Origin: a virus
Strand: one strand, 5' to 3'
DNA length: 29,612 nucleotides
Virus record (IMG/VR): IMGVR_UViG_3300036402_000304
Location: 1 to 29,612 of that record
Shown here: positions 1-29,612 of the stretch, piece by piece
Position numbering within the stretch: position 1 is the first letter of the stretch
Layout of the letters: every line of letters starts with the position of its first letter
Translations under genes and position numbers: made by a program
Notes under the pieces: model-generated
What the model saw: the letters and a program-made list of their open reading frames with translations, nothing else
Told to the model about the DNA's origin: nothing
Database searches by the model: none

Positions 1-84
1 TTGACACGTCGGGCAAATCACCGGCATACATTCACATCGCAAGAACTCAAAAGCCCGCACCGGAAGACCGGGGGCGGGCTTTTT
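1..84 (+). repeat. Promoter-terminator repeat, copy 1
   Basis: First of five copies of a roughly 85-bp element. It opens with TTGACA at 1-6, has an 18-bp spacer holding the invariant CGTCGGGCAAATCAC, and then CATACA at 25-30 in the -10 position. About 23 bases later comes a GC-rich hairpin (53-79) followed by a T-run at 80-84, the form of an intrinsic terminator. If both parts work, the product is an RNA of about 45 nt. This copy has the weakest -10 and diverges most (CCGGCAT instead of CCTGCAT). The promoter and terminator roles are inferred from consensus only. Confidence 0.75.
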
Positions 85-183
85 GGTACCTGGAGGTTTG
101 AATCGGGCGGTCGTTGCCGTCACATTTCCGTTGTGTCGCCGTATTTTCGCTGTGCCGTGCCCGCTGGGCTCAAGGACATCGCG

Positions 184-530
184 ATGAAGAAAATGCTTGT
201 GGGCGCTTTGATAGCAGGTTCGTTGGTTTCGTTCGAGGCGAGAGCCCAACGACGCGCCGGAAGTGCAGCACTGGGCGCGGTGTCGGGCGCCGTCGTACCG
301 GGACCGGTCGGGGCGGCGGCAGGTGCGTTCATCGGACACACCGCTGGACCGTCGATCACGCGCTGGGGAATGCAGCGATCCTCATCTCGATCCGGCGCAA
401 GGCATGCAACACAATTCGGCCCAGTACCCCAGCGACAGGCGGCCGCTGTGGCAGGTCCGCCGTCAGCGGTCAGGACTTCGCCGCTTCGGCCAAGAGAGTC
501 GCGCCACCACCGGTTCAGGGGTTCGAATAG
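184..530 (+). pseudogene. Glycine-zipper secreted protein, frameshifted
   Basis: From ATG 184 the frame encodes a signal peptide (MKKMLVGALIAGSLVSFEARAQ) and then a glycine/alanine zipper around residues 25-55 (ALGAVSGAVV, GAAAGAFIG), the pattern of small exported glycine-zipper proteins. The usual C-terminus, which I remember as ending in PPVQGFE, appears in a different frame and ends with TAG at 528-530 (VAPPPVQGFE). The starting frame stays open to 900 but there it only reads through the downstream repeat. The frame change must lie between about 400 and 490. The signal and zipper are seen directly; family membership and the expected C-terminus are from memory. It is probably a decayed exported protein lying between two repeat copies. 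Confidence 0.55.
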
Positions 531-567
531 AGCACCGGCGCGCGACGCGAGGGGCGCGACAAGATAT

Positions 568-652
568 TTGACACGTCGGGCAAATCACCTGCATATCTTC
601 ATCATTGCAAGAATTCAAAGGCCCGCGCCGGGAAACCGGCCGCGGGTTTTTT
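568..652 (+). repeat. Promoter-terminator repeat, copy 2
   Basis: TTGACA at 568-573, an 18-bp spacer identical in its core to the other copies, CATATC at 592-597, then a hairpin of CCCGCG/CGCGGG and CCGG/CCGG arms with a GAAA loop (622-646) and six T at 647-652. It lies just downstream of the broken glycine-zipper gene. The 230 bases that follow hold no gene I can recognise. Confidence 0.8.
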
Positions 653-881
653 CAATCCGGTCTGTTGTGCCGCGAGCGGACCGCTGTGTGCTTCGCCACG
701 TTTTCCGCGCAAAACATCCTGAGGGAACCGGCAGTAGTTACGGGCGAACTGTGCGAAGGGTCCTCAGAATAGGAAATAAACGGGGCAGGAGAGTTCTCGA
801 GGAACGGCAGCGTGATTTCAATCGACAGTCGGCTTCTAGCGGTACGACGTCTCTCATTATAGCGAGGCTAGTGTGCAAGTG

Positions 882-986
882 CTCGAAGCGAAATTCTTGA
901 GTTCGGACAGTATCGATGACGCGGTGGCGCTGTACAACGCCCGCAAGTTCATCCGGCGCGGAGGCGCGGATTGGCCAGAGATTTGA
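882..986 (+). pseudogene. Scaffold protein C-terminal relic 1
   Basis: One frame reads LSSDSIDDAVALYNARK and continues to a TGA at 984-986. This matches the C-terminus of the full-length scaffold-type gene at 22027-23244 (LSSSGDIRDAVALYHARK). No start codon or upstream body of the gene is present, so it is a 3' fragment. Its stop codon lies inside the TTGACA hexamer of the next repeat copy, so the relic and the repeat are directly joined. It is probably the remains of an earlier duplication or of a second prophage. Confidence 0.65.
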
Positions 987-1067
987 CACGTCGGGCAAAT
1001 CACCTGCATATTGTCACCATCGCAACAATTCAAAAGCCCGCGCCGGGAAACCGGCGGCGGGCTTTTT
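983..1067 (+). repeat. Promoter-terminator repeat, copy 3
   Basis: TTGACA at 983-988, an 18-bp spacer, CATATT at 1007-1012, then a hairpin at 1036-1062 with arms GCCCG/CGGGC and GCCGG/CCGGC around a GAAA loop, and a T-run at 1063-1067. The expected start near 1019 would give a transcript of about 49 nt. This copy follows scaffold relic 1 directly. Confidence 0.8.
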
Positions 1068-1086
1068 CAGTTCGCATTTCCTGAAT

Positions 1087-1205
1087 CGGACGGCGGCCGC
1101 ACGTCATGGCGCCACATCCTCCCATGCAATGCTGCCAGAAGCGTCGCAAGCGGGCCGCCGTCCGAACCTGATCCTGAGTTTTGCCGGCACGCGCGAACGT
1201 GCCGG
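1087..1205. repeat. Nested inverted repeats in non-coding spacer
   Basis: CGGACGGCGGCC at 1087-1098 is repeated as its exact reverse complement at 1153-1164, giving a 12-bp stem with a 54-base loop. A second perfect stem, CCGGCACG/CGTGCCGG, lies at 1184-1205 with a 6-base loop. Neither is followed by a T-run, so they do not look like terminators. No convincing gene covers 1068-1331. They could be protein-binding palindromes or a REP-like sequence. Confidence 0.5.
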
Positions 1206-1331
1206 TGCGCGGGCGTGGCAAAAGTCCACGGCCGCACGCGGCCTCCATGGCATGGAGATAAGGTTCGCGCCCGAAATGATCGCTGAGGCGGTCATGCCGC
1301 ATATTTATTTCCTACCGAGGAGGTGGCCGAC

Positions 1332-1403
1332 ATGACCGCATCGCTGATTGCGCTCGCCCTGGCAGCCCTCATCGCCATTGCGGTGTGGGAGGCGTTCGAC
1401 TGA
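1332..1403 (+). CDS. 23-residue single-pass membrane peptide
   Basis: A short open frame from ATG 1332 to TGA 1401-1403 encodes MTASLIALALAALIAIAVW and then EAFD. It is almost entirely a hydrophobic alpha-helix, long enough to cross a membrane once. A strong Shine-Dalgarno sequence (GAGGAGGTGG) lies at about 1317-1326, at normal spacing, which is the main reason to believe it. It stands alone upstream of the terminase genes. Its function is unknown; small membrane peptides of this kind occur as phage accessory products. Confidence 0.5.
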   Translation: MTASLIALALAALIAIAVWEAFD

Positions 1404-1533
1404 GGCGTAAGACCATTCGGTTCGTGCCGCGCCAACAGCACAGTACGAACGGATGCTCGAAGCTCGCTTTTTGTTCAAACGGCAAGGCCCGGCAATGATG
1501 TGGCGGATCATGCTGACATACGGCCTCGCGTAG

Positions 1534-1818
1534 ATGTCGGGGCAAGTCTCAAAGGAAGCCAGATCAAAGATGGCCAAGGCGGTTACCAAAATTCGCTCGC
1601 TGGCGCGCAGCCACACCAGGGCGGCGCTCAAAGTCCTGTTCGGCGTCATGCGATCGGAAGACGCAACACCGGCAGCGCGGGTGTCCGCGGCCAATGCCAT
1701 TCTGGATCGTGGTTGGGGCAAGGCGCCACAAGCAAACGGGAATGGCGGCGACGGCTGGCGGGAACTGATCGATAGAATCGAGCGTATCATTGTCCACCCT
1801 GATAATTCCCACAGCTAG
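1534..1818 (+). CDS. Putative small terminase subunit-like protein
   Basis: A 94-residue basic, helical protein. Residues 13-60 (KAVTKIRSLARSHTRAALKV and a run ending in AANAILDRGWGK) have the pattern of a short DNA-binding domain often found just before large terminase genes, where the small subunit recognises the packaging site. The C-terminus (WRELIDRIERIIVH) is probably an oligomerisation helix. ATG 1534 has little ribosome-binding signal. ATG 1570, 36 bases on, has AAGGAAG about 12 bases upstream and is a possible alternative start. Its end overlaps the large terminase start by 29 bases, suggesting translational coupling. The role is inferred mainly from position, size and composition. 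Confidence 0.6.
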   Translation: MSGQVSKEARSKMAKAVTKIRSLARSHTRAALKVLFGVMRSEDATPAARVSAANAILDRGWGKAPQANGNGGDGWRELIDRIERIIVHPDNSHS

Positions 1819-3072
1819 GATCTTCGAGCCGCTACTGGCACCGTCGCGCTACAAGGGCGCGTATGGGGGGCGCGGCTCGGGAAAGTCCCATTTCTTCGGC
1901 GAGTTGCTGGTCGAGACTTGCCAGGCTGAGCGTGGCACGCTGGCGGTGTGCATTCGCGAGGCGCAAAGAACGCTGATGCAATCGTCCAAGCGGCTGATTG
2001 AGAGCAAGATCGCGGGTCTCGGCCTCGGTCACCAGTTCAAGGTCTTCAGCGACAAGATCGCGACGCCCGGAGATGGTGCGATCATTTTTCGGGGCCTTCA
2101 GGATCACACCGCCGAGTCGATCAAATCACTGGAAGGATTCCGGATCGCCTGGATCGACGAGGCACAGAACCTCAGCTCGCGCAGCCTGGCGCTGCTGCGC
2201 CCAACCATTCGCACCGCAGGGTCAGAGCTGTGGGCGAGCTGGAATCCGCGACGCAAGTCCGACGCAATCGACGATTTCTTCCGGGTGAGCCGGCCGGCGC
2301 GATTGTCGTCAATGCCAACTGGCGTGACAATCCCTGGTTTCCCGCCGTGCTGGAGGAGGAACGCAAGACGGACCTGTCGCTCTACCCCGACCGGTACGAC
2401 CACATTTGGGAAGGCGATTATGTGAGGATGTTCGAGGGCGCCTATTTTGCGCAAATGCTTTCCGAAGCGCGGGCGCAGGGCCGGATCGGCAAGGTCTCGG
2501 CCGATCCACTGCTGCCGCTACGTGCCTTCATCGACATCGGCGGCGCTGGCGCCACCGCCGATGCCTTCACGATGTGGGTGGTGCAGTGGGTGGGACAAGA
2601 AATCCGAGTCCTCGATTATTACGAGAGCGTCGGCCAGGTGCTGGCGTTTCATGTCAACTGGCTGCGTTCGCGCGGTTATGCCAACGCGATCCTTTATCTG
2701 CCGCATGATGGCGTCAACCAGAACAACATCACCGGCAAGCGCTACGAGGATCATCTGCGCGAAGCCGGCTTCAACGTCGAGCCGCCGGTGAAGAACCAGG
2801 GCAGGGGGGCGGCGATGATGCGGGTCGAGGCGCTGCGAAGGCTGGGGCCGCAGATCTGGTGGAACGAGGCGACGACGGAGCCCGGCCGCGACGCCGTCGG
2901 CTTTTATCACGAGCGCAAGGACGACGTTCGCAATGTCGGACTCGGGCCGGAGCATGACTGGTCCAGCCACGCGGCGGATGCGCTTGGGTTGATGGCGATC
3001 TGTTACCAGGAGCCGGGGCGGGCGGCGAGTTTCAACCGGACGATCCGGTATCGCGAGCAGGGGTGGGTGTGA
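1790..3072 (+). pseudogene. Terminase large subunit, single-base frameshift
   Basis: The packaging ATPase-nuclease that drives DNA into the prohead. From TTG 1790 the N-terminal ATPase shows Walker A GGRGSGKS (residues 26-33), Walker B IAWIDEAQ with D123 and E124, and a coupling motif SWNP (150-153). The frame is lost after FFR at about 2283. The nuclease half continues at once in the next frame as GEPAGAIVV, includes an acidic strand (FIDIGG) and ends near DWSSHAADALG. Adding one G to the GGG run at 2283-2285 restores a continuous protein of 427 residues, a normal length. No canonical slippery heptamer is present, so programmed frameshifting is unlikely. It is either a true inactivating deletion or a base-calling error. 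Confidence 0.85.
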
Positions 3073-3300
3073 AGGCATGTTGCAACGACAGTGATCGCAG
3101 CAGCATTCGATCATTTCTTGCCGCGGGCGGGGTTCTTGCCTCGTATCGCCCTGCGCACACCATGAGATGCGGTGGCGCTATACACAGCCATGGCTCGGAT
3201 AGAGATTTCACAAGCCGAGCTCTGGACGATCGGTCCGATCGCGATCCTTTGTCGCTCTATTGGATAAACCGGACCCTCCGAAAGCCCGAACGGGTATCGT

Positions 3301-3640
3301 TTGAGCCGGCGCTTTGCCGACCAGCCAGAATTTATCCTGCCCGATTCAGCGATGCGGGCGCTGACGCCTGATGAGATCCCCGCCGAGCTTCCGACTTCGT
3401 TCGATGACCGCTTTGGAGACTGGGTTTCTTCGGGTGGAGCCAGTGCACCGCGTGGTCCGTATCAACCGGAGCCGCAAAACCAGGCGGCCCGATCACTCGG
3501 GACTGTCAACGGCAAGTGGATGCCTGACTGGCCGTTTCTGCCCCCGATCTGGGGTTTGCCGATCGGCCACCGACCACTCTTGCGGAAGACTGGGCCATGC
3601 GCGGCTGAGGCCTGCCGAATGGAACAAGAAGGCGCGCTAA
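3301..3640 (+). pseudogene. Decayed proline-rich accessory protein
   Basis: An open frame from TTG 3301 gives a plausible N-terminus with acidic and proline-rich segments (TPDEIPAELPTSFDDRFGDW) and later PDWPFLPPIWGLP. The last segment resembles MPPIWPVIPLP in the cargo-type gene at 17315. The frame stays open beyond 3640 but then runs over the start of the portal gene in another register, so the real gene must end or decay before about 3700. I do not recognise a function. The preceding 3073-3300 holds no recognisable gene. Confidence 0.35.
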
Positions 3641-3703
3641 CGCGTAGCGCGGGCTCGGCGGCGAATCTGAGCTCATTCACTCATTTGAATCGAGACTTTC
3701 ACC

Positions 3704-4279
3704 ATGTCAAAAATGTCCTTATCCGATCTCAAATCCATGCTCGCCTCCGAAAAAGCCGACGCACTAGCCGGCATCTCGGCGGCACGGTTGATGGAAGAGC
3801 GCGCCGATGCGATGGATTATTACCTCGGCGATATGCGCAAGGACATGCCGGCGCAGGACGGCCGTTCGCGGGCGGTCTCGACCGATGTCGCCGACATCAT
3901 CGAAGGCCTGATGCCGTCGCTGATGGATATCTTTGCCGGGTCCGACGAAGTCGTCCGCTTCGAACCGGTGGGGCCCGAGGACGAAGCGGCGGCACAGCAG
4001 GAAACCGATTACGTCAACCACGTTTTTATGCAGCAAAATCCCGGCTTTATGGTGTTGTATTCCTTCATCAAGGACGCGCTGCTTTCCAAGGTCGGAATCG
4101 TAAAGGTGTGGTGGGAGGAGCGTGAGGAAGAGAGCCGCGAAACTTATTACGATCTCACCGACGACCAGTTCGCGCTGTTGGCGCAGGCCGTGACGGAATC
4201 CAACGGCGCGATGAAGATCGTGGCGCATACGGTGCACGGGGTAGGCGATGTGGCGGAAGAATCGAAAGTGATCAGTTGA
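3704..4279 (+). pseudogene. Portal protein, N-terminal fragment
   Basis: Start of a P22-like portal protein, the ring at the head vertex through which DNA enters and leaves. ATG 3704 opens MSKMSLSDLKSMLASEKADA, followed by the helical region and the wing domain, with the typical DVADIIEGLMPSLMDIFAG at residues 66-84. Homology stops at about residue 190 (ESKVI). The frame then ends at TGA 4277-4279, inside the foreign segment 4271-5231. The second half lies at 5235-6812. Removing 961 bp between two GATCA copies rejoins the halves in frame into about 715 residues, close to the P22 portal's 725. Confidence 0.85.
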
Positions 4280-4468
4280 AAATGTGTGGGCCGTGTTCGG
4301 GCTTATGGCCACGAAAAATGGGAAGAGGCCCAAGGAAGCAGGGCGAAGCCGCCGAGTGCCCAGGCAAGTATAATACGATCATTAAGGACCCCTTTTCTCG
4401 ATACTGTCTGCCGGCTTCTGTGAGGCATGCAGGGTCGATCGCGCTCGCATCGCTCAGGACACGAAGGC

Positions 4469-4621
4469 TCAAAAAGTAGAAGCCAAAAGGCTCTTGTGTT
4501 TCCAGGTCTTGCCTGAAGCAAGGCTGTTGTAGATCAAACGGGTGAAATTCAGGTTTCGTCCTGCAAGAAACAGAACTCCGCAGCCCCAAGCCACGACGAA
4601 GCTGATGGCAACATAGGTCAT
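4469..4621 (-). CDS. 50-residue membrane protein
   Basis: On the minus strand, ATG at 4621-4619 starts a frame encoding MTYVAISFVVAWGCGVLFLA followed by a polar, basic tail ending in LLASTF. The first 20 residues form one clear transmembrane helix. The sequence upstream on that strand has CGGAG about 7 bases before the start, a reasonable ribosome-binding site. It is the only minus-strand gene in this part and lies within the portal insertion, so it is probably accessory cargo. I do not recognise the family. Confidence 0.5.
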   Translation of the reverse strand: MTYVAISFVVAWGCGVLFLAGRNLNFTRLIYNSLASGKTWKHKSLLASTF

Positions 4622-4745
4622 TGCGAACTCCGTTTCTCGACCTGCCAGCGCGCACTGCCATCGTTGCTTCTATTGGCCCTGGCTGCGCGTCGCGTGCTTA
4701 TCGCTTCTTTAATATCAAAGGGTACGAGCCCATGTCGGTCAATGA

Positions 4746-5106
4746 AATGGGAATCCCCGACCGGATGGATATTCTGCAACGTTACCGTTCGTTGGAATAG
4801 GCGGGACCTATTACGTGAACCCAGGCTCACCTACGGCTCCCAAGGTCACGCTGACAGGCGGCCTCGGCCTAGGCGGAGGTGGAGTGCATTCCACCTTTCC
4901 AAGAAAGGGATTGACCGTCGGTCGGGTTCCTTGAATCGGGCGATCAGGATTCGTTCGGCGGCGGAATGCTCGGCTGGCAGGCGTCGGTAGACGGCGTGGA
5001 TCCGCGGTCGCCAACTGCACCGATTCCGCCGCAGCAGCCAGCATCGGAACCGAATGGGTTGCTCGGGCGCCTGCTGGAGTACCAGCGCACTGACCGCGGC
5101 TACTGA
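4746..5106 (+). pseudogene. Decayed accessory gene with GLLGRLL C-terminus
   Basis: Two consecutive frames look coding. The first (4746 to about 4930) reads PFVGIGGTYYVNPGSPTAPK and a glycine-rich run (GGLGLGGGG). The second (about 4930-5106) reads SGDQDSFGGGMLGWQ, a proline-rich stretch, and ends NGLLGRLLEYQRTDRGY. The change of frame near 4930 and the lack of a start mark it as a relic. The closing motif resembles GGLLGRLLALQAEQSGY in the gene at 17315 and GGLRGRLLSL at 20040-20105. Function is unknown. It could be the tail end of a virion-associated cargo protein. Confidence 0.4.
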
Positions 5107-5159
5107 GAAGCGGCCGCTCGCTTGCGGATTTTGTCGCCGCCCCATTTCCAAACCTAGTA

Positions 5160-6812
5160 TTGACAGACGAGCTCATGAATATGCCCATTCCCTTGCTTTC
5201 CTTGCCGGTGCCGGCCCTAGCTGTGTCCCCGATCACGCACGACGTCACCATCGTCTCCACGCGAAAAGTCGCCCAGGCCAAGGTGCTCGGCGTGCCACCG
5301 GAAGAGTTCGGCATCGAGCGCGGCGCGCGCAGCATCCGCGACTGCAACTACTGCTTCCACGAGGTCGTCACCAAGACCGAAGGGCAGCTGATCGCTGAAG
5401 GTTTTGATCAGGAACAGATCAGGTCGCTCGGCGACACCGCAGGCAATGCTGACACCGAGAGGCGTTCCCGAGATAGCGGCGCCAGCGGTGTGAACTCAGC
5501 GGCGCGGCTGGTGCGCATCACCGAGCATTACGTGCGGATGGACTACGAAGGTAGCGGCCGGCCCGGCCTCTACCAGGTCATTAGCGGTGGCGACCAAAGC
5601 GAGATCCTGCGCAAGGATGGCCGTGAGTGCGTTACCCCGTTCGACGCCATCCCGTTTGCGACGACGACACCAGTGCCGGTGACGCATCGGTTCTTCGGCC
5701 GATCGATCGCCGATCTCGTGATGCCCCTGCAGCGGGAGAAAACCGCCTTGAAGCGTGGCGCGCTGGACAATCTCTATTTGCATAACAATCCGCGGGTCGA
5801 AGTGGCCGAATCCAACGCCGGGCCGAATACGCTCGACGATTTGCTGGTGTCGCGCCCGGGCGGGGTGGTCCGCACCAAGACCGCCGGCGGACTGAATTGG
5901 CAGGTGGTGCCTGACATTACCACGTCGATCTACCCGATGTTGCAGTATATCGATGCCGAGTTGGAAACCCGCAGCGGACTGGCCCGGCAAAGCCAGGGAA
6001 TCGATGCCAACGCGCTGCAGAACCAATCCGCCACCGCGGTGGCGCAGGTGTTCTCGGCCTCGCAAATGCGCATCAAACTGATCGCCCGCATCATGGCCGA
6101 AGGCGTGCGGGATATCTTCGCGCTGCTGCACGGCACGATCCGAAAGCACGGCCAGATGCGAGAGACGGTGCGGCTGCGCAATGCTTGGGTCGATGTCGAT
6201 CCGCGCAGCTGGAAAACCCGTAATGATATGATCATCAATGTGGGCCTGGGCGCCGGTGGCAAGGCGCAGCAGTTCGCGCAGGTGATGGCGCTCGCCAATA
6301 TCCAGAAGCAACTGGTGGCGGGCGGCAAGGCGCATCTGGTCGGCGACCGCGAGCTTTACAATACCGCGGCGGAACTGACCAAGATCATGGGGCACAAGAA
6401 TCCCGACCGGTTCTTTTGCGATCCCACCGCTACCGATCCGCAAACCGGCCAATTGCTAAATCCGCCGCCGCCGCCGGCACTACCGCCCGATCCAAAATTG
6501 CTGGCGCTGCAAGCGAAGGCACAGGCCGACCAGGCTGCCGCCGCGCACAAGTCGCAGTTCGAGCAGCAGAGGGCGCAGAACGACGCCATCCACCAGCAGG
6601 TCAAGACCCAGGCGGAGATCGAGCTAGCAAAGATCAAGGCTGAGCTCGACGCCCGGATGAAACTGCTGGACGCGCATCTGAAGGCATCGGATGAGGCGAC
6701 GAAGCCGCGGCCTTTCCATCCAGCGGGCGCGCGGAAAGCCAGCGATGGCCACCACTATGTTGTGGACCCGAAGCGGCCCGGCAAACACTTATTGGTGGTT
6801 CATCATGGCTGA
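5160..6812 (+). pseudogene. Portal protein, C-terminal fragment
   Basis: An open frame of 550 codons from TTG 5160. The first 25 residues come from the insertion; portal homology starts at THDVTIVSTRK. Recognisable portal features follow: EEFGIERGARSIRDCNYCFHEV, the stem and crown region (SRPGGVVRTKT to ELETRSGLARQSQGID), and an alanine/glutamine-rich coiled coil at roughly residues 440-510 behind a proline run. The end overlaps the next gene's ATG by 8 bases. Without its N-terminal 190 residues this cannot form a normal portal ring. The long antisense frame opposite 5496-6452 is a codon-bias shadow. Confidence 0.85.
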
Positions 6813-7146
6813 TTTTTCTCTGGTGCCTGTCGACTATCAGCCGGATTTCTCCGACTTCTCACTCGTTCCGGTAGACTATGATCCGTTCGGTGCCGATGGC
6901 GCACAACAGCCAGGGATGCGACGGGGAAGCCAGGCCCAGCCACCGGCTACGGGAGCCGTTTACCTCGATATCGGCGGCCAATTCTCGGATGGCGACAAGA
7001 CGGCCGATATCGCAAGAAGCGGTATCGGCGGTGCGCCGAGGCTCGCGCCATCGGTCGCACCATCCGATGGCTATGCAGGCAAATCGGAGTGCAATTGCCG
7101 GAGTTCGCAGCTGGATACGGCGGCATCTATGGTCAAGCGAGCCTAG
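6805..7146 (+). pseudogene. Accessory virion-type protein, decayed after N-terminus
   Basis: ATG 6805 overlaps the portal stop by 8 bases and starts a protein with a tandem N-terminal duplication: DFSLVPVDY at residues 3-11 and again at 17-25, joined by QPDFS. I remember this N-terminus from larger prophage proteins of Bradyrhizobium with variable C-terminal parts. Here the frame ends at 7146, but a good continuation (QLPEFAAGYGGIYGQASLGQ) appears in another frame from 7089, so a frameshift lies near 7080. That second frame stays open to 7436, though its later part is not convincing. It is probably the remnant of a multi-domain cargo gene. Duplicated portal 3' ends lie on both sides of it. 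Confidence 0.5.
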
Positions 7147-7442
7147 GACAGTCGCTGAGCGATGGTTACAGAGCCGATGTCCCTTATTGGTCAAAGTCAT
7201 CCAAAACCGGATCAAACCTACAACAATTTAGCATGGCCAGTCACGCTGCCTATAGTAGATGCGTGGACAAGTGCTTACACTTGCTGCCTTTGCCTAGCGG
7301 TGACTTGTTCGGAATTTCGGCTGTGTGTAGCCCGATGCATGGGACGTCTCTGATGGATATCCAAACTGGTTGGCAACCGGCGGCAATGGCCTTGGCACGA
7401 GGTGCGTTGCGCGACATCGCCGAAGAGACCGCGTAAAGCTGG

Positions 7443-7620
7443 AAACCCAGAGATTGAGCTGGCAAAGATCACGGCCGAGCTCGCTGCCAAAATGGCGCTG
7501 CTCGATGCCCATCTGAAGACGGCCGGCGAAACGTAGAAGGCGCAGCGTTCCCACGTGCTTGGACCCGGGAGCCGAGGGACGGGGCCATTATGTTGAAGAC
7601 CCGGGCCGGCCTGGCAGAAG
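7443..7620 (+). pseudogene. Second, degenerate portal 3' end
   Basis: From 7443 the frame reads PEIELAKITAELAAKMALLD and AHLKTAGE, then TAG. This parallels AEIELAKIKAELDARMKLLD and AHLKASDE near the C-terminus of the portal gene (about 6613-6700). Nucleotide similarity continues beyond the stop: the segment around 7585-7620 (TATGTTGAAGACCCGGGCCG) mirrors TATGTTGTGGACCCGAAGCG near 6760. It is therefore a diverged duplicate of the portal's last 60 codons, with a premature stop and indels. Together with the intact copy it brackets the accessory gene at 6805. Confidence 0.7.
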
Positions 7621-7818
7621 ATAAAACTCTCGATGTCGACAGCATTTCAGATTGTCTCAGTTCAACGCCCAACCAAACCTGCTAAGCCCCGCCTGTCGAG
7701 TTGCGAAGGCAAGAAGGGCGTCAATCCGCAGGCCGGACATTGCTACTTCCCCCAATGCCGTTGCCGTCACCCGATCCACAACTGCCAGCACTTACGAGAA
7801 CACAAAGGAGGGCATCCG

Positions 7819-8118
7819 ATGTCTGATGAGAACAGGCTTGACGAGGCTGCGGCAAAGGCGGTCCGCGCCCAGCAATTGCTCGACAACGATCTGCTGAGAG
7901 AAGCATTCGCCGAACTCGAGCAAAACTACACTGCGGCATGGCGGGCCACCACGATCGATGATGTCGGCGGGAGAGAGAAATTATTTCTTGCCATCAATGT
8001 TGTCGGCAAGGTGCGCGATCATCTGGGCGCCATCATCGCCAACGGAAAGCTGGCGCAGGCTGAACTAAAGGAGCTGTCGCAGGTAGCCGAACGCAGGAAG
8101 CGGTTTGGGATCGTGTGA
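7819..8118 (+). CDS. Conserved phage protein between portal and capsid
   Basis: A 99-residue acidic, helical protein (MSDENRLDEAAAKAVRAQQL to AERRKRFGIV). ATG 7819 is chosen because AAGGAGG lies 9 bases upstream; the open frame extends back to 7633, but that part looks unlike protein. The sequence is mostly amphipathic helix with a long C-terminal coiled coil (LAQAELKELSQVAERRKR). I remember similar small proteins in prophages of this type between portal and capsid genes. The function is not known to me; an assembly or packaging accessory role would fit its position. Confidence 0.65.
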   Translation: MSDENRLDEAAAKAVRAQQLLDNDLLREAFAELEQNYTAAWRATTIDDVGGREKLFLAINVVGKVRDHLGAIIANGKLAQAELKELSQVAERRKRFGIV

Positions 8119-8169
8119 TGCCGGAGGAGCGGCCCGCAGCGGCGACGCCGTAAGCGGGAATCGACGATA

Positions 8170-8200
8170 TTCGCAATCCGAGCACAAGCTGTGCTATACT
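8170..8200 (+). promoter_or_regulatory. Possible promoter for the 63-residue gene
   Basis: TATACT at 8195-8200 is a good -10 hexamer and lies 24 bases before ATG 8224. The best -35 candidate is TTCGCA at 8170-8175 with a long 19-base spacer, so the call is weak. Confidence 0.25.
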
Positions 8201-8223
8201 CGGAGGGGAAAGCAGGAGGCACA

Positions 8224-8415
8224 ATGTCGGCCGACACCATTGAAAAAGTGATTACGAACGCCATCCATACAGCGTTTATCAAGTATCCCGAGGGCGATGG
8301 TGGGCCTAACCTGGACTATGAATGGATTGCGCCCGAGCAAAGCTCGCATATCACCAAGGCGATTCTCCTGGACCTTGCAGCGAACGGGTTTCAAATCACA
8401 AAGAAGGGCAGCTAA
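8224..8415 (+). CDS. 63-residue hypothetical protein
   Basis: ATG 8224 follows an excellent Shine-Dalgarno sequence (AGGAGG, about 7 bases upstream). The product (MSADTIEKVITNAIHTAFIK and so on, ending QITKKGS) is soluble, has an aromatic centre (LDYEWIAPEQ) and a helical second half (HITKAILLDLAANGF). No family is recognised. It stands alone between the 99-residue gene and two repeat copies, with a possible promoter of its own, and may be an accessory gene expressed in the lysogen. Confidence 0.6.
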   Translation: MSADTIEKVITNAIHTAFIKYPEGDGGPNLDYEWIAPEQSSHITKAILLDLAANGFQITKKGS

Positions 8416-8470
8416 GCCAAACGTCGCGGCACCCAATTCACGAATTGTGCCTCTGACCTGATTTCAGGAT

Positions 8471-8552
8471 TTGACACGTCGGGCAAATCACCTGCATAAT
8501 TTCATCATCGCAAGAATTGAGCCCGCGCCGGGAAACTGGCCGCGGGCTTTCT
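8471..8552 (+). repeat. Promoter-terminator repeat, copy 4
   Basis: TTGACA at 8471-8476, an 18-bp spacer, and CATAAT at 8495-8500, the best -10 of the five copies. The hairpin GCCCGCG/CGCGGGC spans 8521-8547, followed by a poor T-run (TTTCTCT), so termination may be leaky here. It lies 55 bases after the 63-residue gene. Confidence 0.8.
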
Positions 8553-8562
8553 CTCGCCCGGT

Positions 8563-8746
8563 ACCTGCGACATGGCAAGCGCCGCCGTTAGAGGCTGACA
8601 AACAAGCCGGGGCAGATATGCGCGCGCTCGATGCGATGCTTTCAAGCTCCGGCAATATTCGGGACGCGGTGGCGTTGTACAACGCGAGAATAATTTGCCT
8701 AGCGCTAGGCGCGCCGCCATGGGAATCGCATCCGACCCTTTGCTGA
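8563..8746 (+). pseudogene. Scaffold protein C-terminal relic 2
   Basis: The frame ending at TGA 8744-8746 contains MRALDAMLSSSGNIRDAVAL followed by YNAR, parallel to LRTLNARLSSSGDIRDAVAL and YHAR at the C-terminus of the full scaffold gene (about 23155-23230). The conserved lysine end is replaced by an unrelated tail (IICLALGAPPW). No upstream body of the gene exists: the relic starts directly after repeat copy 4 and is followed 2 bases later by copy 5. In phages of this type the scaffold gene normally precedes the capsid gene, which is exactly where this relic lies. Confidence 0.65.
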
Positions 8747-8748
8747 AC

Positions 8749-8832
8749 TTGACACGTCGGGCAAATCACCTGCATAAATCCATCATCGCAAGAATTGAGC
8801 CCGCGCCCGGATAGCCGATCGCGGGCTTTTTT
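8749..8832 (+). repeat. Promoter-terminator repeat, copy 5
   Basis: TTGACA at 8749-8754, an 18-bp spacer, CATAAA at 8773-8778, then hairpin arms GCCCGCG (8799-8805) and CGCGGGC (8820-8826) and six T at 8827-8832. It sits about 290 bases before the capsid gene. Between it and ATG 9124 I see no gene, only a leader. Confidence 0.8.
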
Positions 8833-9123
8833 GTATCCAACGGCGGCCGCGTCACCGCGGCTGTCATTGGCGCTTTCGAACACCAGTTTACCGAACTGGC
8901 GATCAGCCAACGCCGACCCCACCGCTAGGGCGGGCGCCCGGCCAAGACCTTACGACAGCCGAACCGGAAGCGATGCTTCCGCGCCATCGCGCGTCCGAGG
9001 TCTTCAGACTCAACTTGAATCAGGAATCCAACGAACCGGCGCAGTCAATGCCCGGTCAGAGCCTCCGCACGGTCCGGCCGATGGCTGCCCGGCGCTGGGC
9101 ATCACTTTAGGGAAATCACAACT

Positions 9124-10086
9124 ATGGCCTTACCGACTTCCACCTTCGCCACCTACCAGGCGGTTGGCAACCGCGAAGATCTCTCTGACATGATCTATCG
9201 GATCGATCCGACCGATACGCCGTTCATGAGCAGCGTCGAGAAGGAGAAAGCGTCCGCTGTCAACCACGAATGGCAGACCCAGGCGCTCGCCGCGGCTTCC
9301 TCGGCGAATGCGCAGCTTGAAGGCGATGATCCGACCACCACCGTCACCACACCTACGGTGCGGCTCGGCAATCTCTGCCAGATCTCCTACAAGGTGGCGC
9401 GTGTGTCGGGCACCCAGCAGGCCGTCGACCATGCCGGCCGCGACAACGAACTCGCCTATCAGGAGATGTTAAAGGGCCTCGAGCTGAAGCGCGATATCGA
9501 AACCATCCTGGTCGGCACCAACCAGGCCAAGGTTGCGGGTGACACCGTCACACCGCGCAAGACCGCTTCCATTCTTTCGTGGATCGGGAGCAATACCTCG
9601 AAGAGCACGGCCGGCTCACCCGCCGATCCCTTGGCGGTCGACGGTACCGACACCCGCGACGACGGCACACCCGTCGCATTCACCGAAGCGCGGCTCAAGT
9701 CCGTGCTTTCCTCGATCTGGATCAACGGCGGCAAGCCCGGGACCATCATGACCGGCGCCTTCAACAAGCAGGTGTTCTCGACTTTCACCGGCCGGGCCAC
9801 TGCGGTCGAGGAGGCCAAATCGAAGAAGATCGTGGCTTCAGTCGACGCCTACGAATCCGATTTCGGCAAGCTCAAGGTGGTGGCGAACCGCTTCCAGCGT
9901 CCGCGTGACGTACTGGTGCTGGAGATGGACAAGTGGGCGGTGGCCTATCTCAACGGGCGCAACATGCTCTCCATCCCGCTGGCGAAATCCGGTGATTCCG
10001 ACCGGTGCCAGATCCTGGCGGAATACGCGCTGGTTGCCCGCAACGAGAAAGCCTCCGGCGGCGTGTTCGACAACACCGCGTCCTGA
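9124..10086 (+). CDS. Major capsid protein, SU10/DUF5309-like
   Basis: A 320-residue protein that forms the icosahedral shell. It starts MALPTSTFATYQAVGNREDL and has the expected early motif (RIDPTDTPFMSSVEKEKA, residues 28-45), followed by HEWQTQAL, a beta-rich domain with GNLCQISYKVARVSGTQQAV, a long spine helix (ELAYQEMLKGLELKRDIETI, about residues 109-130), and a C-terminal region with IMTGAFNKQVFSTF and a receptor-like end (EYALVARNEKASGGV). Length and order fit the DUF5309 family of major head proteins. ATG 9124 is preceded by AGGGAAA. The frame is intact. It opens the coupled virion module that runs to 16156. Confidence 0.9.
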   Translation: MALPTSTFATYQAVGNREDLSDMIYRIDPTDTPFMSSVEKEKASAVNHEWQTQALAAASSANAQLEGDDPTTTVTTPTVRLGNLCQISYKVARVSGTQQAVDHAGRDNELAYQEMLKGLELKRDIETILVGTNQAKVAGDTVTPRKTASILSWIGSNTSKSTAGSPADPLAVDGTDTRDDGTPVAFTEARLKSVLSSIWINGGKPGTIMTGAFNKQVFSTFTGRATAVEEAKSKKIVASVDAYESDFGKLKVVANRFQRPRDVLVLEMDKWAVAYLNGRNMLSIPLAKSGDSDRCQILAEYALVARNEKASGGVFDNTAS

Positions 10087-10184
10087 GACTCACGACTGCC
10101 ATTTCCTCATCGGGCGGCCCGGCAGGCAAACATGCGTATCCGCGTGAACCGTGCTGTGGCCGTCCCGTTTTCCGGAGACCATAA

Positions 10185-10547
10185 ATGCCGCTTCCCGACC
10201 ATCACACGTTCAACACGACAGACCTCACGGCCTACACGCCCTCCTGCGGCGCCACGCCAGTCGCCGCCTATATTCGCATTCCATTCCGTTGCCGGTTGTT
10301 GAAGGCGAGCGGCATTCTCGGAGGCGCCATCACCACGTCCAACGGCACCGTCACGGTTTCGGCAAACGCAACGGTGCTTGCGAGCTTCACGGTTACGCAG
10401 GCGGGGTCGGCCGCGGGCCAGCTATTCTCGGTCAAGCCACCGTCGCCAGCCTATTTGAACGAAGATGACGTCATCGTGCTGACGCCGTCGGGTGCGTCCG
10501 GCGCGTCGATCCCAATGCACTTCTCCATTGCCGTGAGGGCCGCATAA
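10185..10547 (+). CDS. Phage structural protein downstream of capsid
   Basis: A 120-residue, beta-rich, cysteine-poor protein starting MPLPDHHTFNTTDLTAYTPS, with alternating hydrophobic strands (TVTVSANATVLASFTVTQAG). GGAG lies about 10 bases before ATG 10185. No signal peptide or membrane segment is present. Its place after the capsid gene and its threonine/serine-rich strands suggest a head decoration or fibre-type protein, but I cannot name a family. Only one base separates it from the next gene. Confidence 0.7.
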   Translation: MPLPDHHTFNTTDLTAYTPSCGATPVAAYIRIPFRCRLLKASGILGGAITTSNGTVTVSANATVLASFTVTQAGSAAGQLFSVKPPSPAYLNEDDVIVLTPSGASGASIPMHFSIAVRAA

Positions 10548-10548
10548 G

Positions 10549-10860
10549 ATGTCGTTCTTTCCCAAGCAACCGTCTTCTCGCGCCGGCGCCACGCAGATCA
10601 TCGCGTTCGACGCCAGCGTGGCAATTACCAATGCGTTCGGTCCCGAGACCTGGCAGCTGCGCCTCGTGGCGGATTCGGCCTGCTGCTACCGGATCGGGGA
10701 CGGCGCGCAAACCGCGACGGTGGCAGACATCTTTCTGCCGGCCAACACCATCGAATATGTCATCGTCAGCCCGGGCCAGCGTATCTCCGCAATCAAGGCG
10801 GCTACCGATGGCCTCGTCACGGCGACGGCGGGAACGCTGTGGGTTACGGAGATGTCGTGA
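10549..10860 (+). CDS. Small beta-rich virion protein
   Basis: A 103-residue protein (MSFFPKQPSSRAGATQIIAF, ending TLWVTEMS), probably a single beta-sandwich judging by the alternating pattern in TWQLRLVADSACCYRIGDG and EYVIVSPGQRISAI. It is packed between coupled structural genes: the preceding stop is one base upstream, and its own stop overlaps the next ATG by one base (TGATG). A minor head or neck component is likely by position. No precise family was recognised. Confidence 0.7.
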   Translation: MSFFPKQPSSRAGATQIIAFDASVAITNAFGPETWQLRLVADSACCYRIGDGAQTATVADIFLPANTIEYVIVSPGQRISAIKAATDGLVTATAGTLWVTEMS

Positions 10861-11192
10861 TGGATGGCGTCCTGATCCGGGCTCATCTCGATAGCAATGG
10901 TAGGGACCTAGCGGTCGAGCACGTACAGGACATCGAACCCATCCTGGAGTGGAACAAACAATCGCGTCGTGATGAGCAACACGGCGACTGGGGACGGCAT
11001 GTCGCGCGTATCCCCAACGTCATCTACGTACGGTGGCTGAATGAGGAGCATGTCAGGGGCAACGTCTCCCTGCGCATGTTCACGCCAGAGTTCGACCTCA
11101 TCGTGCAGAAGAAACTCGGTGATCCCGAATGGGCATACTTACGGACCGATAGGCCGAAATTGCAGGCGGGCTGGTCAGCGGAGGCATCGTGA
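10860..11192 (+). CDS. Conserved phage neck-region protein
   Basis: A 110-residue protein. ATG 10860 is chosen because it overlaps the previous TGA. Residues 20-45 are charged (VEHVQDIEPILEWNK), followed by a conserved-looking core (ARIPNVIYVRWLNEEH, then SLRMFTPEFDLIVQKKLGDP) and WAYLRTD. I remember similar proteins placed between capsid and adaptor genes in podovirus-like prophages, but not their function. The stop overlaps the next GTG by 4 bases (GTGA), showing coupling. Confidence 0.7.
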   Translation: MDGVLIRAHLDSNGRDLAVEHVQDIEPILEWNKQSRRDEQHGDWGRHVARIPNVIYVRWLNEEHVRGNVSLRMFTPEFDLIVQKKLGDPEWAYLRTDRPKLQAGWSAEAS

Positions 11193-11842
11193 CGCAGATT
11201 GTGGACTATACGTCGCTGCAGCTGGCGGTGACCGAATATCTCGCCAGGAACCAGGATGCCACGCTGATCGCGCGGATTCCGACCTTCATTCAGCTCGCGG
11301 AAGCGAAGTTCAACCGGCAGCTGTTCGTCCGACAGATGGAGCAGCGCTCGACCGCGGTGGTCGATGTCGGGTCGAGCGAGCCCGAATTCATTTCACTGCC
11401 AGGCGATTTTCAATCGATGCGCCGGGTTCGTCTGTCCAGCGTGACCGGAAAACCCTGCCTGGAATTCAAATCCGGAACGCAGATCGACGAATTCCGGTTC
11501 GGGATCTCGGATGCCGCGAGCCAGCCGCGCTATTTCACGGTGTTCGGCGATGAGATCGAAATCGCGCCGACGCCGGACGCCGCCTACGCCGTCGAGATGG
11601 TGTACCGCAAGAACATTCCACCTCTTGCGACCAATGATACGAACTGGTTGCTGGTGCTGGCGCCCGATCTTTATTTGTACGGCGCGCTGCTGGAATCCGC
11701 TCCATACATCAAGGAGGACGGTCGCATCCAGACCTGGGGTCTCGGCCTCACCGCCGCGCTGAATGATCTGAACAATCTTGGGCTGACGTCTACCTTCAAC
11801 GCCGGGCCGATGACGGTTCGTGTTTCCGGTCAGATTATCTAG
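11189..11842 (+). CDS. Head-to-tail adaptor protein
   Basis: A 217-residue protein starting at GTG 11189 within the GTGA overlap. It has the pattern of podovirus adaptors that form a ring under the portal: an N-terminal helical part (SLQLAVTEYLARN, then IPTFIQLAEAKFNRQLFVRQ), a beta domain (EFISLPGDFQSMRRVRL), the typical PRYFTVFGDEIEIAPTPDAA, then YAVEMVYRKNIPPLA and a helical end (LLVLAPDLYLYGALLESAPY). It fits the SU10-type adaptor family. It links the portal to the nozzle at 13952. Confidence 0.8.
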   Translation: MTQIVDYTSLQLAVTEYLARNQDATLIARIPTFIQLAEAKFNRQLFVRQMEQRSTAVVDVGSSEPEFISLPGDFQSMRRVRLSSVTGKPCLEFKSGTQIDEFRFGISDAASQPRYFTVFGDEIEIAPTPDAAYAVEMVYRKNIPPLATNDTNWLLVLAPDLYLYGALLESAPYIKEDGRIQTWGLGLTAALNDLNNLGLTSTFNAGPMTVRVSGQII

Positions 11843-11912
11843 GAAGCAGGTTCTATCGCGCTTTCTCCAGGCGGGACGGTATCCGCCTCGCCTGAAAATC
11901 CCGTGAGGAAAA

Positions 11913-12344
11913 ATGGCATCGTTTAACAAATTCAATTGCTTCGTGCTCGACCTGGCCAACGCGCTGCATGACATGAAAACCAGCACCGCCCAAGTCTACA
12001 GGGTTTATCTCAGCAACACGGCGCCGGTCGTGACCAACACAGTCTACAACACGCCGGCGGATCTTTCGACGGCAAACGGCTATGCCGCCGGCGGCGCCAG
12101 CATCGGCACCGTCACCGGTTCGCAAGCGTCCGGCACCTTCAAGTTCATCGGCGGCACCGACCCGACATGGACCGCCGCGGGCGGTTCAGTCGGACCGTTC
12201 CAGTACGCGGTGCTTTACAACTTCACATCGTTGACCAAGCCCCTGATCGGCTGGTGGGATTACGGCACTCCGATCACGCTGACCAATGGCAACACGTTCA
12301 CGGTCGATATCGACCAGGCCAACGGCATTCTGACGATCACCTGA
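11913..12344 (+). CDS. Conserved phage structural protein
   Basis: A 143-residue protein beginning MASFNKFNCFVLDLANALHD. This opening, the NTAPVVTNTVYNTPADLS segment and the closing WWDYGTPITLTNGNTFTVD are widespread in small structural proteins of many tailed phages, where they form a beta-sandwich. The exact place in the particle is not known to me; a decoration or fibre-associated role fits. TGA 12342-12344 is one base from the next ATG. The frame is intact. Confidence 0.7.
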   Translation: MASFNKFNCFVLDLANALHDMKTSTAQVYRVYLSNTAPVVTNTVYNTPADLSTANGYAAGGASIGTVTGSQASGTFKFIGGTDPTWTAAGGSVGPFQYAVLYNFTSLTKPLIGWWDYGTPITLTNGNTFTVDIDQANGILTIT

Positions 12345-12345
12345 T

Positions 12346-13251
12346 ATGGCAGCATTTCTCAACGCGTGCCGGTTCAATCCGGCGGCCGGCGGCACCACCG
12401 ACTGGACCTATTCGTCGCCCGTGCCAGGCTATCAAACCCCGACAGCGGCCGGTGCCATCACCGGCACGGCCTACAAGTATCGCGCCGAGAGCGCCGATCT
12501 CAGCCAATGGGAGCTGGGTGAAGGCGCCTACAACAGTGGAACGGGCACGTTCGCCCGTACGACGGTATTGTTCAATTCGTCGGGCACGACGTCTAAGATC
12601 AACTTCTCGATGGTACCGCAAGTCGCGATCGTCGCGCTGGCGGAAGATATTGCAGGGCTTTCGAGCAACAATACGCTCACCGGCACGCAGAACGTCACCA
12701 ACACGACCGACGCCAGCTCGACCACTGCTGGAGGCGCGTTCACCATTGCCGGCGGTCTTGCCGTCGCGAAAAAATTCTATGCCGGGGCGGCGTCGTTCTT
12801 CACTGGTATTGCTTCGTTTTTGAGCGGGACGGCCTCGACGTCGACCACGACCGGCGCTGTGGTGGTCACGGGGGGTATTGGCGTCAGCGGTGACGTCAAC
12901 GCTGGCGGAATTGGCGTCAATCGAACACCAGGCAGTGGCTTGGCGCAGTTCGGTTTGGCGAACCAAGGCCTCGCGGTTCTTTCTGCAGGCGGCAGCATTA
13001 AGATCGCCAACGGCCTGGCATACGGTGCCCTGTTCATCACAGAGCAGTTGAATACCGGGGCAACCGGCACCTTTCTGCTTGCGGGCGGCGTTGCCACTCT
13101 TACCACGCAAAACTCTGTTGGCTACTACTCCAGCGGAAACGCATCGCCAGCGACGGGCGCAGCTATCGGCCATAATGGCGTCGATACGTTTTTGTTTAAC
13201 GCTACCGGTTCCCCCCACAACTACAACTGGATGCTCTTCAGGATCGGATGA
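12346..13251 (+). CDS. Tail fibre-like protein
   Basis: A 301-residue low-complexity protein rich in glycine, alanine, serine and threonine. The first 110 residues (MAAFLNACRFNPAAGGTTDW to about VAIVALAED) look like an attachment domain. Residues 120-200 contain repeated segments such as TTAGGAFTIAGGLAVAKKFY and TTGAVVVTGGIGVSGDVNAG, the pattern of trimeric beta-helical fibre shafts. The C-terminus (ATGSPHNYNWMLFRIG) is compact and aromatic. It probably acts in host-surface binding. The tail-collar fibre at 24752 is a second, unrelated fibre. Confidence 0.65.
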   Translation: MAAFLNACRFNPAAGGTTDWTYSSPVPGYQTPTAAGAITGTAYKYRAESADLSQWELGEGAYNSGTGTFARTTVLFNSSGTTSKINFSMVPQVAIVALAEDIAGLSSNNTLTGTQNVTNTTDASSTTAGGAFTIAGGLAVAKKFYAGAASFFTGIASFLSGTASTSTTTGAVVVTGGIGVSGDVNAGGIGVNRTPGSGLAQFGLANQGLAVLSAGGSIKIANGLAYGALFITEQLNTGATGTFLLAGGVATLTTQNSVGYYSSGNASPATGAAIGHNGVDTFLFNATGSPHNYNWMLFRIG

Positions 13252-13258
13252 CTGCAGA

Positions 13259-13339
13259 ATGGCAATAGATCAAGGCACGGAGACCATCGCCGCGGCGCGA
13301 GAAAAAACTCGCCGCAGCCTCCAAGGCGGACTGATCTGA
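13259..13339 (+). CDS. 26-residue basic peptide (possible)
   Basis: ATG 13259 to TGA 13337-13339 encodes MAIDQGTETIAAAREKTRRS and LQGGLI. The frame fills the gap between two phage structural genes and ends 2 bases before the next ATG. It has no clear ribosome-binding site. Part of it is an imperfect hairpin (GCGGCGCGAG/CTCGCCGC around an A-run), so the region may instead be an RNA structure controlling the following gene. Confidence 0.3.
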   Translation: MAIDQGTETIAAAREKTRRSLQGGLI

Positions 13340-13340
13340 A

Positions 13341-13952
13341 ATGGCGCTTCTTGGCTTCGACGCAACTGGATGTCTGGCGCTTGGGCAACTATCCAGGATC
13401 GGGCTAACCAACACTGTGCTGACGGCCGGGGCCAGTTTCTATCCGGTATCCGGGCAAGCTGCGGCTTTCAAGACCGCGCAGCCGTCAAGCGTGGTTGCCG
13501 CCGTTATCACGGCTAATGCTGTGGCATTCGGCGCCAGGCTCGCCGGTGCATCCAGGACTCATTCGGCGGTGGGTAACGCCACCACGTTTTCGATGCGACT
13601 CCTGGTGGAACTCGGAGATCAATCGGTCGCCGGCAAGGCGGCACTCTTCAGTATCAGGTTCTTGTCGACTGCAAACTCGTTCACTATGACGGGCCACGCG
13701 GCAGCGCTCGGCGCCTCAATCTCATCCGGTACCGGTTCGTATCTCGTGACTGGTTATGATGCCGGCTTCCTGCGCGATTTTGAAGCCTGGTTTCCGCGTC
13801 CGTTCGACAGCGATAGCTGGACGGCCGGGATCGTCCAGAGGGAATCGTGGGCGCCGAAAGCCAAGCAAGCCGAACCATGGTCCGAGAAGCCGACGCAGAC
13901 CGAGGCATGGACGCCCGCCACCATTCAATCCGATCCGTGGATATCAGAATAA
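13341..13952 (+). CDS. Phage structural protein with 20- and 10-residue repeats
   Basis: A 203-residue protein with two exact periodicities. Six 20-residue units put the motif G-x-A-x-x-F (with variants) at residues 38-43, 58-63, 78-83, 98-103, 118-123 and 138-143 (GQAAAF, ANAVAF, GNATTF, GKAALF, GHAAAL, GYDAGF). Five tryptophans then fall exactly 10 residues apart, at 160, 170, 180, 190 and 200, each in a context like QxExW. The first part suggests a beta-solenoid or stacked hairpins; the second suggests an extended docking tail. Its stop TAA overlaps the nozzle ATG (TAATG). The function is unknown, but the coupling points to a virion part working with the nozzle. Confidence 0.7.
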   Translation: MALLGFDATGCLALGQLSRIGLTNTVLTAGASFYPVSGQAAAFKTAQPSSVVAAVITANAVAFGARLAGASRTHSAVGNATTFSMRLLVELGDQSVAGKAALFSIRFLSTANSFTMTGHAAALGASISSGTGSYLVTGYDAGFLRDFEAWFPRPFDSDSWTAGIVQRESWAPKAKQAEPWSEKPTQTEAWTPATIQSDPWISE

Positions 13953-15427
13953 TGCCGCTCCTTGCTTCCGGCGAATATCGCCCTGACGTCAGTGATTATG
14001 AAGGTCAGGCAACCCGCAACATCATGAACGTGATTCCGCGTGGCGATGGCTACGGACCGTTTCCGTCGTTTTCGGCCTACACATCGCCACTTCCCGCCGC
14101 CTGCAGGGGCGCATTTTACGCTCTGAAACGAGATGGAACGGTTGTCACCTTCGCCGGCACATCGTCGGCGATATCCAGCAAACTCTATCGGATGAGCAAT
14201 ATCGACTTCACGTGGGTTGATGTTTCCCTGGGAGCAGGAACTTACAGCGCCCTCAGCGCGGATATGCAATGGCAGTTTGCCCAGTTCGGCAATCTGGTGT
14301 TCGCGACACAAGAAAATGCTGTTTTGCAGGTCTATAATCTGGAGTCGTCATCAGAATTCATGGCTTGCGCCGGCTCCCCACCAAATGCCGCTTACGTTAG
14401 CGTCGTTGGACGATTCCTGGTTCTATCCGGACTTCCTTCCGAACCATACCGGATCCAGTGGTCCGGTTTGAACGCCACTACAACATGGACAAGCGGGACG
14501 AACTCAAGCGACTACCAGGACTTTCCAGACGGTGGAATTGTGCGCGGTGTGGCGGGTGGAGAGGCCGGGATCGTCTTCCAGGATCAGGCGATCCGCCGCA
14601 TGTCGTATGTGCCGGGCTCGCCGATCGTCTTCCAGATCGATCGTATCACGCAGGACAAGGGATTGTATGCGCCGTACTCGATCATCCGGGCGGGCGAGCG
14701 CATCTTCTTCTACGCGGGACAGGGGTTTCACAAGATCGAGCCAGGCGGGGTACCCGAGCAGATTGGCCGAGAAAAGGTCGACCGAACATTTCTCTCGGAT
14801 CTCGACAAGGGCAATCTGCAGCTGTTCATGGGGGCCGCGGATCCGCGCAGCACACGGGTCTATTGGGCCTACAAATCGATATCCGGTACGGTCGGCACCT
14901 ATGACAAGCTGTTGGGCTATGACTTTCTGCTCGACCGGTTCTTCCCGGTGTCGGTCACCGGCGAGTTTCTGCTCGGCATTTCGCAGACGGGCCTGACGCT
15001 GGAAAATCTCAACAGCATCTCGTCCTCGCTCGACGCTCTGACGCTGAGCCTGGATGCCTACGCCACGGCGGTGCAACCGGAGATCGCGCAATTTTCCGGC
15101 GCGAATGTGCTTGGTTTTTTCAGGGGAAACAATCTCGAGGCGACGATAGAGAGCGCCGAGCAGGGCACGGACGAAAACCGCATCACGATTCGGGGCTTTC
15201 GTCCCGTGACGGACGCCGCCACGCTGTACGGCTCGGTCTCCTATCGCGATACGCCATCGGCGGTGGCGACGTCAGGGCCGGAAGTGCTGGTCAATGCAAG
15301 GACTGGCCGTTGCGACATGATGCGCGACACTCGGTACTCCCGATTCAAGGTGCGGATTCCGGCTGAGACGCCATGGACGTTCTGCGCGGGTGTCGTGCCT
15401 GATGTTGCAACGGGGGGCGCGTTATGA
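13952..15427 (+). CDS. Tail nozzle/hub protein, P22 gp10-like
   Basis: A 491-residue protein starting at ATG 13952 within TAATG; the frame is open upstream to 13847, but that part lies inside the previous gene. Early motifs (MPLLASGEYRPDVSDYEGQA, then RNIMNVIPRGDGYGPFPS) are typical of the short-tail nozzle or stabilisation proteins of podoviruses. A seven-bladed-propeller-like body follows (FGNLVFATQENAVLQVYN, VVGRFLVLSGL, DFPDGGIVRGVAGGEAGIVF, RIFFYAGQGFHKIEPGG). The C-terminal third is beta-rich (YSRFKVRIPAETPWTF). It would close the tail tube beneath the adaptor. It is intact and its stop overlaps the next ATG by 4 bases. Confidence 0.8.
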   Translation: MPLLASGEYRPDVSDYEGQATRNIMNVIPRGDGYGPFPSFSAYTSPLPAACRGAFYALKRDGTVVTFAGTSSAISSKLYRMSNIDFTWVDVSLGAGTYSALSADMQWQFAQFGNLVFATQENAVLQVYNLESSSEFMACAGSPPNAAYVSVVGRFLVLSGLPSEPYRIQWSGLNATTTWTSGTNSSDYQDFPDGGIVRGVAGGEAGIVFQDQAIRRMSYVPGSPIVFQIDRITQDKGLYAPYSIIRAGERIFFYAGQGFHKIEPGGVPEQIGREKVDRTFLSDLDKGNLQLFMGAADPRSTRVYWAYKSISGTVGTYDKLLGYDFLLDRFFPVSVTGEFLLGISQTGLTLENLNSISSSLDALTLSLDAYATAVQPEIAQFSGANVLGFFRGNNLEATIESAEQGTDENRITIRGFRPVTDAATLYGSVSYRDTPSAVATSGPEVLVNARTGRCDMMRDTRYSRFKVRIPAETPWTFCAGVVPDVATGGAL

Positions 15428-15738
15428 CGGCATATGTTCCCGGAATTACCGAGACGGATCTGAAGAAGATTGTCCTCGCAATTCAGCAACTGGCCGCGGG
15501 ACGCTCGAACGCCGTGGGAACGGTGACGCTGACCAGCGGAGCGGCGTCAACGGTGGTCATGGATAAGAACTGCGCGGTCGGATCGACGCCGCTATTGACG
15601 CCGACTACTCCGAATGCCGCCTCGGAAGTCGGCAACGGCACCATGCATGTTTCGGCCGTCGCCAATGGTTCTTTCACCATCACCCACGCCAACTCCGCGA
15701 CCACGGGGCGCTCGTTTCGATATGCGCTCCAAGGCTGA
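15424..15738 (+). CDS. Small phage structural protein
   Basis: A 104-residue protein starting in an ATGA overlap with the nozzle gene. The N-terminal 30 residues are helical (TETDLKKIVLAIQQLAAGRS). The rest is beta-rich (VGTVTLTSGAASTVVMD, then NGSFTITHANSATTGRSFRY). I remember similar short proteins just after nozzle genes in related prophages, without a known function. Its last 17 bases overlap the start of the next gene. A minor tail component is most likely. Confidence 0.65.
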   Translation: MTAYVPGITETDLKKIVLAIQQLAAGRSNAVGTVTLTSGAASTVVMDKNCAVGSTPLLTPTTPNAASEVGNGTMHVSAVANGSFTITHANSATTGRSFRYALQG

Positions 15739-16156
15739 GCTGGTCTGCGTCGACCCGAAGCGGGTTGACGAGTTCTGGCCGCATGTCAGCGCCTTGTTGA
15801 AAGCTGCCTGCTACCGGACCAAGCTGAACGCGTTTGAGGATATCGAAGCCGACATTCTTGCCGGCCGTAGCCTGTTGTGGGTGGCCTGGAACGGACATGC
15901 AGTCGAGGCCGCGGTGGCGACGATTCTGATCAATTCCGAGATCGGCAGGGTCTGCATCATCACGATGTGCGGCGGCAGCGAAATGAAGCGCTGGCTCCCG
16001 CTGATCGGGCAGATTGAGACTTACGCGAAACGTGAAGGCTGCAAGAGGGTCCGCATTTATGGCCGCAAGGGCTGGCTTAATGTGCTCGACGGCTTTGAGG
16101 AGAAACACGTCATCATGGACAAGGAGTTGGGTGCCGGAAGGACGGAGAATGGTTGA
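15722..16156 (+). CDS. GNAT-like phage protein
   Basis: A 144-residue protein, from ATG 15722 inside the end of the preceding gene. The sequence has the strand-helix order of GNAT-fold proteins: a helical start (DEFWPHVSALLKAACYRT), SLLWVAWNGHAVEAAVATIL, then RVCIITMCGGSEMKRWLPLI, and a last part with EGCKRVRIYGRKGWLNVL. A classic acetyl-CoA loop (R/QxxGxG/A) is not obvious, so catalysis is uncertain. Comparable proteins occur in the tail region of podovirus genomes. It is the last gene of the coupled structural module. Confidence 0.6.
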   Translation: MRSKAELVCVDPKRVDEFWPHVSALLKAACYRTKLNAFEDIEADILAGRSLLWVAWNGHAVEAAVATILINSEIGRVCIITMCGGSEMKRWLPLIGQIETYAKREGCKRVRIYGRKGWLNVLDGFEEKHVIMDKELGAGRTENG

Positions 16157-16181
16157 CGGAGTTCATGATTTGTTCTAATTT
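16153..16181 (+). promoter_or_regulatory. Promoter of the ClpP-fold accessory gene
   Basis: TTGACG at 16153-16158, an exact 17-base spacer and TAATTT at 16176-16181 form a good sigma70-type promoter. A start near 16188 would lie about 20 bases before GTG 16209. This suggests independent expression of the next gene. Inferred from consensus only. Confidence 0.5.
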
Positions 16182-16208
16182 GATGCGGCGATTTATTCGT
16201 GTAGCGAA

Positions 16209-17165
16209 GTGTGGGCATTCGACATGTCGCGCTGGAAGCTTGGCGATGCGAGGTGCCTAACGGAAACGTTTAGCGAACCAAGCTTTGGCCGATGGGATCG
16301 CGACATCGGACGAGGTGGCGAGTGGCGCAAGCGAGCCTTGATCAGGCCGCGCTCGTTAAATTTTCGCACTGCAGATATTCAAGCGCTCTGCGGGCTGTTC
16401 GTTTTCTGTTGGGGCATGCAGACTTCCTCTGCCAAACATCCCGACTTTGGCATTTATGCCCGCGCGATCGAGTATTGCCGCGGTGCCGTTAAGCGGCCCA
16501 TGGCGCTGGATCTTGATAAGCGGGTGTTATGTCTGGACGGCGACATCTCGTCTGGGAAGGATTTTTCGTTAGCTGGCGCCTTGAGGGCAAATGGGCTGCT
16601 CGTGGTTCGAAGTCCCGGGGGCGAGGCACCTACCGCAATCACCTTGGCCAATATGATGCGCGATCGGCGTGCAACCATTGTTGTTTATGACTACTGTTTC
16701 TCCGCCTGTGCGAGTTTTTTACTTGTCGCTTCGGATGAAGCGTTTGTCATGAAAGATGCCATCGTCGCTTGGCACCATTCGAGCTGGCCCGGTTGCGCTT
16801 CGCTGGAAGTGTCGAACGACGGTGGTCCCAAGCGGCTGGAGAAGCCGCCCTGTACCGACGCTTCTTCCGAATATCACCAGCGCTATCGGAAATCCAAAGG
16901 AACGATCGAGGAGTTCTATGCGACCAGGATTGTCGATCTTCGCTTTCAACATCCTCCGGAAAGTTTCACAATCAGGAAGCGACTACGGAGCATGTTCGAA
17001 GGGACAGGTAGATATCCCGATGTGGCCTGGACCTGGAACCCAAGATATTACCCCGGCACGCTTAAAACGAAGATTACTTACGAGGCGTATCCAGACAGCC
17101 AGGCCGAGCTCGATGTCTTGTTGTCAAAGCTTCCTCGCCGCGTCCGCGTCCTCTACGATCCGTAG
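16209..17165 (+). CDS. ClpP/crotonase-fold serine protease-like protein
   Basis: Up to 318 residues from GTG 16209; ATG 16224 is an alternative. Residues 51-70 end in a hydrophobic stretch (ALCGLFVFCWGM) that could be a membrane anchor or late signal. The core has the order expected for the ClpP-like fold: a strand with LCLDGDISSGKD, SPGGEA at 135-140 as the oxyanion loop, CFSACASF with Ser165 as probable nucleophile, and AWHH with His189 or His190 as probable base. This resembles uncharacterised periplasmic proteins of the COG3904 kind. The C-terminal third is unique. With its own promoter it looks like an accessory gene expressed in the lysogen. The substrate is unknown. Confidence 0.65.
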   Translation: MWAFDMSRWKLGDARCLTETFSEPSFGRWDRDIGRGGEWRKRALIRPRSLNFRTADIQALCGLFVFCWGMQTSSAKHPDFGIYARAIEYCRGAVKRPMALDLDKRVLCLDGDISSGKDFSLAGALRANGLLVVRSPGGEAPTAITLANMMRDRRATIVVYDYCFSACASFLLVASDEAFVMKDAIVAWHHSSWPGCASLEVSNDGGPKRLEKPPCTDASSEYHQRYRKSKGTIEEFYATRIVDLRFQHPPESFTIRKRLRSMFEGTGRYPDVAWTWNPRYYPGTLKTKITYEAYPDSQAELDVLLSKLPRRVRVLYDP

Positions 17166-17314
17166 CAGGCTCGCAACGGCTTGAGATTGGCGATGCTTGG
17201 TCAGGCAATTGGGTCCGGCGTGATTTCGCCTGTCCCACGGGGCCGTGAACGAAGCGCAACTCCGCCGAGGCGCGGTTTTGTCGAGAAGCAATACCTTGAT
17301 TGCCGGAGATACAC

Positions 17315-18596
17315 ATGGCTCGTACTTTAAGAGACGACTTCCTGTTGCCTGATCGGCGAATGAGGGGTTCGACGCAACCCGGGAAAGAGCCGTCAAATCT
17401 GCCGGAAAGCCCCCGAATATTTCCGTCGCCAGACACCGGAAATCCCTTCGGCGCTCCGCCACGATTGCAGCCGCAGCAAGAGCCATTTCGCATTTGGGAT
17501 GATCTGCCAACAGTTCCGGCACCGGCCATGCCACCAATATGGCCTGTCATTCCGCTGCCTGCCTGAAACGAATCCCTTTCTTGATCCTTCAATACCGCGT
17601 CTGCCGGCGGTACCCCCGCCGCAACAAACTCCGCCGTATGACCTGGACCCGTCGAACTTTCCGGGGCAGGGAAGAAACGAGCCCGGCAGCCTTGTACGTA
17701 ACATGCTCACCATGATGCCGCAGGGCCAGAATCGGCAGTATGCCGGTCCCGTTGCGGCTCCGAACGGCGCGCGGGAAGCCAATGTGGACAACTATGGCGG
17801 TCCGCAAGGCGGCTTGCTGGGAAGGCTGCTTGCGCTGCAGGCCGAGCAGAGCGGATATCAGCCAACGCAAACTGGAAAGTGGCCATCTTCACTAACCTCG
17901 GACCCGAACTTCACGCGACTTGCGCGGATACGGAATGACACTCCGCTACCGATGTCGGGATCTTCCGCACCACACGCGATAGGGTCAGCGCCGCCGCCAG
18001 CGAGCCAGCAGAATGAGGCCGATCAGGCGCAAGAGGCAAGCGAAGCGGCGGCCGCGCGGCTGGTACGAGGAGTCAGGAGTCGTGCCCGCGCCGAAGCTCC
18101 TCCGCCAGACCCTGTCGACATCGCCAAGTCAGCGGGCATCGGACTGGTGAATGGCGTGGTCAATGCGCTCGGTTTGCCCGGAGATGCGTTAACAGGCTTC
18201 GGCTTTCTTCCGGACAGCTACACCCCTAATTTTGCCAAGGGTATTGGCTCTGACGCAATCCGACATGAAATGGAGCAGCTCTTCGGCGAGTTCTATAAAC
18301 CTAAATCGACAGCCGGACGCTTCGCGGAAACGATCGGCGAAATGACGCCGATGGTCGGACTCGGGACGGCAGTTGCGGCTCGTCACGGTGCGAGAGCGGC
18401 GCTGCGCGAACTCCCCGCGACTTTGGCGAAGCACGCCGTTGCTCCGGGAGTTGCGGTTCAAATTTTGGAAGAAGCGTTGCCAGACAGCGGAGCGGGAGAG
18501 GCGCTTCAAAAGGGCTATCCGGTGGTGCGCCGCGTCCTTCCCGCCGTGCTCGCCGGGAAGCGATATTATCTCAGGAGACGAGTCGCCCCGCAATAA
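17315..18596 (+). pseudogene. Virion-cargo/ejection-type protein, 4-bp frameshift
   Basis: ATG 17315 starts a proline-rich N-terminus (residues 1-80, ending MPPIWPVIPLP) that stops at TGA 17564-17566. The sequence continues in another frame with ETNPFLDPSIPRLPAVPPP. The cause is visible: GCCT is doubled at 17557-17564, and removing one copy restores about 425 residues. Domains after that are: a proline-rich linker; GGLLGRLLALQAEQSGYQP; a charged helix (EADQAQEASEAAAARLVRGV); and a conserved domain from about residue 265 (SAGIGLVNGVVNALGLPGDA, then EFYKPKSTAGRFAETIGEMT). I remember the last domain from phage proteins of Rhizobiales that resemble internal virion or pre-toxin proteins. Delivery with the particle is inferred. 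Confidence 0.65.
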
Positions 18597-18650
18597 ATAG
18601 CGCCTGTCTGTACAAACGGCGATGACCCCGGAAAACTTATCACTCGTTTC

Positions 18651-18977
18651 CTAATGATGAGACAGGAAGCCCCTGAGAAGCGGGCCCAGTATCTCGCGGA
18701 CGCTTTTAGCTTCGGGCCATCGGACTTCAGCCATGTCAAACAGAGTTTCGTAAATGCAGCAACCCGACGCAAGCCAAACCAAGCTGCCGGCACAGTATGA
18801 CAAAAGTAGCCAGGGAGGCAGCTCATCCGGGACCCACATCGAAAGCGTCCCCGCGAACGTCAAGAAGCCAAAAAACCAAATTAAACTTGCTATGAGCACA
18901 CGGCGAGATGTCTGAGGTCGCGGTTTGACCTCTTCCTGAAGCGGATTAATTTCCTGCGGTGGCGGCTCGGTTGCCAT
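18651..18977 (-). CDS. Two-TM membrane protein, antisense accessory gene
   Basis: A 108-residue protein from ATG at 18977 on the minus strand, opposite to its neighbours. The first 27 residues are proline- and glutamate-rich (MATEPPPQEINPLQEEVKPR). Two membrane helices follow (about residues 28-50 LIASLIWFFGFLTFAGTLSM, and 56-80 with LLSYCAGSLVWLASGCCIYE), then an amphipathic basic end (SVREILGPLLRGFLSHH). The frame extends further upstream, but that part overlaps the next plus-strand gene's leader and looks random. The ribosome-binding site is weak. The family is unknown. Confidence 0.55.
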   Translation of the reverse strand: MATEPPPQEINPLQEEVKPRPQTSRRVLIASLIWFFGFLTFAGTLSMWVPDELPPWLLLSYCAGSLVWLASGCCIYETLFDMAEVRWPEAKSVREILGPLLRGFLSHH

Positions 18978-19117
18978 GGTTCTTGTCTGCGCTGATCGGC
19001 CCCGAATGGCTTCGGCATGTCGAACAGGAAAGCATGGTGCCCCTCGGACCGTCAAGGCAGGCGTCGCGCCTTCCTGAAAATTCAAAACCCTCCAATCAAC
19101 TAGAAGGACACGCAGCA

Positions 19118-19971
19118 ATGGGCGGACAATCGTCGTCGACGCAAACACAGCAGTCGCAAACCGCGCCTTGGGAAGCGGCACAGCCAATGCTGCAGGGCAT
19201 CCTAGGGCAGCTCAGCGCCGGCTTGAATAATACCGGATTGACGGCAGCGGAAGCAGGCGCGCTCAACAGCCTGCAGACTAACGCGGCGCGAGGAAATCCC
19301 TATGCGCCGCAGATCGGAAATTACGCCAACGAGCTTCTGGGCGGGGGTGGGGCGACCAACCAGGCGGGCACGGTCAATCAGAATTATCTGGATTACCGAA
19401 GCTCACTGACGCCCTATGCCAGCGGTTCGATGATCGGCAACAATCCGGCACTGGCAGCGCAGCTCGCGCAAATTCAGGCCGACGTCACCAATCAGGTGAA
19501 CGGTCAGTTCGCCGCCGCGGGCCGGGATTGTTCCGGCGCAAACGCCAACGCGTTGGGCCGCGGGATCGCCGCCGGCACCGCGCCGGTCATCGCCGCGCAA
19601 TACAATCATGATATCGCCAACCAACGGCCGCGCAGGATGCCGCGTACGCAGCCGGCAACACCAACGCGGGCATTCTGAGTGGATTGCAAAAGCAGGCTCT
19701 CGCCAACAAGGGCCAGGGTGTCACCGTAGCCGGCAGTGCCCTCGATGCCGATAACCACAGCGCTAATGCGGCCCTGGCAGCAGAAGCGCGACGCCGGGGC
19801 ATTCCGGTTCAAGCGCTCGGACTGCTTGCGCAGATCGGCATTCCGATCGCGCAGCTTGGACAGCAAACCAATGGAACGACGACGGGCGCGCAACAGATGT
19901 CAGGCGCGCAGCAGTTCGGCGCCATCGCCCAGGGCATCAACAATTTGGTATCGCCATTTTTCAAGAAATAG
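19118..19971 (+). pseudogene. Ejection/internal virion-type protein, frameshifted
   Basis: ATG 19118, preceded by AGAAGGA, begins a low-complexity protein (MGGQSSSTQTQQSQTAPWEA) rich in alanine, glutamine and asparagine. A conserved helical core follows (NNPALAAQLAQIQADVTNQV, then GQFAAAGRDCSGANANALGR), resembling DNA-transfer or internal virion proteins of podovirus-like phages. The first frame is lost at about 19625. The next frame continues smoothly with AAQDAAYAAGNTNAGILSGL and ends in LVSPFFKK at 19971. One base missing at 19625-19626 explains this, and the repaired length is 284 residues. The function is from resemblance and position, not proven. Confidence 0.6.
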
Positions 19972-19987
19972 CCGGCTTAAGCGCCTT

Positions 19988-20338
19988 CACGCAGGTTATT
20001 GGCCGGACCTGCTCCACGGCTATTTTGACCCGGAACAGTTCCAAGTCCGCGGCGGCTTACGCGGACGGCTGCTCTCGCTGCCACACATGCAAGGTTCGTG
20101 TTAGCCGGCCGTGCATCTTGATCAGCCGGCATCAATAGGTGAAATCCAGCAGGCGCCAGCGTGCGATCCGTCTATCGGAAAACTGTGCATGCCGCTGCAC
20201 AAAATATCCCGGGATTATCCGCGATGGCTTGCGAGCAAGTGCTCGAAAAATCCCTGCAGAACGGAAAGGATAGAGGCCTCTCTGTTTCGGGCCAACGAGG
20301 TGCGTGCTTATCCGCCGAGCTCATGTGAGGCGCGATGA
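19988..20338 (+). pseudogene. Relic of GGLxGRLL accessory gene
   Basis: One frame, broken only by TAG at 20102-20104, reads YFDPEQFQVRGGLRGRLLSL before the stop and QPASIGEIQQAPACDPSIGK after it. The first part matches the GGLLGRLLAL module of the gene at 17315 and the GLLGRLLEYQ end at 5106. There is no good start codon and the later part (to 20338) looks random. It appears to be a third, decayed member of the same accessory-protein set. Confidence 0.4.
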
Positions 20339-20377
20339 TACTCATCGAAAACGTTGGTCGGTATTGGCGATCTCGCA

Positions 20378-20962
20378 ATGGCGCTCATTAGCTACCCGCT
20401 GGTCGTGGTCGTGGTCGCGGTTCTGTGCTGGCTTAGATTTGGTCCGCTACATTCCGGGTGGCTTTACGTCGCCCTTGGATTGGTTCTCGTCGCGATGGTC
20501 TTTGTCTGGTGGGCGCTAGTCATGCGAAAGTGGCGCGCGCTTGTGACGTCTTTCGTGCTGCTGGCCGTCTGGACTGTTGGTGATTTTGCCGCATTTGCCT
20601 ATCGCATGAACAACGTTTGTGAGCCCGGAGGCCGCGTTATCCAGTCAGATGCCGCCGCGATCAAGATGGCGAAGGCCTTGGCTTTGAGCACAAATTACGG
20701 CAGCTCCCACGTATTTGACGACAAGCCTGATTTAGTGGAGTTCCGTCAGACAGATGGCTGCTGCACGGTTACAAGAACCAGAACTCTCTTCGGCGTTATC
20801 GTATGGAAGGTTTCCCTGCTTGGCGAGACCGTGGGAGAAATGCGGGAAAGGGACGTCCACGCGTTCGTGGCGTTCTCTAATTGCGGTGAGCTTTTCGTGG
20901 ATGAATCCTCCATCTCGACGGTGCCAAAGAAAGTAGATTCGATATGGCCGACAATAAGGTAA
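20378..20962 (+). CDS. Membrane protein, possible immunity-type partner
   Basis: ATG 20378 gives 194 residues; TTG 20354 would add eight. Three hydrophobic segments fill the first 80 residues (YPLVVVVVAVLCWLRFG, WLYVALGLVLVAMVFVWWAL, LVTSFVLLAVWTVGDFAAFA). A soluble domain of about 110 residues follows, with two adjacent cysteines (DGCCTVTRTRTLFGVIVWKV) and an acidic end. Its last 19 bases overlap the start of the next gene, so the two are likely made together. A small membrane-anchored protein upstream of a possible toxin-like protein could be an immunity factor, but this is inference only. No family was recognised. Confidence 0.55.
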   Translation: MALISYPLVVVVVAVLCWLRFGPLHSGWLYVALGLVLVAMVFVWWALVMRKWRALVTSFVLLAVWTVGDFAAFAYRMNNVCEPGGRVIQSDAAAIKMAKALALSTNYGSSHVFDDKPDLVEFRQTDGCCTVTRTRTLFGVIVWKVSLLGETVGEMRERDVHAFVAFSNCGELFVDESSISTVPKKVDSIWPTIR

Positions 20963-21960
20963 AGCTGACGAATGGTCACCGCTGGACGGCACAACAATTT
21001 GTCGATCACTACCGGAGCGCGGAAATTTCCGGCACGCCGGTCCCCGTCGGAGATGCGCCGGGACCGGTTCCTGTGGACATGTCATGGTATATGGGCGAAG
21101 GGCCGGGGAGATTTTATCATCCCGGAATGTTCAAAGTCATCAGTCGGATTGCCGGGAACCGGAAGCTTGCCCCCGGCACCCATGATCTGGAGAAGCTTGC
21201 TGACACGAAAGATGACCTAAAAGCCAGTATATCGCACTACGTCACCGCTCCTTGGTCATCAGACTATGCATTGCGTGCACTCGTCTTCGGGAACGAGAGT
21301 GCGAAGATTGAGGGAAAGGTAGTCGTCAACCCGGATGGCTCCAAGCGATTCGAGCGGGTTGAAATTCGACCGCATCAGACCGGCTTTGATTTCTGGCCCA
21401 AAAACGGCAATAAAGCTCTTGAGGCCGCACGGGCGCAGGCCAAGAGATATTACGATCCGGAAGATCGCGGCGTCGGATACGATATCTCAATTACTGGAAC
21501 AGGTCGGGTCTACGATCCGTTTACTGACGCAGAACTGAACGCAGCTGTTCACGGTTGGGGTAGCAAGCCGCCGGGGTTGCTCCCGAGCGCTACGCAGCAT
21601 CGTCCGCTCCCATATGTTGATGAGCATCGCCAATATCTGGACTATGTCAAAGGTCTGCCTGCACCGATGCCGCAGGTTGGAAGAGCGCCCGAAGTCTTCG
21701 GCGGGAGTTCTGTGCCGCACCTCAGCCGCAGATACCACAATTCCCCTACATCCGTACCTGGCCCGAGTGTGCCAATAAGGGCGTCAATGCTGCCAGGTTC
21801 CTCAAATGACCCCGGCGGCCTCGCCGAGTGGTTCGCCAAAATTGCCGGCGTTAATCCGCAGGATCCGATGCGGGCGGCGGCGTCGCCGCAGGATGACCAA
21901 CTGCGTGAGTTCTATCGCGACGACGCTGTCCAGCCCTGGACGCTTCAGCGTAGACGGTAA
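20944..21960 (+). CDS. Accessory protein with possible toxin-like beta domain
   Basis: A 338-residue protein from ATG 20944. Residues 1-80 are polar, with VDMSWYMGEGPGRF. Residues 95-195 form a beta-rich domain (YALRALVFGNESAKIEGKVV, ERVEIRPHQTGFDFW, then GVGYDISITGTGRVYDPF). This strand pattern is reminiscent of the colicin M-type C-terminal domain. However, the colicin M catalytic set I remember (D, YD and HR within 11 residues) is not preserved here: TGFDFWPKNGN has only the second Asp. Residues 200-310 are a proline-rich linker, and the end (FYRDDAVQPWTLQRRR) is, from memory, shared by other Bradyrhizobium prophage proteins. A modular cargo protein is the best guess. Confidence 0.5.
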   Translation: MADNKVKLTNGHRWTAQQFVDHYRSAEISGTPVPVGDAPGPVPVDMSWYMGEGPGRFYHPGMFKVISRIAGNRKLAPGTHDLEKLADTKDDLKASISHYVTAPWSSDYALRALVFGNESAKIEGKVVVNPDGSKRFERVEIRPHQTGFDFWPKNGNKALEAARAQAKRYYDPEDRGVGYDISITGTGRVYDPFTDAELNAAVHGWGSKPPGLLPSATQHRPLPYVDEHRQYLDYVKGLPAPMPQVGRAPEVFGGSSVPHLSRRYHNSPTSVPGPSVPIRASMLPGSSNDPGGLAEWFAKIAGVNPQDPMRAAASPQDDQLREFYRDDAVQPWTLQRRR

Positions 21961-22026
21961 CGCGGGTCGAGCGCGTTCGGTAATTATCCCGCTCAATCTA
22001 AAACGAAATTTCTATGGAGCATCAAT

Positions 22027-23244
22027 ATGGCCGACGAACCGGATTCCGCGCTGACCGGCGCTGCCTTTGAACTTGCTAATGCCGGCTTCAAGCCGATGCC
22101 GGATACCGAGAGAAAAGACGACAAGAACGACGAAGAGGCAATCGGTGGTGATAGCGCTTCCTTGCGCGAAGCGGCAGAGCAGCGCTCTAGCCCGAGCCAC
22201 GAAATCCTCGCAAGGGAGTATATCGGCGGCGACGGCAAGCCCGCCGACGCGAACCTGGCAATCACACTCGATCGCGCCGCGCGTGATTATGCCGGTGCCG
22301 CTGCTGCCGATATGTTCGTCATAGAGAATGAATCAAGTAAGGCGCTGGCCGCGCGGGTCGACTCCTTGCGTGCCCAAGCCATGGCCGCCGATCCTGATGC
22401 CGCCGAACTTTACGGGTTTAAGCCACCGCAGGACGAGGCTGATAAAAGCAACTCCGAAAAGCCCGAATCCAGAATGGCACAAACCGATCCGGTCGGCGCG
22501 AGCAACGGCGGCATGGACGGCCTCGCTTCTGAAATCGAGAAGGCTATGCAGCATCCGCAGGTGCGTCAGGCCATCGAGGAAAAGATTGGAGAAGCCGAAA
22601 GGACGAGGCAAGACTATCGCAACGGGCTGGCGGCGGCGACGCAGATCGCGCAGGTTAGTTTTGTCGGCCAGTTTCCAGAACTGGCGAGCATCGCGCCGGA
22701 AAACCTGCCGGGCGCGCTCGAACTGATGTCGCGGCAGGATCCGGCAAAATTCGCGCGCGTCGAGGCGATGATCGCGACCACCGAACGCCTGTTCGCGCAC
22801 CAGGCGCAGGAGAGCCGGCGCCAAACCGAACTGGCGCAGCAGAACTTTCAAGACTATGCGAGATCGGAGGACGCTCGTTTCGAAAATATGCTGAAAGGCG
22901 AATCGAAGGAAGCCCAGCATGCCGTCACCGCCGAAATTTTTGCGTCGGCCAGCGCCAGCGGAGTCGAGCCCGCCGAGCTGATCAGGCTGTTCAACTCAGA
23001 GCCGCTGATGCGCAATGCGGCGTTCCAGCGCATGATGTATGACGCCGGAAAGTATCGCCTGATGCTGAAAGCCAGAGACGCGGCTGCTGCCAGGCCGGTG
23101 CCGCCGGTGCAGCGGCCGGGCATGGCGCGAACGGCTGCCGAGCGCGAACCAGATTTGCGGACGCTCAACGCGCGGCTATCGAGCTCGGGCGATATCAGAG
23201 ATGCGGTGGCGCTGTATCATGCGCGCAAATCCAGCAAGCGCTAG
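22027..23244 (+). CDS. Capsid scaffold-type protein, full length
   Basis: A 405-residue, acidic, mostly helical protein, as expected for an internal scaffold that guides capsid assembly. Residues 1-150 are polar and variable. Residues 160-300 are a long helical part (KAMQHPQVRQAIEEKIGEAE, then FPELASIAPENLPGALELMS and FAHQAQESRRQTELAQQNFQ). A proline linker (PVPPVQRPGMART) leads to a conserved C-terminal hook (LSSSGDIRDAVALYHARK) that probably binds the capsid protein. Such genes normally lie directly before the capsid gene; here it is 12 kb downstream, while two 3' relics lie at 882-986 and 8563-8746. The family is assigned from composition and remembered homologues. Confidence 0.65.
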   Translation: MADEPDSALTGAAFELANAGFKPMPDTERKDDKNDEEAIGGDSASLREAAEQRSSPSHEILAREYIGGDGKPADANLAITLDRAARDYAGAAAADMFVIENESSKALAARVDSLRAQAMAADPDAAELYGFKPPQDEADKSNSEKPESRMAQTDPVGASNGGMDGLASEIEKAMQHPQVRQAIEEKIGEAERTRQDYRNGLAAATQIAQVSFVGQFPELASIAPENLPGALELMSRQDPAKFARVEAMIATTERLFAHQAQESRRQTELAQQNFQDYARSEDARFENMLKGESKEAQHAVTAEIFASASASGVEPAELIRLFNSEPLMRNAAFQRMMYDAGKYRLMLKARDAAAARPVPPVQRPGMARTAAEREPDLRTLNARLSSSGDIRDAVALYHARKSSKR

Positions 23245-23599
23245 ACCGGTGGCCGCAGGATCTGCGTGACGGTGTACCGGCCAAACGCCGTTACACAAAT
23301 ATCCTTAAAATATCCGCGGCAGGGAGTTCGACAAACGCGAAATTTGGTCGTTCTGTCAGCATCGAGGAGCCATCGGCATCCGGAAATGCTTAATCGCGAA
23401 TTCCGGCTGCAGCCGCGCCATCCTGACGGCGCGTGTCTGAGACAAGAACGACTCTACGTTGATCCGTATGGCGGTCCCCTTTCGCCAAATACACTTGCGC
23501 AGAATCGATCAAAGAAAAACTCGAGATTTCCGTGGACTCGCCAGCACAGCCGGACCGTAGGTGAGTGGTAACGGCGCTTACGGCAAAGAGGAGTTTTTG
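23245..23599. other. 355-bp spacer without a recognised gene
   Basis: Open frames exist here, but their composition is not convincing (a 101-codon frame from 23266 includes DPYGGPLSPNTLAQNR). A short direct repeat, AAATATCC/AAATATCC, lies near 23297-23315. No terminator or strong promoter is evident. It may be a decayed gene end. Confidence 0.4.
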
Positions 23600-23866
23600 G
23601 TGGCAGATGATGACCGGGACTTCGTCGAACGTGCGGAACCGGCGAGCGAAAAGCTCCGCGGCCCGCCCATGGACACCGCCAAGATGGCGGAAAATTTTGC
23701 GCTCTACGGGCAGGAGAAACGTGCCGCTATGCTGGAAAATATGGACGCCGAGCTGAGCGGTGAGCTCAATTCCGGTTCGCATAGCCTGCGGCGGCGGGTG
23801 CAGTTGATGGCGCTGCGCAGGAACATGGGCGGTGTCCATGCCGCCCTACGCAAGGCCAGGCGGTAG
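23600..23866 (+). CDS. Small conserved prophage protein (88 residues)
   Basis: GTG 23600 is chosen because GAGGAG lies about 7 bases upstream. The frame is open back to 23561, but that extension lacks such a site. The product (VADDDRDFVERAEPASEKLR to HAALRKARR) is charged and helical, with a basic C-terminal half (SLRRRVQLMALRRNMGGVHA). I remember similar proteins in Bradyrhizobium prophages just before the gene that also follows here. A nucleic-acid or packaging accessory role is possible. Five bases separate it from the next gene. Confidence 0.6.
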   Translation: MADDDRDFVERAEPASEKLRGPPMDTAKMAENFALYGQEKRAAMLENMDAELSGELNSGSHSLRRRVQLMALRRNMGGVHAALRKARR

Positions 23867-23871
23867 GCGGA

Positions 23872-24396
23872 GTGATGGGAAGCCCGGTACTGGCTGCACT
23901 GGCGCAGGCGCGAATGCGCGCCGCGCCGATGTTTGCGAAATGGTGCGAGCTGAACGGCGCCACCTGGTGCCCGGCGGCGCCTGCCGATGTCGCGAGATTT
24001 GTCGCCGATGGTGCCGCGCTCGGCATTGACCGGCTGTGGCCGGCCGTGCAGGAAATCTCGAAAGCGCACAGCTCGCTCGGGCTCGCCGATCCGACGCTCG
24101 GCAGCGTTGCGGCCGCGGTCATCAACGAGGTCGGAGGCGTTGCGCCACCACGCTCGTGGCCCGATGACCGCAAGCAGCGTTTTACGTTGCTGCCATACGA
24201 TCTGCAGGTCTATGTCGCGGCTCACGAAGAGCAGCGGGAGAAGGCGCTGCGACGCGCCCAGAACGAAGCGGCCATCGCCAAGCAAAAACTCGTGGCACTG
24301 CAAGCGCGGCAACCCGCCAGAACCGGCGAAACAGCAGAAGGAGCAACAGGCAATGATCGCAAGGGACGTGAAACCGATTCGAACGCCACCGCTTGA
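23872..24396 (+). CDS. Conserved prophage protein, SAM-like N-domain
   Basis: 174 residues from GTG 23872, or 173 from ATG 23875. Residues 15-85 (MFAKWCELNGATWCPAAPAD, VARFVADGAALGIDRLWPAV, then LADPTLGSVAAAVINEVGG) follow the helical pattern of the core-binding domain of tyrosine recombinases. No catalytic domain follows, so it is not an integrase. After LLPYDLQVYVAAHEEQREKA comes a coiled coil (residues 115-145). It probably acts as a DNA- or protein-binding adaptor. It lies in a coupled trio; its end overlaps the next gene by 44 bases. Confidence 0.6.
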   Translation: MMGSPVLAALAQARMRAAPMFAKWCELNGATWCPAAPADVARFVADGAALGIDRLWPAVQEISKAHSSLGLADPTLGSVAAAVINEVGGVAPPRSWPDDRKQRFTLLPYDLQVYVAAHEEQREKALRRAQNEAAIAKQKLVALQARQPARTGETAEGATGNDRKGRETDSNATA

Positions 24397-24601
24397 GGAG
24401 CGGATCAGCCGGCTTCGCGCCGAGATCGAAGCCATCATCGACGCCCGGGCAGAAAGGGTCGCGAAACAAACCCCGGGCGTTCCGCTTGGCGTAATCCGCA
24501 ACCTGCTGACCGCGCGCGCGCCGGCCTGCCCCTGCGCGCAATACCTAGAGATTGGCGGCGAGGGGCAGGATGCCGGAACACGATTGCCGGCACCCCGCTA
24601 A
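24353..24601 (+). CDS. 82-residue phage protein, coupled to upstream gene
   Basis: ATG 24353 with AAGGAG about 9 bases upstream, starting inside the end of the previous gene. The protein begins MIARDVKPIRTPPLEERISR, has a coiled-coil segment (RLRAEIEAIIDARAERVAK) and then GVPLGVIRNLLTARAPACPC with two cysteines spaced CxC. Function is unknown. The conserved pattern and overlap support it as a real gene of the same small operon. Confidence 0.6.
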   Translation: MIARDVKPIRTPPLEERISRLRAEIEAIIDARAERVAKQTPGVPLGVIRNLLTARAPACPCAQYLEIGGEGQDAGTRLPAPR

Positions 24602-24751
24602 CAAGTCGCGATTCCTCCATTGATCTTCTTTGGCCCGCTCAAGGCATCGACCGCAGTTGCCTGAATGAAGCTCCAGGCACGAATCGAAGGCACTACGCCA
24701 GCAACGAACGGCGGTTCCCGTGGTCGCTGTTCTCATTCAAGGAATACAGGC

Positions 24752-25771
24752 ATGACCCTCTACAAATGGTCGCAGACGGCGACCGCGGACGCAAATGCTG
24801 ACAGTACGATCAACTGGTCGGAAGGGCAGTCGCCCTCCAGCGTCAACGATTCTGCGCGCGCCATGATGGCCGCCACGGCCAAATATCGCGACGACATTGC
24901 CGGCGCCATTGTGACTGGGGGAACGTCGACGGCATACACGGTTTCGTCGTACGAAGTGTTCGACACGCTAGCCCGCCTCAACGGCCAGATGATCGCCTTT
25001 ACGCCGCACGCCACGAACGCCGCGACGGTAACGCTCAATGTTGATGGCCTCGGGGCAAAACCATTGCGCTCGGCTCCCTCGGCCGAATTGCCTGCAGGGA
25101 CGCTGGTCGCGGGGACGCCTTACGTAGCGCTCTATAACAACTCGGATGCGGCTTGGTATCTACGCGGCTTTCATGGCAACCCTTACAATATTCCGTTGGC
25201 CGGCGGGATGCCGTTCTTTGCCGCGACCGCGCCCAACAGTTCGTTTGTATTCCCCTACGGGCAAGCAATTTCGCGAACCACATATGCCGCTCTTTTCGCG
25301 CTGATCGGGATGACCTATGGCGCTGGCGACGGCAGCACTACATTTCATCTTCCTGATCTTCGCGGGCGAGTCCCCGCCGGCAAGGATGACATGGGCGGAG
25401 CTGTATCAGTCCCACCGCGGCTGACGACTGCCGGGGGCGGCGTTGATGGTGTTATGCTCGGCGCAGTAGGCGGCAGTCAAAGTCAAACCTTGGCGCTTGC
25501 GCAGTTGCCGACCGGCATCACGTCAACAGGCACCTCGGCTGTTACAAACCTTGCCGGAAAGAGCGTCCCGGCATATTTGTCCGGAAGTCCTGTGAATGTC
25601 GTTGCTGGTGGTGCAATCGCGGTTGCGTACGATACGGGCGGTACGCCGAACATCTCGATTCTGAATGCGCTCACCGGCACGGCTAGCGTCACGTCCAGTA
25701 ACACCAGCGGCAGCGCGCATCCGAATGTGCAGCCGACTATCATCTGCAATTACATCATGCGGATAATCTAA
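24752..25771 (+). CDS. Tail-collar fibre protein
   Basis: A 339-residue tail fibre from ATG 24752. The N-terminus (MTLYKWSQTATADANADSTI, WSEGQSPSSVNDSARAMMA) is the common attachment opening of such fibres. A middle shaft follows, then the phage tail collar domain (FPYGQAISRTTYAALFALIG, then TYGAGDGSTTFHLPDLRGRV and AGKDDMGG) at about residues 165-215. The C-terminal end (AHPNVQPTIICNYIMRI) is the typical receptor-binding closing motif. It recognises the host surface. Its TAA overlaps the stop of the antisense hydrolase gene by 3 bases, so transcription converges here. Confidence 0.85.
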   Translation: MTLYKWSQTATADANADSTINWSEGQSPSSVNDSARAMMAATAKYRDDIAGAIVTGGTSTAYTVSSYEVFDTLARLNGQMIAFTPHATNAATVTLNVDGLGAKPLRSAPSAELPAGTLVAGTPYVALYNNSDAAWYLRGFHGNPYNIPLAGGMPFFAATAPNSSFVFPYGQAISRTTYAALFALIGMTYGAGDGSTTFHLPDLRGRVPAGKDDMGGAVSVPPRLTTAGGGVDGVMLGAVGGSQSQTLALAQLPTGITSTGTSAVTNLAGKSVPAYLSGSPVNVVAGGAIAVAYDTGGTPNISILNALTGTASVTSSNTSGSAHPNVQPTIICNYIMRII

Positions 25772-26451
25772 GCTGGTTCAACGCAGCCGATGGCGCGCCT
25801 CGCCCCGGACAAAAGTGCGGCCGTCCAGAGTTTGTATCCGTCGTCGCTCAAATGAATGCCGTCGATCGTGAAGTCGCCGGGGACAGCGTTGTGTAAGTCA
25901 ATCAGCGTCCGGCCCTCTGCGAGTTGACCGATCACTTTGTTAAATTGCTGTATCTCAGCGGGGTTCACCGAGGGGGTATTGCCGCCTACAATCGTGCTTA
26001 TGGCGACGGGGGAGAGGATCGTTTTCAGCGTTTCCGAATAGGCGGATCGAAACGAATGCTCGTCGTAACCCTTTCCAGCATCATTGATCCCGATCGCCAA
26101 GACCACAAGCGCAGACTTGGTTCCCTTCAAGAATCGCGGGGCGCGCTCAGCAAAGAAGCCGATCCTTGCCCCACTGATGCCTGCATTGACGACGGGATGG
26201 TTGCAGATCGTCTCGGGCCATTTGGCAGTTTCAACGATGCTGTCCCCGATGACAATTATGGGGTTTTCAACCTGCGAGAGCTGAGCCTGGATTACGGCCA
26301 GTCTCATGCTCGAATGGCTCGTGCCTGCCGCGGCTATCGCCACAACCTGCTTGCGTAAATTGTAATAGGCGAACGACAGGAAAAGCAGACCGGAGAGAGA
26401 GGCGACCAATGCAGCTGCGGCGACGGCAGCGAGCCATTTGCTCATCTTCAT
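25768..26451 (-). CDS. SGNH/GDSL hydrolase, membrane-anchored
   Basis: 227 residues from ATG at 26451 on the minus strand, with GGAAAGGGG just upstream. Residues 7-29 are one membrane helix, so the enzyme probably faces the periplasm. All four SGNH blocks are present: GDS with Ser71, NAGISGARI with Gly91, GIND with Asn123, and DGIHLS with Asp197 and His200. The family comprises esterases and O-acetyl(transfer) enzymes acting on polysaccharides, lipids or peptidoglycan. It is the only clear minus-strand enzyme in a plus-strand prophage and lies directly between a tail fibre and the lysis genes, which suggests surface modification in the lysogen. The substrate is not determinable. Confidence 0.8.
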   Translation of the reverse strand: MKMSKWLAAVAAAALVASLSGLLFLSFAYYNLRKQVVAIAAAGTSHSSMRLAVIQAQLSQVENPIIVIGDSIVETAKWPETICNHPVVNAGISGARIGFFAERAPRFLKGTKSALVVLAIGINDAGKGYDEHSFRSAYSETLKTILSPVAISTIVGGNTPSVNPAEIQQFNKVIGQLAEGRTLIDLHNAVPGDFTIDGIHLSDDGYKLWTAALLSGARRAIGCVEPA

Positions 26452-26550
26452 CCCCTTTCCGGACTTAGCACCACTACCACCACAACCCCGCGTCGAACAA
26501 GGCCCCTCCGGGGTCGATAACACCCAATCGTCGGAAGGCGAGGATTTTCT

Positions 26551-27309
26551 ATGGCCTTTACCAACACGCTCTACAATCTTTGGCCCAACGGGGATCAAAA
26601 AGCCCCCGGATTGCGAGATGGAATCGCCTCGTCAGCCCCCGCTGTCTTTGCCAAATACGGCATCAATACACCCCGCCTGGTCGCGCATGTCATGGCTCAG
26701 ATCAGCCACGAATGTGGGGCGGGGCACGATATTGTAGAAAACCTGAATTACACGGCCGCCCGCATGATGCAGGTTTGGCCGTCGCGGTTCCCGTCTATTG
26801 CCAGCGCGCAACCCTATGCCAACAATCCCCGAGCGCTCGCGAACAAGGTCTACAACGGCCGCATGGGCAACCGTGCCGGCTCCGACGACGGCTGGAATTT
26901 CCGCGGTCGTGGCGGGTCACAGACGACGGGCCGGGAAGGTTACGAGCGGGTCAAAAAACAGACCGGGCTCGATGTCGTCAACCACCCCGACATCCTCACC
27001 GACCCGAAGTTCTTCCTCGAATGTGCGGTGTCGGATTTCGCCAACTGCGGCTGCCTGCCTTACGCCAAGATCGACGATGTCCTCGGCGTCACCAAACGGC
27101 TCAACGGCGGCACGGTCGGGCTCGATCAGCGCAAGCAATGGCTTACCAAATGGAAGGCTGCGCTTGGGTCCGCGCCGCTCGACCTCAGCGCGCCGCGCCC
27201 GAACATTACGATAACGCCTGCTGTGCCGGCGCCGCCAAAAACTCCCGCCAAGCCCGGCTTCTGGGCGTCCATCTTCTCCATCTTCTCCATTTTCAAGAGG
27301 AAATCGTGA
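26551..27309 (+). CDS. Endolysin, GH19 chitinase-like
   Basis: A 252-residue lytic enzyme that would cut peptidoglycan at the end of the phage cycle. The first domain carries the catalytic pattern of glycoside hydrolase family 19: HVMAQISHECGAGHD with Glu54 as probable acid, followed by VENLNYTAARMMQVWPSRFP with Glu63, then GWNFRGRGGSQTTGREGY (about residues 114-131) and KRLNGGTVGLDQRKQWL. A proline linker (residues 220-238) leads to a hydrophobic, basic end (FWASIFSIFSIFKRKS) that may help membrane contact. No signal peptide is seen, so export would need the holin. TGATG couples it to the next gene. Confidence 0.85.
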   Translation: MAFTNTLYNLWPNGDQKAPGLRDGIASSAPAVFAKYGINTPRLVAHVMAQISHECGAGHDIVENLNYTAARMMQVWPSRFPSIASAQPYANNPRALANKVYNGRMGNRAGSDDGWNFRGRGGSQTTGREGYERVKKQTGLDVVNHPDILTDPKFFLECAVSDFANCGCLPYAKIDDVLGVTKRLNGGTVGLDQRKQWLTKWKAALGSAPLDLSAPRPNITITPAVPAPPKTPAKPGFWASIFSIFSIFKRKS

Positions 27310-27599
27310 TGTTCGCCGGAATCAAGGTTAGGATTGCCGCGCTTCGCGAGAAGCTGAAGGGCTACAAGACGATGGTCTGGAACGGCTTCGTCGCCATCGT
27401 GCCGGTTGCCCTGGTGGCTCTCGACAAACTCGCAGCGGTCGATCTCTCGCAATACATGACGTGGTGGATGGCGATCGCCGTTGGCTTCGTCGTTTCGACC
27501 ATCGGCGTCTGGCTGCGCTACATCACGACAGGCCCGGTCGGTGCCAAGGGTGACAGGGCACCAGTTTCCGACGAGAAGGGGGTGATTGAATGTGGATGA
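27309..27599 (+). CDS. Two-TM membrane protein of the lysis cassette
   Basis: A 96-residue protein starting in the TGATG overlap with the endolysin gene. It has an amphipathic basic N-terminus (FAGIKVRIAALREKLKGYKT), two membrane helices (about residues 23-40 NGFVAIVPVALVALDKL, and 52-72 MAIAVGFVVSTIGVWLRYIT), and a polar tail. Its end overlaps the next gene by 10 bases. Position and topology fit a holin or holin partner, but the gene after it is the better holin match. Confidence 0.65.
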   Translation: MFAGIKVRIAALREKLKGYKTMVWNGFVAIVPVALVALDKLAAVDLSQYMTWWMAIAVGFVVSTIGVWLRYITTGPVGAKGDRAPVSDEKGVIECG

Positions 27600-27973
27600 C
27601 GCTCCTTTCCTTCATCGGAGGCCCCGTGGTTGGCGGCCTCATCAAGGCGTATCAGGCTAAACTCACGGCCGGCAACACATCCGAGAAGATTGCTGCCGAC
27701 CTTGCCTCCTCAGAGGTCGCTGCTCAGCGCGCGGAGATCGAAGCGCAGACGCAGTTGCGGATAGCGGAAATCGGACACTTTTGGGAGCCGGAAAAGCTGT
27801 TCGCCTATGTCACACTGTTCTTCTACGCGAAGGTCCTGATCTACGACAAATGCCTGGGGCTAGGAACAACCGACGCAGTCAGCGGGGAGGTCGCTACGTG
27901 GGCCGGGCTTGTGATGTCATTCTATTTCGCCAAACGAGGCTTCGAGAACGTTGCGCGGATCATCAGGCGATGA
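27590..27973 (+). CDS. Holin, three-TM type
   Basis: 127 residues from ATG 27590. Three hydrophobic segments: residues 2-20 (WMTLLSFIGGPVVGGLIKAY), about 68-85 (FAYVTLFFYAKVLIYDK) and about 100-116 (VATWAGLVMSFYFAKRG). Between the first two lies a charged helix (NTSEKIAADLASSEVAAQRA). This arrangement, with GPVVGGLIKAYQAKL near the start and GFENVARIIRR at the end, matches the 3-TM holin family also known from gene transfer agents. It would open the inner membrane for the endolysin. Confidence 0.7.
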   Translation: MWMTLLSFIGGPVVGGLIKAYQAKLTAGNTSEKIAADLASSEVAAQRAEIEAQTQLRIAEIGHFWEPEKLFAYVTLFFYAKVLIYDKCLGLGTTDAVSGEVATWAGLVMSFYFAKRGFENVARIIRR

Positions 27974-28015
27974 CCGCAGAGATTCTCAAGGGATGGCCTC
28001 GAGGAGCAACCTGCA

Positions 28016-28318
28016 ATGAACGAAATGCGCTGCGAGGAAGTCCGGGCCATCGTGATCGAGACGCTGACCGAACAGCAGAGACTTCATCACAAGGACATCG
28101 ACGCCGTGGCCCTCCGGACTATCGCAACCATTCTCACTTCGTTCGGGATCGAAGAGGAGGACCGCCGAGAATTGCGGGCCGACTTTCAACACCTGCGGCG
28201 TTGGCGAAAGAGCGTTGAGCAGGCGCAGAGCTATACTTTCAAAGCCATGATCACCGTGATCGTTACGGGCTTTGTCGGAGCGGTGTGGCTGGGCGTCAAG
28301 GTCATGCTCGGAAAATGA
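28016..28318 (+). CDS. C-terminally anchored small phage protein
   Basis: A 100-residue protein with GAGGAG about 12 bases before ATG 28016. The first 70 residues are soluble and helical (MNEMRCEEVRAIVIETLTEQ, then IEEEDRRELRADFQHLRRWR). The last 25 form one membrane helix (FKAMITVIVTGFVGAVWLGV). Similar proteins, as I remember them, occur in lysis regions of Rhizobiales prophages. It might be a lysis accessory protein, such as an antiholin or a spanin substitute. The exact function is unknown. Confidence 0.6.
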   Translation: MNEMRCEEVRAIVIETLTEQQRLHHKDIDAVALRTIATILTSFGIEEEDRRELRADFQHLRRWRKSVEQAQSYTFKAMITVIVTGFVGAVWLGVKVMLGK

Positions 28319-28393
28319 CTCGCGCTAGCGCCGCAGCTTCGATGCGGCAGGACCAAATGCCGCGTGGCGATCGATCTTCCAGAGGGCTCATCA

Positions 28394-28822
28394 ATGTACA
28401 GAATCCGTGAGGTCGACGCGCATGACGATGAGGTCATGGACACGCTGATCGATCTTCACCGGTTGACGTTCTTCGACGGCGCTCCAATTCCGCAATTTGA
28501 TCGGGGACATTGGTGGCTCGCGCTTCATGAGACCATCCCGATCGCCTTTGCCGGCCTGGTTCCATCGACGCGCGCTTCCAATGCCGGATATTTCTGCCGT
28601 GTCGGTGTGATGACGAAGCACCGCGGCCAGGCATTGCAGCTGCGGCTGATGCGTGCGCTGGAGTGGCGAGCCCGCCGCAATGGATGGAGTTCTGTGGTCT
28701 CGGATACCACTGACAATCTTGCCTCCGCAAATAATTTTATCCGCGCGGGCTACTGGCTCTACCAGCCGCCATGTCCATGGGGATATCCGAACACGCTGTA
28801 TTGGCGCAAATCCATCAAGTAG
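28394..28822 (+). CDS. GNAT-family N-acetyltransferase
   Basis: 142 residues from ATG 28394, preceded by AGAGGG; the open frame extends back to 28364. The order fits a GNAT enzyme: a first strand and helix (YRIREVDAHDDEVMDTLIDL), the central strand with IPIAFAGLVPS, and the acetyl-CoA motif region (FCRVGVMTKHRGQALQLRLM), in which HRGQALQ stands in for the usual RGxGxG/A. A typical motif B follows (SDTTDNLASANNFIRAGYWL). The substrate is unknown. It is the last gene before the strong terminator and differs in type from the lysis genes, so it is probably accessory. Confidence 0.75.
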   Translation: MYRIREVDAHDDEVMDTLIDLHRLTFFDGAPIPQFDRGHWWLALHETIPIAFAGLVPSTRASNAGYFCRVGVMTKHRGQALQLRLMRALEWRARRNGWSSVVSDTTDNLASANNFIRAGYWLYQPPCPWGYPNTLYWRKSIK

Positions 28823-28861
28823 GGGCGCGAACGTTCGGCTCCTTCAAGGACCGCGATACCC

Positions 28862-28893
28862 GCCCGGTGGCCTTGATGGCCACCGGGCTTTTC
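28862..28893 (+). terminator. Strong intrinsic terminator
   Basis: A perfect 11-bp stem, GCCCGGTGGCC/GGCCACCGGGC, with the 5-base loop TTGAT, is followed by TTTTCTTG. It lies 40 bases after the GNAT stop and is the strongest terminator in the window. It probably marks the end of prophage transcription. Confidence 0.9.
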
Positions 28894-29234
28894 TTGTTGT
28901 TTGGGAGGCGGGATGTCTGGCGCCCGGCTTCTCGCCACCACGGCGTGGATCGGCAAGCCTGCCGATCTTGCAAGGCGACCATCGCCACGATCGTTCCGCG
29001 GAACGGGCTCAGTCAGCCAATGTCTGTCGCCGCGTCTGCCGTCTGATTCCGTTTCGATGCGCCCAGCACCATCGGGACGGCGAAACGAAAGTTCAAGAGG
29101 CGGATCCCGGAAAACATGCGCGACCGGAGGCTCATGGGCGCATTGCGAATCCAGGGCCAGAGTGCAATCATCTCCCAAAAGGATTGCGGCCGGTTGTCCG
29201 GAAAACCTGATCCGATGTCATGGGAGAAATTGGC
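28894..29234. other. Spacer between prophage and host-type gene
   Basis: No convincing gene on the plus strand. On the minus strand a frame ending at 29013 reads MIALWPWIRNAPMSLRSRMF and LNFRFAVPMVLGASKR, which looks more protein-like than chance, but it has no good start signal and I do not recognise it. The prophage edge, and any attachment site, would be expected here; no clear repeat is visible without the left end. Confidence 0.35.
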
Positions 29235-29612
29235 ATGCGTTGGCTGGTGCCGGCACTTGCGCTCCTTTCGGGCGGCCATGCCGTCGCGCAAACGGCCTAT
29301 CCAGGCCGGCCGATCAAGATGATCGTGCCGCTGGCGGCGGCCAGCACGGTCGATGTCGCGGCAAGGATCGTGACCCAGAAGATGGCCGACAATATGGGCC
29401 AGCAGATCGTGATCCTGAATCAAACCGGTGCGTCCGGAATGATCGGCGCCGAGGCGGTCGCCAGGGCCGAGCCGGACGGTTACACGATCGCCGGATTCAA
29501 CGACAGCATCATGACGATGGTGCCCAACTTGCAGTCCAAAATGCGTTGGGACATCCTGAAGGATTTCGTCGTGCGGTGCGGTCGTCCCCGAGCATCCCCC
29601 AATGTTCCTTAA
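29235..29612 (+). pseudogene. Tricarboxylate-transporter binding protein (TctC/Bug), truncated
   Basis: ATG 29235 starts a Sec signal peptide (MRWLVPALALLSGGHAVAQ) followed by the family's opening YPGRPIKMIVPLAAASTVDV, then GASGMIGAEAVARAEPDGYT (about residues 73-92), and MRWDILKDFV. These are N-terminal features of Bug-type periplasmic binding proteins of tripartite tricarboxylate transporters, which are usually about 320 residues. Here homology stops at about residue 113 and a short unrelated tail (VRCGRPRASPNVP) ends at TAA 29610-29612, the last bases of the window. It is truncated by a frameshift or a recombination joint; what follows cannot be seen. It is host-type rather than phage. Confidence 0.7.

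Follow-up and report, generated by a model that had tools for sequence, protein, structure and literature searches.

Predicted promoter-terminator elements repeated ahead of packaging, portal and capsid genes in a phage-derived Bradyrhizobium cluster

A promoter that runs almost immediately into its own terminator, repeated ahead of phage genes, raises the question of what such a unit is for. The stretch of viral DNA analysed here (the window; 29,612 nucleotides, IMG/VR record IMGVR_UViG_3300036402_000304) had been described in an initial annotation as carrying five copies of such an element, and the window sequence bears out all five, every one on the + strand. Each copy consists of TTGACA, an 18-bp spacer, a CATA-type -10 and a G+C hairpin that ends in a T-run. 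Copy 1 (1..84) has its -35 at 1-6, spacer at 7-24 (..CCGG), -10 at 25-30 (CATACA), hairpin at 52-80 and T-run at 80-84; the corresponding parts lie at 568-573, 574-591, 592-597 (CATATC), 620-647 and 647-652 in copy 2 (568..652), and at 983-988, 989-1006, 1007-1012 (CATATT), 1035-1062 and 1063-1067 in copy 3 (983..1067). Copy 4 (8471..8552) places them at 8471-8476, 8477-8494, 8495-8500 (CATAAT), 8520-8548 and 8548-8552, and copy 5 (8749..8832) at 8749-8754, 8755-8772, 8773-8778 (CATAAA), 8798-8827 and 8827-8832. When up to 3 mismatches were allowed, the 18-base core occurred 5 times in the window, compared with 0.05 expected by chance. The first base of the window is the first base of copy 1, and the window probably starts there at an assembly break in the repeat.

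The anatomy of promoter, very short transcribed region and intrinsic terminator, also proposed in that annotation, is supported when more copies are considered (n=115): the hairpin starts near element position 52 with a median folding energy of -21.7 kcal/mol, and the predicted RNA is ~47-52 nt in most copies. Element positions 33-43 (YCANCATCGCA), which would cover ~-4 to +7, are conserved as well, and from copy to copy the stretch between start and hairpin differs in both length and sequence. Of the five copies in the window, a generic sigma-70 scan picks up two, at 983 and 8471, and misses the other three because they have no T at the last -10 position.

Terminators are far more frequent behind the element than chance would place them: using a criterion of E < -12, we found one behind 73 of 80 distinct viral copies, compared with 99 of 3000 random positions (3.3%). 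The covariation test previously proposed for the hairpin arms was passed. In the alignment 93.9% of cells were paired, and double changes occurred at 6 pairs and in 19 cells, against 2.6 and 4.4 in shuffles. As a general account, a terminator belonging to the upstream gene was rejected, because many copies directly follow an other-strand gene or another element.

The element belongs to a family: IMG/VR contigs hold about 80 copies, and Bradyrhizobium genomes many; a link to this genus, suggested in the initial annotation, proved correct, as an exact 20-mer occurs in at least 120 genome stretches, nearly all of them from Bradyrhizobium. A single dispersed family was rejected, since the terminator and an upstream half separate two kinds of element. 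The phage kind, to which the window copies belong, carries the terminator; the chromosomal kind is dispersed, has no terminator and bears an extra conserved half upstream. A 47-bp module is common to the cluster copies and the dispersed Bradyrhizobium repeat. Of 41 genomes sampled, 36 have the other half of that repeat; 0 of 76 viral copies carry it, and it is absent from BTAi1, which retains cluster copies. The element had no match in phage and plasmid collections, nor did Rfam 15 covariance models match the window or 18 genome loci, and a search of the Bradyrhizobium literature for the core gave nothing related as judged by titles and abstracts. Br-REP1/2 and the CGTC-tagged REPs are likewise intergenic repeats of Bradyrhizobium; the element differs from them in being directional and tied to a phage cluster. 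On their printed descriptions, we rejected identity with Br-REP1/2, to whose printed consensus the element has no match. Identity with the CGTC-tagged REPs was rejected by eye, since what follows CGTC (GGGCAAATCACC..) is not a palindrome with a stem of 8-9 bp and a loop of 4-5 nt.

The placement of the phage kind is regular. Considering terminator-bearing copies near terS/terL, portal or MCP genes, most of them selected through positions 1-20 and not independent because of their common ancestry, we observed that the element pointed in the direction of the head or packaging gene in 85 of 85 cases with such a gene in the DNA examined. The next late gene was MCP for 33 copies, the portal N-terminal part for 14 and the start of terS/terL for 38, with nearest-copy distances of 304-548 nt, 120-213 nt and mostly 390-670 nt, respectively. 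In the window, a terS-like gene lies 1.57 kb downstream of copy 1 and 587 nt downstream of copy 3, and the major head protein gene lies 653 nt and 375 nt downstream of copies 4 and 5. Units also form arrays with a spacing of ~155 or 175 bp, which leaves hardly any room for coding sequence, and some adjoin an other-strand gene. On placement and covariation, a random prophage repeat or a chance promoter was rejected. Given this fixed place and direction before packaging, portal and capsid genes, the elements are probably on/off switches for the production of phage-like particles.

The genes concerned belong to a Bradyrhizobium structural cluster that is phage-derived, either GTA-like or a prophage, and that contains head, portal, terminase and tail genes. 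All window features given here are on the + strand. The terS-like gene (1570..1818; 82 aa) belongs to phrog_15261 and has a weak match to the terminase small subunit phrog_10899. The terminase large subunit (1790..3072) is in two overlapping frames in the window and intact (428 aa) in Bradyrhizobium sp. BTAi1, whose cluster lies at ~6.02-6.05 Mb; the N-terminal part of the portal protein (3704..4279; ~190 aa) corresponds to an SU10-type portal in BTAi1. Purifying selection was measured for the MCP, a 320-aa major head protein (9124..10086) with dN/dS of ~0.07-0.14 against relatives, and these values of ~0.1 indicate that the cluster is maintained. Among the scanned cluster proteins, many of which had no family match, no replication or integration genes were seen, and scanning with Pfam and PHROGs identified no antiterminator-type protein.

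Behind the terminators, the leaders hold further conserved structure. In the terS leader, a long inverted repeat (1083..1165; GAATCGGACGGCGGCCGC ... GCGGGCCGCCGTCCGA) is conserved behind the last terS-side copy. Leader RNA R1 (1181..1304) comes next; its conserved fold has several helices and shows double changes, and CGCGAA/TTCGCG may form an invariant kissing pair. At other loci, the element starts 248-272 nt upstream of the GGGATA motif of R1. Where found, a micro-ORF lies 66-118 nt behind R1; in the window it spans 1332..1403 and encodes 23 aa (MTASLIALALAALIAIAVWEAFD; family MTAYLISLALxGLxAIAxWE), a predicted membrane peptide. Leader RNA R2 (8893..9005), between copy 5 and the capsid gene, has hairpins with double changes (TTGGC/GCCAA, CCTGC/GCAGG and CCGGAAGC/GCTTCCG). 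Neither R1 nor R2 matches an Rfam 15 covariance model, and both appear to be undescribed.

The best-conserved part of the element is the DNA of the spacer between -35 and -10. Copies located through R1, an approach that does not depend on exact identity with the element, showed no change at positions 7-14, 16 and 19-20, and variation at position 6 and the end of the -10. Isolated copies in BTAi1 retain TTG and CGTCGGGCAAATCA and have lost ACA. This conservation points to putative recognition DNA between -35 and -10. Position 6 was A in 21 of 27 cluster copies, compared with 14 of 90 dispersed copies, a contrast indicating selection on the -35 within the cluster. Cluster copies match, at two spacer bases, the variant dominant among the dispersed copies of their own genome, and this agreement holds in each genome that has both kinds. 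The AAAACA variant occurs in two separate MCP lineages, one of them set apart by a fork of only 83/81, in a tree in which the head protein of G007, cut out of frame, is disregarded. The agreement within genomes suggests that cluster and dispersed copies are read by a shared DNA-reading factor.

Our preferred reading, to which we assign a probability of roughly 0.5 on sequence evidence, is that the element is a cis-regulatory unit before packaging, portal and capsid genes, in which a default-firing promoter is followed by a leader terminator that a spacer-loaded antiterminator relieves. A housekeeping-type promoter (TTGACA, 18-bp spacer, CATAWN) would be active by default, and RNA polymerase would meet the intrinsic terminator ~16 nt after the start, yielding an aborted RNA of ~50 nt. 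A factor recognizing the invariant 14 bp of the spacer (CGTCGGGCAAATCA) would load onto RNA polymerase, which could then pass the leader terminator and express the late genes. We infer here an active promoter, a conditional terminator, and a spacer reader that is an antiterminator rather than a plain activator or repressor. Several observations count against a gated promoter: the scanned cluster proteins included no antiterminator-type protein; the final T of the -10 box is not conserved; the terminator is absent in ~7 of 80 viral copies, and loci of the BTAi1 and STM 3809 type have one tandem copy that lacks it; the capsid-proximal copy is absent in about two-thirds of close relatives, many of which retain terS-side copies; and the dispersed chromosomal repeats carry the core although their neighbours are not arranged as promoter targets.

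The elements could instead be genes for regulatory RNAs or sponges of ~50 nt, the hairpin being merely their terminator and the late-gene location inherited. Such genes would fit the completeness of the promoter-terminator unit, the lack of sizeable ORFs between array members and the conservation of the first few nucleotides of the predicted RNA. However, conservation is best in spacer DNA that is untranscribed, the region from start to hairpin varies in length and sequence, and the tie to three late genes is strict. We consider these genes unlikely; the tiny RNAs of the initial annotation keep some probability, but would leave both the fixed place and direction before terS, portal and capsid genes and the top conservation of the spacer unexplained. 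An insulating road-block, raised at the same time, is disfavoured because the promoter precedes the terminator and the arrays have little or no coding room. Rather improbable is an asymmetric repressor site over the -35, an operator or stoperator that silences the cluster with the terminator adding to the silencing. The core does overlap the promoter, and it is a directional repeat like the stoperators of cluster A mycobacteriophage, asymmetric repressor sites repeated one way relative to transcription; but stoperators occupy many intergenic spaces genome-wide whereas the elements stand only before three late genes, no repressor gene was found among the scanned cluster proteins, and a repressor acting alone would have no need of a terminator that covaries and lies 16 nt further along.

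Repeated promoter-terminator units might also offer homology for the shuffling of small genes, as a recombination cassette would. Variable small genes do lie between some copies, and the PeSLs of T4-like phages, as a citing paper describes them, are likewise repeated composite promoter-terminator motifs in intergenic space linked to shuffling; they mark shuffling zones of T4-like myoviruses, whereas the element precedes fixed late genes, and many arrays contain no gene at all. Direction and targets are fixed and spacer variants track the host genome, which points to protein recognition, and we judge a cassette very improbable. The recombination landmark suggested earlier fits the small cassettes between some copies and leaves the covarying terminator and fixed target genes unexplained. 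Least probable of all is passive spread, in which the 47-bp module was copied into the cluster from the dispersed repeat and is functionless there. In its favour stand the shared module and the presence of the repeat's other half in 36 of the 41 genomes, but that half accompanies none of the viral copies, BTAi1 has cluster copies without it, the terminator covaries and placement is fixed.

If the gated-promoter reading is true, dozens of lineages of Bradyrhizobium, which are soil and nodule bacteria, have a cluster for phage-like particles in which promoter-terminator gates, all with one recognition code, control packaging, portal and capsid genes separately. This would offer a direct and testable way into the question of how and when such a phage-derived cluster is switched on, and a means of fishing out the controlling factor. 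The agreement of spacer variants between phage cluster and chromosome would then be a trace, of a kind seldom seen in sequence, left by a DNA-binding factor that co-evolves with its sites. A bolder version, which we hold to be doubtful, is that one factor, encoded by the Bradyrhizobium host, recognizes the 14-bp spacer code both in the phage-derived capsid cluster and in the dispersed repeats, of which the chromosome has dozens, and that its DNA preference drifted between species with both sets of sites following. Terminator-gated promoters would thereby connect particle production to a network, spanning the genome, that uses antitermination at repeated spacer sites.

Known systems share much of this arrangement. 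At lambda pR'-tR', the target of Q, a late promoter is closely followed by an intrinsic terminator with the late genes behind, and the recognition DNA lies between -35 and -10, as does the putative site of the element. Lambda has one copy, whereas the element has several (in arrays as well as ahead of terS, portal and MCP); the terminator of the element is nearer (~+16), and no relative of Q was found among the scanned cluster proteins. The GTA promoter of Caulobacter crescentus (GafY/GafZ/IHF) has a degenerate -35, and between it and the -10 lies a putative antiterminator site; the terminator there is formed by three repeats of 150 bp located behind the first gene (PMC11150451). That system is also an alphaproteobacterial phage-derived cluster with a long untranslated leader and terminator bypass, but the element has a consensus -35 and a short hairpin before the gene. 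In Pseudomonas aeruginosa, the AlpA promoters of alpB and PA0807 hold the AlpA element between -35 and -10, with terminators beginning 54 and 26 nt behind the start, before the first gene (PMC7969949); AlpA has two target operons and no arrays, whereas the element is arrayed. An intrinsic terminator between promoter and first gene, as in systems of the Q, AlpA and GafZ type, is present in the element.

Each of the five copies of the promoter-and-terminator element was found where the initial annotation had placed it, at 1-84, 568-652, 983-1067, 8471-8552 and 8749-8832 on the plus strand. At up to three mismatches, the 18-base core occurs five times in the window against 0.05 expected from shuffled sequence. 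A terminator-like hairpin (E < -12) is correctly placed in 73 of 80 distinct viral copies, compared with 3.3% of random positions. Covariation in the hairpin, a check proposed beforehand, was borne out: when 64 copies were aligned, 93.9% of cells paired, and double changes numbered 19, where shuffled alignments averaged 4.4. The record begins exactly at the first base of copy 1 (window 1), and two other contigs (L011 and L013) likewise begin within a few bases of a copy; such starts are probably assembly breaks at the repeat.

Positions 1-20, counted from the -35 box, served as the search key, and conservation there was not judged from the copies so found. Nine copies were reached instead through R1, the structured leader RNA before the terS-like gene, with the element then located nearby at up to four mismatches. 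In these nine, TTGAC and positions 7-14, 16 and 19-20 were unchanged, and changes fell at positions 6 and 18 and at the end of the -10 box; outside the key, positions 25-28 (CATA) and 33-43 (YCANCATCGCA) are also conserved. The unchanged spacer positions thus make the untranscribed spacer the most constant part of the element, a constancy for which plain promoters would have no need. The interpretation in the initial annotation stands in part: the pairing of promoter and terminator is upheld, and its suggestion of a family of tiny RNAs is less likely, as a small RNA gene would not need a constant untranscribed spacer either.

The window, an IMG/VR virus record of 29,612 bases, carries a terS-like gene, a terminase large subunit, a split portal, a major head protein, and virion and tail genes; the TctC-type receptor gene at its end is probably host DNA. 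The terminase large subunit (1790-3072) lies in two overlapping frames, from a frameshift or a sequencing error, and is intact both in Bradyrhizobium sp. BTAi1 and in another genome, G007. A break at about residue 192 divides the SU10-type portal gene between two ORFs (3704-4279 and 5160-6812; in BTAi1, L185 2500-3090 and L184 from 18520) with roughly 1-3 kb of other DNA between them, and the break point is identical in about 20 loci. BTAi1 and G007 share the host genes adjoining the cluster, which we take from their sequences to encode a large kinase-like protein, an Nramp-type transporter, and malic-enzyme-like and arginase-like proteins. Since 28 of 147 Bradyrhizobium genomes have the head protein, almost all in single copy, its dN/dS is about 0.1, and the cluster is shared beside host genes, the window represents a structural cluster of phage origin that is under selection and may be either a prophage or a gene transfer agent.

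Scanning viral contigs with TTGACACGTCGGGCAAATCACC returned 56 stretches, and a 20-mer scan of genomes at least 120. All 85 terminator-bearing copies for which the fetched DNA included a terS, terL, portal or head gene were co-oriented with those genes; the next gene was the head protein for 33, portal-N for 14 and the start of terS/terL for 38, at distances narrow for each target. The copies are related by descent, so these counts are not independent trials; direction and targets are consistent over more than 50 loci. Arrays of two or three units have a period of about 155 or 175 bp, with no intervening ORF longer than about 29 aa. Small ORFs with the motif DAVALYNAR (873-986 and about 8623-8740) end at or just before copies 3 and 5, and a 24-bp stretch resembling their DNA recurs at 3166 and 23200. 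An opposite-strand membrane protein of 61-62 aa (MYFVAAVLAVLSGLFYAA..) lies beside or between terS-side elements in L010, L037, L048, L060, L063, L073, L074, L131, L146 and other loci.

Conserved structures follow the elements. The terS leader contains a long inverted repeat and R1 (window 1181-1304; L186 10857-10984 and 13977-14104; also L241, L242 and L251), with double changes in 10 of 34 pairs and a possible invariant kissing pair, CGCGAA/TTCGCG. In loci with enough upstream DNA and a genuine-looking R1, the GGGATA motif of R1 follows the start of the element by 248-272 nt. Behind R1, many loci encode a 23-aa membrane micro-ORF family (MTAYLISLALxGLxAIAxWE), and several loci carry the element-R1 unit in duplicate. 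The head-protein leader contains R2 (window 8893-9005 and 20 other loci, alignment A1), with double changes in 7 of 24 pairs. Neither structure matched Rfam at E <= 1.

Most chromosomal 20-mer copies are part of a distinct, dispersed repeat, in which another conserved half, CAAAATATCGAAAACAACCCCATGCAAAG, precedes them by 40-60 bp. This half adjoins 93 genome copies, only 5 of them with a terminator, and none of 76 viral copies; of 41 genomes sampled, 36 contain this half, often in 20-70 copies each, and BTAi1 lacks it. Dispersed copies are not placed as promoters of neighboring genes, the gene downstream being on the other strand in 53 cases and on the same strand in 33. The two-part intergenic repeat reads CAAAATATCGAAAACAACCCCATGCAAAG-(40-60 bp)-TTGACACGTCGGGCAAATCAG... 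in Bradyrhizobium chromosomes (e.g. L071, L091 and L116). BTAi1 has a third repeat family (L219-L229), in which TTGnnnCGTCGGGCAAATCA is flanked by conserved blocks, TGCCCGTCGTGCCAGTTTGTCGC upstream and GAGGGRCGTTTCGCGATCGTCACGA downstream.

Positions 15-20 fall into three types, AAATCA, AAAACA and AACTCA, and in genomes with both kinds of copies those in the cluster carry the type of that genome's dispersed copies. AAAACA is shared in this way in G139, G020, G022, G091, G097 and G140 (its cluster assigned through a seven-copy array on another contig), and AAATCA in G080, G105, G004 and G103; G112 has three AACTCA and one AAATCA in its cluster, and mainly these two among its dispersed copies. 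The AAAACA genomes stand at two places in the head-protein tree (support 95/94 for a group of five, 83/81 for the pair with G140). When copies in these genomes were divided by position, TTGACA ended in A in 21 of 27 cluster copies versus 14 of 90 dispersed copies (Fisher p ~3e-9, uncorrected for relatedness). From these sequence patterns we infer that a trans-acting factor recognizes the spacer in copies of both kinds, and that cluster copies are additionally held to a consensus -35.

The elements are best filed as repeated late promoters, putatively gated by terminators, that share a spacer code. By default, transcription from the predicted promoter would stop at the intrinsic terminator at about +16, and a putative antiterminator would allow read-through into the late gene; no antiterminator family was found among the cluster proteins scanned with Pfam and PHROGs. 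In lambda pR'-tR', a promoter with a recognized spacer is closely followed by an intrinsic terminator and then the late gene. The element matches this layout and, on paper, would function like it. AlpA promoters, with an element in the spacer and terminators 26-54 nt behind the start (PMC7969949), have the same layout, the terminator here lying at about +16. In the Caulobacter GTA promoter, a putative GafZ element lies between -35 and -10 (PMC11150451), which is where our element has its conserved spacer. On these parallels we favor default termination with antiterminator-dependent read-through.

What the first reader, a model, noticed from the sequence alone, without database searches (positions are those of the whole stretch)
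6600..7620. Accessory gene bracketed by two copies of the portal 3' end
The last part of the portal (about 6600-6800) recurs in degenerate form at 7443-7620, and the accessory gene at 6805 lies between them. The scaffold relics show the same pattern. This suggests a general route in which cargo enters behind a structural gene by recombination that brings its own copy of that gene's 3' end, leaving the old end as a relic downstream.
Basis: partly seen in the sequence, partly recalled or inferred. Interest (0 to 1): 0.6.

Follow-up and report, generated by a model that had tools for sequence, protein, structure and literature searches.

The report
Phage toxin cassettes behind portal gene
In a family of soil-bacterium prophages, toxin genes appear to be added one after another behind the portal gene, each carrying its own copy of the portal's end, and that portal end seems to be paired with a short tag on the toxin, which may be how the phage loads its cargo.

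Summary
The duplication is real: window 6615-6783 and 7450-7616 are 68.6% identical over 169 nt, far beyond shuffled sequence. The bracketed gene is a frame-broken member of a tagged cargo family. In 107 related loci (mostly Bradyrhizobium prophages) the site is either empty, with portal end type E, or loaded, with portal end type L whose stop overlaps a cargo gene starting MxD[FY]SLVPV[DE]HQPDF. Cargo C-terminal domains vary (HYD1 ADP-ribosyltransferase, HNH, WHH, DUF4329, NucA/NucB-like, CHAP-like); five of ten tested neighbours match families, including SUKH-1 and ComJ: a polymorphic-toxin layout. In arrays, later cargo genes usually follow a 5'-truncated portal end. Portal fragments lie downstream in 25 of 32 loaded but 1 of 48 unloaded loci; five loaded loci keep the displaced E end. 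Further, 65 of 69 distinct L-tail genes, on portals of several families and on virion lysozymes, are followed by a tagged gene (control 4 of 497). I infer a tail-tag pair that docks cargo in the virion. Docking and toxicity are untested.

The parts
3704..4279 (+). N-terminal part of the split portal (separate ORF)
   Evidence: [quoted passage not shown] that portal matches PF23899 positions 2-590; ORF stop at 4279
5160..6812 (+). C-terminal part of the portal, ending in the L-type tail
   Evidence: PF23899 SU10_portal 7.3e-123, profile positions 175-590
6717..6809 (+). L-type tail (GARKASDGHHYVVDPKRPGKHLLVV), predicted small hairpin, proposed docking site
   Evidence: aligned with tails of unrelated carriers; hairpin in the L004 model
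6805..6900 (+). tag at the start of the cargo gene (SLVPVDYQPDF..SLVPVDYDPF)
   Evidence: tag present in 42 of 107 related loci
6805..7353 (+). remnant of the cargo gene, frame-disrupted, Cys-rich C-terminal type
   Evidence: tblastn of L056 and L028 cargo against the window
7323..7367 (+). start of the ORF that follows this cargo in relatives (immunity candidate), cut short
   Evidence: 15 codons match L056 and L028
7450..7616 (+). relic of an older portal 3' end, L-type, with a stop and frame changes
   Evidence: best match L083 tail, 82% over 100 nt
7819..8118 (+). next gene (99 aa, phrog_8161, unknown function) that directly follows the portal in empty loci
9124..10086 (+). major capsid protein
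   Evidence: PF17236 7.8e-95

Best explanation
The window holds a decayed example of a phage polymorphic-toxin cassette. A cassette is a DNA block made of the 3' end of the portal gene (with a special L-type tail), a cargo gene whose start overlaps the portal stop, and often an immunity-like gene. SHOWN: cassettes with different C-terminal domains sit at one site in related prophages; portal-end fragments occur behind cargo and hardly ever without it; displaced empty-type ends survive as relics in five loci. INFERRED: recombination with a related phage within the portal's 3' part puts a new tail and cargo in front and leaves the old portal end, with any older cargo, as an orphan downstream, as in CDI and Rhs orphan arrays. 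INFERRED, less certain: the cassette has to bring its own portal end because the L-type tail is the docking partner of the repeated PVDHDPF-type tag on the cargo. The portal's C-terminal end is expected to face the capsid interior (recalled), so the tail would hold the cargo inside the head for ejection with the DNA, and the lysogen would be protected by the immunity gene.
For: Duplication beyond chance. Tag in 42 of 107 loci behind an L-type portal end. Varied toxin-type C-terminal domains in 25 clusters; of ten neighbouring ORFs scanned, five match DUF6881, SUKH-1, ComJ, DUF4265, DUF6794; one WHH domain shared with plasmid RHS proteins. Portal fragments in 25 of 32 loaded against 1 of 48 unloaded loci; E-type relics in L009, L016, L018, L023, L087. 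E/L state changes at least 11 times on the portal tree. Sister L083 lacks the insert. Tail-tag pairing: 65 of 69 tails followed by a tag gene against 4 of 497 control ORF ends; 71 of 77 tag starts preceded by a tail; pair found on portals of three PHROG families and on lysozyme-type virion proteins and in the isolated phage Pam5.
Against: No experiment: packaging, docking, toxicity and immunity are all untested. The window's own relic is L-type, so the displaced-empty-end pattern is read from relatives. In 12 of 34 fragments the own portal is the best match, as in-place duplication would give. 7 of 32 loaded loci show no downstream portal fragment. Five of ten neighbouring ORFs match no family. 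The portal model is weak (mean pLDDT 54.4, pTM 0.30). The relaxed tag pattern was widened after looking at the misses. Tail and tag adjacency could be linkage without binding.
Confidence: 0.75

Rival explanations
1. The second portal end arose by tandem duplication in place (unequal crossing over in one phage lineage), and the cargo was already there; no import is involved.
For: In 12 of 34 fragments the locus's own portal is the closest of all portals, for example L091 at 96% and L105 at 92%.
Against: In 22 of 34 fragments another locus's portal is closer. Five loaded loci have an E-type relic behind an L-type portal, so two lineages took part. In the window the two copies differ by 27% over the coil while the relic is nearer L083 and the live tail nearer L003 (small numbers).
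Confidence: 0.15
2. The tail and the tag travel together only because they are neighbours: the portal end is a homology handle and a translational coupler, with no physical docking.
For: The portal stop overlaps the cargo start, and portal ends are long enough to serve as recombination sites. All evidence for docking is genomic.
Against: The same tail sits on portal families that do not share sequence and on lysozyme-type proteins, so a portal homology handle cannot explain it. The tail has invariant residues in A, D, Y, DP, R, GK and is C-terminal in 215 of 218 frames. Tags are repeated.
Confidence: 0.3
3. The cargo is not delivered by the virion: it is a lysis-released bacteriocin or a plain toxin-antitoxin module kept by addiction, parked behind a late gene for expression timing.
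For: Toxin-immunity pairing as such does not require delivery; no virion proteomics was available.
Against: The conserved N-terminal tag with variable C-terminal domain is the layout of delivered polymorphic toxins. Carriers of the tail that can be named are virion proteins. Distant cargo includes ART-PolyVal, a family described for proteins expected to be injected (PMC5512222, passages).
Confidence: 0.2
4. The similarity is chance or coiled-coil composition.
For: The portal tail is predicted as one long helix, residues 450-517 in L004.
Against: Nucleotide alignment score 66 against a shuffle maximum of 34; the similarity includes the non-helical end motif; the sister L083 matches the relic at 82% over 100 nt in the colinear place.
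Confidence: 0.01

Closest known systems
MuF polymorphic toxins of temperate phages (Jamet et al. 2017, PMC5576092; abstract and Discussion read; Bxa/Apk2 work, PMC11699363, passages read)
   Same: Phage-encoded polymorphic toxins in the head-packaging region, with neighbouring immunity genes, proposed to be loaded in the head and injected.
   Different: No MuF domain in 20 cargo proteins scanned. Here a short repeated tag and a separate portal-tail partner take its place, and arrays keep portal-end scars.
CDI and Rhs orphan toxin/immunity arrays (PMC4927057, passages read)
   Same: New toxin end displaces the old one downstream; orphans keep homology to the upstream gene; tandem arrays.
   Different: The shared gene is a phage portal, not the toxin carrier itself; the toxin is a separate ORF; setting is the phage late operon.
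Polyvalent proteins of phages (Iyer et al. 2017, PMC5512222, passages read)
   Same: Multi-domain proteins near portal genes expected to be packaged and injected; ART-PolyVal domain in L163 and L176.
   Different: Bradyrhizobium cargo is mostly one toxin domain plus immunity gene; no tail-tag pair appeared in the passages I read.
SU10-like podovirus portal (PMC9509320, passages and portal section read)
   Same: Portal family PF23899; density inside the portal barrel assigned to the DNA end or ejection proteins.
   Different: The portal here runs about 90 aa beyond the SU10 profile match and is split into two ORFs.

Membership tests
Polymorphic toxin system | Constant N-terminal trafficking region with varied C-terminal toxin domains | tested here: met
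   Tag conserved, 25 C-terminal clusters among 45 distinct proteins of 100 aa or more; toxin-type Pfam domains
Polymorphic toxin system | Adjacent immunity gene | tested here: met
   Five of ten neighbouring ORFs match families such as SUKH-1 and ComJ; five have no match. Protection itself not tested
Polymorphic toxin system | Toxic to bacteria | not testable with these tools
   needs expression
MuF toxins | N-terminal MuF domain | tested here: not met
   No MuF match in 20 cargo proteins against Pfam
CDI/Rhs-type orphan array | Orphan modules that carry the 3' end of the upstream gene | tested here: met
   25 of 32 loaded against 1 of 48 unloaded loci; arrays
Polyvalent proteins | Two to fifteen domains in one polypeptide | tested here: inconclusive
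   L024 has two tagged units in one ORF, L163 two ART-PolyVal stretches; most Bradyrhizobium cargo shows one named domain
SU10-like portal | PF23899 match over the portal | tested here: met
   C-part 7.3e-123 in the window; N-part homologue upstream
Phage moron | Own promoter and terminator around the added gene | not tested
   No promoter or terminator scan was run

The most novel reading that the evidence does not exclude
A two-part virion address code: a C-terminal tail of about 25 residues (GARxAPDGxxYVPDPxRPGKYLxV) on whichever protein sits inside the virion (portals of several families, lysozyme-type virion proteins) binds a short repeated tag (PVDHDPF/W type) on the protein encoded next door and loads it for injection. 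Phages swap cargo by swapping the tail together with the tagged gene, so the scars of portal 3' ends record the order of acquisitions.
Probability: 0.55. Interest if true: 0.87.

Novelty: new variant of a known kind. Interest (0 to 1): 0.78.

Why it matters
It explains an odd repeat as the scar of a repeatable gene-capture route in phages. It adds what looks like an undescribed set of phage-borne toxin-immunity cassettes in rhizobial prophages (27 of 265 genomes of the genus have a tag hit). It also proposes a simple, testable signal pair for loading foreign proteins into virions. How most phages choose which proteins to package and inject is poorly known (general knowledge), and a short transferable tag would make it directly testable. 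None of my nine literature searches listed a description of this pair by title or abstract; the library holds only part of the literature.

Tried and rejected
Coiled-coil chance: rejected. MuF membership: rejected for lack of the domain. NCBIfam on ten cargo or neighbour proteins gave only noise. PDB sequence searches with three cargo proteins found nothing. Portal model: overall confidence too low for a fold search, so none was run; only the local prediction of the tail was used. Searching for one open frame holding both tail and tag found none. Pfam on ten ORFs between the two portal parts found nothing. Dating by divergence has little power: the shared coil is 81 nt. I did not run promoter or RNA scans, and the loci L258-L289 that came with genome searches were not analysed.

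Rows dropped before counts: near-identical loci were removed (93 distinct of 107 portal loci; those with under 2 kb downstream also left out, giving 32 loaded and 48 unloaded). In one search, duplicate tail ends and one truncated tail end were removed. In one search, exact duplicate cores, two cores with a stop inside and incomplete cores were left out (89 rows), and the 11 rows with neither end type were not counted for the E/L changes. Cargo shorter than 100 aa was left out of the clusters.

Full report
WHAT IS IN THE WINDOW. The window is a 29,612-base virus record with an SU10-like portal (PF23899, 7.3e-123) and an SU10-like major capsid protein (PF17236, 7.8e-95). Its named relatives are mostly Bradyrhizobium prophages. 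The gene between starts at 6805, overlapping the portal's last codons. Relatives L055/L056 and L028 carry it as one ORF; here it is frame-disrupted, and the ORF that follows it in relatives is cut after about 15 codons. The repeat at 7450 has a stop and frame changes. So the window is a decayed cassette followed by a decayed portal end.

EMPTY AND LOADED RELATIVES. I fetched 80 viral and 27 genome loci with the portal as query and mapped portal, tail, cargo, next gene and capsid gene. The portal's C-terminal end comes in two main forms. The E form continues as a coil (QKMQHAQAQHQMDVAETALGMVATAHSHD...) and usually runs up to the start of the next gene, a 99-residue protein of unknown function (phrog_8161). 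The L form ends ...PGARKARDGHHYVPDPKRPGKYLLVVHHG, and its stop overlaps the ATG of a cargo gene starting MxD[FY]SLVPV[DE]HQPDFxxxSLVPVDHDPF. A tag was found in 42 of the 107 loci, plus the window.

CARGO. In these 43 loci there are 67 tag starts and 52 distinct proteins. The 45 of 100 residues or more form 25 C-terminal clusters; some are broken genes. Pfam names: Tox-ART-HYD1 (9.4e-30), HNH (1.7e-11), WHH (1.3e-13 and others) with Colicin-DNase, DUF4329 (6.1e-14), DUF4951 (1.4e-9), and, below the curated cut-off, NucA/NucB DNase and CHAP; several cargo proteins have no match. Of ten neighbouring ORFs scanned, five match families: DUF6881 after the HYD1 protein (overlapping start), SUKH-1 after WHH, ComJ after the NucA-like protein, DUF4265 after HNH, DUF6794 after a cargo of the DUF4329 cluster (cluster). 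That ComJ inhibits NucA and that SUKH-1 is an immunity family is recalled. The C-terminal 115 residues of one WHH cargo match plasmid proteins of Burkholderia glumae annotated as RHS (38%, 2e-13). This is the layout of a polymorphic toxin system; no activity was tested.

SCARS. In arrays, later cargo genes are usually preceded by a portal fragment that lacks its 5' part, with varied break points. Portal fragments downstream of the portal occur in 25 of 32 loaded and 1 of 48 unloaded distinct loci (Fisher p 2e-13), with about equal median downstream length. In L009, L016, L018, L023 and L087 an E-type end survives between the cargo and the next gene, behind an L-type portal. On a quick tree of 89 portal cores the E and L states need at least 11 changes, and well-supported branches force at least 6 for the L group.

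THE WINDOW'S OWN HISTORY. L083 is a near sister of the window (portal 88.9% at nucleotide level). It lacks the segment between 6685 and 7450; its portal tail matches the window's relic (82% over 100 nt), and homology resumes at the next gene. Over the 81-nt coil the window's portal tail is nearest L003 (80%), a loaded relative with a different cargo, while the relic is nearest L083 (83%); the two window copies share 73%. The numbers are small. Both window ends are L-type, and L083's tail looks to me like a decayed L-type tail, so here a new cassette seems to have been set in front of an older one rather than into an E-type site.

IMPORT OR DUPLICATION. For 34 fragments I ranked all portals by similarity: the locus's own is best in 12; in 22 another locus's is best, including three with no significant hit to the own portal. 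Both processes may act; E-type relics behind L-type portals require two lineages.

THE TAIL AND TAG PAIR. A scan with the tag alignment gave 71 loci. In 22 of them (L158-L179) the portal body is not, or hardly, similar to this one, yet all 22 have an L-type tail shortly before the tag. The reverse scan with 15 tails gave 80 loci. Of 69 distinct tail-bearing ORF ends, 65 are followed by a gene start whose first 60 residues hold the tag pattern, against 4 of 497 control ORF ends in the same loci. In the forward direction 71 of 77 distinct tag starts have a tail within 330 nt upstream. The relaxed tag pattern was widened after inspecting misses; a stricter one gave 57 of 85 hits, duplicates included. 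The tail lies within 40 residues of the C-end in 215 of 218 open frames of at least 60 aa (redundant set), and no frame holds both tail and tag. Carriers that PHROGs or Pfam can name are portals (phrog_1216, phrog_156, phrog_12082) and virion lysozyme-type proteins; several carriers have no name. Cargo in distant loci includes ART-PolyVal proteins. The isolated Pseudanabaena phage Pam5 carries the pair: gp12, a tail lysozyme, ends with the tail and gp13 begins with two tags.

MECHANISM. The portal profile match ends at position 590 of 593, while the protein runs on for about 90 residues. In the L004 model this part is a long helix and a terminal hairpin of locally fair confidence; the model as a whole is poor. 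In SU10 the clip domain faces out, and density inside the portal barrel is ascribed to the DNA end or ejection proteins (PMC9509320, portal section read). That the C-terminal end follows the barrel into the capsid is recalled. I therefore infer that the L-type tail presents a docking hairpin inside the head and that the tag binds it. This would explain why cargo brings its own portal end, why the pair crosses portal families, and why tags are repeated. Adjacency alone cannot prove binding; the rival of mere linkage keeps substantial weight.

COMPARISON. It works like MuF toxins in being phage-borne toxins with immunity genes in the head region (PMC5576092, abstract and Discussion; PMC11699363, passages), but no MuF domain was found. 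The accretion works like CDI/Rhs orphan displacement (PMC4927057, passages), transplanted to a phage portal gene. Polyvalent proteins (PMC5512222, passages) overlap in some cargo domains.

DISTRIBUTION. 27 of 265 genomes of the genus have a tag hit at E up to 0.001 with one query. A class-wide tail search found 3 of 385, one being the starting genome. Among 50,697 phage records only Pam5 was found with the tail or the tag query.

VERDICT.

Noticed in passing
window 3704-5169; 89 of 107 loci: The portal is split into two ORFs (profile positions 2-163 and 175-590) with up to about 5.5 kb of other DNA between them; L083 and L106 have it as one ORF. The seam looks like a second insertion site; in L086 it holds an Ivy-like stretch.
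   Followed up: partly
between portal parts: L005 4022-4945, L041 4071-4949, L055 2196-2879, L048 2193-2954, L003 1503-1850, window 4694-4990: ORFs in the seam; by eye several share a motif like GGTYYWNPGSPTAP near the start, possibly a second cargo family with its own tag. Pfam found nothing in the ten seam ORFs scanned.
   Followed up: partly
window 1-84, 562-654, 977-1069, 8469-8553, 8749-8829: Five copies of an 85-nt repeat (80-90% identical) ending in what looks like a G+C hairpin and T run.
   Followed up: no
window 22225-23241 and 24148-24312: Weak similarity (25%, 3e-14; 33%, 0.001) to the protein encoded between the 99-aa gene and the capsid gene in phage ppBeUSDA76-2, a likely scaffold; in the window it lies far downstream.
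   Followed up: no
L291 (OP596614.1) 6001-7437: The C-terminal portal part of Bradyrhizobium phage ppBeUSDA76-2 is not annotated in the public record.
   Followed up: no
L024 2128-4518: One 796-aa ORF holds two tagged zincin-like units in tandem.
   Followed up: no
L246 and L247, 3863-4075: The carrier ends with two L-type tails in tandem.
   Followed up: no
L238 860-4114: A portal profile matched in two stretches, with a terminase- or primase-like ATPase region between them.
   Followed up: no
L018 8323-8559, L031 10107-10250, L070 and L096 5859-6035: Extra partial copies of the 99-aa gene that follows the portal, so relics are not confined to the portal end.
   Followed up: no
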